Below are positions 1-64,000 of a stretch of 64,000 nt of DNA, piece by piece. Location of the stretch: assembly GCA_021927905.1 (NCBI GenBank), contig BLLK01000047.1, positions 2,356,001 through 2,420,000 of the forward strand, given 5' to 3'. Numbering within the stretch: position 1 is the first letter of the stretch; each line of letters opens with the position of its first letter. The position numbers were made by a program, and so were the translations under genes. The notes under the pieces are model-generated. The model had not been told where the DNA came from. It was given only the letters and a program-made list of their open reading frames with translations, and did not search any database. The stretch comes from Chaetoceros tenuissimus. Its lineage: Eukaryota > Bacillariophyta > Thalassiosirophyceae > Chaetocerotales > Chaetocerotaceae.

Positions 1-203
1 TCAACTTTCAATGCTAGATCTAAATCTGTACCATCTGGAAGTAGAATGTAAGTACGTTTGCCATATGGATCGTCACCAATTATGTGAACTTTTGCATTTG
101 CAACGAGATTTGTGTGATCTGTCGAAGATGCGAAAAAATTTCGCTTCAGTCCATGTCGAACCGATCTCTGCGAAAGTTTGGATACTGTAGAAGCGAGAAG
201 CAT
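1..203 (-). CDS. 5' part of a gene with a mitochondrial-type presequence (partial)
   Basis: The first 67 codons of a minus-strand gene that leaves the window at its left edge. The start ATG is complementary to bases 201-203. The first 25 residues (beginning MLLASTVSKLSQRSVRHGLK) contain several Arg and Lys, Ser and Leu but no acidic residue, which is the pattern of a mitochondrial targeting peptide. The following part reads HIIGDDPYGKRTYILLPDGT, a beta-rich stretch I cannot assign to a family. The frame is open to the edge with no stop. Function unknown; the mitochondrial location is inferred from composition only. Confidence 0.5.
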   Translation of the reverse strand, partial: MLLASTVSKLSQRSVRHGLKRNFFASSTDHTNLVANAKVHIIGDDPYGKRTYILLPDGTDLDLALKV

Positions 204-615
204 AGTATGCAATGATCTCTATTAAAATATGAGCAATACCAATTACCAATGTGGTGACAATGAATGATAATCAACCATCTTCATCTCTCTTCAGTGTAAT
301 ACTCGTAGTTTTAGTATGTCTCGTACGTGCGTACTTAGGTTAGAGAGATATGGTGACTGACAGACGATAGAGATCAGTGGATAGCAAGATGTAGGAGAGA
401 CCAAAATTGCCCCCCTCTACTCTAACTCTTTTGTCATTGTTGTCTAAAAAAAAAAAGACTAATGGTCGAGTACGAACAGTTTCTAAAACATGCTACTGCA
501 ATAAAAACCTTCCTATGGAAAATTGGGGGATCTAAATCTTTCTTATTTTGGTATGTTGAATACTAGAATATCCAAATAAGTCCAAAACATGTATACTACA
601 GAAAGGTAACCACTA
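204..615. other. Intergenic region upstream of the left-edge gene
   Basis: This stretch lies between the start of the left-edge gene and the stop of the transporter gene, both on the minus strand. It holds a run of ten A near 447-456 and a GTACGT-rich stretch near 323-334. I see no gene, RNA or repeat in it. Confidence 0.4.
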
Positions 616-2502
616 TCAGGTCCTAATAATGCGCAAATATAAAATCGAAAAAGCTGCCAGTATGGAACAGATTACCACAAACCACTCAATATTTTCCCAA
701 TCATTATCGCGTCGTATATCCAATGCTTGTATGATAGGAATGGTAACAAAATCGGACAGCTGATCACCAAAATCAATACATGCAAGTAGAATACCATATT
801 GCATACCATGGTCCAAATAGGAAGAGGGCCCATTTCTAGCATTTCTCTCAAGAGTAGAATTTGGCTGTGCATCTGTAGGAACGTAATCAGGACCTTCACT
901 TTCTTCGTTTACAACTGACACATTGTCAATATCAATGGTGCTCGTCGTGGATAAAATGACGCTAGGCAAAAAAGAAAGCTCAGATAGGAATGATGCCACT
1001 AATTGAAATGTAATGTAGCATATTTTGAGTGGGAGTCCTATGGATTTCGTATCATCAACCAAGTATTTACGAAATGAGGTTATAAGTGGAAGAAATAAGA
1101 GAGACATAAGAGCACACATCATCGTTGTCAATATAATGACAGACTTGACACCTTTCAGAGCAGCAAACTTCTGCGCAATATGCGATCCATACGTCCAACT
1201 GGAAAGCATAGTTGTTGCTGAGGACGCAAGAGATAGCGTCTGTAAAAATATGGGATGGCTTCGGAACACTGTGTATAGAAAGGATGACAATGTAACATTT
1301 GATGTCGGTGTTGCATGTCTTAGGATAAGGTATACAGCCACTCTCTTGATGTACTGGAGTTTATTCACAATTGTTCTTTTTGTATCATCAACTATGCAAC
1401 TTTCATTTGATCTACTAGATCTATAAGACTTCCATGCAATATAAATGGCAAGTGTACATCCTGAGCACATGATTAAGATGACGCTATGAAAAAACATTGA
1501 ACTGGTGGCAACAGTGATCACATTCCTTAGACCAAGCCAGATCAGTGCCGCTTGAAACAAGAGTAGAGCAAGTAGATCATATTTGATAAGACCCAGCATG
1601 CTCACTTCCTGGAGACAGTCACCTTGATCTGTATTACTTTGAGAAAAGTTATTTCCATGAGATATAGAATCATATGAATGCCGACCTAATTGCGTTTTGA
1701 CAGAGATGCAGACTCCAAGTAGTGGGAATATCGAAGTGATAAGAAATGATCCAGTGATGAACGTATCACTTAGAGGATTTGATCTGTCACTTGCGTCATC
1801 ATCTTCAGCAAAGTCACTGTGCTTTGAATGATCCTTCCAAATAATTACCAAAAAAGTAAGTATATGTGCTAATAGACTACCTGCATTTCTAGAGGTAGCA
1901 GCTTGGCTCTGATAACAAGACAATATAATTTCATGCCGCTGCCTCTTCTGCTCAAATTTTGCATCAGTATCTTCCGCTTCTTGATAATTATTCATCATCC
2001 ATTCATCAATAGAGTAGGATGCTGATAATAACAAATTTAAGCCAACCATAAACTCAGCTGCGGATTGAAAAACACCCTTGAAGAAAGCAACTATGAAACA
2101 CTGTACTATTTGCCCGTCTTTTAAAAATGCAGTTCTTTGCGTCAGTAGAGCTGACATGATCAAATAGACAGGAAGTAAGATATGCTGTTTTTTCCCTGCA
2201 ATTTTGGCCATCAAAGCGTACAACGGTTTGAGGCTATAAGGAATGAACGCAACAGCATAGTACGCTGATATAAAAGAAACTGGAATCTGTATTCGATCAT
2301 TGACAAACGCTGTAGTTGCTAACATTGGCAAAGCTTCAACTATTCCATTTATTCTATATAGGTATAGAATAGGTTTTGGAAGTCTCATTCTTTCATAATC
2401 TTGCGAAGAAGAGTCCTCCGAGTTCCCATTATTACCATCGTCCTCGTTCATAAGTTGATTCTCTTCATTGTGCATAGAGAGGGATATTTCTCCTTCTACC
2501 AT
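616..2502 (-). CDS. BT1-type (folate/biopterin) transporter family membrane protein
   Basis: An intronless 628-residue protein with an acidic, Ser/Asn-rich hydrophilic N-terminus (about residues 1-45) followed by roughly ten to twelve hydrophobic segments. The first membrane block reads LYRINGIVEALPM and then FIPYSLKPLYALMAKIAG. The pattern of a helix ending in (I/S)LKPL before a short basic loop is typical of BT1 folate-biopterin transporters of the major facilitator superfamily. A long cytosolic loop with charged and Ser-rich segments sits near residues 225-300, and another near 525-575. Substrate is not readable from the sequence; folate or pterin transport is only the family precedent. 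It faces the plastid-protein gene head to head across 385 bases. A diverged MFS protein of another family is the main alternative. Confidence 0.55.
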   Translation of the reverse strand: MVEGEISLSMHNEENQLMNEDDGNNGNSEDSSSQDYERMRLPKPILYLYRINGIVEALPMLATTAFVNDRIQIPVSFISAYYAVAFIPYSLKPLYALMAKIAGKKQHILLPVYLIMSALLTQRTAFLKDGQIVQCFIVAFFKGVFQSAAEFMVGLNLLLSASYSIDEWMMNNYQEAEDTDAKFEQKRQRHEIILSCYQSQAATSRNAGSLLAHILTFLVIIWKDHSKHSDFAEDDDASDRSNPLSDTFITGSFLITSIFPLLGVCISVKTQLGRHSYDSISHGNNFSQSNTDQGDCLQEVSMLGLIKYDLLALLLFQAALIWLGLRNVITVATSSMFFHSVILIMCSGCTLAIYIAWKSYRSSRSNESCIVDDTKRTIVNKLQYIKRVAVYLILRHATPTSNVTLSSFLYTVFRSHPIFLQTLSLASSATTMLSSWTYGSHIAQKFAALKGVKSVIILTTMMCALMSLLFLPLITSFRKYLVDDTKSIGLPLKICYITFQLVASFLSELSFLPSVILSTTSTIDIDNVSVVNEESEGPDYVPTDAQPNSTLERNARNGPSSYLDHGMQYGILLACIDFGDQLSDFVTIPIIQALDIRRDNDWENIEWFVVICSILAAFSILYLRIIRT

Positions 2503-2887
2503 CGTTCACTGCCTTTCCAAACAAGCTCCACAATAAATATGTATTTTTTATGCTAATATCATTTTCGAAAGGAAAGATATCTACGAATAATCAACAAATA
2601 CTCTGGTAGACTCCACAAATAAAACTGTGGCGGAGAATGAAGTAGAAAAAAGATATGAGACACAGAGGAGAGAGAGGGATCAGTTCTCACCACATATTTA
2701 CAAAAATAGCTGATGGAATCAATGTCTACCACTCATTTTTTGTGAGTCACTGCGTCATTGTAGTACGTTACTCGTGCCCAACACATACTTAGAAACTCTT
2801 GATGTTTGATGTACATAGTCCATAGAGGTCAATAGTCTAGTTCAATTAAAGCAGTACCTACTGTTCTTCACATAAAGTATACAAGTA
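2503..2887. other. Shared upstream region of two divergent genes
   Basis: The transporter gene (minus strand) and the plastid-protein gene (plus strand) diverge from this 385-base gap, so it must hold both promoters. I see no strong core element, RNA gene or repeat. Confidence 0.4.
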
Positions 2888-4426
2888 ATGCGATTCATTT
2901 TGAGTACTACATTGTTGATTGTGGCTGCTAATGCCTTCACAATCCAGAAGGTTGGGAGAAGAATGAATGATTCTCTTTCAAGTGCAGGATTTTCTACACC
3001 AAAGATTTCCATTGGATTCTCTAAATATAACCATGTGGAAAAAAGCAGCAAGCTATACCAGACGCCATCTCTTCCATCATTCCAAGAACTACAGAAGCAA
3101 AAGTCAGATGCACTTCGAAGTATATCTGAATATCATGATGGTGTATGGATGAATGATGAAGGAGCTATATCCTTTGATTCATCAGGTGGGTCGAAAATGC
3201 GGTCATCACCCTTTAAAACTTCATCTAGTACTCGCCTTGGTCTGTCAGCTGATGCAGGAGAGGCTTTGAAAATGGTTGAAACTATGGAATGGGGCGAAGG
3301 AATGATTTTTGGTAGGTCTTCAGTGTTGGGCAATCTTGCAGATGTTGACTCTGTGGATGGATCTTATTCGCTGCATTCCATCATTGAGCGTGAAAGTGGT
3401 GATGATGTTGTGGATACCGTTTCATCTTGTGCACTCCCACAATCTATTTCAGGAATTGATCCTTGTTGTATTTCTACTGTAATTGAAAGTTGTCTTATCG
3501 CTACCGAGACAGAGCGTGTTAGATGCTTCATGTTGTACGGAAAGAGTACAATGTCCATTAGTACAAGTAACGATGGCGATGAAGATTCAATGGAAGAGCA
3601 AAGATTACTAAGAATAGTGATTACACACGAGAGAAAAGAAACAGATGGAAATGACGACTTCAAAAGTATTATCGATGATGCTGTTGGAAACGCTGAGAAT
3701 AGAATGGATAAACTTGCATCTGCAATGTCAGGCGAAGATCTAGGAAAGAATATCAAACATCCCATCAATATGATGTCTTTGTCAATGGGTCCGTGGCTAG
3801 GAGATGTTATAATAAGGGATAAATCTTTTAATTCATTACTACCAAAAAGTAAGAAGGACGGGGCAGCAAAGAAGGGTTTTGGCACAGCAAAGAAGCAAAC
3901 ACCACCAAAGAAAATGAGTCATGAAAGTGGATTTGGAGAATGGGTATTGGGTGTTCAAAAGATAGCAATGACTTTCAAGTATGATTTTGACTGCAATTGT
4001 AGACAGATATTTGATTACGGAAAAAGCATGGGTGTCTATGTGGAAGGGTTTCCTCAGCAAAGTACAGGAGTCATTTACGATGAGGGAATGTCGAGGAGAA
4101 TAAAGCCTGAAGATAGATCTATGTACATTGACTTTGACAATGGCGCTTATTGTGGATTTTCACATGGGTCAGTATTCATCAAAGCACCAAGATTCTTGAC
4201 ATCTCAGAGACAAGGCTCAGCATTACCTATGTTGACGGAGTTTGCAATCTTTCAAAAGCCAGAACCAGAAAGTGGTGAAGAATTAGACGAGAGTAAAGTT
4301 GATGACATTTGTTGCTCTAGAATAACCAGACTCTACAACGATGATGGCTCTTTGAAGCAGGGATGTACAAGTTTCTTCGTATTGAAGCCAATGGTAACTG
4401 AGATAGATGATGATATTACACCGTAA
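2888..4426 (+). CDS. Plastid-targeted protein of unknown function (possibly DUF3598-like)
   Basis: A 512-residue intronless protein. The N-terminus MRFILSTTLLIVAANAFTIQ is a signal peptide ending in ANAF with Phe at +1, the ASAF-type signature of diatom plastid presequences, followed by a basic Ser-rich transit-like region. The middle has an acidic, Ser-rich stretch. The last 200 residues alternate short hydrophobic strands with turns (WVLGVQKIAMTF, GVYVEGFPQQSTGVIYDEG, CGFSHGSVFIKAP, RITRLYNDDGSLKQG). This looks like a beta-barrel of the calycin or DUF3598 kind, families found in cyanobacteria and plastids. The family assignment is weak; the targeting call is better supported. A Lys-rich loop lies near residues 318-340. 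It ends tail to tail with the methyltransferase gene, 60 bases apart. Confidence 0.6.
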   Translation: MRFILSTTLLIVAANAFTIQKVGRRMNDSLSSAGFSTPKISIGFSKYNHVEKSSKLYQTPSLPSFQELQKQKSDALRSISEYHDGVWMNDEGAISFDSSGGSKMRSSPFKTSSSTRLGLSADAGEALKMVETMEWGEGMIFGRSSVLGNLADVDSVDGSYSLHSIIERESGDDVVDTVSSCALPQSISGIDPCCISTVIESCLIATETERVRCFMLYGKSTMSISTSNDGDEDSMEEQRLLRIVITHERKETDGNDDFKSIIDDAVGNAENRMDKLASAMSGEDLGKNIKHPINMMSLSMGPWLGDVIIRDKSFNSLLPKSKKDGAAKKGFGTAKKQTPPKKMSHESGFGEWVLGVQKIAMTFKYDFDCNCRQIFDYGKSMGVYVEGFPQQSTGVIYDEGMSRRIKPEDRSMYIDFDNGAYCGFSHGSVFIKAPRFLTSQRQGSALPMLTEFAIFQKPEPESGEELDESKVDDICCSRITRLYNDDGSLKQGCTSFFVLKPMVTEIDDDITP

Positions 4427-4486
4427 AGTCAATAATTGCAACATTTTTTCTCTTCTATAGCCAAAATCTAGTTTAGAAGACATTAT

Positions 4487-6196
4487 TTACTGTTCCTCTT
4501 CAGGACTTACATAGAACAATGCAGCCGTGAGGTATGCATTGGCTGGGAAGGATGCCGGGCATTGAACATGACATGGGGCAGCGCCACTTGAGTTCAAAAG
4601 AGTTATTCTTCTACCAGCAGCTAATGCTGCCTTTTTCACAGTCTCTAAAAAGTATTGTCCTCCATTTTTCTGTGTCATTGCTCCTGAACATGTGCAGGTG
4701 AGTAGTAAACCACCCTCTTCCGAATTGATGATTTTCATAGCATCTCTGTTCAATGAATGATATTTTCTGCTAGCTCTTTCTAATGCATTGACAGTAGGTG
4801 CCAGCTTGGGAGGGTCAAGAATGATTACATCAAATTCTTTCCCTTCATCTGCTGCTGCCTTCATGTAGTCTGCAATATCATTACGTACAAAATTGATCTT
4901 CTGTTGATCGATATTGTTTAGTTTTGCATTTTCGTTCGCAGCATCAACTGCATCTTGAGAAGAGTCAACACCAATACAGCTATTTGCACCTCCATGGATC
5001 ATTGCATTCAGAGCGAATCCACCGTTGTAACAGCATAAGTCAAGAACATCTTTACCTTTGCATTTTAACGCCAAATTATACCTGTTTTCTCGCTGATCAC
5101 AGTAGAAGCCTGTCTTTTGTGATGAGACGTCATAAGGGTAAGTGTAATATTTGATATTGTTCTCAGTCAAAATTACAGGTGTGGAGTCCAATTCAAGTTC
5201 AGTATCCTCTTCAGATTCCTCTGGAAATTCATATCCATCCTGCTTTAAACGCATAGGGGTATTTCTCCAGACAATATCAATTTTAGATTCACTGTATACT
5301 GGATGTGAATCAAGAACCTTTCTCATCACTTTCATGATTGTTTCCTTATAAATTTCAACCCAAGATGCACTTGCCATGATTACTGCAACCTTTCCTCCAA
5401 GAATATCAACAGCCATTCCTGAAAGGCCATCCCCTTCCCCGTTGATCAAGCGGTAACTATCAGTTTTATCTGAAGGTAAGTTGAGGAATAATCTAGCCCG
5501 CACTGCATCTTCGATCTTTGATTCCATTACCATTTCAATTACTTTTTCGGTCTTGACTCTATCACTCTCGGTAGAAGTCTTTAAGATATTGTTAATCTCT
5601 TTGAACAATGCCTTGTTATTTGTCTCATGACAGAAAATGAAAGCCCTATACATTGAAACAGGATTGTAAAAACCATAACCAATCAATTTTCCATTTGATA
5701 TTGCCTGCATAATGTCTGCAATATTGCTTGTCGTCGAAAGAGATTCTCCGTTGGATGTGTAGATATCAGCAACACTATTATCTTCATCAACTACAAAGTG
5801 TTTATAATCAACAATTGTCTTCTGTTGACCCTTTCCCTTCCCTCTTCCTCCAAATCTCTTCTTATTATTGGAAGAGCTATTTTCATTACTCACAACGATT
5901 CCTACAAGTGAACCCATTGGAATTTTCGTGTCGTCATCTACACCTAGTTGAATAGTCTTCTCAACTGATCCAGAAAAGACAAGAGGAGATCCATTTCGGA
6001 AGTTCATTGATTGCTTATTCTTTTGAATGATGACATATCTTCGTTTCGACGCTTCAGTTTCAATATCACTTGTAGTTGAGAGCAATTGGCTTTGGGTTGC
6101 CATGGAACGAACATTGCTTGCCAAACTCCGATGCGTAGAGGTGAATGCTGACGTTCTACTCAGAAACAACGCAATCATTAGACTCGAAAAGTTCAT
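4487..6196 (-). CDS. Plastid-type RlmI-like rRNA (cytosine-5) methyltransferase
   Basis: A SAM-dependent methyltransferase of the RlmI/YccW family, whose bacterial members make m5C in 23S rRNA. I start at the second Met (base 6196) rather than the open-frame Met 19 codons upstream, because MNFSSLMIALFLSRTSAFTS is a clean signal peptide with a TSAF plastid motif. A basic PUA-like region (GGRGKGKGQQK) is followed by the family block RARLFLNLPSDKTDSYRLI and GEGDGLSGMAVDI. SAM motif I is VLDLCCYNGGFALNA, the acidic binding residue is in IGVDSS, motif IV is VIILDPPKLAP, and the catalytic-Cys region is LLLTCTCSG. The C-terminus CPASFPANAYLTAALFYV matches the usual family ending. It probably modifies plastid 23S rRNA; the exact base is inferred. 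It shares a divergent upstream region with the Rieske gene. Confidence 0.85.
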   Translation of the reverse strand: MNFSSLMIALFLSRTSAFTSTHRSLASNVRSMATQSQLLSTTSDIETEASKRRYVIIQKNKQSMNFRNGSPLVFSGSVEKTIQLGVDDDTKIPMGSLVGIVVSNENSSSNNKKRFGGRGKGKGQQKTIVDYKHFVVDEDNSVADIYTSNGESLSTTSNIADIMQAISNGKLIGYGFYNPVSMYRAFIFCHETNNKALFKEINNILKTSTESDRVKTEKVIEMVMESKIEDAVRARLFLNLPSDKTDSYRLINGEGDGLSGMAVDILGGKVAVIMASASWVEIYKETIMKVMRKVLDSHPVYSESKIDIVWRNTPMRLKQDGYEFPEESEEDTELELDSTPVILTENNIKYYTYPYDVSSQKTGFYCDQRENRYNLALKCKGKDVLDLCCYNGGFALNAMIHGGANSCIGVDSSQDAVDAANENAKLNNIDQQKINFVRNDIADYMKAAADEGKEFDVIILDPPKLAPTVNALERASRKYHSLNRDAMKIINSEEGGLLLTCTCSGAMTQKNGGQYFLETVKKAALAAGRRITLLNSSGAAPCHVQCPASFPANAYLTAALFYVSPEEEQ

Positions 6197-6555
6197 TTTC
6201 CTTGTTTGATTCCTTTGATTGTCTAGCGTGGATTTATGTTCAGGGCAAATCAAATACGTGTGGTAGTCAGGTAGACATGGACTAGTCTACTTTTCCAAGA
6301 AAAGAAATTTTGGGAGAAAAAAATTGGATGGCTGTGATGGCTGCTTACTTGCAAAACTTTACAACTCCCCCTAAGATGGGACTAAAACTGAGTCATACCC
6401 AATGACGACGAAATTGACTTACTCACTTTCATCCTCTCTTTTCTGTTTTCTGTAGTGAATTTAATAAATGCATTCGAGCATGCTCGCATGAGATGAAAAT
6501 GGATCGATACATGGCCATAATACTGTAAATACGAGAGACCCTATTTGATGATATA
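6197..6555. promoter_or_regulatory. Divergent upstream region with a 12-bp palindrome
   Basis: The gap separates two divergent plastid-protein genes (RlmI-like and Rieske oxygenase), so it should carry both promoters. A perfect 12-base palindrome, CGAGCATGCTCG, sits at 6475-6486, about 70 bases before the Rieske start. It could bind a dimeric factor, but that is inference. No other structure is evident. Confidence 0.35.
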
Positions 6556-8181
6556 ATGAAAGGTCTAGCGTGTTCCATAATTGTGTTGGGTCATATCCTT
6601 CACACATCATCATTTAGTATTCCAACATCATCGACGAACAGAATTCAACATCGTCCGTCACAACTCCAAAGCCTTTTCTCCACTAAAGCACCATCAAACC
6701 CTGTTGAAAAGATAATTGAAGAGACAGCTGAGGTGAAGGGAGAATTTGAGAATGAATTTAACTGGTTCAAAACATGGCATCCGGTAGTTCCTGTTGAATA
6801 CCTTGACCCAGAAAAACCACACCAATTCAAGCTGCTTGGTATGGATATTGTAATTTGGAACGATGGAGAGATAGACAAGAGTCCTTTATTTGGACCAAGA
6901 AAGAATAGGCCTAAAGGATCAAAAAAGAAGATGGGAAATTGGAAAGCATTTGTAGATCAGTGTCCTCATCGAAAAGTACCTCTTAGTGAAGGCAGAATTG
7001 AAGATGATGGTAGTCTTTTCTGTAGCTATCATGGTTGGAGATTTGATGGTGAAGGAGATTTGATTGATATTCCTCAACTTTCTACGAAAGAAGAATTGGC
7101 AACTATTCAAAGAAATCCAAAGAGTAAATGTAACTCTTTTCCTGTTCAGATTGTTAATGGCGTTTTGTATGTATGGCCTGATGCAAGTGAAGATTCAAAG
7201 ATCCAGTCGCTCTTGACAGATGTACCTGAGATGAAAGTTAAAGATGCCGACGAAGATAATATGTGGTATGGCCCGTGGAATTTCCGAGAATTGCCCTACG
7301 GTCACGATTTTTTCATTGAAAATGTTGTAGATGGCGCACATGTCGGTGTTTCTCATCATAACGTCGTTGGAAATAGATACAATGATCAAACAATGACTAT
7401 GCACACTGTGGAAAAACTAACCAAGGACGGGTTCACTGTAGGTAACGGCGTAACGAATGACGTTGCAGATGGAAGGAGTACAACTGCATTCAATGCTCCG
7501 GGGCAAGTAATCATCTCTAGCCCATATGGGAATGAAGGAGCTTGTCAGTATTTGGAACTATACTCTAGCCCATCTCGTCCAGGTTTCTGCAACCATGTTG
7601 GTCGAATCGTCATCAAGAAAGAAAGAGATGGGAAGATGCCAGGTGGATTCAAACAGTTCACAGCGCCTATTCCTATCTGGTTGAATCACTTGTTAGCATC
7701 CCTATTTCTAAATCAAGATGGACTGTTTCTTCATGCTCAAGAAAGAACTTTGGCCCATACAAAGCAATATAGGGCATCTGACCCAAGCGTTTCTAGCGAT
7801 AATTTTGCTGACGCTATTCTTCCAGTATCTACAGATAGAGGGGTCATGCTCTTTCGCACCTGGATGAAGAGGGTCGCAGGTGGTATGATTCCTTTCCAAG
7901 GTGACACCACCATGCCTAGTATCAATAATGATGTTGTATTTGATGTGTACAATGCTCATACTAAGCACTGTAAATATTGTCAGGATGCTCTAAAGAATTT
8001 GAAAAGGGCCAGATTCATGATGTTCTTCTTTGCTGCGTTCACTGCTGCCCTTAGACCAAAGATCCTCGGTGTGGGGGGATCAATATTCAGTGGTCTTGCA
8101 TTCTCTGGCATAGGAGGACTACTGAACAAGGTTATTGGCATGTTTTATCGCTTTGAATTCTCTCATGCTGCGAATCACTAA
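6556..8181 (+). CDS. Pheophorbide a oxygenase-like Rieske non-haem iron oxygenase
   Basis: A 541-residue member of the PAO/ACD1, TIC55 and PTC52 group. The N-terminus MKGLACSIIVLGHILHTSSF is a signal peptide ending in SSF, then a Ser/Arg-rich transit-like region. The Rieske [2Fe-2S] ligands are C136 and H138 (CPHRKVPLSEG) and C156 and H159 (CSYHGWRFDGEG). The mononuclear iron motif is ENVVDGAHVGVSHH, giving D259, H262 and H267. A CxxC near residues 471-474 (KHCKYCQ) is the redox-type motif of the plant PAO group. Hydrophobic segments follow, fitting membrane anchoring (FFFAAFTAAL and beyond). The family works on chlorophyll catabolites or on protochlorophyllide-type substrates; the substrate here is not determined. 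Confidence 0.85.
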   Translation: MKGLACSIIVLGHILHTSSFSIPTSSTNRIQHRPSQLQSLFSTKAPSNPVEKIIEETAEVKGEFENEFNWFKTWHPVVPVEYLDPEKPHQFKLLGMDIVIWNDGEIDKSPLFGPRKNRPKGSKKKMGNWKAFVDQCPHRKVPLSEGRIEDDGSLFCSYHGWRFDGEGDLIDIPQLSTKEELATIQRNPKSKCNSFPVQIVNGVLYVWPDASEDSKIQSLLTDVPEMKVKDADEDNMWYGPWNFRELPYGHDFFIENVVDGAHVGVSHHNVVGNRYNDQTMTMHTVEKLTKDGFTVGNGVTNDVADGRSTTAFNAPGQVIISSPYGNEGACQYLELYSSPSRPGFCNHVGRIVIKKERDGKMPGGFKQFTAPIPIWLNHLLASLFLNQDGLFLHAQERTLAHTKQYRASDPSVSSDNFADAILPVSTDRGVMLFRTWMKRVAGGMIPFQGDTTMPSINNDVVFDVYNAHTKHCKYCQDALKNLKRARFMMFFFAAFTAALRPKILGVGGSIFSGLAFSGIGGLLNKVIGMFYRFEFSHAANH

Positions 8182-8325
8182 ACTTGCACAGATATAATCA
8201 AAATAGCTTAGTTTACATAAGTTCTATACATCCATTCAAATAGCATTGTTTCTCATTCTTTTTTAGCTATGCATATGAATTTTCAAAAATTCTTTCGTCT
8301 CAAATCGTATATAAATCAAGAAAAA

Positions 8326-9804
8326 TTACTCATGAAGATATTCATGTAATAGACGTTCAATATTTTTCATTCGAAGTCTTTTCTTCGGCTTGTGCTCCCA
8401 TCCTTTTTTTACTATTTTCTTTACAGCACTCGGAATCTTCTTTGAGATCTTTGGTCTGGTCTTCCACATCAATAGACCTCGCCGATGCTGCCTTGCATTT
8501 AGATCCTTAAACGGTGTATCTTGATGCAGCATCTGCCAGAACAGCAAACTGAAAGAAAAGGTATCTGCAGGCAGCCCATACAGTTTACCAGACAAAACCT
8601 CAGGCGCCATATAGCGACCAGTCCCTGCTAGACTTAAAATGAATTCATCTTCCTTGACCTTTCGATCATCCAAAAGTTCCTTAGCAAGTCCTAGGTCAAA
8701 CAGTTTTATATCACCTTTGGCGTTGAATCCAACATTGTCAGGCTTCAAATCGCGATAAATCATACTTGAAAAGAAAGTTAGAAATAAATTCAAGTAGCTA
8801 ATGCATTCATGAAATATAAAAAAACACTCACTTTTTACTGTGTAAGTAAGACAATGCGGATGCAATCTTGTGAGCATAGTCAACAATCTTGATATTCATT
8901 GCATTCTTGTCTAAGTAAGCGCTTTGAGCTCTCCACAAAGCAATTTCCGAAGTCAAGGTCTTATTAAGTTTTTCAATTAGAATGAAGAAACCACTCGTTC
9001 CTGGATCATTACCAACACCATTGAAACCAACAATATGTGGATGAGATAATGCCATGAGAAACTGTGCCTCTCGAGCCAAGTCTATCGCCCCATGGACTCT
9101 TCTTGAATCAGACAAATCTTGACGAAGTTTCTTCACAGCATAGTAATTTCCTTGATTTAATTCTGTAAGAGTCCCATCATCCATCTCGTCCTCAGAGTTA
9201 CCATCACAATCCATTGACTCTTCACCATGATTTCGAAGGTTTCTACTAGAGCAGGATGATTGGATATCGATGTTACGAATACTTCCTTGTCTCACATAGG
9301 CAAATGAACCTTGCCCAAGCACGGGACCTTCCTCGACATCTATGTTTATGTGAGCTTCAAAATTCACAGGTGATCGAAGAAGTCAGATATAGAATACGTA
9401 AAGTACTTACCCTGTGGTGAAAAACGATACGAATGATTGGATTCATGTAGAATAGATTTTTCTTTAGTCACTATGTTGGAGCCCATACTCATTCTCCTCA
9501 GGGACCGTTCACAATTCTTCTTCAAGGCAACTTCCCTATCTTCGGGTAAAGGTGCAGATGACGTTCTTGCATGTGTTTGGGTGAGTATTGGCATTGATAT
9601 TGCTGCATCATCTAATTCTTCAAATAATGTTTCTTCCTCTGAGCAGATTGGCAGCGATGATTGCCTTATTGGGGCAATTTGTTCTTGTCGGATATTACAA
9701 GGAACCGCCGTTTCATCTACTTCTTCCATTTCCACAGACACTGTTTTCTCTGTATTTTCTCTTTTTTCTAGTTTGTGTCTTGAGTGAGATGCTACCAGGT
9801 TCAT
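8326..9804 (-). CDS. Serine/threonine protein kinase (three exons)
   Basis: Exons on the minus strand are 9804-9411, 9354-8832 and 8764-8326, giving 451 residues. Both introns are GT-AG (56 and 67 bases). Phases 1 and 2 rejoin cleanly, giving PQ-A-HINIDVEEG at the first junction and YLHSKN-MIYRDLKPDN at the second. The first 140 residues are Ser- and acid-rich. The kinase domain shows the Gly loop VLGQGSFAYV, the catalytic Lys in YYAVKKL, the loop YRDLKPDN (Tyr in place of His of HRD), DLGLAKEL (DLG for DFG) and GTGRYMAPEVLSG. The domain continues to a basic C-terminus. The insert between the Gly loop and the catalytic Lys is unusually long. The substrate and pathway are unknown. It is tail to tail with the Rieske gene. 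Confidence 0.85.
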
Positions 9805-10909
9805 TTTTGCATATACTTCATCTGTTTCAAATGAAACTTGGTCAGATTACCCGAGTAAAGCTACATGCAACATACATTTCTTTCTAGCCGGAAAAAAAGG
9901 GGAGGAAAAGAGGTTGAAGTAAGAGCCCAATGAAGCTAAAATTGTCATTTTTACACGATTCTTCAAAGATGCAATTGCAAAAATGAGAATCTAAAGACAA
10001 CAGTATGATGAATAAAACTTGAGGAAAACTTGAGGAGATTTTTGAAATTCATTAATGGAACTCTCCATTATTCTTTTTGATTGCACTGACTTCAGCTATA
10101 ATGATATTATCTTCTACACTAAGTAATCCCTTCATTTTAAAAAGTAAAAACTTCCCGAATAATGAAGACTCAACCCCACATCCTCAATCGTTCCAAATGT
10201 GACGTGGCGAGGACTCGAGTCGCGGATGGAAAAATCTTGTTTGTCTAATTTCAGACGGAAGCCCACTTACGTCAGTGACGTGAATGAATACCATTGGCTT
10301 GACACTTCAAACCTACTCTGATTGACGTCACTAAATGTTACTTTTATTTTTAGTTCCATCAAGAACCCCTTTTTGATCTCTGTGAAGTGAAAGTAAGTAA
10401 CTTCATATCAGTAGCTAGGTGGTAGCTTTGTCCATTCTAGTCAAGCAAAGAGTCAGTAATTCTTCTTCTATTGATTCTTTTAGATAAATTTGGAGAACCT
10501 ATTGACTTACTTTCTTGACCAGAGGGAATAGTGATATTTTCTTCTCAGTGATGGTGATACAGAAGGGATGCAAAAAGGCGAATAAGAGGAGAACATCTCA
10601 TTTTTCTGTTTGGTATCTAAAGTATATACGCACAAATACATGTTTTACCGTAGGATAACAGTTAGAAAAGCGCCCATTTCACAACCGTTGAAAATATAAC
10701 GTTCCAAATTGAATCGGGTCTTGTTAAGAGGCAATTTAGCTTTAGCCCGCCATTAAAGATTAAAGGAAATTGGAGATCAACCTATTGCTACCACGATGAG
10801 AAGAAGATATGAATGCTATCTACTTCCAAAAATCTTACTTGTATTTATGTGTTGACTCTTCATACCTTTTCATTTGCATACCGGAAGAGACCACAAATAT
10901 ACTGTGACT
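9805..10909. other. 1.1-kb upstream region of the kinase and CAF-1 genes
   Basis: A long AT-rich gap between two divergent genes. The only notable content is the group of CRE-like hexamers listed separately. I find no open frame, tRNA or repeat with support. Confidence 0.45.
10200..10330. promoter_or_regulatory. Cluster of four TGACGT/ACGTCA (CRE-like) sites
   Basis: Within 131 bases there are TGACGT at 10200-10205, ACGTCA at 10269-10274, TGACGT at 10276-10281, and the full palindrome TGACGTCA at 10323-10330. The second and third form a closely spaced inverted pair. Such cores are bZIP binding sites. In diatoms TGACGT and ACGTCA are known as CO2/cAMP-responsive elements in carbonic anhydrase promoters. 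The cluster lies about 400 bases from the kinase start and 580 from the CAF-1 start, so either could be the target. Function here is inferred. Confidence 0.45.
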
Positions 10910-13900
10910 ATGCCGTCTAGAATCAGAACCATCACGAAAGCAAAGGATGAGAAGAATGAGGACGTGGAGATACAACCTATGTCGGCCTCACCTACCAAAG
11001 CCAATCACGCTGTTCCTGATGCATCAAAGAAAGCAGTAACTCCTAAAGCTCCTTCCGCCAAGAAAGCACCTCGTAAGAAGAAGCTTGAGCTAGCTCCGAA
11101 CCAACGAAAAATTGCCAGCTTCTTCTCCGTGAAGGCATCGTCCAAGTCTACATCAACAAAACAAACAAAGGCTCCAGCCGCCAAAAGAGTAAAAAAGAAT
11201 CAACCCACTTCGTTAGAAAAATTGCCTAAACCTGAGGAACAAACTTCTCGACAAGCCAGTGCATTGTCTACAGAGTCACTAGCTAAGACCACCCCGAAAA
11301 GTATGAAAGAAAATGATCAACCTGAAACTCCTATGGAGGATATCAGAGCAATTGTTTTAGGTGCATATGGTGAGTCCTCCAACTCTATGGATGCCGAACT
11401 GCCAAAGAGTAAGATAGGAAAAGTACGTGGAATTGATGTGAAGGCTCTTCTTCCATCTCTTGTATCTCAAGACGACCAGGCAAGCTCTAAAAAGAAATCA
11501 TCCACTAAAAAGACTACCAAGGTTACAGTTGCGAAGAAGAATACACTTGCTCAAGTACATGAAAAGGATGCAACAAAAGACACGACGGGCAAATCATATA
11601 CTGAGCATGTTGATGTCTCTGTCCAAGAGGAGACTAGTTCATCAGCAGCTGAAAAGATGACTAGTGTAGTTGAAACAGTGAATGAAAATCTCGTTGATGC
11701 AACTTCCAAGAAACGTAAGGAGCCATCAGTAACAGAAGAAAAGGTTACACCAGTCAATGTGCTACTTGGACGTAAGAAAGCGAAAAATAGTGATAGGAAA
11801 GCATCGAAGACAAAGATTGAAGAATGTAAAACGGATAAACAAGGACAAGGCGTTGTACCACCAACCTCTTCTGCTGATGAAGATATAGTTGTCGTTGATT
11901 CGTCTCATGCAGTAAACGAGGAAAAGGCACATGAACCGACTCTTTGTGCTGTTGCAACTTTGAACCAAGAAAAGAATGAATCAGATGTCTCGAAGAATGA
12001 GTCAAAAGTTTCCATCTCTGAGAAGAATGAAGCTGCTAGTGCTTCTCCTACAGAAAAGAAAAAAGAAGATGGAACGGAAAAGAATGTGATACTATCGACT
12101 GAGGATGAAGCACTGCTATCAAAATATGAAAGCATGAAATCTTTATATACCAAGAAAGCAGAAGAGTTGATTGCTAGAGGTGTAGAAGGGAAGATTTCAC
12201 AGGAAGATTTTCAAGTTGATGTACTCAATGGCACTATGAAAATCCCTCTTGCCATCGATAATATTGAAGGGAAAGAATTGCTCGATTTCAAGAATGAATG
12301 GTTGAAGGATCTGAGTGTAATTGTTCAAGGAAGGTAAGTTTCGATATTGAACCATTTGCAATAGTTAAATGCTTTTACACTCTAACATTATATGATAGTC
12401 CTCTTCCTATTGATGATTTGAGTGCTTTTGCGCAAAGCAAACTCATGAGTTCCTGCACAGAAGAAATGCCAATTTCACTCGAGTCCATCACATCAAAGAT
12501 TAAAATTATCGCTTCCAGAATTCAGTATCTCTTTCCAATCCCTTCGATGGAAAAGAATAAAAATGATAAGATTGACCTTTTCTCAGATAACAAGCCAGAA
12601 TGTATGTGGAGATGGGAACTCATTTCAGACGATCTGTTACCTCCAGAATGTAAGAGTTGTGTGAAGAAAGCGCGCACTTCAAGAAGAAAGTTGAAAAATC
12701 ATGAGAAGGCAGTGACAAGATTACTTCAATGTATACACGATGCATCCTTGGCAATCCAATCTGGTGCAACTCAGACCAAGAAACAAAAGTTGATTGCCAA
12801 AGTGAGCTCTGAAGAAGAGAAGGTATTGAAGTATGCACGCGAAGAAGAAAAGATAAGACTTCAGAAAGAAGCAGCAAGAAAGAAGAATGAAGAGAAGAAG
12901 AAACTGGAGGAAGAGAGAAAGAAGCTAAAGAAGCAAGCCGAAGACGCAAAGAAAGCACAGAAACTTGAAGAGTCTGAGCGCAAGAAAGCGGAGAAAGCCA
13001 AAAAGCTCGAAGAAGCAGAACGAAAGAAGAAGGAAGCTGAGCGCAAGAAAGCGGAAGCTGAGCTGAAAAAGAAAGAAGCCGAAGAGAAGAAGGCAGCTAG
13101 TGAAGAAAAGAGGAAGCATCGCATGATGTCATTCTTTACGAAGCCTGCATCTCCAAAGAAAGCTGAAGTTGAAAGCACGCCAGCTATTGCCCCTGTAACT
13201 CTTTGTGTGATTGAAGACTCCTCCTTCCAAAGTGATGAATTTTGGGCTAGCCTAGGAAATGGGAAAGATACTGCAACACCATTCCAAAGATTGTCATCAA
13301 AAGCGAAGAAATCTAGGAAAAGAAAGATTTCAACTGCAAAGGCGAGAGTATTTGTCCCCACTGTTTCAGACAATCCTTTTGCACAACAAGTATATGACGA
13401 AGAACGTATTTTGGATATCAGAAACAAATACAAATTTTTGAGTTTTCGTGAGGATTACCGTCCACCATATCATGGGACATGGAGTAAACCAAAAAGCAGT
13501 ACCATTTCAGGTCGAACACCTTTTGTAAAAGATACTGAATATCTTGACTATGAAATAGATAGTGAAGCTGAATGGGAAGAAGGTGACGACGAGCAAGGTG
13601 AAGATTGTTCTGAAAATGGCAACGACGAGGAAGACATTATTGATGATGAAGAAGGCGACACAACAAAATACAATTATCAGGATGGCTGGTTGGCAGAAGA
13701 CGGCGATTTGGAGCTTGAAGACGACGATGAAGAAACTCAACAGTTGAGGAAAAGGAAATTCTATGCTGGGGAGACAAATGAGTGTTTGAACGCCTCATCG
13801 GCAGCATGTGTTGTGGCGCCTTTGAAAGGTGGTATTCCACAGTGCGAGATTAACTCTGATCTTATTGAAGGCATTGATCCAATCGAATCGAAGTCACTTG

Positions 13901-14733
13901 TCGGTATGCACTTGAGTGTGATTCTTTCCACTGATACTATTTGTTTTGATGCTTTCCCACCAGCAGCAAAGAAAGTGGCAGCAAAGAAAAGTGTGTCTTC
14001 TTCTCAAAATTCAAAAACTTCCAATGAAATGTCACAAGAAGATGTGATTACATTTGCAAAATTTGTCCACAATTCTACTTTTAAATCCAAGGATATGGTT
14101 GTGGAAGAATTGCGAAATAAGCATCCTAAAATCACTTCTAGTAGAGCGCAAGCAACAAGAAAGCTGGATTCTATTGCAAACAAGAGGCGCCTGAAAAATG
14201 GCGGTGGTGTCATTTGGGAAGTAAAGAACGATGTATTGAAGACCTTAGGCTTAGAAGAGCTTATCAAGATTCCAGAACCGGAGGAGAAGGATGAGAAACA
14301 AGAAAAGAAAAAAGCCGGGCCAAAGAAGGAGGAGAAGAAAGCATCGAAAAAGGTGAAAGGGAAGAAGTCGACGAAGACAAAAGCAGCTAAAGCAACTCCT
14401 TCACCTACAGTTGCCAAAGTAGGTGCGAATGACATTGCTGCGGAGAAGACTTCTGTGCCAACTTTGGACCTTGGTTCTCCTAAAATAGAGAAGGATGCTC
14501 CTGTTGAAAAGAAATTGAAGGGGAAGGGGGAAGGGACAGAAACCCAAATCGAAAAAACGGAGACAGAGAATCCTTCACTTGTTAGTCCTAGTAGTATGGA
14601 AGTAGTGGAAAGAGAGATATCCAAAGAAATGTCACCATCTTCCCGGAAGAGAAAAGCTCCAGCAGCTGTGAGCAAGGGGTCTGTAAATTTGTTGGCCAGC
14701 TTTCTAAAGAAGAAGAAGCCATCGACGTCATGA
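10910..14733 (+). CDS. CHAF1A: Chromatin assembly factor 1 large subunit (CAF-1 p150 / FAS1)
   Basis: Two exons, 10910-12333 and 12399-14733, joined over a 65-base GTAAGT...GATAG intron (phase 2), give 1252 residues. CAF-1 deposits H3-H4 on newly replicated DNA and is recruited by PCNA. A PIP box, QRKIASFF, lies at residues 65-72 in a basic, disordered N-terminus. Residues about 620-715 form a long Glu/Lys/Arg helix equivalent to the KER segment. The signature block FREDYRPPYHGTWSK then LDYEIDSEAEWEE, and the acidic (ED) region after it, are diagnostic of the family. A winged-helix-like domain is near residues 1016-1092. The upstream in-frame ATG at 10874 would add 12 residues; I prefer MPSRIRT. 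Further SFF/SFL motifs follow the KER and end the protein. Confidence 0.88.
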
Positions 14734-14878
14734 GCATGATAGTATTTATTTTTCTTAGTGCTAAACTAATTCAATTCATATCAATTATGCTGACAAGGTC
14801 TACTTAGACAAGTAATACTTTGTCATGTTCTCCTACACTAACGGACTCTAGTAATAAAACGAGTTGAAATGTTTTCCT

Positions 14879-15317
14879 TCACCTCGCCAAGACTGCACCA
14901 CAAATGGTGAAGCAAAAGATATGATAGCCTTGATGAAGTAAATACAAACGCACAGGCCTGTTTTCGAAAAAAGGATGCATCACTCCAAAGATAGCACTTG
15001 TTACACTCACTAAATAACCAAGAAAAGCCCCATCGATACAATTATCCGCTGGAATTATCTTTATCAAAGCACGAAGGATGAACATTCCTTTTAAGGACCC
15101 TATCATAGCAGTGGAATATGCCAAAGTTGCATTCGAGAAGTCATCATTTAATCGCTTCTTTTCTTCGGCTGTTTTGACATTAGGATATGCAAGTCTAAGA
15201 AATAATTCTCCAAACCTATAGTAGAAATTTGACTGAGAATGTTTCGACGCAAGTCGCAAGTCTTTTGGTACAAGATGGGATTTCATTCATTTCTTACCAT
15301 TTCCCATACCACAACAT
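14879..15317 (-). CDS. Small hypothetical membrane protein (two exons)
   Basis: My model has exons 15317-15298 and 15215-14879, giving 118 residues. An intron of 82 bases (GTAAGA...CTATAG) separates them and the phase agrees: MLWYGKW continues into FGELFLRLAYPNV. Unspliced, the same frame instead opens at base 15286 inside the intron and would give 135 residues. The protein has a charged segment (KTAEEKKRLNDD) and then about three hydrophobic segments (STAMIGSLKGMFIL, AFLGYLVSVTSAIFGVM, GYHIFCFTICGAVL). I do not recognise the family. Its short first exon leaves the start uncertain; further upstream coding sequence is possible. It ends tail to tail with the CAF-1 gene. Confidence 0.45.
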
Positions 15318-15699
15318 CCCCACTATTTGACAAACGAAAACACAACCCAGGTATGTCAGCAAATTCTGTATCCCCCAATCTGAGAAACATGCGGAAAAGA
15401 ATTCAGATATTAAACCCATAGCTCAAATCTTCAAATGAAAATAGATTAGGACGCAATATATTAGAAGATCATGGTATCGATAAAACATTCAATTGATGAT
15501 TGTTATTCTTCAGAGAAGATGAGAACCCTATCATAACGTCAGAGTAACAGCTATACGTCTTACCACTTGGGTTGGGAGATGGGATGCTTCATGCTTCCAC
15601 TGGTCACATCCAACATCCATCTCTATTTCACTGTGATATCAAAGCTTATTGGTAGTTTCAGTTGGCTTCATCTAAATTCTAATTCACGTCACACCTCAG
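15318..15699. other. Divergent upstream region of small membrane protein and SPP genes
   Basis: About 380 bases between divergent starts. I see no RNA gene, repeat or clear core promoter element. An extra 5' exon of the small membrane protein could lie here. Confidence 0.3.
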
Positions 15700-16872
15700 A
15701 TGAATACGCTTTTGACAATTTCGAACCTTTCGATTTTCCTTCTTTGGGGGGCATCGCAGTACATACTGATTCCATATGTGGCGCATTTACTCTTGCTTGT
15801 CACTTGCATTCTATACACAGCATGTCATTACTCTCTCATTTTGCGTGAAGAGCAAGCACTCGCTCGTGGAGAAATCGATCCTGCCAATCCAAAGAAGTCT
15901 CAAGAAAATGTTCCTATATCCGAAACATTGAAAGCTGAAGATGCAATGCAGTTTCCTTTGGTTGGTTCGGCATCATTGTTTGGACTATACTGTGCATTCA
16001 AATTCTTTGACAAAGAAACTGTCAATCTAATTCTCAGTGCATATTTTGCTCTCATGGGTTGTGGAGCTGTTACAGCAACAGCTTCTCCAATCATTTCCAC
16101 CGCTGGAGGAGTATTCACTTCTGTCAAAATTAAGAAAAAATTCACCATTAAGCATCCGCTTCCTGCATTCATTGGAGGGGAGTCACCATGGGAAATCGAC
16201 ATTGATTTTACTTTGGCAGATTTAGTTTCACTTGTTGGAAGTGCAATTTTTTCATACTTTTATTTCCAAAAGAAGCATTGGGTCATGAATAATGTTCTTG
16301 GAATTTGTTTCTGCCTCAAGGGAATTGAAAGATTCAGTCTCGGAACGTATAAAATCGGTGCTATCCTTTTGGTAGGTCTCTTTTTCTATGATATCTTTTG
16401 GGTTTTTGGAACGGATGTAATGGTGACTGTGGCAAAGTCTCTCGATGGTCCAATCAAAATTTTGTTTCCACGTAGTTTAGTGCCACATCCTGAGACTGGA
16501 AAAATTGAGTTGAGTTTACTCGGACTTGGTGATATTGTTATTCCTGGATTCTTTTTGGCTCTTTTGTTGAGATTTGATGCTCATAATGCAAATGTCAAGT
16601 ATTTTCCAACAAATGTAATGGCTTCATTCCCGAAGCCATACTTTCATTCAGCTCTAGTTGGGTATATCATTGGAATGGCTACAACCATGTTTGTCATGAT
16701 CAAGTTCAATGCTGCCCAACCTGCACTTTTGTACCTTGTTCCTGCTTGTTTAGGGAGCTCATTCTTGACTGCAATTGTTCGTGGGGAAGTCAAAGCTATG
16801 CTAGCATACAGTGAAGAAGTAGAGGAAGAAGAAATTGAGAAGAAGAATACGGACGAGAAGAAAAATGACTAA
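15700..16872 (+). CDS. SPP: Signal peptide peptidase (presenilin-family intramembrane aspartyl protease)
   Basis: A 390-residue intronless protein of about nine membrane helices, the usual SPP length. It cleaves leftover signal peptides and some type II membrane proteins within the ER membrane. The active-site aspartates are D231 in LFFYDIFWVFGT and D278 in GLGDIVIPG, and the PAL motif is QPALLY starting at Q340. EDAMQFPLVGSA is another family signature. The C-terminus ends KKND, a KKxx ER-retrieval signal, which agrees with an ER protease. The start codon chosen gives an N-terminal hydrophobic helix aligned with plant SPPs. It converges with the VASt gene. Confidence 0.95.
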   Translation: MNTLLTISNLSIFLLWGASQYILIPYVAHLLLLVTCILYTACHYSLILREEQALARGEIDPANPKKSQENVPISETLKAEDAMQFPLVGSASLFGLYCAFKFFDKETVNLILSAYFALMGCGAVTATASPIISTAGGVFTSVKIKKKFTIKHPLPAFIGGESPWEIDIDFTLADLVSLVGSAIFSYFYFQKKHWVMNNVLGICFCLKGIERFSLGTYKIGAILLVGLFFYDIFWVFGTDVMVTVAKSLDGPIKILFPRSLVPHPETGKIELSLLGLGDIVIPGFFLALLLRFDAHNANVKYFPTNVMASFPKPYFHSALVGYIIGMATTMFVMIKFNAAQPALLYLVPACLGSSFLTAIVRGEVKAMLAYSEEVEEEEIEKKNTDEKKND

Positions 16873-17009
16873 GATAAAAAGTTATTATATTTGCTTATTT
16901 ATAGGATTACATGTAGGAAATTTGAACAAATAGATTTTATATGTATATAAATCTATAACTTTTGGTTTGTATGTACGACATAGACATATTCAATATGTTC
17001 AAGAAGATG

Positions 17010-18003
17010 TCAACATCCATAACTCGTTGCACAACTAATAATATGAGCCCCAATTTTCTGGAACATCTCAATGGTACCCTTTTTCATTCCTTTTTTGATT
17101 TGCCCAGACATACCGAGAGGGGGACCATTAGGAAACTCAGCCTCTACCGAACAAATCATTAGACATTTATTGTTTCCATCTCGAACTACTACGATTTGAG
17201 TATGAGCAATAAATTTGCTTCCAAATGGCACGTGAGGTGTCTTCGTGACCATTTTTATCACAAAAAAATCATCGTTGTATTCCGAGATAGTGCATTGCTC
17301 ATAGGCCATACTTGAAGCTACTAATCTTCCTGCTGGCATGCGATAGCTGGTTTCTCTTGTCGCACCAATGAAGTCTTTATCCTTGACATTGCGAGGGAGA
17401 TTAGTTTCACCTATGACATCTCCCAGATGGTGCTTCCACCCACTTGTTTCAATACTAAAGAAAAAAAAAGTTAAAAATGAAAACTCTGATCTAAAAGTTA
17501 AAAACATAGGATGAACAGACTTACTCTTCATAATTCAGTGCTCGCTTTAAAATGGATTCTTTCCAAAATGAAGAAGAATTTGATAGGAATGCTTTCCGAG
17601 TACGATAATAACCTACAGGTAGTTCTATGACAGTACTAAATTCTAAATTCGGAGGTAATCTAGCTTCGTCAATGGCAGTGGTTACATGGCCCCCATCCAT
17701 CTCTTGTACTGGTCCTAACAAGTGACAGAGTTGTGTGAGGGAAACTTCATCATAGCAAGTCTCGTCAACACTGAGGTCATCAAAGCTTGAAGTTAGACTA
17801 GAACCACCACTGATACTACTTTCTGCAAGCGATGTATCTAGAGTTCTATCAGATAGATAAAACTCTGCCATCTTCAAGTTGTTTTCTTGAACGCATTCAT
17901 CCTCTTCGGCCAATATCTCTTTTGCAAAAAGAATTGGAATAACTGCAACTGCTAATGGAATCATGAAATAAACGTAACTATAAGAACCCTTTTTCTTAGG
18001 CAT
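17010..18003 (-). CDS. VASt-domain lipid-transfer-like protein with N-terminal membrane anchor
   Basis: Two exons, 18003-17525 and 17454-17010, give 307 residues; the 70-base intron (GTAAGT...CTTTAG) joins NYE-D-IETSG in phase 2. I start at MPKKKGSY because the 15 codons upstream add nothing family-like. Residues about 8-27 are a membrane segment (VYFMIPLAVAVIPILFA). An acidic linker follows. The rest fits the VASt domain of GRAMD1/Lam/VAD1 sterol-transfer proteins: TRETSYRMPAGRLVASSMAYEQ, then TKTPHVPFGSKFIAHTQIVV and a long C-terminal helix. No GRAM domain is present, unlike the classical members, and the membrane helix is N-terminal rather than C-terminal. Role in membrane-contact lipid transfer is inferred from the family. 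Confidence 0.65.
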
Positions 18004-18492
18004 ATGATGCTTTCTTTCAATGAACAAACAGACAAATACTGAATACAAAGTAGTTTAATCACTAGAATGAATCAATCTGTGAGTGCATGCAGTAATCGTT
18101 AAAATGATGAGGGAAAGAAGAAAAATGAAATTGAAATATGTGTATGGGAGGCGTTAAAGAAGGGATTTATTTGAATACTCTTGATTTTTGAATGGTGTCA
18201 AAAAGGCCTGTTGCATCTAACGGTTGTGAGAGACACATTTTTTCTTTGTGGTGTCAAAGTGTCACCAATGAGGATGACACGTCTTTGAAGAAGAAGAAAC
18301 ATCATCATGAAAAGGCAAATGGTCAAATATCAACAAGATAGGTATCGGTACTTTATTACTTTGCATACTCGTAGGGAGGATATGAATATGGTAGAGGGTA
18401 GTACCGTCCAGGTAGGGATGCCATCTCAATGATTTTTTTCAAATGAACTAGCGTAGTCTACATTTGCTTCACAAAAAATAGACATTGTAACA
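18004..18492. other. Intergenic region upstream of the VASt gene
   Basis: About 490 bases between two minus-strand genes. GTGTCA appears several times near 18195-18265 (AATGGTGTCAAAAAGG, GTGGTGTCAAAGTGTCACC). I see nothing else that I can name. Confidence 0.3.
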
Positions 18493-19665
18493 TTAAAAAT
18501 CTAATGGACTAGTTTGATCAAAGTTGCCGTTGGCGAAACGAAGAGCATCTGCGCAGTGCTTTGCAGCACTTGCAAGTAAAACTTCCCTTTCTTCTACTGC
18601 AGTTCGACTGTCGTCATTGCTAGGAATTGCACGACGAGCTTCAATGTCTATATTCACTCTATCATGACAATATTTTTCATGAGGAATGATAGTTTTATCA
18701 ATAATGAAACATACCAAAACATATCTTTGACCTTTTGTTATTGGTGCTCCGCCATGCCTTACATCACCAGGATGGAGAAGAACATGTCCCTTTTCTAATT
18801 TGATTGGGTTATCCATGAAATTATTTAACCCCTCGATATACGTTCCACCTCCTTCATAATCATTCATGTCGTTCAAGGCTATATTTGCCGTGATCAATTT
18901 ACCATCTCTATGTAGTCCAAGTTCAACCCTTCCTTCAGATGCATCATATTTGACAATTCTACTACCAGCAAGTCGTAAATTTGTAGGCGAAGCTCCCAAA
19001 CTTGGAAATGCATTTGCTATAGCAGGGAATAATCTAGGAAGAAGTTCAAAGTTTACCAATGAGTATGTCCTTGATAAATCTTCTAGCTTGATTATATTTC
19101 CAATTCGTTCAGCTGGAGTCCCATATCTTGAACCTGAAGTTCCCCAACCAAAGTAATGATTGTCACACTCTTCAATTATTTCTTGACATTCGTCAGGACT
19201 TAGAATGGGACTGCATGAAACACGAGCGAGATCATCTGCTGTGAACGGTGCTGGAACAATGCGTTTATCCAATCCGATTAAGGTATCCCAAATATCTATC
19301 GAATCTAACACTATATCTTCGCTTTGAATTTCAATTTCAGGATTCTGCTCTGATGAAAGAGAAAAAGATTGCCAATCAGATGGAGTATTGTCTTCGTCAA
19401 ATTTGTCAAAGCCATTTGGTCCATAGAATCCATAGAATAAATTCTCACTTTGTTCAACCATCTCTTCGTGTTTTCTCTTGTTCTCTTCAATGACTGTCTC
19501 CATGCTGTGACTTAATTGTACTTCATCATTAGTGGCAATTTCGAACGAAGATAGAGATAGAGATCTCATAGAGCTACTACTACTGGAACCCATGGCAAAA
19601 GATTTTGCATGGGGGCCAAATAGAGAAAAAATAGAAAATGCGAATGCAAAAGGCGAAAACATCAT
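18493..19665 (-). CDS. Secretory-pathway 2OG-Fe(II) oxygenase (prolyl 4-hydroxylase-like)
   Basis: A 390-residue protein with a hydrophobic N-terminus ending HAKSFAMG, a signal peptide that may also be a plastid-type leader because SFAM resembles the ASAF motif. The catalytic domain fills the C-terminal half. Iron ligands are H251 and D253 (LGLHRDGKL) and H303 (DVRHGGAP), and R313 in KGQRYVLV should bind 2-oxoglutarate. YEGGGTYI and LHPGD are typical strands of the double-stranded beta helix of P4H-type enzymes. The substrate is not evident; collagen-like hydroxylation is only family precedent. Residues about 25-100 are Ser- and Glu-rich and have no visible domain. Confidence 0.75.
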   Translation of the reverse strand: MMFSPFAFAFSIFSLFGPHAKSFAMGSSSSSSMRSLSLSSFEIATNDEVQLSHSMETVIEENKRKHEEMVEQSENLFYGFYGPNGFDKFDEDNTPSDWQSFSLSSEQNPEIEIQSEDIVLDSIDIWDTLIGLDKRIVPAPFTADDLARVSCSPILSPDECQEIIEECDNHYFGWGTSGSRYGTPAERIGNIIKLEDLSRTYSLVNFELLPRLFPAIANAFPSLGASPTNLRLAGSRIVKYDASEGRVELGLHRDGKLITANIALNDMNDYEGGGTYIEGLNNFMDNPIKLEKGHVLLHPGDVRHGGAPITKGQRYVLVCFIIDKTIIPHEKYCHDRVNIDIEARRAIPSNDDSRTAVEEREVLLASAAKHCADALRFANGNFDQTSPLDF

Positions 19666-20071
19666 TTTTTAGTGGAAATTCTTTTTTTGCAAACCCTGAG
19701 CAAAACCAAGTACTTGGCTTTTGATAAATATTACAACATTTTACATTTCCGGCATAACACTATCTTTATCTACGTAGTTGTTGTTAGCAATGGACGCATA
19801 AAGCTAAGAAGACCGCATAAAGCCCAAAGAATATGACGATTGTCGTGGCGGTTAAACAACCCGTTAAGGACCTAAGGGGGGTGTCTTTGAGTAGTACAAG
19901 TACGTCCAACTAAAATGAAAAAGTGGTTTATTTTTGCCCTCGTATTATTTCAATTTGCTCTACTTCTAGGATAGGCAGCCATAATAATGTATCTTGCACA
20001 ACAACTCTACTGTTTCAAACAACTGGAAATATTTTATGATGATCAGAATCTTTGTCTAGCTTTACCATTTT
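19666..20071. other. Intergenic region upstream of the 2OG oxygenase
   Basis: About 400 bases between the oxygenase start and the stop of the CMS1 gene, both minus strand. No RNA, repeat or open frame with support was seen. Confidence 0.3.
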
Positions 20072-20917
20072 CTAAAAGAATCCAAATTTGATATTGTTGC
20101 GTTTCTTCATTTGTGGCACGACCCCCTGGTTGATAAATTCCATCATATCTGGAGCAGTATCATTCATTGTACAAACTGTAAATTTCTTTTTGTCTTCAAA
20201 GCAATCGATAATTATAAGCTCTGTACTTTCTAAACTCAATGCACCATCACCATCTTCATCTCGGTCTGTTTGAATCAATTTCAAAAGTCTATTTGGCGTA
20301 CCAACAGCGACTGCGTACTTGTTATTTTCGAGCATACTCACTTGATCTGAAACATTCATGTGCTTTGCAAATAATTTCGCTACTCTGATATTTAAACTTG
20401 ATATATCTTTCAAAATTGCTACAGAGCGCAAAGCAGAAGAAGAAACTATAATCACCATAGGTGACTTTTCAACCTTCCACTTCTTCATTCTCTTCATACT
20501 ACTGAGGACGCCACTTTTTAGATATTTTGTCATGGATTTTTCATATTTTGATGTGTCAACCTTCTCTTTAGGTTGTGCAAAATGCTTTGGTGAGAACTTT
20601 TCTGCTTTGATTTCTTCTCCTTTCAATTTAAGAGCATGTGTGAAAGCTGTCCAAAGAAAGCTAGCTTGTACATCTGGAGAACTATCTGCGACATTTCTTC
20701 CAGTTTCAAGTAGTAAATTCTTTGGAGTTTTTTGCTTTTTCTTCTTCTTTGAAGTGACTATATCTTCTTCTTCTTCAAGATCGGATGCTGATCTCTTTTT
20801 GGATTCTGTTTCTTCTGGAGCATTAGAATCATCGACTGCGACTTCTACACTCTCGTCATCATGCCAATCCTGATTCAAGTACTCATCATCGCTCTCTAAA
20901 TCGTCTCCTCCTGCCAT
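20072..20917 (-). CDS. CMS1: CMS1-family pre-ribosome (90S/SSU processome) protein
   Basis: A 281-residue protein matching CMS1/CMSS1, a degenerate DEAD-box-like factor of small-subunit rRNA processing in the nucleolus. An acidic start with DWHDDE leads to a basic nuclear signal (SKKKKKQKTPKN). Next comes a helical segment, and then the helicase-like strands PMVIIVSSSALRSVAIL (Ia-like), YAVAVGTPNRLLKLI (the Ib-like GTPxR motif, well kept) and ELIIIDCF in place of DEAD. The loss of Walker-type ATPase residues is normal for the family. It is head to head with the nucleostemin-like GTPase gene, another nucleolar ribosome factor, across 320 bases. Confidence 0.85.
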   Translation of the reverse strand: MAGGDDLESDDEYLNQDWHDDESVEVAVDDSNAPEETESKKRSASDLEEEEDIVTSKKKKKQKTPKNLLLETGRNVADSSPDVQASFLWTAFTHALKLKGEEIKAEKFSPKHFAQPKEKVDTSKYEKSMTKYLKSGVLSSMKRMKKWKVEKSPMVIIVSSSALRSVAILKDISSLNIRVAKLFAKHMNVSDQVSMLENNKYAVAVGTPNRLLKLIQTDRDEDGDGALSLESTELIIIDCFEDKKKFTVCTMNDTAPDMMEFINQGVVPQMKKRNNIKFGFF

Positions 20918-21238
20918 GTTTGCTTGAGTATCCTTCTTAATTTATGAATTTGTTCTGACAAATGAAAATGAATTGAATGTTGTGAGGGATAGTGCAAGGA
21001 GTATACTGTACATCAGTACGTACCTACGTACAATTTCCGCAAAAAGTCTCGGTTTTGAATGGCTGTGAGCACAGCTAACCTTTTGAGTGCCCCGAGAACC
21101 ACCCAAAAGCATTCTAAGAAGAATGGTACTACGCAACTCATTATTACACTCTTTCAAGTAACATACCATACCCTATTTCAATACAGCCGCTTCATTGCGT
21201 GGATAGAACATAAAAGGTACCCATAAAAATATATTACC
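20918..21238. promoter_or_regulatory. Shared upstream region of two ribosome-biogenesis genes
   Basis: CMS1 (minus) and the NUG1/GNL3-type GTPase (plus) diverge here. The palindrome GTACGTAC lies at 21016-21023, followed 3 bases later by ACGTAC. A joint promoter for the two nucleolar genes is a reasonable inference, not shown. Confidence 0.4.
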
Positions 21239-22834
21239 ATGGTGAAGAAAAAGGGCAAGTCCAAGAGAACAACTCTCAAGGATAAATACAAGATCCAAAG
21301 ACGCGTTGTTGAAACACACAGAAAGAACAGAAAACAAGCCAAGCGCGATTCTAAAAATGGAATCATTCGACATGATAAGAAGAAGAAAGATCCAGGTATC
21401 CCAAATTCATGGCCATTTAAAAAAGAATTGTTAAATGAAGTAGCTCGTGCTAGAGAGCTTGCTGAAAATGCAAAGATTGAGCAAAAGCAGAATAAATCAG
21501 CAAAGAATTTGGAAGAACTCATGGCACGTGCAAATGCTGATAGAGCTGCATTTGATGCAAGAGGACCAGTTGTGAATGACGAGCTTCAGGGTCAAAAGCA
21601 TTCTCTTGGTCAGCAGTCTCGTAGAGCATATCTCTCTACTCTTCGTAAAGTTATTGATACCTCTGATATAATCCTCCAGGTACTTGATGCTCGTGATCCT
21701 ATGGGAACTAGAATTCATCCCTCCATCGAAGAAACTATTTTGAGCCATTATGACAAGAAAATGATTCTTGTCTTGAACAAAATTGATTTAGTTCCAAAGG
21801 AAGCTGTGTCTGGATGGCTCAATTGTTTGAGAAGAACAAGACCTACTGTTGCAATTAAATGTGGAACAAATATCAAGGACAATGTAGGGAGAGAAGTTGA
21901 CTGTAATTCTGCGTTATCATCATCTAGTGGAGTAGGAGTGGAGGGCTTGTTGGGACTTTTGAAAAACTACTCTAGAACTTCTGGTGGAAAAGGAAAGACC
22001 TGTGTCACAGTAGGAATAATAGGTTACCCAAATGTTGGAAAATCCTCTATTCTCAATACTTTGAAAAGAAGCCGTGCAGTCGGTGTCAGCCCACGCCCTG
22101 GATTTACCACTACCATGCAAGAAGTTGTGTTGGATAAAAACCTCCGTCTCGTTGATTCTCCTGGAGTTGTTTTCGATGATACTGAAAAGGTGAATGGTGC
22201 AGAATGTATGCTAAGAAACTGTGTTGATGCTGATTCTGTAGAAGACCCAATCCCAGCAGTTCAAGCTTTGTTGAATAGATGCTCCACTGAAAGTCTCATG
22301 ATGACATATTCCATCCCAGCATTTCCAAAGGGTGATGCTATGATTTTCCTCGCAATGATTGCAAAGAGAAACGGAAAGGTTCTTAAAGGAGGAATTCCAG
22401 ACAAGGTCATGGCTGCGAGAGGTGTATTGAAGGATTGGAATAGTGGAAAGATTCCATTTTACACTCGCCCTCCTACCGACGAAGAGTATCACGCTCAGAA
22501 CAATACAATTGTTGAGAATGATGCCAAGATTGTAGCAGATTTTGGTAAAGCATTTGACGTTAGTCAGATGGATTCTGAAGTCATGAATGCTCTAGAGGAC
22601 AAGGATGAAATGGACTTTGTGCAAATGGCACCTGAGAACAATGATCGTGCTAACGCAGATAAAGCTACTCAAAAAGCAGTTGAATATTTGACTAACGGAG
22701 CTGACAGTGATGATCTCAATGATGATGACATGGATGAGGACATGGAAATGGATCATGAAATGGATGGCCAGCCTTCAAAACTATCCAATAGTTTGGTAGC
22801 TGATGCTGAAGATTTCGATTTTGCAAACATGTAA
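21239..22834 (+). CDS. GNL3: Nucleostemin/GNL3L/NUG1-type circularly permuted GTPase
   Basis: A 531-residue nucleolar GTPase for 60S ribosome maturation and export. The N-terminus is very basic (MVKKKGKSKRTTLKDKYKIQ), with a coiled-coil stretch (KKDPGIPNSWPFKKELL is a family signature). The GTPase motifs come in permuted order: G5/DARDP-type start in LQVLDARDPMGTR, G4 LVLNKIDLVP, then G1 GYPNVGKSS, G2 region RPGFTTTMQE and G3 DSPGVVF. The C-terminal part holds the GNL3-type helical region and an acidic tail. No introns. The head-to-head neighbour CMS1 acts in the same process. Confidence 0.92.
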   Translation: MVKKKGKSKRTTLKDKYKIQRRVVETHRKNRKQAKRDSKNGIIRHDKKKKDPGIPNSWPFKKELLNEVARARELAENAKIEQKQNKSAKNLEELMARANADRAAFDARGPVVNDELQGQKHSLGQQSRRAYLSTLRKVIDTSDIILQVLDARDPMGTRIHPSIEETILSHYDKKMILVLNKIDLVPKEAVSGWLNCLRRTRPTVAIKCGTNIKDNVGREVDCNSALSSSSGVGVEGLLGLLKNYSRTSGGKGKTCVTVGIIGYPNVGKSSILNTLKRSRAVGVSPRPGFTTTMQEVVLDKNLRLVDSPGVVFDDTEKVNGAECMLRNCVDADSVEDPIPAVQALLNRCSTESLMMTYSIPAFPKGDAMIFLAMIAKRNGKVLKGGIPDKVMAARGVLKDWNSGKIPFYTRPPTDEEYHAQNNTIVENDAKIVADFGKAFDVSQMDSEVMNALEDKDEMDFVQMAPENNDRANADKATQKAVEYLTNGADSDDLNDDDMDEDMEMDHEMDGQPSKLSNSLVADAEDFDFANM

Positions 22835-22894
22835 TACAATAATAAAAGAAGTAAAGAAAAAAATGAATGATTAATTGCTTAGTCAACTCTTATT

Positions 22895-23665
22895 TTAGTT
22901 TTGTGTAGGGGCAAATGCCAATATTGTAAATCTCATCTCACCAGGATCGCGATTCATGAATTTTTGTACAACACTTGCTGCATCCTTCAAAAATGTTTCT
23001 TCTTTGGTATCACCATGGCAAACTGGCTTTTCTTTTCTCCCATCCAACTCATACACTTTTCCATTGACATTCACCAACGCCACAAAATGTGTTTCAACTT
23101 TATCCTCTAGCTGCCCTCGACTTGTCTGATTTTGTGAGTCTTGAGTAGCCGCATCATGTTTCGTTGCAATTTCATCATCGTTTTCAAGAACCTCAGCCTT
23201 TTCAATAGATGACATGGAAGTAGGACATGCATTGTAGAATTTATCCAGCCATGAGTTCTCAGAGATGGCAGCTACCTTGAGAGAATCGGGGATATTCGCT
23301 AGAGCATGAAGAACACCAATGGTACCACAAGCATTGTCAATTCTTTGTTTGATATGCCAAACTGATTGATCAACTTCTTGTTTCATGAGCTCTTCCTGTT
23401 CACTGGAACGATGATCCTCTTGTACTTTTGTCAAAGGGTAGAGAAATACGACTGCTGTAGTTCCTTGAGGTATCATATCTAAAGCCCAATCTTCGGTAGA
23501 GAACACATCTGTGAAGCTGTAGATGGAGGTGTCGAAGCCTAGCTTGGCAATGAAAGAATTTAGCAATGCAGGATTAGATTCCAGAGGAAACCACTTTTTA
23601 CCCATTGTTGATGTTACTTGGAGAAGAACAAAAAGGGTCAACAGAATCAACTTTTGCAGATTCAC
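22895..23665 (-). CDS. UCHL3: Ubiquitin C-terminal hydrolase UCH-L3 type (peptidase C12)
   Basis: A 256-residue cysteine protease that removes small adducts from the C-terminus of ubiquitin. The catalytic set is complete: Q107 and C113 (KQRIDNACGTIG), H193 (ETHFVALV) and D208 (YELDGRK). The active-site crossover loop lies near residues 155-190. The usual family start would be Met21 (MGKKWFPLESNP, base 23605). The frame is open 20 codons further, and those codons make a good signal-peptide-like hydrophobic stretch (LILLTLFVLLQV). I report the long form; the short cytosolic form may be the main product. It ends tail to tail with the GTPase gene. Confidence 0.9.
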   Translation of the reverse strand: MNLQKLILLTLFVLLQVTSTMGKKWFPLESNPALLNSFIAKLGFDTSIYSFTDVFSTEDWALDMIPQGTTAVVFLYPLTKVQEDHRSSEQEELMKQEVDQSVWHIKQRIDNACGTIGVLHALANIPDSLKVAAISENSWLDKFYNACPTSMSSIEKAEVLENDDEIATKHDAATQDSQNQTSRGQLEDKVETHFVALVNVNGKVYELDGRKEKPVCHGDTKEETFLKDAASVVQKFMNRDPGEMRFTILAFAPTQN

Positions 23666-23920
23666 TTTGTAGATAGTGTGGAAAGTTTGAACAACAACAC
23701 AATTGCATCATCACAAAGGCATGATCACATGATCACAAAACAAGGATCCTTCTGAAGAAGCCTGCAGAACAGAAAAGAAAAGATATATACTTACTGAAAT
23801 AATGGCTTCTTTGATGGGTTCGGAGTTAGAAGGCAGACCAAAAATGAAGCATCCAACTTTGAAGAAAACATCGAACATCAATGATGATCATCTTTCGACC
23901 TTTCAGATGATTGTATCATC

Positions 23921-25681
23921 TTGAGCAAGCATAATCTTCACATAAGTTTCCCTCTCATAAATAGAATCATGAAGAACAGTTCTACTAGAAACTATAGCGG
24001 CTACACAAAGAAAAAGGAGGTGCCCAAACCAACACTAAAGTCTTCTCAGAAGAAACAAGAGCAGCCACCGACATCACCTAGACGCAACGTAAAAGTATCA
24101 ACCGTAAGAGACAAATATCAACCTGGGGAAGGAATCAAGTGGGACGGTATAATGAAAAAACTCGCTGATGAAAGCAAAGGCCTGAAGCAAAAACTGAAAC
24201 AGGTCACAACTTCTCGCCATAAAAAAATAATTCAAGAGATACCATCCCTACCCGATGCAGAGCTAAAAGAGTTGCTTCCTCTTTTGCAAGCATTTACAAC
24301 AAGGCATCAATCTCATCATAGACCTATAGCATTAGTGACAAGTGGTGGAACTTGCTCCGATCTAGAAGTAAAGACTGTTCGATTTTTGGATAATTTTAGT
24401 ACAGGGACTCGAGGAGCAATAAGCGTAGAAGAATTTTTGAAAAGAGGTTATGCCGTGATTCATTTGTGGAGAGAAGGTAGTGCAGCTCCATATTCACGTG
24501 TGTTATCAAAATTGCTTGGTGTAAAGCAGGCAAATCATTCACTAGGTTTTGATGCACTTGGAATGTTATTTCAAGGTCAAGGTCTTGATGATTTAGTGCA
24601 AGAAGATGAGAAATTGAATGGGGACCAGGATCCTTGGTTGACTTCTACTCAACAGAAACATAAGAAATCTGTATCGTCAGATATGTTGGATGATCATCAG
24701 AATTCCATTGATAATCGCATGTTGTTGCAAAAGAGAATTTTGAATTCTACGCTGTTGCAGACTAAACTTCGTGAAAGAGCCAATGTTGTCAAGGAAGGCC
24801 TCTTGTTGACTGTGAAATTTCGTACACTCGAGGAATATCTTGCCAAATTACAAGTGTGTGCGGAAGCTATTAACGATTGCCAATCCTTGGGATTGATTTA
24901 CTTGACTGCCGCAGTTAGTGATTTTTACATACCTCATGAAGAAAAAGTAGTGCATAAAATCCAAAGTAGAGATTACAATTTGAAAGATGGTGGTGAAGCT
25001 GATGACGAAAAAGATACTAGTGGTGGAACTACACCTTCTGGAAGTGCTATACACATGGATACCAAAACTAATTGTCTAAATTTGAAACTCTCTCCTGTTC
25101 CGAAGCTGATCCCGTTGTTGAGAGATGACTACGCCCCTAACGCCTTTTGCGTAAGCTTCAAGCTTGAAACAGATAAGAACATTTTGATAGAAAAGGCCAA
25201 GATTGCAATCAACAAATACGATGTACACATGGTGATTGGTAATGAGTTGGAGACACGATATGATAAAGTTTTTGTTCTGCAAAACCGGGGCATTTACATT
25301 TCTCATGAGGAAGATAACGACATTAGTGTTGAGGAAATTTCGAAAAGCAGTGCTTCGAATTACTCTACAGATGATCTAGAAGATGCAATGATTTCCCACG
25401 TCGTTGAGAAACATTTTGAATATATTGCCAACCACTACCTTGGAGGGACTGGTGTTAATGAAACTAATGGCAACGGGGATGTCATTCCTACAACAGCTCT
25501 GATGGCAGGAGCAGAGGCAGCAGCTAGACACAACGCTTATCTGAAAGAGAAGAAGCGCCAGCTGCAAAATGAATTATATTGGCAACGCGTAAGAGATGTT
25601 ACTTTGAGCATTGCAGGACATGCAATAGGAATGTACTTTACATACGTTGCAAGTTCTGCTGTCCAAAAACGTATGCGCTAA
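23921..25681 (+). CDS. PPCS: Phosphopantothenate-cysteine ligase (CoaB/PPCS)
   Basis: Joins 4'-phosphopantothenate with cysteine in coenzyme A synthesis. The nucleotide-binding block is PIALVTSGGTCSDLEVKTVRF with LDNFSTGTRGA, followed by GYAVIHLWREGSAAPYSR. The second family block is LIYLTAAVSDFYIP. The third is SPVPKLIPLLRDDYAP then CVSFKLETD, with MVIGNELETR for the end of the site. At 586 residues it is almost twice the eukaryotic norm. Extra sequence lies at the N-terminus (Lys/Ser-rich, about 110 residues), in loops near residues 200-290 and 345-375, and at the C-terminus, where IAGHAIGMYFTYVASSAV could be a membrane or tail helix. The first Met is uncertain: Met17 (MKNSST) is an alternative. 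Confidence 0.88.
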   Translation: MSKHNLHISFPLINRIMKNSSTRNYSGYTKKKEVPKPTLKSSQKKQEQPPTSPRRNVKVSTVRDKYQPGEGIKWDGIMKKLADESKGLKQKLKQVTTSRHKKIIQEIPSLPDAELKELLPLLQAFTTRHQSHHRPIALVTSGGTCSDLEVKTVRFLDNFSTGTRGAISVEEFLKRGYAVIHLWREGSAAPYSRVLSKLLGVKQANHSLGFDALGMLFQGQGLDDLVQEDEKLNGDQDPWLTSTQQKHKKSVSSDMLDDHQNSIDNRMLLQKRILNSTLLQTKLRERANVVKEGLLLTVKFRTLEEYLAKLQVCAEAINDCQSLGLIYLTAAVSDFYIPHEEKVVHKIQSRDYNLKDGGEADDEKDTSGGTTPSGSAIHMDTKTNCLNLKLSPVPKLIPLLRDDYAPNAFCVSFKLETDKNILIEKAKIAINKYDVHMVIGNELETRYDKVFVLQNRGIYISHEEDNDISVEEISKSSASNYSTDDLEDAMISHVVEKHFEYIANHYLGGTGVNETNGNGDVIPTTALMAGAEAAARHNAYLKEKKRQLQNELYWQRVRDVTLSIAGHAIGMYFTYVASSAVQKRMR

Positions 25682-25737
25682 AAATAGAAATCTCATAAAA
25701 TTTTATGAAAGAATATTTACATTGGAAATTAGCCCTA

Positions 25738-27559
25738 TTATTGATCAAGTTTTGAGAGAACATCATTAACAAGTATTTGAACGACTTCCTTGTTTGCAGA
25801 TGCCAATGCATTTACTACCTTTCTCTCGCAATATTGAATGCCCCTTCTATTTTCTTCTACACTTGCCAGCTGAGCCAAAAGCTTTGCAGCAAAAAGAGGA
25901 GTATGTTCTCTTCCTGCTCTAGTTGTCAACATTGGAAAGATTGCATCATATAGCTTTGTATTTGGCTGGTTTGTAGTCTTCGCTTCGTCCACTGTGAAGT
26001 CTTCTGACTGTGTGATGATGATTTTGCATGCAGCTCTTCGTTTCAAATCGTCACTCATGCTTGTAATTTTCTGCAGGATTTCAATCGATCTATCTCTGAC
26101 TTCGTAATCAACAGACATGTCATATCCAGCCAAAAGTTTCATAGCACTAACTCTTGATACAGAGTTGATGATCGGATCCATATATTCCAGACTATCCACT
26201 CCAAGACGTGGAATCCACAAAAGATAGATCAATTGGCCAAGAAATGCATCTGGTGTGTGAAGAAATACATCACGAACATCTGGATTATCAACAAGTATCA
26301 TGATCATTTCCAAACATTGCACAACAACAGCACGACTTGATCTTACTCTCAACAATCCAAATAGGGCCGGAAATACCGCCATGCTTGTCCTGGTGTAATT
26401 CTTGACTGCTGGCAGAAACAAATCTTCTGGCATGTCCGGTAAAACATCATCTTTTACATTGAATTTCGAAGCAAGGCGCATTCCGGTCCATCCCATTCCC
26501 TGAATTTTACCATATATTTCAGAATTCACATATGATTTGATATCAATAGACTCGGCATACCTTGCTGCTTTGACTGTACTCTTGTCAACATCGATTTCTT
26601 CATCGAGTAGATAAAGCTCATAAAAAATCTTTTTACCACTCGGATCAAGCATAGGTGCAATATTGTGGAATACATTGATCGCATGAAGACAAAGGTTGTT
26701 ACTACTATTCCCTGCAATTAAATCAGTTTCTTCTTTTCCTGATCTAGTCCCTCTAAATTCTTTTCCTGTGTAAAAGTTACGAAAGTAAAGTGATCCCGTG
26801 AGCACTCTCATCATTCCAAATGAGTGCATAATAAATCTGACATTTCCTTGTACTGAAAGAGAAAGAATGAAAATGATGATTTAGATATGGAAGACCATGT
26901 ATTGAAAAAGTACTTTCAATATTTCATCACGTACCATAGGATAGGTTGCGAACAATCATGAGAATGATTTCCAATATTCTCATACCCTCTCGATCATTAT
27001 CGACATTAACCATATTATAGGATGGAATATGACTAGCATTCATTCCTGTATTTAGAGAAGAAGGTGCAAATCTGGTCAAACAAAATGAGGTCCATTCTAA
27101 ATCATCAATCGCGCCATCGGCTGATGTACAAGGCTTTGCAGTGTAGTTCCATGTATTGTCTGTCGGAATGATACCATCTTCATCTTCCCGAATTATCCAA
27201 TTTTTGTTGCCGTGTTTCCAGCCAATAGTTTCGTCAAAAAGGGAGACGAGACCATCAATGACTTTGTGTCCTTCTCTCCCAAGCGCGAAATTAAGATCAT
27301 GATCGGCACTTTTTTCAAGTAGATAGTTCAGTGCAGAGACGATGTCATTCGGATTCTCTGAAGAAAGCAGTTTTGCTAGTTCTATAGATGTGAAATCTTT
27401 TGGTTTTTCTGGTTCTCTTGGTCTTTTGTTGGACGGAGTAGTGCCATGTGTAGTATCTAATGGTGTAGGAGGTAGCTGAGCTGCCAATGGTGAAAAAAGC
27501 AAATCAGATCCTGGAATCACAGGAAATGAATCATCAACAGAAAAGAAGTTATTCGACAT
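25738..27559 (-). CDS. ARM-repeat nuclear protein, possibly a chromatin-remodelling subunit
   Basis: Two exons, 27559-26935 and 26852-25738, make 579 residues. The 82-base intron (GTACGT...TTTCAG, phase 1) joins IVRNLSY-V-QGNVRFIM, a match so natural for an armadillo-type helix that it confirms the model. The first 60 residues are Pro/Ser-rich with a basic KRPREPEKPKD nuclear-type segment. From about residue 55 on it is all helical repeats (FTSIELAKLLSSENPNDIVSALNYLLEKS; LEIILMIVRNLSY; NLCLHAINVFHNIAPML; RSRAVVVQCLEMIMILVDN). RILEIILMIVRNLSY resembles the conserved helix of ARID1/ARID2 and Rsc9-like SWI/SNF subunits, but I see no ARID domain. The specific assignment is only a suggestion. Confidence 0.6.
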
Positions 27560-27714
27560 GCTACTTAGTGGGGATGTAAGTATGTAGGTGACAACTAAGT
27601 TTGTTTATATATGGCTTTTATGTATGGTAATGTAATGTTTTGTTGTGCTGCTGCTCCGCTGCAACAATAGACAATATTTGAACATAAATAACGGCAATTA
27701 CCGGTCTTCAAAAT

Positions 27715-28596
27715 TTAATCACTTTTCGAATCTTTCGACAAAAGAATACTTGCAGTTGAGAGAACTCCCAAAAATGGAAATACAATTACCTTCTTCCAGT
27801 CTAACTTTAGCTTCGCTACTTCCTTGTCAAAAAATGTATGCTTGATGTCAAAGAATGTACCGACAATGGAAGCATACGCGAAGCTTGTCAATGGAGTAAC
27901 TCCGAGAGAGATTGAAATTGCAAGTGTACCAAGAGTGAGGAGCCCCTCACTCATGAAATGCATTAGTGCAGGTGTTAAGTCATCGGTGTTCTTTAACTGC
28001 CACATACTAGCTCCGTCTGGAAAGAGGCAGGAAATACCACACACTATAGCAAAGGCAGAACTTACGGTAGAAAATGTATGACAAGAAGGCATCTCATTGA
28101 GCCCTGCAAAAACAACAGGCACATGAATACTCATAATAGCAAGGTCACCGGCTTTAGATGGACCAATTTCTTCAGAGTCATTATTTAAAAGTGAGGCTAG
28201 AGTGTCGCCCATCCAAAGAAGACTATTCAAGATTGCTGTGATCTTGAAGTCCCATTCTTTAAAAATAGTACCATATGTAATGATTCCAAAGTTAATCATG
28301 GTTAGCCCAAATCGGCGTATCACCTTTTCGTTTACTGGACTCATTTGAATGTCTTTTTCCTCACTGCGCCAGGTATCCAAGGATTCACTTGGAGCTAAAA
28401 AGTTTGCCACTCCTTCAAAGAAACACATTGTACCGAGAATCTTTGCGGTAGTTTTTGGCGCGATCATTGACGTCACTCCCCCTCTTGGAACAATAGGTGC
28501 TAGAGCTGTTTTTTTCAATGGTAGGTAGCCAATGGCAACACCATCTTGAATCCCAAGGCAGAGTGTTACTAGAGCTAAGAAGGAAAAGTATTTCAT
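27715..28596 (-). CDS. Internally duplicated multi-pass membrane protein of unknown function
   Basis: A 293-residue protein with a signal peptide (YFSFLALVTLCLGIQDGVAIG) and two similar halves of about three to four hydrophobic segments. Half one runs from KILGTMCFFEGVANFLAPS through LTMINFGIITYGTIF and ILNSLLWMGDTLASLL. Half two runs from STVSSAFAIVCGISCLFPDG through SEGLLTLGTLAISISLGV and FAYASIVGTFFDIKHT. The order of a small-residue helix, an acidic/Pro turn with a Trp, a glycine helix and a short Gly-Asp helix is the same in both. The leader could be secretory or plastid-type (AIGYL). I do not know the family. No introns; it ends near the ARM-repeat gene start. Confidence 0.65.
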   Translation of the reverse strand: MKYFSFLALVTLCLGIQDGVAIGYLPLKKTALAPIVPRGGVTSMIAPKTTAKILGTMCFFEGVANFLAPSESLDTWRSEEKDIQMSPVNEKVIRRFGLTMINFGIITYGTIFKEWDFKITAILNSLLWMGDTLASLLNNDSEEIGPSKAGDLAIMSIHVPVVFAGLNEMPSCHTFSTVSSAFAIVCGISCLFPDGASMWQLKNTDDLTPALMHFMSEGLLTLGTLAISISLGVTPLTSFAYASIVGTFFDIKHTFFDKEVAKLKLDWKKVIVFPFLGVLSTASILLSKDSKSD

Positions 28597-28940
28597 ATTG
28601 GAGGAGTATCAGAGGACTTCAAAAATATATCTAGTTTTGATAGTTGTGGTAGTGAATGGAAGAAATGAGAAATTACGAACACTTGGTGTTCTCGTTTCCT
28701 TGACACCACCTGTTTAGTGTTCGCATCCATCAACTTTCGTCCAATTTTTTCTAGTCTTAACTCAGTTGATATCAAATGGATGAATTGAATCAAATCACCT
28801 CCTATTCTGAGCGGGCTATTCCCATATAAAAGCAGCATCCAATGCACAAAGAATTTTAGTTGCGCAGAGAACAAGTAGATTACTTTTACTACTTGAAAAA
28901 AGACTCCCTTGTCGAAACGAAGTCAAAGTAAAAAAGAAGA
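28597..28940. other. Upstream region of the duplicated membrane protein
   Basis: A 340-base stretch between the membrane-protein start and the tandem repeat array. The short frames in it have no coding character. Nothing else recognised. Confidence 0.3.
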
Positions 28941-29106
28941 AGGATCAAGTCGTTGGATCTACAAATGAAAATGATCAAGAGGTGAGTATTCATCTTCTGG
29001 CTATAAGAAGCAGGAGGTAGGGGAGATGAAAGATTCATTGAAAAGATTTTTTATCTGAAAGGTATGTTTAGCAATGACGCTCGGCTGCAATAAAATGGAA
29101 AAGAAT

Positions 29107-29150
29107 TTGCACTTCACCTCATCGAACCCATGACTGATCAGTCGTTGCAT
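29107..29150 (-). pseudogene. Degenerate 3' part of a tRNA-Gly copy
   Basis: On the minus strand this reads as a T arm CATGGGTTCGATGAGG followed by a decayed acceptor strand (GTGAAGTGC, against CCGTAAGGTGC in the intact gene). Compared with the intact copy it has lost about 15 bases covering the 3' anticodon stem and variable loop. It then continues into intron-like sequence (GACTGATCAGTC), and the whole 5' half is absent. A TTCTTTTCC run sits downstream, like the terminator region of the intact gene. Confidence 0.6.
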
Positions 29151-29274
29151 CAATAAAAGAAAATGATCAAGTGGTGAGTATTCATCTTCTGGCTACAAGA
29201 AATAGGAGGCAGGGGAGATGAAAGATTCATTGAAAAGAATTTATCTGAAGGTAGGTTTACACAAAAAGGAAAAG

Positions 29275-29281
29275 AAAAAAA
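29275..29281 (-). terminator. Pol III terminator of tRNA-Gly
   Basis: A run of seven T on the minus strand, five bases downstream of the tRNA discriminator base, followed by C and four more T. Confidence 0.7.
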
Positions 29282-29285
29282 GTTT

Positions 29286-29388
29286 TGCACCTTACGGGAA
29301 TCGAACCCATGGCAAATGCTGACGTCACTGATCGTCGTGAAGACGATGTCATTGGAAGGCATTTATGTTACCACTACACCAAAGGTGC
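29286..29388 (-). tRNA. tRNA-Gly(UCC) with a 32-nt intron
   Basis: On the minus strand the acceptor stem is GCACCTT/AAGGTGC (seven perfect pairs) with A as discriminator. The D arm is GTGT-AGTGGTA-ACAT, the anticodon stem AATGC/GCATT, the loop CTTCCAA (anticodon TCC), the variable loop TGCC and the T arm ATGGG-TTCGATT-CCCGT. An intron of 32 bases (complement of 29321-29352) follows position 37, the canonical place. It folds on itself as ATCGTC-TTCAC-GACGAT. The A box TGGTGTAGTGG and B box GGTTCGATTCC fit the Pol III consensus, and a run of seven T lies five bases after the gene (complement of 29275-29281). Confidence 0.93.
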
Positions 29389-29608
29389 TTGTTGATGCAA
29401 GTGTGGTCATTTGCAAATATAATCTATTTACTTGTACATGTAGGCTTCTCATTTTTACTTCTCTTTGCAGAAAACAGAATCCTAAAATCACATCAAAATA
29501 ATCTTTGAAGATCACAACTATCCAAATCACAAATAGGTCGGAGGTATTCTCATTCCAAAAGTAATTCAAATATCTTTCCATATCTAAGAAAATACGCACG
29601 CCCAAGAA

Positions 29609-32176
29609 ATGATTTCAATTGTAGACAAAATTTCGCTGTTGCTTCTTCTTCTTCCAATGACAAGTGAAGGGTTTGCAGTGCAATGGCAATCATCAAAGAG
29701 TAAATCATCAATCCCAGTCGTGTCATATCCATCTGAAACTAAGAATGATGATCTTCCCACCACAACTAGTAGTACTATTAGAACATTAGATGCAGCGTCA
29801 AGTGCATTTGGAGTAAAACCTGCTACTGATGAATTCAATACCTCAACCTTTCCGTTTCATATGATTGTTGGAAATCAAGAATTAAAAAAAGCAGCAGTTA
29901 TAGCTGCGGCAAATCCTAATGTGCGTGGTTTGCTGATTGGAGGACGACATGGTACATGCAAATCAGTAGCAGCTAGAGCGGTCCATAATTTACTTCCAAA
30001 CTCTATTGAACGAATCCAAAGTAGTCGATACAATATTGATCCTTTGGGAGAAGATGGTATTGACTCTTTGCTCCTTGAAAAACTAAAGTCAAATGAAGAA
30101 AAGCTTGAAAGTATGAAAACTGAAGAAATCAATTTACCATTTGTACAGGTACCCCTCAATGTGATGGAAGATAGTCTTTGCGGAAGTATTGATATCGAAA
30201 AATCTATTGAAAGTGGAGAAACTGTATTTGCGCCTGGTCTATTGGCAAAAGCTCATAGAGGAGTATTATATATAGATGACATACATCTATTGGATGAAAG
30301 TATCTTGAACATTTTGTTTGATGTAATTTCAGACGGATGGGTAAAGGTAGAGAAAGAAGGTATAAGGTGAGGACTTTATAAATTATCAAACTATTTCATA
30401 TGAAAGCTCCTAAATCAACTCATTTCCACCACTCCTATAAGTGTCAAGTATCCGTGTAAGCCATTGGTGATTGCAACATGGAATCCTGATGAAGGGGAGA
30501 TGACTGAACATTTCACTGACCGCATGACATTGTCAATGTTTACCGACAATACTCCATTGTCTGTCATGGATCGAGTAGAGGCCACTAACAATGTTATTGG
30601 GTTAGCAGGCGATGCTGAGTCTAGAGAGAGGGATGAATTTCAACTAAAGGAGGCTTTTGCGAGGCATGAAGACGAAAAGTTGAAATTTTCGGTCGTTGCA
30701 GCTCGGAATTTAGTAAAAGAGGTCAAAATCAGCCCAGAACAAATTCTCTATCTGTGTGAGGAGGCAACAAGAGCAGGATGTCAAGGTCAGCGTGCTGAAA
30801 TATTTGCCACCCATGCAGCGAAAACTTGTGCCGCTCTTGAAGGTAGAATGTTTGTGAATGCAGAGGATCTAAAAACTGCTGTAGAGTTTGTAATCTTCCC
30901 AAGATCAAAATATTACATCACTTATGGAGATGTAGACAAAGAGAGTGGAGACAACTGCATTTCAGATGACGAAAAAGACAAAATGCAAGAGAATACTGCT
31001 CTTGAATCGTTGCCTCCTCATGACAAGTATCAACACAATTGGCCGGAAGAGACACATGACGAAGAACCTATGGAGAAAGATGAATTTGAAGAGGATGCAT
31101 CAAAGATGGAACAAAAAGACAATGAAGAAATTCCTGATAACGAAGAGGTGGATGATGAAGTTGGGAGATTGGAAATTCCAGAAGAATTCATGTTTAGTCC
31201 CAATTTGATTCCAATTGATCCTCACTTGCTGAATATAGTGAATAGATCAAAGAAAGGCAAAGGAAGAAAGGGCTCTAAAGTTTTTAACTTCGAAAGAGGC
31301 AGATTTGTAAAATCGGTTTTTCCACCACCCACTCGTCGAGGTAAAATTGCTGTGGGTGCAACTTTGCGAGCAGCAGCTCCATATCAAAAACTTCGAATCC
31401 AAAGAGCCAAAACCAAGAATTCGAGAATAAAGGCAGTTTATGTCGAGAAAGAAGACTTTCGTGTGAAAAAAATGAGCAAAAAGTCTGGCTCCCTGATCAT
31501 CTTCGTTGTAGATTCAAGTGGGTCTATGGCTCTCAACAGAATGGATAGTGCAAAAGGTGCAGCTATAACTTTACTATCAGAAGCTTATAAAGCGAGAGAT
31601 AAAATCGCCCTTATTGAATTTCATCAGAAATCTGCCAATGTTTTGGTACCTCCAACAAAGTCGACATCTTTAACGAAGAAAAGACTGGAGTCTATGCCGT
31701 AAGTAGAAAAAGCACATTCAATACACATCATCATCAAACCATGATATCTCATTCTTTTTGGCATCAGCTGTGGCGGAGGTAGCCCACTAGCAGACGCTCT
31801 GTTGAGCGCAGTGAAGATGGCATTAAATGAACTAAAGGTAAAAAAAGATGTTGGGTCTTGTGTAATTGTTTTGATTACCGATGGTAGAGTTAATGTACCA
31901 TTGTGTATTTCAAGAGGTGAGAAATTTGACGCGGAACACTTGCCCTCGATAGATGGAAGACCTACAAAAGAGTATTTGCAAGATGAAGTGCTGTATTGTG
32001 CTCAAATGCTTCCAAAATTAGGCTTAGACTTGGTTGTGATCGACTCGGAGGATAAATTTGTAGGAACTGGTATTGCTAGACTCATTAGTACAAAGGCTCA
32101 AGGAACATACATTCATATTGATCCCCAAGATGTGCGAGCAGACAATATCGCAAATATCGTTACGCAGCATAAATAA
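29609..32176 (+). CDS. chlD: Magnesium chelatase subunit D, plastid-targeted (three exons)
   Basis: Exons 29609-30366, 30442-31698 and 31768-32176 give 807 residues. Both introns are GT-AG, phase 2 (75 and 69 bases), and rejoin family motifs exactly: EGI-S-VKYPCKPLVIATWNP and ESM-P-CGGGSPLADAL. The enzyme inserts Mg into protoporphyrin IX, the first committed step to chlorophyll. The leader MISIVDKISLLLLLLPMTSEGFAVQ is a signal peptide with a plastid-type SEGF-A site. The AAA+ domain has Walker A GGRHGTCKS (residues 111-119) and Walker B-like VLYIDDIHLL. An acidic linker follows (about residues 430-510), then the integrin I-type domain with the MIDAS motif DSSGSM. ChlD acts in complex with ChlI and ChlH, which are not in this window. 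Confidence 0.93.
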
Positions 32177-32323
32177 GTGACCTTCTATTTTATTACCTTT
32201 ATCAATCTTGGTAGTTATTGTTACAAAAATATATAAACTCCTTCGTAGATTATTTATTTATATATTTGTACACTCATTTCCATGAGACTACATGAGAAGT
32301 TACACTAATCTGTACATTGACTG

Positions 32324-33435
32324 TTAGTTGCTTTCGAAATATTCTTCCTTGTCTAACCAAAAATTTGGCTGATCCCTCATCAACTCCACCAAAACGCAGC
32401 CTCCACTAAATACACAGTTTTTCCGAGACTTAGATCCTTCGACCCTAACTTCAGCCCCTCGTTTCGAGTTTTCATCACGGAGAATTTCTGATTTGTATCT
32501 TCTTCGAACATCCCCTTCGATTCTCTCACGCATACCTGGGAATAAGGATCCACCACTATGAACCTAAGAGTGTTAGATACAATCCAATCTTGCCAATGAA
32601 GGTAATTATTTGAAACTGGAAATACTCACTACAGCACTATGTTTTTGTACATTTCTCGTCGAATATTTATATCGCAAATCTGAATACTATCAAATATTAC
32701 ATCAGAAAGACTGATTTCATCAATGTCGCAAAGTGATGGAGTAAAATAAACCTCAACACATTCAAAGCGCTCGCTTTCGATTTGAATACTTTCTCCAGTA
32801 CGCAGCTTGACTGTCTTCAAGAGTGAACACGTCTCTTTCACTAGCTTCCGATCCTCTTCAATTGATTTTGCACAGTAACATAGATTTTCTTTGATTTCAT
32901 CAATCACTGCTTTCCCTAATAAGCTTGAAGAATTTGACCTGATCTGAAGTAATTGCAAAAGATAATCAGAAATAGTTCCACCAATGATACTTAGCCTCTT
33001 GACTTTGCCTTGATCTACAAATCCTTCCAGAACTGGAACGACGGAAGTAATGCCATGCCCGCATTGTACAACGATTCCACTTGTGGTTCCTCTACTATAA
33101 AGTACCAATGGGGCTTGGAGTGAAACATGAACGCGTTTAAAACCAAAATGGAAAAAGAATTTCATCAAGTTATTCTTATACTCATCAGAACAAAAGAGAG
33201 GGTATGTAACCAAAATGCAATCCAGATCAAAATCTCCAAGACTTTTCACGGCTTTCTCTACAAGCGGAACGAGTTTCTCCCAGTCTTTAACAATTCCATT
33301 TTCAATTGGTTCGAAAGTCTGTCCATATTCTATAACAGTACTTGGTATCACTTTTGGATCACAATCATGAGAAAAACCCACTTTTAGAAAAGAAGATCCG
33401 ATATCAAAGACAACTGTGTTATCTTGACTGGACAT
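32324..33435 (-). CDS. Divergent actin-related protein (two exons)
   Basis: My model uses exons 33435-32630 and 32555-32324, 345 residues, starting at MSSQDNTVVFDIGSSFLK. Actin-fold features are the phosphate-1 loop FDIGSSFLKVGF, ENGIVKDWEKL, the strand GIVVQCGHGITSVVPV (phosphate 2) and the adenosine-site GG near the C-terminus (NIVLYGGSLFPGM). The length fits a minimal Arp, and divergence from actin is strong throughout. The splice site is ambiguous: donor GTGAGT with acceptor CATAG gives NIVLYGG, while donor GTGCTG with acceptor CTTAG gives NIVHSGG; both keep frame and length. Which Arp class (cytoplasmic dynactin-type or nuclear) I cannot tell. Confidence 0.7.
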
Positions 33436-35231
33436 TACTCGCCAGAAGAAAGAGTTGATTTGTAACAACTACTTTGCTTGGTGGACACATACATTCATGT
33501 CTACGAGTTTGGAATCACACGATTTCTCACAGGATTGTAGGCATGGAGTCTCTCACTTGACATTTTCCATTTCTTCGTGTCAATGGTATTGTACTTGAAA
33601 GGTATCATGAAGTTCTGAGAGCAGTCATCGTCTAGTGACAATCTTCAAGGTGGACCTTAAGCTCTCGCTGAGGTACTTGAAAGAAAAGAAAAAGAAGCGA
33701 ATTAATTTAATTGTCCTGGGATTCATGTATTAGGTTGGATTGGAATAGTCTATCCTTTCGTTGTTGTGTACAATTATGAATATTGGGCATTTCCTGCATT
33801 ATTACAATGATCGATACTTAGCTGCATAGATGAATGTTTGGGTTTAGAAAAATGTAGAACATCTGTGTTCTCCTCGAAAATTCCCGTAAAATTCTTACAA
33901 GAAAAAGGAGTGTCGCAGAGAATCTTGCTCATACCGATGGAGTGTTTGCATTAGATATATTGAATTCTGCTAACGGATAAGATACAAGAAAGGTGTATTT
34001 ATTACGTATTACGTACCATTTTTAAGTTGACAAGCAAGCAACAGCTTTCCAAACCTCCAAACCTATCGAAGTCTTCGCGATGATTTGGTCTGGTAATAAC
34101 TTTTTAGAACAAACAATTTGCGAATCTACACTGGACCAAGAGAGTCTCTTCATCTTGAGAAACTCTCCAACCTCAAGTCAAGTTACCTCTCACCCCCAGT
34201 CCTGAGTTGAAGGTTCACTTGAAGTACTGTTTGAACTCACAAGGTTGTAAAGTGTGGCATTTGTTGGAGATGATTCATACTTTGAACTGTTGATATGTTT
34301 TCTGCTGATAGATGTATTTCTATAAAGTACATGGACAGAACTGGATCAAGGGACCCTCATGAGACAAAAACTCGAAGCATCTTTAGAAATCATTGCCATT
34401 TATTTCGCCACCTTTGATCCACAGCATTGGTTGTAGAAACTTGCATTGTCACTACCTACCACAAGCACTTTTGACAATCTTGTTGGCCTCGCGCTTGTTT
34501 CAGATCCTACAATAAATATGTTGATTATAGTGTCAGCTAAAGTGGATCTGTGGAATCGGAGCATTTTAAAGAACATACTACCAAAGTCAAGAATATGCAA
34601 TTAAAATTAAAAAACCATTGGCATGACTAGAATAATTAGATATGATACATTTGTGGACGCTCCCACGAAGCTGGTTGCTGTCTAGCACTTACCAAAAAGA
34701 CGTAAAGTAGCAATGCAAAAGATTACGTCGAATCTTGTCTCTGACAATGAAAAAGCTAAAGTGAAGCCTTGCGACATGAAGATGTTCTCGCATGCTTTTT
34801 ATAATAGCTTTTAAGGTCATTTTTGTATCAGATACAATCCAGGAAGTGTCGAAGAAGGTTTGTAGTGCTAGGTATATTGGACCTTGCAATATAGAACGTT
34901 GCTCTCAACACGGAATTTCTGCTTTCATACATACTTGTACAGCAAACATTGTAACCTTGAAATAATTTGGAAAACCTCCATCCTGACCACTCTTTTGGTC
35001 AAATGCATAAGTTACATTGCAATTGAAGGAAGAACATGTATGTGACATCATGTATGAAAATCACTATTTAAGAATTCTACTCTCCTTTTTGGTTCATAAT
35101 ATTTTTTGTTAGTTATTTGAGGAACATCATTTTTCGTCCTACAGGATTGATTATGCAATAGGCATGCTATTTCGTTTACTCAAGTGAGCCTTGAATGATC
35201 GTTTTCATGACGTACTCACAAGGCCCAGAAA
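33436..35231. other. 1.8-kb region with no recognisable gene
   Basis: The longest gap in the window, between the actin-related protein and the Ser-rich protein gene. Only frames of 66 codons occur, with no family resemblance and no splice structure I could build. A small direct repeat, ATTACGTATTACGTACC, is at about 34001-34017. No tRNA or known small-RNA motif was found. It may hold a non-coding transcript, a decayed gene or only regulatory DNA. Confidence 0.35.
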
Positions 35232-36179
35232 CTAATCCAAACTAATTACGTAGTCAAGTTTAGAAGAAGTACTCTGTGCATCATTATGCCTAACATCTTC
35301 GGAATCTTTGCACTTGTCAAATGCCTCAAAGATTAACTCAAATGTTTCAACAAGGCTATCGAAACATCCTCCCAAAAGATCGGAAGATTCTTTCTTCTTA
35401 TTCTTCTCAATTTGGCGTAATTTGGCGTTGAGCTTCAAAGCCTCATTCTGTGGACCACATCTGCAAGTAGTGCAACCATAGCTATCATTTGACAGTGATG
35501 ATATACTTCCACTAGAACTATGGACTGATCTTCGGCTAATTTTCTTTTTTGGTAGATCTTCTTCATCTACAAGAACCCTAACTACAGTCTTTGTCTGTAG
35601 TTCCTGCACCTTTTGATCTTGTTCTTTTGGTATCACATGATCATGAGATATAGGTGTACCTGTTCGACTCACAGGTGGAGGCACATCCTCATCAAGAGCT
35701 TCAAGGTTCTGCTCTATCTCAAGAAACAAGTCTTGTACAGGTAAAGGCTCATCGATAGATTTATCTTGATCTGAATCTGCATCGACTAGTATTTGATGAT
35801 GATGCTCATTACGATGCATAAGAGAGGAGAGTTTGCGCAACATTTGACGCGACTTCTCTCTTCTATCTCTTCTTTTGTTATATTCTGAAGTTGACCTTTT
35901 GAAGAAAATTGAGGGCTTCTTTCCTGGACTTCTTGGTTGTGTAGTGATGGTGGCACTTGCATCTGTGCTATCTACACAAGTACTGTCTACTGATGGACTA
36001 GGTGTGGAAGATCTAGGTTCAGTATGAGGTGATTTTTTGATTGGAAACTTGTATCCTGCGTGAAGAACAGTTTCTCTCTTCTTAGGCTTCTGTGTCTTCT
36101 CAGCACTCTCGCTTTCAACTATTACAGAAGAATGTTTCACAGATTCTGTAGACACGTAGCTCGGTTTTCTGTCTCTCAT
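35232..36179 (-). CDS. Ser-rich, low-complexity hypothetical protein
   Basis: The open frame begins at base 36350, but I place the start at MRDRKPSYVSTES (residue 58 of the long frame), because the preceding part resembles untranslated sequence. The 315-residue product is mostly disordered: Ser/Thr/Pro-rich (PSVDSTCVDSTDASATITT), then basic with KKRETVLHAGYKFPIKK and FFKRSTSEYNKRRDRREKSR. There is an acidic helix (DLFLEIEQNLEALDEDVPPP), a small Cys cluster (CTTCRCGP) and a C-terminal hydrophobic helix (LLGGCFDSLVETFELIFEAF). Many potential phosphorylation sites. No family recognised. Confidence 0.5.
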   Translation of the reverse strand: MRDRKPSYVSTESVKHSSVIVESESAEKTQKPKKRETVLHAGYKFPIKKSPHTEPRSSTPSPSVDSTCVDSTDASATITTQPRSPGKKPSIFFKRSTSEYNKRRDRREKSRQMLRKLSSLMHRNEHHHQILVDADSDQDKSIDEPLPVQDLFLEIEQNLEALDEDVPPPVSRTGTPISHDHVIPKEQDQKVQELQTKTVVRVLVDEEDLPKKKISRRSVHSSSGSISSLSNDSYGCTTCRCGPQNEALKLNAKLRQIEKNKKKESSDLLGGCFDSLVETFELIFEAFDKCKDSEDVRHNDAQSTSSKLDYVISLD

Positions 36180-36480
36180 ATTGTTTTGAATTTCCCTTAT
36201 GTCAGGAATGTAGCTCTGTAGATACCACTGTCGAGGGTATTGTGAACTAAAGAAAGGAAGTACTTCTATCGGCACTCTGGTAAAAAGAATGAAGTTGAGT
36301 TCGGATAGATCAGTGAAGACGTGAAGACTGTTGTGAATATCCAACATCAAACCAAAAAGGAATGTCAGTTTTCCCTTCTTTATTCAAGAGAAGGGTATCT
36401 GCCAACACGATTCATATAATTTAAAAATCGACACGACTATTTTTTGCCTAGTCTTGTTACCAAAAATTTAGTTTAGACTT

Positions 36481-37458
36481 TTATAAGTTCTCACTGCTGG
36501 TTGAAAGTAAAGGGTATCCTGCACGGGCTGAATATATGGAGTTGTACCAAAGACTATAACCAAGAATTGCACAAATGATACCAATTAATGATCCTCCAAC
36601 AACATCTGCAGGATGATGCATATCGTCGTGAACCCTACTGGAAGCGATAAAGACAGCTAAGAACATAGGGGTAAAAGCAAGTATAGTAAAAAACCTCTTT
36701 TGTAGAATCATCTTCATGTTCTCATTGCATGAACAGTGGAGTCCAATCTTACCAGCAAAGTACAAAGCCAAAAAAGTCATTGAAGAAAATGAACTTGAAG
36801 CATGACCACTTGGGAATGATTTACGTGGATTATTGCGGTCTGAATCACATGCCATATCATCATTTGAGAATTGGCAATATTCATAGAAATTTGGCCTAAA
36901 GTATCCGCAGTATATTTTTACAAAATCGGTAATGAATTGTGTAAGACCAACAGTGAAGAATAGTGCACAAACTACAGAATGAAGGTCGTATTTGATTCTT
37001 GACTTCAACCCGACAATGATCACAATGATCAATGGTAACATCATGGTAAGAACAACTAGAAGCCAATCCGGAATTGTTTGCTGTCCCACGAGAGCATTGT
37101 TGATGTACTGATTGTAAATAATATCGCCATTACCCGTAATTTGGTAAGGAATTTCTCTGTCATGGATTTTCATCCGAAACAGATATTCTGGCAAGAAATG
37201 ACCAGTAAATCCAAGTGCTGCACATGCAACAAGTTCTATCACCAGTAAGTAGTTTCTGAAATATTCTCTGAGATGTGATACCTGGCTCCTGTTATCATTG
37301 TCGGCAGTGTCTAGCAAGGAAGAATCTATAGTTGCATAGTTTGCACCATTATGTGCTGAAGCATGACTCCTTGTCTCCTCATCTGCTTGATTTGCGTAGT
37401 TTTCACTTTCAGCTTCCATTCGATTAAATTTAGTTTGAGTAGAAATATGGTGATGCAT
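36481..37458 (-). CDS. PAP2-superfamily lipid phosphate phosphatase
   Basis: A 325-residue, six-helix membrane enzyme that dephosphorylates phosphatidate and related lipids. The three PAP2 motifs are intact: KIYCGYFRP (K-x6-RP), FPSGHAS (PSGH) and SRVHDDMHHPAD (SR-x5-H-x3-D), so catalysis should be normal. Loop residues ITDF before motif 1 and the Cys-rich NENMKM segment after helix 4 are unremarkable. The first Met gives a His-rich start, MHHHISTQTK; Met14 (MEAESENY) is an equally likely start. Candidate functions are glycerolipid synthesis or lipid signalling. Confidence 0.9.
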   Translation of the reverse strand: MHHHISTQTKFNRMEAESENYANQADEETRSHASAHNGANYATIDSSLLDTADNDNRSQVSHLREYFRNYLLVIELVACAALGFTGHFLPEYLFRMKIHDREIPYQITGNGDIIYNQYINNALVGQQTIPDWLLVVLTMMLPLIIVIIVGLKSRIKYDLHSVVCALFFTVGLTQFITDFVKIYCGYFRPNFYEYCQFSNDDMACDSDRNNPRKSFPSGHASSSFSSMTFLALYFAGKIGLHCSCNENMKMILQKRFFTILAFTPMFLAVFIASSRVHDDMHHPADVVGGSLIGIICAILGYSLWYNSIYSARAGYPLLSTSSENL

Positions 37459-37623
37459 GAGATGAAAAAGGCTTGGTGGTTCAAAATTTCAATGAACACA
37501 ATACTGGACTACTCTATCCAATGTCCAATGCAGCAACAGGGGTACAGGCCAGAAATAACACGTACGTAAGTATATGTGGTATGGTTAATTTTTATCCTTC
37601 TTTCTTTCCCCTCCCTTTCTTTT

Positions 37624-39084
37624 TTAGTCCCGCTTTCTTCTTTCAGTTGATGTCTCCAATGCTTGTTTTACTTCATTCAATAGCCGAGGTTTAAAAAGTA
37701 CTTCAGCATGTCTAATATTGTTCCAGACCGTATAAAATATATTTTTTCTAGCAGACCCTACAAGATGGCGATCTAGCTCTTTTTGTATTTTACAAGCATT
37801 GAGAATAACATCGTCTTCAGCCAGAAATATATAAGTATCGCACGGTATATCTTCAAGCCAAAGTTCTGAATTAAACCACGCAAATTTTCGTCTCAAATAA
37901 TCCTCAATAAATAACTCGGATGATGCAAGCAAGCGTACTACTTCGATGTTCAATCTTTGTATCCAATTCATTTGATCCTTTTTATTTCGATCGGAATACA
38001 GGAAATTCGAAAGAACGTCTGGGAAGGATAATAAAATTGATACTGGATCGATTAGAACCACCTTACGAATCAATGGTCTTATTTCCTTTGCTTTTAATAT
38101 CCATGTTGATTGAAACGTTCCAAAGCTATGAGAAACTATGTACAATCCATTCTTCAACTTTTTGTGTCTGCGTAAAGCCTTTTGAACTGCATCTACCATT
38201 TCTTCTTCGTCAAGCGCATGAAATGATAACGAACAAGTTATTGAATGAGTTTCAGGTATGAATACACACCTATTCATTTGATTCAAGCAATAAACAATAA
38301 ACGGAATATAATTGGCAAGCCCCCCTGGCGAAATTCCATGTTGAAACAATATTGTTTCATCATTTTGATGCTTTGATATATCTCTAGAGTCCCGAAACCA
38401 ATAGGTCATATGATTTCCACTTTCGCATTGTATTGTGTACCTACGATATCCAAACATCAGCAGTATTAGATAGCCTAACATTCTAATCCAACCGAAGAAG
38501 AAGTAAAATGCTAAGGGTCGGTGTATACTGTTGCTTTTCTCAAGAGTCATACATCTGGGTATAAATGTGCAATCTCTTGATGTCATATCCTTTTCCCTCT
38601 GAAAAGTTATCCCATAATTCTCCAACATTTTGAACATAACGGCTATTTCATCACTTTCCCATGTCTCCAAACGATACCATTGTTTGTCAAAAAATGCCCA
38701 TGAGAAGAAGATTTCAACGCTTTGCCTATCGACAGAATCAAGGAACGAAAATGACATCTCACTCTTTTTCTTTTCACGCGAGACAAGATCCTTTTTACTT
38801 TTATTAGGAATAACATCAAACCACCCTCTCAAAAATATATCAAATTCATCACGAAACTCTTTGCCCTCGACTTCGCAGTTTTTTTGTACTCGATCCAAAA
38901 TCCTTTTCAACAGTTGATGCCGATGGGTCAAAGGATCATGTGAGATATGTTGATAATCTCGACATATCTTTGGACTCTTTCTACTAAGATCGTTCGACTT
39001 TGGTTTCATTATAAAATGAAATACAAAGTAGAAAATTATTTCACAAATAAATATTATTTTGAATACATTGTCTTGGGACATCAT
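37624..39084 (-). CDS. Alpha/beta hydrolase-fold protein with N-terminal membrane helix
   Basis: A 486-residue protein. The first 25 residues are hydrophobic (VFKIIFICEIIFYFVFHFIM), likely a signal anchor, and another hydrophobic stretch (LAFYFFFGWIRMLGYLILLMFGY) occurs near residues 200-220. The hydrolase core has LFQHGISPGG (oxyanion region, HG), the nucleophile elbow VSHSFGTFQS (Ser within G/S-x-S-x-G-like HSFG), the acid in FLAEDDVIL and the base in IRHAEVLF. The first half (residues 30-190) is helical and charged, without a known domain. Lipase, esterase or acyltransferase activity cannot be distinguished. Confidence 0.7.
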   Translation of the reverse strand: MMSQDNVFKIIFICEIIFYFVFHFIMKPKSNDLSRKSPKICRDYQHISHDPLTHRHQLLKRILDRVQKNCEVEGKEFRDEFDIFLRGWFDVIPNKSKKDLVSREKKKSEMSFSFLDSVDRQSVEIFFSWAFFDKQWYRLETWESDEIAVMFKMLENYGITFQREKDMTSRDCTFIPRCMTLEKSNSIHRPLAFYFFFGWIRMLGYLILLMFGYRRYTIQCESGNHMTYWFRDSRDISKHQNDETILFQHGISPGGLANYIPFIVYCLNQMNRCVFIPETHSITCSLSFHALDEEEMVDAVQKALRRHKKLKNGLYIVSHSFGTFQSTWILKAKEIRPLIRKVVLIDPVSILLSFPDVLSNFLYSDRNKKDQMNWIQRLNIEVVRLLASSELFIEDYLRRKFAWFNSELWLEDIPCDTYIFLAEDDVILNACKIQKELDRHLVGSARKNIFYTVWNNIRHAEVLFKPRLLNEVKQALETSTERRKRD

Positions 39085-39372
39085 GATCTCGATGCTTACG
39101 AATACATAGATATGAACCGATCTTGCCTTAGTTCTTTATTGTGGTCAACTCTTGGTACTCATTAGAAGTACTCATCGCATTGAAATCCATAATTTAAGTC
39201 TCTACAGGGTCTGGAACCTTTCCACTTTCCGATGATTCTTCTTCTTTTCCAACGAATTGGAGATTGGAGAGGTGCGCCAATTTTAAAAAATTGATTTGTA
39301 ATCAAGACCTGTCAAAACCACGAGTGATACATTTTTCTGGATACTTAACATCCCAGAATCCCACTTTTTTTT

Positions 39373-40126
39373 GAAAAATTCAGGCTCACATGTTTCAAAA
39401 AAAATATTTGGTGAACCGGTTTCTGTTTCTGTTTCGACGAAGAAAATTTCGTGAACACTGTTTCTGTTTCAACTGTTTCAATTAGTTTTGGTGAACAGTT
39501 TTGAAACTGTTTCAGAAACATAGACAATGTGGCTGAAAGCTACTACACCACAAACGGACAATAGAAATGATCACAATGAAAAAATTCATATAAAATCTAA
39601 GTATTTATGGATAGAAACATAAAACCAAAATACGGATTTGTCCCAAAAATATACACTCATATAAATTGAATGTAAGGTGAAAACTTTGGTTGTGGTGGTT
39701 AATTAAAAATTTCGTACATTGAGGTCAAGTGTACACTCAAAATACCAAATATCTTTTCAGCCCAATTTGGAATTTCCAGGGTGATGGCTGCAAGCCACTA
39801 GGCCTGAGGCATAGCAACTGTGTCCAATTCAAAACTGGTCAATTTTCTTCACCCGTATAATCTAGCCTATCTAAGAGAGATTTTGATCTAGAATGGCTTT
39901 TGATGTATCTGAAAAGGGCGATTTTGATTGGCTGAAAAGTCCAAGAAAAAGGTGTTTCAACACCCCGAAATGGAGGGTATTTGGTGAACACGTTTCAATG
40001 TTTCTGAAACACGTAGCTATTTGGTGAACAGTGTTTGTTTCTGTTTCAAGCCTGTTTCAAGGGATTTGGTGAACACGAAACAAACAGTTTTGAAACAATT
40101 ATGAAACGTGTGAGCCTGGAAAAATT
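39373..40126. mobile_element. Non-autonomous hAT-like foldback element (MITE) with 8-bp target duplication
   Basis: The element spans 39381-40118 (738 bases). The direct repeats GAAAAATT flank it exactly, at 39373-39380 and 40119-40126. The ends are inverted: CAGGCTCACATGTTTC on the left and, read on the other strand, CAGGCTCACACGTTTC on the right (15 of 16 matching). Starting with CAGG and having an 8-bp duplication fits the hAT superfamily; P-like and Merlin elements also give 8-9 bp duplications. There are five copies of TTTGGTGAAC (39407, 39487, 39980, 40020, 40065) plus one variant at 39447. All are in the same orientation near the two ends, and are probably transposase-binding repeats. 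No transposase frame exists inside, so it depends on a partner. Confidence 0.88.
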
Positions 40127-40271
40127 CACCTCATCAGCAAACCAACAACAGCAAGAACACCTCCAGCAGTTCTCATGTTCTCATGTTCTCATGGTTCTTC
40201 ATCTTTGATTATTATAACTAATCAAACTTTTCGCTGTGGAAAAGATATTGAATTCTACACTCACTACCAAC

Positions 40272-41510
40272 ATGAGATTCCTTCATCTACAATCATCATT
40301 ACAAGCATGCGTTGGCGTGCTAGCGCTGACAATCTCAAATGCATCAAGCTACGGTCTCAACACAAAGTCGAAGCATGTAGGCGAGTACATTGCAGAGACA
40401 GGATTCTACCAATCACTGACTCTGACAGATGAAGAACCTATTCTTGAGAAAAGATCCGAATTTCAAGATATTCAGGTAATGAACTCAGTGTATTATGGTA
40501 AAGTTCTGATTCTTGATGGAGTTATTCAGTTGACTGAGAAAGATGCAGATAGCTACAATGAGATGATGGTACATCCTGCTATGATGGCGCATCCGAAGCC
40601 GAAAAGAGTTCTTGTGATTGGAGGTGGAGACGGTAAGTTCAGAATGTTGTTCAATGCATGAGCCAAGTGATCAAGATTCGTGAATTCAACACCTGCTTTT
40701 AAAATCCGTTACAGGCTATGTTTTGTCAGAAGTATTGAAACATCCTGAAGTCGAACATGTAGATCATGTGGATCTAGATGGAGAAGTCATTCAAGTTTGT
40801 CGTGACCATTTTTCGTGGGGTAACGCTTGGGAAGACCCAAGAGTTAAGCTCCATATTGCGGATGGAGCAGCATTCATTGCAAACGCAACTGATTCTTCGT
40901 ATGATGTGATCATCCAAGACAGTTCTGATCCATATACTTGGGATGACGAAACTGGAGAAAAAATAGATCTCCCTTCGAAAACTCTTTACTCTGATGCTCA
41001 CTTCACAAACATTTCTAGAGTTCTTGGTGAAAAGGGGGTGTTTAGTTTCCAAGCAGAGGTACGTTAGAACAATTAGTAGTACTGCTATGTTTTTTATTTC
41101 GTTTAGTGTTCTCACAATTCTACTAGACTTTCAACATTGAATCAGACCTTGAAGGAATTGTGGAATGGAGACAGCGTGCACTTGATGTTGGATTTTCAGA
41201 TGCAAACTATGGAACTATTTCAATCAGCTCGTATCCCACTGGGCAAATTGGTTTCCTTCTATGTAGAAAGAACCCCGTATCAAGTCCATCGATTGAACTT
41301 GTCAAGAAGAGATTTGACCAGATTGTGAAGTTGGGAAAGGAGACAACATATTATCATCCAACTTTGCAGCAAACTGCATTTGCTCTGCCCCTATGGGTTC
41401 ACCGACGTATCTATAAGTCTCCTACTCCAAAAATCGGTTTACTTGAGGAGGAACATGAAGTGGTGGATTTGGAAGTGCTACCACAAGCAGATATTCAATC
41501 TCCTCAATAA
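40272..41510 (+). CDS. Spermidine synthase-like aminopropyltransferase with signal peptide (three exons)
   Basis: Exons 40272-40632, 40715-41058 and 41127-41510 give 362 residues; both introns are GT-AG (82 and 68 bases), phases 1 and 0. Polyamine synthases transfer aminopropyl from decarboxylated SAM. The family blocks are ETGFYQSLTL, SVYYGKVLILDGVIQLTEKD, EMMVHPAMMAHPKPKRVLVIGGGDG, then VDHVDLDGEVIQVCRDHF and DVIIQDSSDPYTW. GGGDGG of the family is here GGGDGY, one Gly replaced by Tyr. The start chosen, MRFLHLQSSLQACVGVLALT, gives a signal peptide ending in NASS. That suggests an ER, plastid or silica-vesicle route, rather than the cytosol. Substrate (spermidine, spermine or long-chain polyamine) is not decided. 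Confidence 0.85.
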
Positions 41511-41709
41511 ATTACTCTGTGTGTACATAATCATCCACTGCAATTGTGATAGATAAAGGGCTACTTCATCCCTCATAATATTTTGTCCTACTTAATTTTG
41601 TGTTACCTCTTCACATTCATTCTTTTACCAATAACTTCATGGGTCTACACTTACGATTTACTCATCACTATCATCTACATTACGCTATTTTATTTTCAAG
41701 AAGACAGTT

Positions 41710-43338
41710 TTACCAACCACTGAAATCACCAAACGTTGTCTTTTTAGGAGGTTTTGGTAGTCTTGATATCGGCACAGCATCGTAGCTTTGGTCATCAAGA
41801 ATCTGTGTCTTCACTTTGTTTTGTTTTATATATTTTCCTACGACAGGCCCTGTATCTGCTTCAATCTTTGCCGCAATTGGGACCTTCACTGGTTTTGTTC
41901 CTAAAGCACTATTCTTCCTCTCTTCTTTCTCTGCCTTCATAGCATCAGCTCGCTTTTGTATCCTCAAGCGTTCGTTTTCAATGGCTTCATCAATTGGACT
42001 ATACAAAACATCTGCAGTAATAATTCTGATTTCCTGTTGGGGACGATCTTTTTTATCTGTCTGGATACTTTCCATTGCCGACAAAACATCCAGCCCTTTA
42101 ATGACTTTGCCAAAAACACTGTGCTTGCGGTCTAAATGTGGTGCACTCTTGTAAGTTATAAAGAATTGTCTTTTATTTGTATGTTGCCCGGCGTTAGCCA
42201 TACTGAGAACACCAGGCCCAACGTGTTTTAATCGGTCGTCAAACTCATCTTTGAAAGCTCCTCCCCAAAAACTCTCTTCACTTTCACTTTTATTGGATGG
42301 TTTTCCTCCTTGTATCATAAAGTTTCGAATTGATCTATGAAACTTTGTGTCGTTGTATGCTCCCTTCTCAACTAGTCGAATAAAATTCATGCTTGTCCTA
42401 GGCACAATGTCGCAATGAATCTCCAAATCAATAAAACCTAAATTGGTATTGAATCTGACAAAGCCTTTTCTCTTCAACTTCTTCATTGCTGAGAAATTTG
42501 CCTCTAATATTTCTTCTTCTGTAGCTTCCCTTGCAGTATTGTCATTGCTAATGTTCAGCGCTGTACTCGTAAAAGATCCCGATGCTTGACCAGAAGTCAT
42601 ACTCACCCCTGTCAATTCATCTGTAAATATTTTGAGCTTCTTGCCATCTTTTTTCACATCATTTTGCTTTGCCTTTTGTTCGTCTTCCCTCTTGCGTTTA
42701 ATCTTGTCAACAATCCTAGTGGCTGACACAGACAGCTTCACATCGCTTTTCTCTTGTTCCTCTTGCAAATGCTGTTTCCTCAAACTACTCGTATGTTTGA
42801 AGTTGTTTACATCCCTAAGTTGGTTCAACTCCATATTTGCGCTATCTTGCAATGTGATAATGTCAGTTTTCTGAAATTTATCCCCGGATATCAAATCTAG
42901 ATAGCTTTTCGCTTTGATGTTTAGTTCATGCACTGCTTCATAACTATATACATTGGCTGTAGATTTATCTTTTTGCAATACTGCCACGATTTTGGTGTGA
43001 TTTAAAAATGGTTTGTTCAGTACTGGACACTGCCACTTTCCTTCTTCACTTTTATCCATTTGAAGAGTAATAAGATCAGATGTTTTCATAGCTTTGCCAG
43101 TGACTGGATCAGCCTTGTGTTTCAGTATATATGGTATGATTGCTGAATTTTCAAATATAATTCCATTTGATCCACAAAGTCGCATAACTGGGTTTGAGTA
43201 GGGCGTTAATGTTAGAGCACAGCAGTCAAATGGTACAGGTCGAGTAGAGAATCCTGTTCTATTTCCGCTTCGAAGTTGTGAATTTTGGCGATGCTCTGCT
43301 GACGATTGATACTGCTTCTCTTTTTGACGTTTAACCAT
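41710..43338 (-). CDS. PPIL2: PPIL2-type U-box cyclophilin
   Basis: A 542-residue peptidyl-prolyl isomerase of the spliceosome-associated U-box class. The N-terminal U-box reads PFDCCALTLTPYSNPVM, then AIIPYILKHKADPVTG, ending WQCPVLNKPFLNHTKI, a second Cys-containing U-box-like part. The middle is charged and Lys/Glu-rich. The cyclophilin domain starts GFVRFNTNLGFIDLEIHCD, with the catalytic FHRSIRNFMIQGG and the QFFITYKSAPHLDRKHSVFGKV stretch. The C-terminal tail is Lys/Glu-rich with an Ala/Pro segment. No introns. Human PPIL2 is a spliceosome-associated protein; ubiquitin-ligase activity is family precedent. Confidence 0.93.
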   Translation of the reverse strand: MVKRQKEKQYQSSAEHRQNSQLRSGNRTGFSTRPVPFDCCALTLTPYSNPVMRLCGSNGIIFENSAIIPYILKHKADPVTGKAMKTSDLITLQMDKSEEGKWQCPVLNKPFLNHTKIVAVLQKDKSTANVYSYEAVHELNIKAKSYLDLISGDKFQKTDIITLQDSANMELNQLRDVNNFKHTSSLRKQHLQEEQEKSDVKLSVSATRIVDKIKRKREDEQKAKQNDVKKDGKKLKIFTDELTGVSMTSGQASGSFTSTALNISNDNTAREATEEEILEANFSAMKKLKRKGFVRFNTNLGFIDLEIHCDIVPRTSMNFIRLVEKGAYNDTKFHRSIRNFMIQGGKPSNKSESEESFWGGAFKDEFDDRLKHVGPGVLSMANAGQHTNKRQFFITYKSAPHLDRKHSVFGKVIKGLDVLSAMESIQTDKKDRPQQEIRIITADVLYSPIDEAIENERLRIQKRADAMKAEKEERKNSALGTKPVKVPIAAKIEADTGPVVGKYIKQNKVKTQILDDQSYDAVPISRLPKPPKKTTFGDFSGW

Positions 43339-43986
43339 TGTAGAAATATATTAAGAGCTTGCAATAGCAATATCAAGAGAATCTATGGGAGAATTTACTT
43401 ATCAACTGTGAGTAGTAATAGTAAGTAACAGTTGTTTTCAATTATTGGAAAAGCTGTCAAGTCGTGAGAGATGTGAGAGATGATGAGAGAGGTGAGAGGA
43501 GGTATCGATTAATTGCGTACGTACCTATCCAGTACGAAGAAGAAGATACGTTTGGTTTTTGTAGGATAGCGGCCCCCCTAGAAGAGAAAGAGGGTACTGC
43601 GCTAGTATTCAATTTAAGAATCTATGCTAATTTTTGTTTCTCATTAAAGTAGTATGTGAACTCCTGCACTGTTGATTACTGATCGCATTGCATAATTGAA
43701 ACTTTTATTCTACTTTGGTTACCTTTTTTTTTATATACTTTTTACATATTTTACATGGATTTACAACCTCCTAGAATACCCAATGACGATGGAACTTTTT
43801 AGTCTTGTAAGCATCGCGCGCCATTTTTGGAGCTCAAAAACAAACATGCTGAACTAAATGGAACTGATGAAACAACAATGTCTAAACACTCACATGAAGT
43901 ACCATAGTGAATGAATTAAACTCAACCTGCATAACTACTGGATAGTGCACTTCGAAAACAAAACCTATTTCTAACGAGGGATCATA
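43339..43986. promoter_or_regulatory. Divergent upstream region with GTACGTAC
   Basis: The 648-base gap holds promoters of PPIL2 (minus) and the Sld3-like gene (plus). The palindrome GTACGTAC is at 43517-43524. A short frame over it (62 codons, 43464-43652) has no coding signs. No RNA or repeat seen. Confidence 0.35.
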
Positions 43987-46104
43987 ATGAGTTCTTTGAA
44001 GGAAAATGAAGATGTGATCAATCTAGCTCCTCCAGTTTCAACTGCAGTGGATAACTTCTTATCTACATCACATATGAAAAAGTCGACACAATCATCATCT
44101 TCTACTGAACCAACAGAAGTGTCAGAGATACCAATGATTTCTCCAGTTATATCTGCACCTGCATCAAATACGAAGCAGACAATTAGTCGTAAAACTCTCA
44201 ATAGACTAAAACGCAAGCGATTGGAAAATACATTTAAACAAGCAAAGTTTAACTTCAATACAAATGTAATCTCATGTACAATTCAACAAACATCAGATGA
44301 AAGGAATGCTAATATTCATTTATTTCAAACTGGAAATGTATTTGCTCATAGCTTAGTTTCCTTAAATGCTCAGAACCATGTTGCTTGGGAAATATCTACA
44401 CAAAATATCATGACCGATGCAGCATTGAAGAACTGTGAAAATGCCATGACACAAATTAAAAGCATGAAAGATTTACATGCCCGAGCTGCCATCTTCAGTT
44501 TGACAACTAGCAAGGAATCATCTACGGGACTGTCTCTCGAGGCACTAGCAAGCATGTTGTTGTCAATGAATGCTGGCATATGCCTTTCTTCCATGAATGG
44601 CAGCATCTTTGTTTTTGTTCCGAGGTATAATGATGCCAAAGAATTGATATTGGCTTGTGTAAACGTTCTGAACACGGATAGAGATGTAGGTAAAAGTGAT
44701 GAAACCATTGATACTTATGGTAACGGTTCAAGTGAAAAGAAACAAAAGACACACGACCAAGAGGTTGTGGTAGCCAATGGTGACAAAAGCCAAGCAGAGG
44801 AGACTGTCACTTCAGAAGAGATGGAAATTGACTCCATCAGTATTGATGCTTTGATGGGAAAATATGAACAATGCCTTGACCAAAGCGAAGATGCACCATC
44901 TCCAATTCAGTTTGTCACTACAGCTGTTTCGACCATCTCACAATCATGCAAGACTTTGACACAATATGACTTATCACGTCTGTTGAGAGACACAACAACT
45001 GAAGGAGGCGCTCCTTTGATTATATCAAGATCGGAAATAGAATCATTGATAAGGAAGCGACCAACTTCGAATCCAGCACAGAACGAAGGCAACGATGATT
45101 CTGTGTCTTTTTCTACTCAGATGAGACGCTTGCTGCGGCAGATCTTGGTCCAAGTTCTTCTTCGGCTACAGTTACTGCAGCAATATAGTACCAATGACAA
45201 TGATAGAAAAATCTTCTTTGATGTAATATCAACTATTGATAGAACCAATAAAAAGTCCAAGAAGAAAAAAAAGAAAAAGAGCAGAAAAGAATCATCACAG
45301 CCTTACACATTGAAGGATTACATAACTGATTTGTGCGCTGTCGCTGAGAACTTATCTTTCGTGCTGCCATCTTCAGAATCATTCTCTTCTTTTTTCAGAG
45401 ATCATGTCATGATATACTATAGTGACAAAATGCCATCAGTACACGCTGAAATTTTGGATTTTTTTGAAATTGATATTGAAGAAGATGACACTTCGGGACC
45501 GAAAGAAACTAGAGAAGTATCATCATCACGTTGGGCAAAGTGTAATTCCAATCTCAAGTCAGAACCTGAACAAGAATCAGTACAGACGAAGCCCAAGGAA
45601 GCAGATATAGGTCAAGTTCAAGGAGAGGAAAATCTTTTGTTACAAAATAAGAAAGCAGTGTCTGTGCAGTCAAATCGCACAAATCGTTTACTCGCTGGAA
45701 GTAGAGGAAAATATATTGGTCGTCAATTCAGCAGTAGTTTATTCAAGGAGGTAAAGATGGTGAAAACACAAAAATCAATTCCAAAGAAATCTATGGAGCA
45801 GCCTAAACATGAGAACAAACTAGACAAAGCTAGAGAAAATGCTATCCAACCCCGCAACATTTTTGTGTCAGAAACTCCAATCAGCAAAGGGAAGAATCAG
45901 AGAAGTATCTTTGCTTCAGAAACCCCAGTTCGGGAAAGTCGTCCAAGATTATCAATGGGAATGGGTAGTCTTGGTGCATCGTTTTCATTACGCATGAATC
46001 AAACTACTTCGAATAACTTGCAGCAAAAGACCAAAAACTCAAAGGGAAAGAATCCTCACGCTGCTGTTATTGCAGCTGTAAAAGCAATGAGGAAGAAAAG
46101 ATAA
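43987..46104 (+). CDS. Possible Sld3/Treslin-type replication initiation protein
   Basis: A 705-residue intronless protein I recognise only by pattern. A central helical block around residues 370-490 resembles the Sld3/Treslin core. LRQILVQVLLRLQLLQQY is followed by a run KKSKKKKKKKSRK, the helix YTLKDYITDLCAVAENLSFVL, and then FFRDHVMIYYSDKMPSVHAEI. Fungal Sld3 and animal Treslin have the same order of helix, Lys run, helix and a helix ending in ...Y(S/F)...LP. The first 130 residues are Ser/Thr-rich and basic; the last 200 are disordered, with the repeated motif NIFVSETP / SIFASETP, typical of S/TP phosphorylation sites. If so it would join CDK control to CMG assembly at origins. Alternatively it is an unrelated nuclear protein. 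Confidence 0.45.
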   Translation: MSSLKENEDVINLAPPVSTAVDNFLSTSHMKKSTQSSSSTEPTEVSEIPMISPVISAPASNTKQTISRKTLNRLKRKRLENTFKQAKFNFNTNVISCTIQQTSDERNANIHLFQTGNVFAHSLVSLNAQNHVAWEISTQNIMTDAALKNCENAMTQIKSMKDLHARAAIFSLTTSKESSTGLSLEALASMLLSMNAGICLSSMNGSIFVFVPRYNDAKELILACVNVLNTDRDVGKSDETIDTYGNGSSEKKQKTHDQEVVVANGDKSQAEETVTSEEMEIDSISIDALMGKYEQCLDQSEDAPSPIQFVTTAVSTISQSCKTLTQYDLSRLLRDTTTEGGAPLIISRSEIESLIRKRPTSNPAQNEGNDDSVSFSTQMRRLLRQILVQVLLRLQLLQQYSTNDNDRKIFFDVISTIDRTNKKSKKKKKKKSRKESSQPYTLKDYITDLCAVAENLSFVLPSSESFSSFFRDHVMIYYSDKMPSVHAEILDFFEIDIEEDDTSGPKETREVSSSRWAKCNSNLKSEPEQESVQTKPKEADIGQVQGEENLLLQNKKAVSVQSNRTNRLLAGSRGKYIGRQFSSSLFKEVKMVKTQKSIPKKSMEQPKHENKLDKARENAIQPRNIFVSETPISKGKNQRSIFASETPVRESRPRLSMGMGSLGASFSLRMNQTTSNNLQQKTKNSKGKNPHAAVIAAVKAMRKKR

Positions 46105-46174
46105 ATTTGCTAAATCCTTCGAAAGATTTTCAGTAGGTCATTATAAAAATACATTACTAATCTAATCAGGGTAT

Positions 46175-47944
46175 CTATAGAAATTTGGGTGTGGCTGAAC
46201 TCATAGATCTAAATGTCGAGTCATTTTTCATATTTGCTAGAACCCAACTATCGCGTTGAAATTCATCTTCGTCATTTTCACCTATTCTTCGGTAGAAATT
46301 TCGTTTGCTCAAGGTAGGTGTAGTTGGTGACTCTGTTGAAACGTAAGAGTTTATAGACGACTTTGAATATTCATGTACAACACTTTCATGGCGAAAATGT
46401 TTCTTAAGTTCCAATTCTTCTGCACTTTCCACAGAGAGACACGGTGTGAATGTCCAGGCTTCGATGTTTTGAACTTCGAAGACTCCACCGTCTTCTACCC
46501 GTCCCATAAGTACTGGATTACAGAACGTGGCACTACGACCTGATGTTCCACGTTGCAAATCGTCATGAAGAACAAAGGCAAACCCAAGTCCTAGTCTTTG
46601 TTCTTCGGTGAAAACCTCAGTCGTAAATTCATTGTTTGGCTTTTGTTCAATTTCTCCACCACCCAATGCAATCCGGTCGTGTTCTAACAATTGAACACAG
46701 GAGTTGAGCCCAGTAAAGGGAAAAACCTCAATCTCACTTTCCATATGCGCCTGTTCATATAAAGAAGAGCAAGGATGGAATCTATTCGTCTTCATTTTCC
46801 ATACAAAAGCTTCACCACTACCAAAGTATCCATGATGCTCTTGCCATAACGATGAGGTAAAACTTCCAAATACATCACCACTAGTGGTCTGGATAGCAAT
46901 TATTGTATACTGTGCAGCTTTGAGATAATTTCGAAATGTGTCTAAGCTTGCCCCATCCCTGACAAGCGAATACTTTAGCCAAAAGTTCTCACTTGAGAGG
47001 TGTTCAGGAACAAAATTTAGCAGACTTTCCATTAATGGTGGACTAAGTACATGGGGTTGCGCAGAAATATCATCTGCAGAAGTACCCAATATTTTAAAGG
47101 TATCTCGATCTGAATCATCCATTTTCCCATCCAGATCTGCATGACAACCGTAACCAAAGTCATCGGCATATTCGTCGTTAAGGACTTGCCATGTATCGAA
47201 CTGCTCTTCCGGGGAATTTTCCCATGTAGAAACGCTTGATACTTCGTCATCATGTTCACTATAAACAGGGTACTGAGATACATCTGATCGTTCATCAAAA
47301 GGTGTGATGGTAGATGACATCATGGAAGCATTACTACTATCTTGTTTTCCACATGAATGAGATGCACTATTATGGGACCCCAATCCAACAGCCACATCAC
47401 TATTCGAAGTTCGTGGAGCTAGATCCTTATTCGAAATCACCTCTCTAGTGGAAGGAAATAGAGGTAAATTAACATTTTTGAATGATTTCTCCTTCTTTGA
47501 TGCTGATCGCCTGTTTATGGCAGCCCTTACGAATAAATCAGATCCCTTCCTAAGAATTTTGGGAAGAATGCCAATTTCATGTGCTTTCCATATGTCTCTG
47601 AACTGTCTGGAATTCTGGCGCCTATGATCAGTTTCATCCCGGTCTCGTTTTCTCTCACTTTGTAGAGAATCTCTTTTGACATCTTCTGAGGGTGAAAATG
47701 GAGTAGTTAGTAGGATGTCTTTTGTCAAGGTTCCTTTGTGGTCATGGACTGAATCCAGTAATATTGAAGTCAAAGCTAATTTCTCAACAGCAGAGAGAGA
47801 AACTGCTCTATGCATATCCTTTTTTGTGGCATTGATGGAGTGTTTGCATTGACTTGGGACTGGATTATGTATATCATAGGATGGACGGCACTTACGCTGG
47901 GTGCCTATTTTTGTTTCTCGTTTGTAATTATGTTTTTTCATCAT
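46175..47944 (-). CDS. TLDc-domain protein (OXR1/NCOA7-like)
   Basis: A 589-residue protein. Residues about 1-300 are basic, then Ser/acid-rich and look disordered. The TLDc domain lies at about 310-510. It begins SPPLMESLLNFVPEHLSSENFWLKYSLVRDG with the strand YTIIAIQTTSGDVFGSFTS, then GSGEAFVWKM and IALGGGE, and ends EVQNIEAWTFTP. TLDc proteins act in oxidative stress defence or bind the V-ATPase. After the domain come about 80 residues with Ser/Thr-rich sequence and SPTTPTL. The N-terminal 40 residues are basic; the start at the first Met is not certain. Tail to tail with the Sld3-like gene. Confidence 0.88.
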   Translation of the reverse strand: MMKKHNYKRETKIGTQRKCRPSYDIHNPVPSQCKHSINATKKDMHRAVSLSAVEKLALTSILLDSVHDHKGTLTKDILLTTPFSPSEDVKRDSLQSERKRDRDETDHRRQNSRQFRDIWKAHEIGILPKILRKGSDLFVRAAINRRSASKKEKSFKNVNLPLFPSTREVISNKDLAPRTSNSDVAVGLGSHNSASHSCGKQDSSNASMMSSTITPFDERSDVSQYPVYSEHDDEVSSVSTWENSPEEQFDTWQVLNDEYADDFGYGCHADLDGKMDDSDRDTFKILGTSADDISAQPHVLSPPLMESLLNFVPEHLSSENFWLKYSLVRDGASLDTFRNYLKAAQYTIIAIQTTSGDVFGSFTSSLWQEHHGYFGSGEAFVWKMKTNRFHPCSSLYEQAHMESEIEVFPFTGLNSCVQLLEHDRIALGGGEIEQKPNNEFTTEVFTEEQRLGLGFAFVLHDDLQRGTSGRSATFCNPVLMGRVEDGGVFEVQNIEAWTFTPCLSVESAEELELKKHFRHESVVHEYSKSSINSYVSTESPTTPTLSKRNFYRRIGENDEDEFQRDSWVLANMKNDSTFRSMSSATPKFL

Positions 47945-48319
47945 TGTATTTTTTGTGAGAAAACTTTATCGTATAGGCATGGTACAAGTTTGTGTAAGAA
48001 AGGAATGATGAGGTGATTCTTTGATTGAAAAGCATCAACCATTCGGAGAGTAATCAAATCAACAACAAGAAGGGTTTCTTTCAATTTTCAATTTTAGGGT
48101 TCGGGTTTGAGTCGCTGGTGCGATGTCATCAGTTTATCAATTTTTCCGTTTTTCCGTTAAATTTCAATAGTTTTGTAAGTATAACAAATAGCATTGCATA
48201 AACGCAACAACTCCAACTCCATCTAAGTCCAACCAGTCTGTAATACATAGTTGCAACTGTAACACAGCAAACATCCATATCTTGACCCGTTTCACGTTTC
48301 GTTGATTAGAATATTTAAT
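47945..48319. other. Divergent upstream region of TLDc and nicastrin genes
   Basis: 375 bases between divergent starts, AT-rich and without recognised motifs or RNA. Confidence 0.3.
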
Positions 48320-50653
48320 ATGAAATTTCTATCTTCATCGCTGGTGTCAGTGGTAGCTTCATCCTTCTGCATCACTAGTGCTGCAGGCGACAAAACATTG
48401 ACATTAGATCATCCTTTCCAGACCTCTTTCAAGAAGCTACCTCAAAAGCCATGTGTATCATTATTTACTCGTGAAGGCCGTATTGGATGTGGAACTAGCG
48501 ATAGAGAAAGTATGGTCGGCCAAGTATTATCTTGGACCAAACTTATGAATAGCAATTATTACAACCAGATCGCACAAAAGTTACCTAAATTTGTAGCCGT
48601 TTTAGGAGAACACGAATACAATGCTCAAACCGTTGAACAAATCATTGCCAATTCTGATTCATCGTTGCTCCAAGGGATTCTTGTCGTGAATGCGACTTCA
48701 TCTGATGGAAGTAGCTCGCAGGGATATTATAGTCCTGCCCCAGTTTCGCCAAGAGGAGAAGATAGTCCTTCAGCACAGTTGACTCCAGATAATGGCTATG
48801 CATGGAATACTTATGGGGATGGGCTTATTCTAAAAGACATGTATGGTATTCCAACCGGTTTTGTACAAGACTCGAGAATTGCAGAATATATGTATAACGC
48901 TGGTGACCAACAGGCTACTGATTTTATTGCAAAACTGTCGAACGAGAATGTAAATGTATTCGATGAAGAAATTAAAAAGTTTCCTCCAATCATGGCAGAA
49001 TTTGATCTTTACATGGGACCAGAGGAGATGAATTCGGTAGATTGCTTGAGTTGGATTGATAATGACGGAAATTGGAGACCTAAGTGTTTGCCGCTCGGCG
49101 GCACAAGTGTGTACGCTACAGCTGGAACTCCTTACACACGTGGAGATAGCAATGAGGAGAAAAAGCCCATTGTCATTGTTGGAACAAATATGGATGCCAC
49201 AGCTATGTTTCATGACTTATCATTTGGTGCAAATTCAGCAGCAGGGAATATCTTGGCAGTGTTAATGGCTGCTAAATTGTTTGGAGAGTCAGTGACAGAT
49301 GACATATTAGATGGGCTACAGAACAAAATCATGTTTGCATTCTTCCAAGGAGAAAATTATGGATACATTGGCTCGAGATCATTCTTAAGAGATGTTGCTT
49401 ATCCAGGTTTTGAATGCAGTGAGAATGGAACAGTGCCAGCATTGGCAAAAGAAAAGGATAAGGAGAATCCTAAAATGGCATGTTTGTCTCCACTTAGGCA
49501 TGACTTGGATTTTATGGATCTTGGGAATATTCAACACATGATTACAGTCGATCAAGTTGGAATTCTAACCACTGAGAACACATTTTATGCTTATGATAGT
49601 ACTGGAAACAATGTTTTGACAGGTCTTAGTAGCGATGATTGGACTGTTGCAGCATCATCAGCTGGTGCTTTGCCACCAACTCCTTTGTCGTCATTGGTAT
49701 CCCTGTCAGGTGGAAATGTTGGAGGAATGGTACTCACTGGTTACGATGACGCATATGCAGCAAAGTCGAACTATCTTTCACACAAAGATACCGCGGCAAG
49801 TGGTAATATCAATCTCGAAGCTATTGCGAAGGCTGCTACAATCATTGCAAGAGCAGCCCTGGTATCTGCATATGGTGACAATTACGATGGTAGTGCTATG
49901 AATACAATCCCTGACCTTGATGCAGATGATGAAGACTTCAAAAAGGCTGCAAATTGTTTTTTCGAAGATGGAAATTGTGACTTACTCACAAATTTTGCAA
50001 AGATGGAACGCGGTAATATGCGAGTCACCCATGATGCAGATTTGGGAATCGGGCCATCTTTAGGAAAGCCACCACAATACTACCCAAGTGTACTAGATAG
50101 TAGAAATGGCCAGCCATTCGTCCAAGTAGATGGAAAGAGCTATGGAGCTTATAATGGAGATAAAACTTATGGAGAGAACAAAGACGATAAATTCTTAGTC
50201 CGACCTAACCTTCTTTCGATGTCACTTTATGGCTTGCTCAATGATTATCTTGGAAGAGGAGGATTAGAAGCAAGTGGAGATAGCAATCTCAAGAAATGTC
50301 AGAGTTCAAGTGAGTGCTCGAAAGTTTCTTGTAGCTCTGGTATAGACCCAGCTGTATGCACTGGGTCTAAAGTTTGCGTCTGCCCAAGGGCACATTATCA
50401 CTTGGCATTGGATGAAGGTCTTGTAGCATCTCCAAATAATTCTACAGGTGTGTTTATTCCATCAGATGATGATGATAGTGTCAGTCCAATGTATACCGAA
50501 CCATATTGGAGCAATGATATTGGAGTTCATGTTTATAGAGCATCTGGAAGCTCTGCAAGTTGGACATTGGGTGTTGGTTTCGTAACAGCTGCTGGATGTG
50601 TGGCAGCTTCTATTTTCTTGAATAGGAGTCTACGCAAACAGAAGCTTTACTAA
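48320..50653 (+). CDS. NCSTN: Nicastrin (gamma-secretase subunit)
   Basis: A 777-residue type I membrane glycoprotein starting at MKFLSSSLVSVVASSFCITS (signal peptide). The frame opens six codons earlier, which would break the leader. The ectodomain has the nicastrin block HPFQTSFKKLPQKPCVSLFTREGRIGCGTS and GDGLILKDMYGIPTGFV. The M28-like fold shows VIVGTNMDATAMFHDLSFGANS and NKIMFAFFQGENYGYIGSRSF. That last part contains GYIGS, the counterpart of DYIGS in animal nicastrin, and MITVDQVG. Next come Cys-rich SSECSKVSCSSG, a membrane helix (WTLGVGFVTAAGCVAASIFL) and a short basic tail. It should recruit substrates for a presenilin-type protease. Confidence 0.93.
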   Translation: MKFLSSSLVSVVASSFCITSAAGDKTLTLDHPFQTSFKKLPQKPCVSLFTREGRIGCGTSDRESMVGQVLSWTKLMNSNYYNQIAQKLPKFVAVLGEHEYNAQTVEQIIANSDSSLLQGILVVNATSSDGSSSQGYYSPAPVSPRGEDSPSAQLTPDNGYAWNTYGDGLILKDMYGIPTGFVQDSRIAEYMYNAGDQQATDFIAKLSNENVNVFDEEIKKFPPIMAEFDLYMGPEEMNSVDCLSWIDNDGNWRPKCLPLGGTSVYATAGTPYTRGDSNEEKKPIVIVGTNMDATAMFHDLSFGANSAAGNILAVLMAAKLFGESVTDDILDGLQNKIMFAFFQGENYGYIGSRSFLRDVAYPGFECSENGTVPALAKEKDKENPKMACLSPLRHDLDFMDLGNIQHMITVDQVGILTTENTFYAYDSTGNNVLTGLSSDDWTVAASSAGALPPTPLSSLVSLSGGNVGGMVLTGYDDAYAAKSNYLSHKDTAASGNINLEAIAKAATIIARAALVSAYGDNYDGSAMNTIPDLDADDEDFKKAANCFFEDGNCDLLTNFAKMERGNMRVTHDADLGIGPSLGKPPQYYPSVLDSRNGQPFVQVDGKSYGAYNGDKTYGENKDDKFLVRPNLLSMSLYGLLNDYLGRGGLEASGDSNLKKCQSSSECSKVSCSSGIDPAVCTGSKVCVCPRAHYHLALDEGLVASPNNSTGVFIPSDDDDSVSPMYTEPYWSNDIGVHVYRASGSSASWTLGVGFVTAAGCVAASIFLNRSLRKQKLY

Positions 50654-50948
50654 AATCGCGAAAACTGATGTAACTTATGTAATACAATAATTACTGTACT
50701 TGATGAATTTCAATTTCGAATATACGAAAGATAAATCTAGTGTTTCCCTCATCATTTTAACCGTCAAATTTTCACTTCAACGTCTCTTGTGTCCTGTGGG
50801 CCATTGGCCATTGGTTCTCAACATCGAACAAAGAACAAATCTCGACACAATACCAATAATACATCTATCATCATCACTTGTGGATCGGACAATCAAAGCA
50901 TCAGTTGAAAGAAAGGAATAGAGATATGATTCATTGAAAGATATAAAT

Positions 50949-52622
50949 ATGGCAAAAAAGAATAAAGGAAAGAAGAGAAAAAATGATCTATCGAAGAGGG
51001 AACGTGATGGCAAGATTTCAAAGGAGAAGATATCTCTGCCTCAACTTCTGAAGAAAAACAGAGGAACTGCTGCGACGACTCCTCTACCTCCAGCATGGAG
51101 CACGTTGCCTCCTAATCCACCAAAGTTTCTAACACCGGATGATGAAGGTTTTGAAAGTCTAAAGAGCGAATGTTACAGGGGTTTTGTGTATGAAAATCCT
51201 AAAGATATTGATGACGATATACATGAATGCTTCTCATCTTCCTTTCATGGTTTGGACCAATCTGGATTATTTCTTTATGACGTAGTTCAACCCGGCGGTA
51301 AAAAACTTAGTCTAACATTTGTAACAAGAACTTTGGTTGGAAATGCAGGGTCCACGTATAAGTACCTTGGTTTGCGACTTTTTTCCCATCCTTGGAATGA
51401 TGTTACTGGAGATGGTGATGATGATCTGAATAGTAATAATGCATCACAAAAGACTACCACAGGAGAATCACTTATCGAGCTGGGGTATTCAAAGAAATGC
51501 GCAAAAGCTCTGATCAAATTAGGTATAATAAACAAAAAACTGAGAAAGAGAACAGATCATGTGCTTCAAAGGGAGATAGCACCACTTGTGAAAGATAATT
51601 TGGTGGGTTCAGCAGATTACACAATTACTTTGATCAACAAAATGGAACCTACACGATCCAAAAAAGATTTAAAGAATGACAAGGTGCATGGTTTGGGAAA
51701 AACGAGTGTATCTTGGCACAAGGACAGTGGTCTGAATGATTTCTCTTCAATTGCTGTTTATCACCAACTTGAGAATACAAGTGATGACATCCCATGGAAA
51801 GTTGCTTTAAGAGTTGCAGATGCAAACGTTAAAACACCAGCATTATCAGTACCACTCCCAAGTAAATCTCTATACTACCTCTTGGATGATTTCAACCACC
51901 AGCATGAACATGCTGTGATTGCTGGATCTAATTCACTCCGATATTCATCAACCCATCGTGTCGCTAGAGATGGAGCAGGAACATATCAATACATTAGAGA
52001 TAAATGTCGCAAAGTACTATCATATACTGTGTGCAAGACTATTTTGAAGGCAATACAGTCAAATACAGACCCTTCCTTTGACGATAGTGACAAGCCCAAG
52101 GTGGAAAAAGAGTTGAGAGCATGCAATCAGTTGATAACAGAATTAGAATTTGAGTGGATTCGTCAGTGGTACATTCAAGGCAAATTGCACGCTCGATTAC
52201 ATCCCTATTGGGAGGATAAAATATCTTATCTTGAAGAGTGCTATTTGAAGCTTCACAGCATTGTAAATTATATCAATAGCCTATTCGAAGAGAATAGAGA
52301 TAAATATGGTATCATAACAGAAGACCTATTTGACATTTTCATTGAGTATGCCGAAAGTAGAAATGAATTGAGGCTTGCGTGGAAACAAAGGCTTAAAGAT
52401 TCTGTATTCAAGTCTCTTGACGTGCAAGCACGACCTTCCGAATGCTCAACTTTGAATAACTGTAAGGAAGCTGGGGGAATAGAATTGAGACAATGGAAAA
52501 GTAATTTTTGCAGTAAGGGTACTGCCAGCAAAAAGAGGAAACGAGAGAAAAAATCGGCATTGACCAAGAAGGAGAAGAAGCGAGTTGCATCTAACTGGGA
52601 GAAAATGAAGAAGAAATTTTGA
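50949..52622 (+). CDS. FTO: FTO homologue (RNA N6-methyladenine demethylase family)
   Basis: A 557-residue protein starting at MAKKNKGKKRKN (Met6 of the open frame). The 2OG-Fe(II) domain has iron ligands H262 and D264 (SVSWHKDSG; residues counted from the earlier Met) and H326 in HEHAVIAGS, with R336 and S338 of LRYSSTHRVA for 2-oxoglutarate. DDFNHQHEHAVIAGSNSL and the strand SKSLYYLLDD are hallmarks of FTO rather than AlkB. N-terminal LTPDDEGFESL and LSLTFVTRTLVG, also family-like. The C-terminal helical domain is present (residues 370-500), then a Lys-rich tail with RKREKKSALTKKEKKR. FTO is known from vertebrates and some marine algae. Confidence 0.92.
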   Translation: MAKKNKGKKRKNDLSKRERDGKISKEKISLPQLLKKNRGTAATTPLPPAWSTLPPNPPKFLTPDDEGFESLKSECYRGFVYENPKDIDDDIHECFSSSFHGLDQSGLFLYDVVQPGGKKLSLTFVTRTLVGNAGSTYKYLGLRLFSHPWNDVTGDGDDDLNSNNASQKTTTGESLIELGYSKKCAKALIKLGIINKKLRKRTDHVLQREIAPLVKDNLVGSADYTITLINKMEPTRSKKDLKNDKVHGLGKTSVSWHKDSGLNDFSSIAVYHQLENTSDDIPWKVALRVADANVKTPALSVPLPSKSLYYLLDDFNHQHEHAVIAGSNSLRYSSTHRVARDGAGTYQYIRDKCRKVLSYTVCKTILKAIQSNTDPSFDDSDKPKVEKELRACNQLITELEFEWIRQWYIQGKLHARLHPYWEDKISYLEECYLKLHSIVNYINSLFEENRDKYGIITEDLFDIFIEYAESRNELRLAWKQRLKDSVFKSLDVQARPSECSTLNNCKEAGGIELRQWKSNFCSKGTASKKRKREKKSALTKKEKKRVASNWEKMKKKF

Positions 52623-53126
52623 TTCTAATTTGATAAAATTTAATGTTAAAAACCGAATGTTTATTTGGTAGTAAATAATAGTCATTACATTGAAAAATGG
52701 CCAGCAAGTAGTTATAGTACTTTTGTAACGTAATTGACTTTCAAAATTCAAATATAAATTTGGAAGCAAAAAAAATGAGGTTTTCCCACTTTTAAAAAGT
52801 ACTCCTTCCTGTTAATCAAAAGCATTCGCTACAAAAGTAAAAGAAATGAATGCAGTGACACTAATTAAAATCACGTTGTTTCTTTGTTTCTCCGCCCCTC
52901 TATTGAAATTTCTGCTTCACAAAATCAGAACGAAATGGCTTGAAAGACGAGAGCAAATGGAAGCTATCTAGTGCTACTTCTCAATTGTTCGTACTGAATT
53001 TAAAGACATTTTAGACAAGGCCCAGTGGTAGTGAGGAGTCGAGAAGATCAAAGTAAAGTAACAGAATATCTTTTGACGTTTCGATTTCTATAATTCTTAT
53101 TGCTTCCCCACTTTTACAGGCATACG
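52623..53126. other. Convergent 3' flanks of FTO and PP6 subunit genes
   Basis: About 500 bases between two stop codons. AT-rich; no open frame, RNA gene or repeat recognised. Confidence 0.3.
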
Positions 53127-56114
53127 TTAGCTTTTATCCGGTTCTGGTTCATTTTTACTGAAGCTAGAAAGTGCAGACGCGTTGTTTGCAACCATTCCAA
53201 AAATATCTGATTCCTTGTCTTTTTCTTGCGTTGTCTCCGTGGGAAAGTCTGCTGCATCAGAAAAAGCATCATCAAAGTTTGCATCAAACTTGGCCCATCC
53301 CTCTGGCTCGGCATTATTTGTCTCCATGACGCTGTCAAAATTAAAATTTCCAGCGAAAAGATCGAGAACTGGTGCTTCGTCTTCGTCACTATCATCGTCA
53401 TCTTCATTGTTCGCAAAGTCATCACCAAACTCATCACCAAAGTGCTGAACTCGTAAAGGATCATCGTACACATACTCACTAGCTTTCTGATTCGCTATAT
53501 CGACGGTGGAACCAAAAGTCTGCCCTGATATTACTCCTCTCTGTCTTCTATGATGACCATTCGAGACATCTGAGTTATCACCATTCATATCTTGATCAGA
53601 GTTTAAGTTCATTGACTCCATCATACTAGCTGCGATATCTAAGTCATCTTCATTAAGAACAATGTCATCACTTCCAACAATATAATTGTCACTGTTATCA
53701 TCATACTCATTACTGTTCCAAGTCGACTCTGTGTTATCTTCTCTTCCAATATTCAGTTCTTCCTGTGCATTGAATCCCCCCAAAGGCGTGGATTGTACAG
53801 CAGTTTCAGATGCGAGAGTTGTAGATATAAAGTTATTCCATTCATTATAGTGCCGATTTGCTCTAAGGAGAGAAAGTACCATGTTTCTAGGTGGTAGACG
53901 TGATATTATGCTGTCCTTATCGCCATTTGAGTCTTCAGCTTGTTCGCTAGGACTACAAGCATGAACCAAGGCCTGACATATGATAATAACATGACCCATG
54001 TAGCCCATCCTGAAGGTCGTTGTTTTCTTTGAAGCAACTTCTCTCACATCACTAGCTGGAGCATTTTCAGCACTTTGCATGGTATTTGGAAGTGAAGTCT
54101 CTAATATACTGTCCTCCGTTGTCGGTTTCGAGTTCGATGTGAATAATATGGAATCAAAAGATCCCATTAGTCTCTTTGGTAAATTGCAACGTGTCAGAAA
54201 GTAGATTTGGAGATCCACACGATCTTCTCCTCCCTCTAAAACATGTACTAGTAAGTTTGCAACACTTTGGTGAAGCATGGAGCACCATGGAAATTCCCAG
54301 AAAAGATCTAAGCATATTTCCAAGCATTCAGAACCTGTGAGGATGAGGTCAACAGCTCTGATGCTTAATAAGACTAGAGACTCAATCAACCGAACTATGC
54401 GAAGCCTTGAAGCCCCAAGCATCTTTTGTGGTTGTGAGCAGAATTGGAAATGAGACTTCCAATTCTTTGTGTCGGGATGTTTCAACAGAGAGCAAAGGGA
54501 ACCCAAGAAGTCGGGGAGTAAGCGGACCAAATATACCGATTGATCATCCTTTGTTGGCTCGGGTTTGCCAGATTGATCAAATTCACCTTCAACATCATCA
54601 GTTGGTACTGTTCCATACCCTCCTAATTGCAATATTAATATTTCGAGTACATTCATGGCTGTTGTCATAGTAGAATCATGCAGAGAAAAAGTGCTAGGAA
54701 TAGTCCCTGTAGATGATATTCCACATGCACATTTCATGAGTCGGTCTAGGATTGGCTCTCCGGTCATAGTTTTCATCACATTCGAGCTTAAAGGTGAATG
54801 CTGAATGACAGTTGTTAGAATTTCACAAGCATGTTGTGAGGCATTCAGTTTCAAATTATCTTCTTTGCTATCTGAATTTGACATAGTATAAGAATCTATC
54901 AAAAGATGATCCAAAAGGAGTCCGATCCCGATCTTACTATCCACCCAGTCACAGTCTAGTCCTTCATGTTCACCCAAGTTACCATCTTCATCGTCATCAC
55001 AATTCATTGGCCATTCATGATGATCTTCGTTTTGTTCATCATCCATGTCCCCAAACGACGGCGGTTTAGGCATAAGCAATCGCTGCAGGATTTGAGCTAT
55101 CGAATTAGAATACAGATGCTTGAATAGACCCATCAACAAATTCTCACCACCATCTTTATGAATGGAATCTACATCTTGACTTTGGTCATCTTCGTGCTTG
55201 CCTTTCAAATGATCTCCATTAATGTATGCAACCATTTCTGTGCGCTTCTTTTGAAAGAGCATTGTCAGTATTTTCTCAAGATATCCTGCTCTTCTGTCAT
55301 CTAGTTGATTTTCAGGAGTATTATGAAGCATCGAGAATAATAAATCTAGAATGGACTGTTTCTTCCCATCATGACAAGGAACACTATTCAATGAGATTTC
55401 ATCCTTGGACTCGTCATCAGAGTCATTATCATCAACAATTTTTTCTATTGGTACCTGGCCCTCTACAAGGATGTCAATGATGGTGGGAACTTCACAGCAA
55501 ATGAGTTCACATGCCATATATGGGAAGCGGATATACATCTTTTCATAGTCCTCCCGGCTATTCACTGTACCTGTGTTTTCAGTTGTAACGGTGCTTTCAT
55601 TCACAGCCTCTGTAGTATTCTCAAGAAGCCACTTTCCAGGGGATGGAATACTATCGGATGAACTAAAGTCTGCTGAAAGGTCAACATCGTCAATATTTTG
55701 ATCATTAGTCTCTTCATTTTCAATAGGTTCATTAGCACCACTCTGTTCAGGTGTTTTAGAAATATCTACTCCGTCGTCAGTCTCCACAGGAGTTTGAACT
55801 TCACTATTTTTTAATTCTTGATCTATAGATACCTCATCGATATTGTCTATCTTCGGCATGTCGTTCTTTTGGTCGTCTTTGACCAATACCTCTTCTAGTG
55901 AAGGAGGAGGTGTTATCAAAAACTTGACCAGTCCCGCTACGTTCTCCTCTGTGCTGAAAAAAGAAACTAGTTGAGGATGTAATCCTCTTAGTTCTTGTAA
56001 CAGTTCATCTTCTGCTAATAAGTCTTCAAGTGTGTAGTCAAGAGAGTTGAGTAAATCAGACAAAGGTGATTCAAAAGCAAATGCTCCCGTAGACCATATG
56101 TCTCCCGATGCCAT
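53127..56114 (-). CDS. SAPS-domain regulatory subunit of protein phosphatase 6
   Basis: A 995-residue intronless protein of the SIT4-associated (SAPS/PPP6R) family, which guides the PP6 catalytic subunit. The N-terminal signature is LSDLLNSLDYTLEDLLAEDELLQELRGLHPQLVSFF with LVKFLITPPPS, then FPYMACELICCEVPTIIDIL and helical repeats (LLDLLFSMLHNTPENQLDDRRAGYLEKIL). Inserted acidic or Ser-rich stretches interrupt the repeats (residues 100-185 and 330-400). From about 780 on the protein is acidic and disordered (DEFGDDFANNEDDDDSDEDE). Target dephosphorylation is known only for the family. Confidence 0.88.
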   Translation of the reverse strand: MASGDIWSTGAFAFESPLSDLLNSLDYTLEDLLAEDELLQELRGLHPQLVSFFSTEENVAGLVKFLITPPPSLEEVLVKDDQKNDMPKIDNIDEVSIDQELKNSEVQTPVETDDGVDISKTPEQSGANEPIENEETNDQNIDDVDLSADFSSSDSIPSPGKWLLENTTEAVNESTVTTENTGTVNSREDYEKMYIRFPYMACELICCEVPTIIDILVEGQVPIEKIVDDNDSDDESKDEISLNSVPCHDGKKQSILDLLFSMLHNTPENQLDDRRAGYLEKILTMLFQKKRTEMVAYINGDHLKGKHEDDQSQDVDSIHKDGGENLLMGLFKHLYSNSIAQILQRLLMPKPPSFGDMDDEQNEDHHEWPMNCDDDEDGNLGEHEGLDCDWVDSKIGIGLLLDHLLIDSYTMSNSDSKEDNLKLNASQHACEILTTVIQHSPLSSNVMKTMTGEPILDRLMKCACGISSTGTIPSTFSLHDSTMTTAMNVLEILILQLGGYGTVPTDDVEGEFDQSGKPEPTKDDQSVYLVRLLPDFLGSLCSLLKHPDTKNWKSHFQFCSQPQKMLGASRLRIVRLIESLVLLSIRAVDLILTGSECLEICLDLFWEFPWCSMLHQSVANLLVHVLEGGEDRVDLQIYFLTRCNLPKRLMGSFDSILFTSNSKPTTEDSILETSLPNTMQSAENAPASDVREVASKKTTTFRMGYMGHVIIICQALVHACSPSEQAEDSNGDKDSIISRLPPRNMVLSLLRANRHYNEWNNFISTTLASETAVQSTPLGGFNAQEELNIGREDNTESTWNSNEYDDNSDNYIVGSDDIVLNEDDLDIAASMMESMNLNSDQDMNGDNSDVSNGHHRRQRGVISGQTFGSTVDIANQKASEYVYDDPLRVQHFGDEFGDDFANNEDDDDSDEDEAPVLDLFAGNFNFDSVMETNNAEPEGWAKFDANFDDAFSDAADFPTETTQEKDKESDIFGMVANNASALSSFSKNEPEPDKS

Positions 56115-56828
56115 TTTATATGTTTTTGCTCCAGTGCTACTTCCAAATTAATCTAGAGTTTCCTATGCTTGATGATGAACGTATTCCTAATGTGTAAGAA
56201 TTCGATGGCATTCGTTTAATTCCTTTTCTTTTGTATTAGAAAGAGGCATGTGTTACCAGTTTGTCTATTTTGCAACGTGTGACGAGAAGTTTCCCAAAGT
56301 CCTACGTTGCAATTTCTGGTGGCTGGTAAAAGCCAACAATAACGGATGTAAACGGTCAACCTACAGGTGAGGGGAGTGAGTGAGTTAGAATATGTAATAA
56401 TAGAAAGATTAAAACTGCAATGGTATTCTCAGCTAATTTGTTACATCTTTCTAAATATTATACAGATGAAAAGGTGGTTGAAACAATTTGAATACACTCC
56501 ATTGTTAGCAATAAATTTCCTTTTTTAAAAAATTATTGCAAAATGGTACCATGGTGTCAACATGGTTACAAATAGACATCTATGACTTTCTACCGTGTTA
56601 TAAAAATTTAAATGTCGTAATCAAATTCAGTGCATGATTCTTTATTATCTAGTCTACGTATTGTATATGTTTGTGTTCGATAGTACTTGCACTAGTACAA
56701 TGCACAATATTACGGTCGAGTAATCGCTTGAACATCATATTTCCCACAGACAACAGCAACTGTATTTAGATTCATATTTTTGAAAAACACCTTCTTTTGA
56801 CTCATACTAGATAGAAACTACTGCAAGG
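56115..56828. other. Divergent upstream region of PP6 subunit and small plastid protein
   Basis: 714 bases, AT-rich. A 30-base AT-only stretch and several TATA-like runs occur, but no motif that I can assign. No RNA gene or repeat. Confidence 0.3.
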
Positions 56829-57407
56829 ATGCAGAGAAACAGAACATCTTTATTGCTTTCATTTATTTCAATTCTCTTTATTTTGAAAAATGATGCTGCA
56901 TATGGCTTCCTTAGCAACCTACCTGTAGATAGGAATACTGGTAGAAATCTTTTACGGGAGAAAGATACATTTTGTCGAAAAAATAAAAGCATCTCTGAAT
57001 TTTTTCTCAGTGCGAAAAATAACAATTATTTGGAATTACAAACCGACGATGAATATGGTAGGGGAGAAATGCATCTTTCTGCAGTTTTGGATGAAGGAGA
57101 CGTTGTGATTTATAAAACTGGATTGTGGGAGGTAGATGGAGTGCAAGTTGGAGATGGAGAAGAAACAAACTATGAATATGGTATAATAGATACAATTCAG
57201 GTTGTCTGGACTCACAATTGCGAGCATGGCTTTATTCGAGGAATGAAAGTTGTTTTGGATGGAGAAGGTAAAAAACTGTCGATTTTGCAACCATATGAGT
57301 TCATAGATTTTGGTCCTGAGCAACTCTATGCTCGAATAAAAGAGATTGATTGGATTAATGAACATGAAGGTTGTTTATCTATGTCACTTCCTTCTGAGCT
57401 TAGATGA
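56829..57407 (+). CDS. Small plastid-type protein of unknown function
   Basis: A 192-residue intronless protein. The start MQRNRTSLLLSFISILFILK is a signal peptide, ended by DAAYGFLSN. AYGF has Phe in the required +1 position of a diatom plastid presequence, and an Arg/Lys-rich transit-like stretch follows (RNTGRNLLREKDTFCRKNKS). The mature part (about 120 residues) is beta-rich: LDEGDVVIYKTGLWEVDGV, IIDTIQVVWTHNCEHGFIRGM, LSILQPYEFIDFGPEQLYARI. It ends in a CLSMSLPSELR tail. No family recognised. Confidence 0.6.
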   Translation: MQRNRTSLLLSFISILFILKNDAAYGFLSNLPVDRNTGRNLLREKDTFCRKNKSISEFFLSAKNNNYLELQTDDEYGRGEMHLSAVLDEGDVVIYKTGLWEVDGVQVGDGEETNYEYGIIDTIQVVWTHNCEHGFIRGMKVVLDGEGKKLSILQPYEFIDFGPEQLYARIKEIDWINEHEGCLSMSLPSELR

Positions 57408-57501
57408 AGGCGCAAAAACTTATCAGTGATCACAGTGGTCATGATGTTAGTGTAAGATTACCTTCATATTTTGAATAACTTAAAAGAAGAATGATTATCT
57501 T

Positions 57502-58146
57502 TTAGAATTCTGATTCTTCCTTTGTAACACTTTCATCGCTCGTTTCTTCACCAGTGGCGAGTTTAACTACTGGTTCTATCAGAGCTTTTGCAAAAATCTT
57601 TTCATCATCCTCGTGAGCTGCAGTAAAAGATATAATCCATATCAACATCATCATTGCCAAAGCGTTTGGTACTCCTTGAAAATTTAGGTTTTTGTAAGAA
57701 TCTGTCTTCGCATTCAAGAAAAAATTGAGCCAGATGACTGGTAGAAACATGATAATATTCATTCCCATTATGATTGCAAGTGCAGAATCACTTGGAGTTA
57801 AATCTCTATACGTGAGAGAAATACCATAAACTGTAACAAAAGATATAAATGAGACCTTTTATGAAACCTGACAATCTACTCAAGAAAAATTATAAAACGC
57901 ACCTATTGAGAAAAAAATTCTAAGCCATGTAACGTCGTCCTACAAACAAAAGAAATCATGAGCTTAGCTATGATACACTGTATAATTTCATAATTTCTAC
58001 CTCATGAATGAGATGGTGCTGTGCGTAGATTCAAAATTACTTTTAATGATGAGTTCTTCAAAAGTATCAAAACTTACAGGAAGCGTCACATAGGTCTCTG
58101 CATCTGGGCAGGATTTGTAAGCTAAGAATTTCTTCCAGTCAAGCAT
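57502..58146 (-). CDS. Small three-exon membrane protein (144 residues)
   Basis: Assembled here from exons 58146-58078, 57939-57903 and 57830-57502. Introns (GTAAGT...TTGTAG, 138 bases; GTGCGT...TTACAG, 72 bases) are in phases 0 and 1 and join without a shift. The protein starts MLDWKKFLAYKSCPDAETYV, then passes DDVTWLRIFFSI and YGISLTYRDLTPSDSALAII. Three or four hydrophobic segments follow (LRIFFSIVYGISL; ALAIIMGMNIIMFLPVIWLNFFL; ALAMMMLIWIISFTA), then an acidic tail (EETSDESVTKEESEF). The exon pattern, with one exon of only 37 bases, would escape simple gene finding. I do not know the family; the short N-terminus before a membrane helix resembles ER-type small proteins. Confidence 0.7.
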
Positions 58147-58527
58147 ATTTTCTTTCTGTTTTTTTTTTAAAGCGAGATGATGTTGATGAGAATGATAAAC
58201 ACTGCATCAACTCACTAACTCCAACTACGAGTAACTAACTAACTCTCTGTGCTTTTCCTCTGCCATTAATAACTCGTATTTTCAAATTTGCAATTTGCAT
58301 GAAGGGATATCAAACATGAACAATAGGTTATTTCAATAAAAGAATATATAGCTAGACCATTTATATCTTAACTGGCGAGAAAATGCTAGCAAAGATAGAA
58401 GCCGCTGATTGACCAAAGAACTAAAAATGAAGTAAATGAAAATGCAAGAAGCTATCGGTGGAAATAAGTGCTCTACTTTTGTTATGATTCATTCTCAATA
58501 TACTCACTGATTGAATCAAGAGATAGG
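58147..58527. other. Divergent upstream region of the small membrane protein and CRT-like transporter
   Basis: About 380 bases, AT-rich. No motif, RNA or repeat that I can support. In-frame codons before 58528 look like leader sequence rather than protein. Confidence 0.3.
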
Positions 58528-60366
58528 ATGCTTCGGGAACAGCTAGAGAAGGAGGAAGGTCAATCTGATGATGATAGGGTAAATTATGGGTCACTGACCT
58601 CAACAGATCCAAACATAAGAAAAACATCAATTGCTTCTGAATATCTCAGTGAGGCTTCTCAAAGTGCATTTACTGGAGAAAACGTACCAAATGATGATGA
58701 CGAGAATGATGATGACATATCTTCAGAAGAAGAAGATGACGAAGATGATGACGACGACGAGGATTCAGAAATCTCATACGATGATTCTTCAGATGATGAA
58801 GAGACTGCACTACTGTCTAGGCGAAAGGAAAAGATAAAATGCCAAATATTTCAACCTATCAGAAGTTTGTATGTCCTGATTCGTGATGCCGTTATTCTTA
58901 TTACAAACACAGATGATGTTTGGGATTCTCCAGCATTTGAAGAAAACCAAAGAGATAGAAGTGGTAGCTTCCAAAGTATTTCCAGTGGTGGCACTTATCA
59001 AAGAAGGCAGATCTTTGCGCGTCAAATGAACGACCCACCGAGTTTATCTTCAGAAGAACCTAGAGTGACTTTGTCGCACAAATTCGTTGTATTTTTCTGG
59101 TTCCTAATTTTAGCATTCTTTTATGGATTGGAAAGATTTAGTTTCAAAGTGTTGGCGGATAGAATGGGTCCTTTTCGACTTGTCGTAGGTGGTGAAATTG
59201 TACTAATGATGCATGCGTTGATGGCTGGGTCTTTTGTGCTGCTACGATGGATATTTTCAAGAAGTAACTCAAAACCAACTTCAAAAATGGCAATGCTTCC
59301 CATATCTGAAATAGGTTTCATGGCAATTCTCGATACCGTGCAACTTCTACTCCTTACAATTAGTGGATCCCATGTTGCACCGACTTTAACAGCCATCATT
59401 GTCCATGTCTCAATTCCAATGACCACTTATATCAACCATGTAACTGGTCCGAATGGATGCTTATATTTTTTATTCAAGTCATCGGAAGGTAGAAGACAAG
59501 AAAGTCAGAATAAGAACGAAAGCAATCAAACCGAATCTAGCGAGAAAGACGAGACTCAAAATACACAGTTCCTTTTTGGAGTCATTCTCATCTTTATATC
59601 TACATTTCTCGCTTTGACTCCTGCAATTTTGACTCTAGCATATCCAAGGCTTCGTCGTTTAATCCAATATACAGATGTTATGGCAAATCGAAGTGCATGG
59701 AATACGATCCTCTTCTTCCTCGCTTATATTCCAGGGAGTATTTCACAGGTGTATAAAGAGAGAACTCTTGCATCGTTTGCACAACCAGTGGATCAAGAAC
59801 TACTGAATATGTTACTCAGTTTCTTTTCAGCAATATTTGCATTTCTTGTATCGCCACTATTTTATCCACTACAAGGATTTGCTGATTTACCAACCAATCC
59901 GGATGAAAAGTCGGAATTGAATGTGAATAAATGGATACAGCAGTACCCTTCACGTGATGTATCTCGAAATTTCCGACAGGGTTTGCAATGTTTCACTGGA
60001 ACTCTTAGTGATGATATCCAGATTCGAGGTTATCCGGAGGAATGTCATTGTGATTTTGCCTACGGATTTGTTATGCTTCATGTATTTTCGATCATTGTTG
60101 TTAGTGCGGCAGTCAGTAAGATTTGCAACGCAGGTGCGATAAAGATTTTGCATAAAGGAATTTCGGCAGGAATCATTTTAAGCGTTGTCAGCTTGTTCTT
60201 TTATCAGGTTTTCATTGACGACGTTGAATATGGGGTGCTTCCAAATATTTTCCACATTTCTTGTGCAGCGGTGTTGGTGATTGGGTCTGAGATTTATCAC
60301 AGAGTGACGTTAGAAGTTCCCAGTTTTGAAACTGAGTATCCACCAGCAGAACTGTACGATGATTAA
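58528..60366 (+). CDS. CRT-like (chloroquine-resistance-transporter-like) DMT transporter
   Basis: A 612-residue protein; I start at MLREQLEKEEG because the 20 residues before it in the open frame are not family-like. The N-terminal 180 residues are acidic (a run EEEDDEDDDDDEDSE) and cytosolic. About ten membrane helices follow: HKFVVFFWFLILAFFYGLERFSFKVLADR, GGEIVLMMHALMAGSF, IGFMAILDTVQLLLLTISGSHVAPTLTAII and others. NTILFFLAYIPGSISQVYKERTL matches the CRT/CLT family signature, an iPGAlsxVYKE-type helix. PfCRT and plant CLTs move amino-acid or glutathione-like substrates across vacuole or plastid membranes; the substrate here is open. A long loop (residues 320-345) is Ser/Glu-rich. Confidence 0.8.
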   Translation: MLREQLEKEEGQSDDDRVNYGSLTSTDPNIRKTSIASEYLSEASQSAFTGENVPNDDDENDDDISSEEEDDEDDDDDEDSEISYDDSSDDEETALLSRRKEKIKCQIFQPIRSLYVLIRDAVILITNTDDVWDSPAFEENQRDRSGSFQSISSGGTYQRRQIFARQMNDPPSLSSEEPRVTLSHKFVVFFWFLILAFFYGLERFSFKVLADRMGPFRLVVGGEIVLMMHALMAGSFVLLRWIFSRSNSKPTSKMAMLPISEIGFMAILDTVQLLLLTISGSHVAPTLTAIIVHVSIPMTTYINHVTGPNGCLYFLFKSSEGRRQESQNKNESNQTESSEKDETQNTQFLFGVILIFISTFLALTPAILTLAYPRLRRLIQYTDVMANRSAWNTILFFLAYIPGSISQVYKERTLASFAQPVDQELLNMLLSFFSAIFAFLVSPLFYPLQGFADLPTNPDEKSELNVNKWIQQYPSRDVSRNFRQGLQCFTGTLSDDIQIRGYPEECHCDFAYGFVMLHVFSIIVVSAAVSKICNAGAIKILHKGISAGIILSVVSLFFYQVFIDDVEYGVLPNIFHISCAAVLVIGSEIYHRVTLEVPSFETEYPPAELYDD

Positions 60367-60406
60367 TAGCAGCAAAAAATTGTTTGTTTGATTTATTTAA
60401 TATGAT

Positions 60407-61507
60407 TTAAGTCCCGCTTTGCTTTGAAGGAGGCACGTATTCACCTACATCGGCAAATATATCATCGTCACTACTATCACTAGAATAATGTTTATTGGCC
60501 GTTGTTGCTTTATGTGATGACTTGACTTTTTCTTCGATAGCTTGGACATACTTCGCCGTATTAGCTTCTCGTATCCGTGCCGCATTAAATGCACTTTTGA
60601 TTTTCGCAATTAGGTTTCTGTCCAAAGGGGTACAACAGCTTGAATACTGATTTGATCTACTTTGCATTCTTTCAAACAAATCTGTGGAAATCATTCGCTC
60701 TTCTGGTAATATCCAGCTTCTATCCCGATCTTTGACATTACTATCTAATGTGAATTTTAAACTAGTCCGAAGTAGAACCTGTCCTGATTGGGAAATATTC
60801 TCTTTCTTTGAACTGGAGGAAATTGTACTAAGTGACTTGTTGTTTCTTTCTTCCAGTTTCTTGAGATAGGATACCATTCCCGTTGTCAAGGATGATGTTT
60901 GATTTGGTATGACTGCTGAAACATTTTGTGGTAGTTTGTCAACCCCTACACTATCAGTTTTTGCCCTAGCTGACGCCTCCTCCATAACTTGATCCAAATC
61001 AATATCTGCATTCTTAGCTTGCATCTCTTCTCTTCTCACCTTTTCAGCAAGTGTTTTATCTAAACCTTTGACAAGATGAGTGTGCTCCTCGTCACCCCCT
61101 AAATATTTGGTCATTTCTTCATCGAGTGATTTTGCTATATCATTCGTATCTTCATAATCCTTATTTACTTTCCCTTCACGTCTCTCGCGAGCCCTGTCTC
61201 GATATCTTGCTTTCTTCTTTTCATTTTGTACTTTTACTTCTTCTTCAGCTGTAGCTTGCTCATCCTCGGTTGACTTTTGATTCTTTTTCTTATTTCGGTC
61301 ATCATCCTCGTCGTCGTAATCGTCATCAGAGAGGTAGTCATCATCTCTTCCTCTCTTCCGCCTTCTCTCTTTGTATTCAGCTTCAACTGCTTCTCGAGCT
61401 ATCTCTTTCGTGCTCTTTCCACCTTTTTTCTTCGCACTAAGATTACCACTTTGTAGAAGATTCCGAAACCCTTCGTTGTTCATGTTTGGTGTTATTAATT
61501 CATTCAA
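60407..61507 (-). CDS. IK: RED/IK spliceosomal protein
   Basis: A 366-residue member of the RED (IK) family, components of the spliceosomal B complex. The family block is ARYRDRARERREGKVNKDYED followed by KYLGGDEEHTHLVKGLDKTLAEKVRREE. The N-terminal part has the acidic and basic repeats typical of the family (KERRRKRGRDDDYLSDDDYDDEDDD). The C-terminal half is Ser-rich and ends DIFADVGEYVPP, similar to the family's DIFADIGxY ending. The usual RED repeat run between the two halves is missing. No introns; tail to tail with the CRT-like gene (40 bases). Confidence 0.9.
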   Translation of the reverse strand: MNELITPNMNNEGFRNLLQSGNLSAKKKGGKSTKEIAREAVEAEYKERRRKRGRDDDYLSDDDYDDEDDDRNKKKNQKSTEDEQATAEEEVKVQNEKKKARYRDRARERREGKVNKDYEDTNDIAKSLDEEMTKYLGGDEEHTHLVKGLDKTLAEKVRREEMQAKNADIDLDQVMEEASARAKTDSVGVDKLPQNVSAVIPNQTSSLTTGMVSYLKKLEERNNKSLSTISSSSKKENISQSGQVLLRTSLKFTLDSNVKDRDRSWILPEERMISTDLFERMQSRSNQYSSCCTPLDRNLIAKIKSAFNAARIREANTAKYVQAIEEKVKSSHKATTANKHYSSDSSDDDIFADVGEYVPPSKQSGT

Positions 61508-61967
61508 TTTGGTACCTTCGTTTTTTATGTATGTACAGTACTAAAACATGGAACCTCAAATGTGTATCAAGCTGAAAGCATCCGGTCAAATTTCAAAGAT
61601 ACGGTAGAGGAGTTGAGTATCACTTAGATTAGGTGGCTAGGTAGTGGATATGTGCGTTTCTTATACCCTTAGTCTTCTCTGTCGTCATTTTTATACTACC
61701 AATGAATACTTCTTCCGTACAACATCTCCAATGAAGTCTAAATAGTTTGTTCAATTTCAATGTAAAAGAAAATGAGAGGATGGACACTGGAAGACTATCC
61801 CACTATTAGGGTGTGTTTCATCTTGTTAGTAAAGATGATGACGTAGATTGCATATCCATATCACAATTGATTTTCGACATAAGCAGTACTCGGTATGTTA
61901 ATGATTATTTACTATGAATGTATATCTGTATTTTTCCTAAATAATTTGCATTGGATAGTTTACTTTT
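61508..61967. other. Intergenic region between RED and amidohydrolase genes
   Basis: 460 bases upstream of RED and downstream of the amidohydrolase, both on the minus strand. No RNA, repeat or motif supported. Confidence 0.3.
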
Positions 61968-64000
61968 CTAAACAACACCTTGACAAGTTTGACGGCAAGT
62001 ATTTCTGACGCCTGGCTTCTTACACCTTTTCTCAGCTCTTCTACCAACAAATGCACAACCTTTCCATTTAGCAGACCCAACAAACTGAAATCTTCGTAAA
62101 CTATCCTTCGTGCAAAGATCTGGTTTATTACAAGAAAATGGACAATGGCTTGCAATTCCCCTTATGGCACAACGTGTATTTACATTTTCACGGACCCAGC
62201 TGCATGCTCTTCCTTTTCTCCAAACCCTCATTTGCAAGATACTATCACTGCAATCGTCCTCGGGATTATCAGGGCCATCAGGACTCGAAACAAAAATATT
62301 GTTCAAATCGTAAATTACTTCACCTTGAAAGAGAGTCGCTACAACTTTTGCACTATCAATTTGAGACGTTGGCATTTGAAATATGTCCCTATCAAGTATA
62401 GCCAAATCCGCATATTTTCCAACTTCTACAGACCCTGTCTTGTCAGCATGGTTCAAGAGCTTTGCAGGATTAAGCGTCATCATCTCGATGACAGTCTCTA
62501 AGTTAGGAAGAGACCTTCCACCAGGTCTATTTAACACTGTTTTCATTTTGACTAGAGGGGAAAGGACATCAGCATCCCAATCACTGCTCAAAGTGATGCT
62601 TGCCCCAGCATTGTACAGTTCCAGAGCCGGTAAAACTTTCGCAGCCCTTGATGATCCCACTACAGTACTTGCAAGGAAGTTTTGGTATGATAAGTCGACA
62701 CTGCTTGGCGCTAATTGGAAGTCAGCAACAACATTGAGAGATTTGAATCTGTTGTAATCGTTTTCTGATACTAGATAGTTGTGAGTTACTCGTGCTTGTT
62801 TCGTCGGATTGGCATGTTCAATAGCATCAAGAGCCAAAGTAACTGCTCGATCTCCGCATGTATGGAAAAAGAGTTGAAAACCAGAATCGCTCAAAGTTTT
62901 CGAAACTCTATTTAGAGTTTCAGCATTTCCAAAGTATTCGAAACCTCTTTCCTCGCCTTGAGGTAATTCCATAGCAGGCAAATAATCTTCATGGAGCGCA
63001 GCAGTCCCCAAAGAAGGTATACCATCCACATATATCTTTACATGATCAAAACGAACAAGAGAGTCAGGATTGTTAGCCAATTTCTCTGGTAATCGTTGGC
63101 TTTCGAGGCTCTGGTCTGGATAGACATAGTACGCATTACTAGAACGAACCGTTAAAATTCCATCGGCTTCTGCTCTGGTCCAAGCTTCTGTTTGTGCTTG
63201 TCGCCAAAATCCTCCTGCATCACTCACGGTAGTTATGCCATTTTGTTTCAATTGGACAAGAGCATTCTTTAGACTTTTATATGCTTTCTCCTTGTTTACC
63301 CGAGAAGAAACAGGAAAAGCTGCATCTCTGAATTTCTGTTGTGCATTCTCGAGGACTATACCTGTATGACTGTTGTAGTAATCACGAATAAGTTTTCCAC
63401 CAGGCGGGTCAGTTGCCATATTTAAGTATCCAACAAGTTCGTATGCTTTGGAATTTGCCAAAGCACCATGTCCGAGGCTATCCAAAATCACCACTGGTGT
63501 ATTAGGAAAGTGATTGTCAAGCACTGATAATGGGGTTTGTTGACAGAAATTGTAGAACATGTCTTCCATGAGAATTCCTACATCAATTCCTGCAGCAACA
63601 ATCCAACCTTGGTCACCAAAAGAGCCTCCATTCGCACAGTTGCGTATGACTCTGGGGATATTGGCTAGAGTTGTTGCCTCAGGAACATAGCACATGTCGG
63701 CATAAATACCAGCTTCAACTGCATGAATATGAGAATCTTGAAATCCTGGTAATATTAATTTTCCATTCAAGTCGGTGTAATCCATCTCCCCATTCATCTG
63801 ATTTACATAGTTTCTAACTTCTGCATCGGATCCAACTGCTACAATGACACCATTCTCGTCTATTGCGATTGCCTCGGCCTGAGGTTTTGACTTATCTACG
63901 GTATGTACCTTGGTATTACCTAGTACAAAGTACTTGTCTGCCCAAGCATTTCCAAGGAGATGCATTAGAACAATAACTGGGCTTAATACTATAGCTTTAT
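61968..64000 (-). CDS. Secreted amidohydrolase (AepA/YtcJ type) with Cys-rich repeats, 5' partial
   Basis: The frame remains open to the right edge. The 11 codons before the first in-window Met (63965) read KAIVLSPVIVL, so the true start is outside and that Met is inside a signal peptide ending NAWA-DKY. The enzyme is an amidohydrolase-3 type metal hydrolase: GKLILPGFQDSHIHAVEAG (metal-binding HxH), DHVKIYVDGIPSLG, FHTCGDRAV, ITLSSDWDADVLSP and LNPAKLLNHADKTGSVEVGKYADLAIL. Two Cys-rich repeats close the protein: DSILQMRVWRKGRACSWVR then RCAIRGIASHCPFSC, and a second with RFQFVGSAKWKGCAFVGRR then NTCRQTC. Repeats of this kind are common in diatom secreted proteins. Substrate unknown. Confidence 0.85.
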   Translation of the reverse strand, partial: KAIVLSPVIVLMHLLGNAWADKYFVLGNTKVHTVDKSKPQAEAIAIDENGVIVAVGSDAEVRNYVNQMNGEMDYTDLNGKLILPGFQDSHIHAVEAGIYADMCYVPEATTLANIPRVIRNCANGGSFGDQGWIVAAGIDVGILMEDMFYNFCQQTPLSVLDNHFPNTPVVILDSLGHGALANSKAYELVGYLNMATDPPGGKLIRDYYNSHTGIVLENAQQKFRDAAFPVSSRVNKEKAYKSLKNALVQLKQNGITTVSDAGGFWRQAQTEAWTRAEADGILTVRSSNAYYVYPDQSLESQRLPEKLANNPDSLVRFDHVKIYVDGIPSLGTAALHEDYLPAMELPQGEERGFEYFGNAETLNRVSKTLSDSGFQLFFHTCGDRAVTLALDAIEHANPTKQARVTHNYLVSENDYNRFKSLNVVADFQLAPSSVDLSYQNFLASTVVGSSRAAKVLPALELYNAGASITLSSDWDADVLSPLVKMKTVLNRPGGRSLPNLETVIEMMTLNPAKLLNHADKTGSVEVGKYADLAILDRDIFQMPTSQIDSAKVVATLFQGEVIYDLNNIFVSSPDGPDNPEDDCSDSILQMRVWRKGRACSWVRENVNTRCAIRGIASHCPFSCNKPDLCTKDSLRRFQFVGSAKWKGCAFVGRRAEKRCKKPGVRNTCRQTCQGVV

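Follow-up and report, generated by a model that had tools for sequence, protein, structure and literature searches.

What is the 738-bp segment that lies between two divergent genes of the diatom Chaetoceros tenuissimus, one of which codes for an aminopropyltransferase? Its ends are inverted repeats bordered by short direct repeats, which raises the question of whether it is an inserted transposon and, if so, of which superfamily. We address it using the window (the whole 64-kb stretch of DNA that was analysed) and searches for relatives in other collections.

Ends, coding content and surroundings of the element

Reading the sequence from 38900 to 41500, together with repeat finding, places the element at 39381-40118 (Table 1). 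The left tip (CAGGCTCACATGTTTC, 39381-39396) and the right tip (CAGGCTCACACGTTTC, 40103-40118 on the minus strand) are identical at 15 of 16 positions, and at 18 of 20 when 20 nt are compared; a longer inverted repeat was ruled out, since tip identity breaks down past ~20 nt. GAAAAATT is present as an exact copy on both sides. The literal direct repeat is 10 bp, because CA comes after each copy of GAAAAATT, and the target-site duplication is 8 bp long in the reading that symmetrically abuts both inverted repeats. Merlin-type ends starting with GG were also ruled out, because the flanks are then without duplication.

Table 1. Positions in the window of the element, its repeats and the two flanking genes
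Feature	Position	Strand	Remark
Left target-site duplication GAAAAATT	39373..39380	.	Exact copy abutting left inverted repeat
Right target-site duplication GAAAAATT	40119..40126	.	Exact copy abutting right inverted repeat
Non-autonomous DNA transposon (MITE-like), very probable	39381..40118	.	738 bp
Left terminal inverted repeat	39381..39400	+	One mismatch in 16 bp; 90% identity over 20 nt
Right terminal inverted repeat	40099..40118	-	
Subterminal motif 1, TTTGGTGAAC	39407..39416	+	26 bp from left tip
Subterminal motif 2, TTTCGTGAAC (one mismatch)	39447..39456	+	40 bp beyond motif 1
Subterminal motif 3, TTTGGTGAAC	39487..39496	+	40 bp beyond motif 2
Palindrome TGTTTCAGAAACA, innermost left unit	39508..39520	.	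TGTTTC[AT]GAAACA, twice in 64 kb
Core without recognisable coding content	39531..39949	.	0 GTTTC, 1 GAAAC
Subterminal motif 4, TTTGGTGAAC	39980..39989	+	Orientation as motifs 1-3
ACACGTTTC, internal repeat of inner tip part	39988..39996	+	Third ACAYGTTTC copy
Palindrome TGTTTCTGAAACA, innermost right unit	39999..40011	.	TGTTTC[AT]GAAACA, right-end copy
Subterminal motif 5, TTTGGTGAAC	40020..40029	+	
Subterminal motif 6, TTTGGTGAAC	40065..40074	+	44 bp from right tip
Aminopropyltransferase first exon, spermidine/spermine synthase family (end inferred by eye)	40272..40631	+	PF17284 E 2.5e-12, PF01564 E 4.9e-8
Divergent neighbour, 486-aa alpha/beta-hydrolase-like ORF, start 39084	37624..39084	-	PF00561 E 3.1e-4, below curated cut-off

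We scanned the window for pairs of 16-nt inverted repeats, ~80-3000 bp apart, that have at most two mismatches and an exact outer 8 nt and that are bordered by exact direct repeats of 8-10 bp; left ends were taken from all but the final ~3 kb of the window. The 738-bp element is the sole match, and 30 Markov-shuffled windows give none. With the tips fixed, the probability of a chance 8-bp match between the flanks is ~2e-5. Two looser end scans separate real from shuffled windows poorly. Allowing 3 mismatches in 16 nt, together with a duplication of 5 bp or more, gives 3 matches (20 shuffled windows give 0-3); allowing 2 mismatches in 12 nt, together with a duplication of 6 bp or more, gives 8 matches, three of which are one overlapping low-complexity case (shuffled windows give 0-6). 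The tip pattern, searched with up to three mismatches, is found twice in the window, both times exactly, where 0.83 matches are expected, and 20 of 100 shuffles reach two. What makes the case strong is that near-perfect tips occur together with an exact duplication directly against them.

Recognisable coding content is lacking in the element. Nine start-codon frames of at least 30 aa overlap it, the longest of 60 aa, and its right end is spanned by a 112-aa stop-to-stop frame (40094-40432). Eight of these nine frames, compared with Pfam (E up to 1), give no match above the cut-off; three matches fall below it, the best being TORC_N (E 0.0041, 18.2 bits versus 25). A hAT element would be moved by a transposase with BED and hAT dimerisation domains. 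No transposase family was detected by Pfam (E up to 0.001) among the 30 listed ORFs of the window with 200 aa or more and 10 further frames; of 96 stop-to-stop frames, 39 were covered by Pfam comparisons.

The element has two features of MITEs: a target-site duplication borders its terminal inverted repeats, and it is short (738 bp) and devoid of transposase coding capacity. We conclude that the segment is very probably the insertion of a non-autonomous cut-and-paste DNA transposon of MITE size. A MITE would be expected in multiple copies in its host genome; the 64-kb window contains one. The exact duplication and the matching tips suggest that the insertion is fairly young rather than long retained.

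The first exon of the aminopropyltransferase matches the Pfam families Spermine_synt_N and Spermine_synth. The two divergent genes are separated by a spacer of 1187 bp, which shrinks to 441 bp once the element and one copy of the duplication are subtracted. The initial annotation is upheld on most of these points, namely the 16-bp inverted ends with one mismatch, the perfect 8-bp duplication abutting them, the lack of coding capacity inside and the aminopropyltransferase downstream; it placed the right end 154 bases before the start codon, a distance that we correct to 153 bases (ATG at 40272). A short tandem repeat with an 8-bp unit (GTTCTCAT, 3.6 copies) lies at 40169-40198, between the element and this ATG. 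A reading as a bacterial-type promoter was discarded: 4 sigma-70-like sites are found where 3.6 are expected, and the organism is also of the wrong type.

Elsewhere, the window codes for a protein that matches the nucleic-acid demethylase FTO in both its catalytic and its C-terminal domain (50949-52622, + strand; PF12933 E 4.5e-78, PF12934 E 1.9e-28), a nicastrin-like protein and a signal-peptide-peptidase/presenilin-type protease (48320-50653 and 15700-16872, both on the + strand), and a cyclophilin-type isomerase (41710-43338, - strand) with a weak, sub-cut-off match to a NOSIP-type zinc finger near its N-terminus. Rieske/pheophorbide a oxygenase and Mg-chelatase are also among the Pfam matches of the window, and several of its proteins have signal-like starts, as judged by eye; both observations suit a photosynthetic stramenopile such as a diatom.

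Subterminal arrays, folding and searches for relatives

When both strands of the window are searched, TTTGGTGAAC is found as five exact copies, all inside the element and all on the + strand. The five same-direction repeats toward the ends reported in the initial annotation are thereby recovered, and we add a sixth copy with one mismatch (TTTCGTGAAC). If one mismatch is allowed throughout, TTTGGTGAAC has 12 sites in the window, 6 of which are outside the element, where 6.2 are expected; 2 of 100 shuffles reach 12 sites. The motifs form two three-unit arrays; successive units are 40 bp apart in the left array, and 40 and then 45 bp apart in the right one. A block of ~95 bp (93 and 98 bp aligned) is common to both ends, in direct and not inverted orientation: the direct alignment of the left and right subterminal blocks has a score of 75, versus 29 for the inverted comparison and a maximum of 33 among 500 shuffled pairs, and their blastn identity is 76%.

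The pentamer GTTTC occurs 14 times in the element (1.35 copies are expected from the window density): 8 times in the left 150 bp, 6 times in the right 169 bp and never in the 419-bp core. GAAAC is found twice in the left end, four times in the right end and once in the core. The longer pattern ACAYGTTTC has three copies on the two strands of the window, one at each tip and one in subterminal unit 4. Two copies of the palindrome TGTTTCWGAAACA are present in the window. Each end has one of them in its innermost unit, at distances of 127 and 107 bp from the tips. From these sequences, we infer that the tips and the arrays carry candidate binding sites of one common transposase.

When the element is folded as a single DNA strand, its minimum free energy is -107.8 kcal/mol, versus -75.2 kcal/mol (sd 3.3) for 20 shuffles of it (z -9.8). 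Further shuffle sets give z -5.4 (8 shuffles) and z -5.5 (15 shuffles); the z value varies with the estimate of the spread, while the gap of ~30 kcal/mol to the shuffles is stable. For 25 other segments of this length, the free energy falls at most 9.9 kcal/mol below that of shuffles, and z is no lower than -3.2. Of the 243 predicted pairs, 57 link the left and right end segments. Folded separately, the core, the right end and the left end give z -3.0, -2.4 and -1.0, respectively; the ends are not the sole cause of the folding, because the core alone is also below its shuffles. Folding from the tips alone was ruled out, as z is still -4.2 after removal of 20 nt from each end.

In viral contigs, two loci match the tip pattern (L001, L002), two match an 18-base motif pattern (L003, L004) and ten match paired motifs (L005-L014). 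We judge these 14 loci unrelated to the element. No second tip within 2 mismatches is present in L001-L015, and by blast the element matches L001-L014 over short stretches (at best 18 bp at 100%, E 0.007). In 10 of the 12 motif loci, the motif is spanned by an open frame of 314 codons or more (the frames of L003 and L010 are shorter, 55 and 69 codons), and the tip matches of L001 and L002 fall within open frames of 513 and 264 codons. L015, the sole viral-contig match to a palindrome-plus-motif pattern, was also set aside; it lies inside a 750-aa ORF, without direct repeats, on a contig that we judge by eye to be phage-like. The tip combined with an internal motif has no match in the viral contigs or in two genome-contig scans. 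The first exon of the aminopropyltransferase gives 5 pattern matches in viral contigs, none of them confirmed as a relative. Seventeen phage records match the element weakly (E 0.8 among the 5 matches listed), and plasmid records do not match it. Because all these collections are viral or prokaryotic, the absence of relatives says little about the copy number in the host.

Three of the viral loci have short tandem arrays of palindromic GTTCA-like/TGAAC units (L006:2931-3075, L012:406-500 and L013:7916-8055). The units recur at ~21-22 bp and contain TTTGGTGAAC, and L006 and L013 look alike. These arrays resemble arrays of protein-binding sites; by blast, they have only the 10-mer in common with the element.

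Superfamily and rival explanations

Regarding the superfamily, hAT is the likeliest because the 8-bp duplication, the short inverted repeats and the subterminal repeats fit. hAT elements generate 8-bp duplications (PMC4763223), and the element has one, as seen at a single insertion. Repeated subterminal motifs are present near both of its ends (6 motifs, 14 GTTTC and two TGTTTCWGAAACA palindromes). Tips of hAT elements generally follow the rule YARNG. The tip CAGGC agrees with it at bases 1-4, and has C instead of G at base 5. The target site is not of the nTnnnnAn type preferred by Hermes, since position 2 of GAAAAATT is A and position 7 is T, and the same is true of its reverse complement; this preference is that of Hermes and is not universal, and some sites in the table of PMC2803484 depart from it. 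Confidence in hAT is limited because a single copy is visible, the target site is unlike nTnnnnAn, base 5 is off YARNG and 8-bp duplications are not exclusive to hAT. Judging by these sequence features, the element probably belongs to hAT, as the most likely superfamily rather than a proven one. Of the initial description as a hAT-like MITE, the MITE-like insertion, its ends and duplication being intact, is well supported, and the hAT part becomes a best guess, which base 5 and the target site do not fit.

In the mechanism that we propose, the element would have inserted once into the 441-bp spacer between the divergent genes. A transposase encoded elsewhere in the genome would bind the subterminal units, which consist of TTTGGTGAAC and GTTTC and have ACAYGTTTC in common with the tips, pair the two CAGGC tips and then excise the element. 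The excised tips would be joined to the target across an 8-bp stagger, and the gap would be filled by the cell. Some of the subterminal motifs may have no role in binding, because Hermes retains ~70% of its activity when the inner putative binding sites of its left end are mutated; the binding of auxiliary transposases to these inner sites is called unlikely (PMC10368747).

It is also possible, but unlikely, that the cut-and-paste MITE belongs to another superfamily that makes 8-bp duplications (P, Zisupton/KDZ or Novosib) and is moved by the transposase of that superfamily. Zisupton/KDZ and Novosib produce 8-bp duplications as well, and P-element tips begin with CA. The base-5 C and a target site off the hAT rules used here point in the same direction. 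P elements and P-derived MITEs of Anopheles have perfect 8-bp duplications (PMC1562414), as does the 738-bp element; however, the inverted repeats of Anopheles P elements are 27-31 bp long (PMC1562414) versus 16-20 bp here. Dense subterminal motifs, on the other hand, are documented for hAT elements (PMC4763223, PMC10368747, PMC3260210), and the 12 superfamilies listed for the diatom Cyclotella cryptica in the extract of PMC7466962 include hAT but not P, Zisupton or Novosib.

Another hypothesis, which would add to a transposon insertion and not replace it, is that the copy has been co-opted and supplies promoter or enhancer sites to the aminopropyltransferase or to the divergent gene. The right end is 153 bp from the ATG, the six like-oriented motifs form two arrays and the spacer has been widened from 441 to 1187 bp, yet transposition alone accounts for the motifs, and the matching tips and exact duplication point to a fairly young insertion; as judged from the sequence, such a role would be improbable.

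That the segment is no transposon at all, and instead an inverted repeat that arose by chance or was made by the host, enclosing a motif-rich part of a bidirectional promoter that is regulatory or minisatellite-like, is very improbable: its divergent intergenic location, its arrays, which look like a degenerate ~40-bp tandem repeat, its single known copy and the looser end scans, which match shuffled windows as often or nearly so, would agree with this, but the exact 8-bp duplications combined with 15/16 tips are found in 0 of 30 shuffled windows and nowhere else in the window, and the motif-rich segments stop at the tips, all 14 GTTTC of the element being in its end segments.

Taken as a MITE-like transposon insertion, the unit is of use in several respects. 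Insertions with intact ends are handles for active transposons in algae, in which few have been characterised. Its clean structure provides a specific search query (CAGGCTCACAYGTTTC plus the 738-bp unit) and a concrete hypothesis on how a transposase may tell left from right ends. Its position, between divergent genes and 153 bp before a gene of polyamine synthesis, makes presence or absence in different strains a simple regulatory test.

Comparison with known systems

No diatom family with CAGGCTCACA ends was found among the papers of one open-access library, and of the 59 papers in which TTTGGTGAAC occurs, the 20 listed seem unrelated from their titles. MITEs have already been reported as a class in the diatom Phaeodactylum tricornutum (PMC5859163, whose main text does not contain the term hAT), and hAT is listed as a class for C. 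cryptica (PMC7466962). The element is of the same class as these; in the extracts, they are known by counts or names and not by end sequences. Its kind is ordinary, its ends are unusually neat, and its family is probably undescribed so far.

The P-derived MITEs of Anopheles gambiae are like the element in their perfect 8-bp duplication and similar sizes, and they have an interior unrelated to P between ends of the P type (PMC1562414). Their parent P elements differ from it by their inverted repeats of 27-31 bp, and the extract does not mention a regular subterminal array.

The motif arrays of the element share one direction at both ends, so that its left and right ends are unlike. That the transposase makes use of this direction is a guess. 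A rather doubtful extension of it would be a family in which both ends are built from one ~95-bp array, its ~40-bp units running in direct orientation and bounded by inverted tips, which would give the element an inherent left and right despite its nearly identical tips, bring six putative sites between the divergent genes and possibly let end pairing follow the array direction. The repeat polarity of Kat1 differs between its ends (PMC4763223). In the 738-bp element, on the contrary, the polarity is the same, a point against hAT. We take both ends of Hermes to be read from the tip inward, which amounts to a single direction along that element; if so, the arrays of the 738-bp element would be hAT-like in direction too. 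The Hermes repeats are antisense in the left end (repeats 2-7) and sense in the right end (repeats 1-5), and a symmetrised left/left Hermes is inactive in cells and is not rescued when the asymmetric binding sites are restored (PMC10368747). Array-guided end pairing is less likely because this rescue failed and because the mutants of the inner left end remained ~70% active.

Hermes, a hAT element of the house fly, is otherwise like the 738-bp element in that short motifs are gathered at the tips, one of them within an inverted repeat (the right one), in that it has a quasi-palindromic motif pair and in that the arrangement is unequal between the ends; it requires no less than ~220 bp at either end (PMC10368747). 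The differences are in the motif, AAG(T/C), in the quasi-palindrome, which occupies bp 11-27 of the left end of Hermes whereas the palindromes of the element are 127 and 107 bp from the tips, and in the target nTnnnnAn, which GAAAAATT does not fit.

The maize Ac/Ds system (hAT) has 11-bp terminal inverted repeats, the hexamer AAACGG and an autonomous partner, whereas the element has inverted repeats of 16-20 bp and TTTGGTGAAC with GTTTC at steps of 40-45 bp, and is known from a single copy in the window. In Ac, hexamers bound by the transposase lie within 200 bp of each end (PMC3260210). Ds1 and Ds2 are like the element in their short inverted ends, their 8-bp duplications and their repeated motifs within 200 bp of the ends, which in Ac/Ds are bound by the transposase, and we count as a further likeness that their interior is partly replaced by unrelated filler (PMC3260210).
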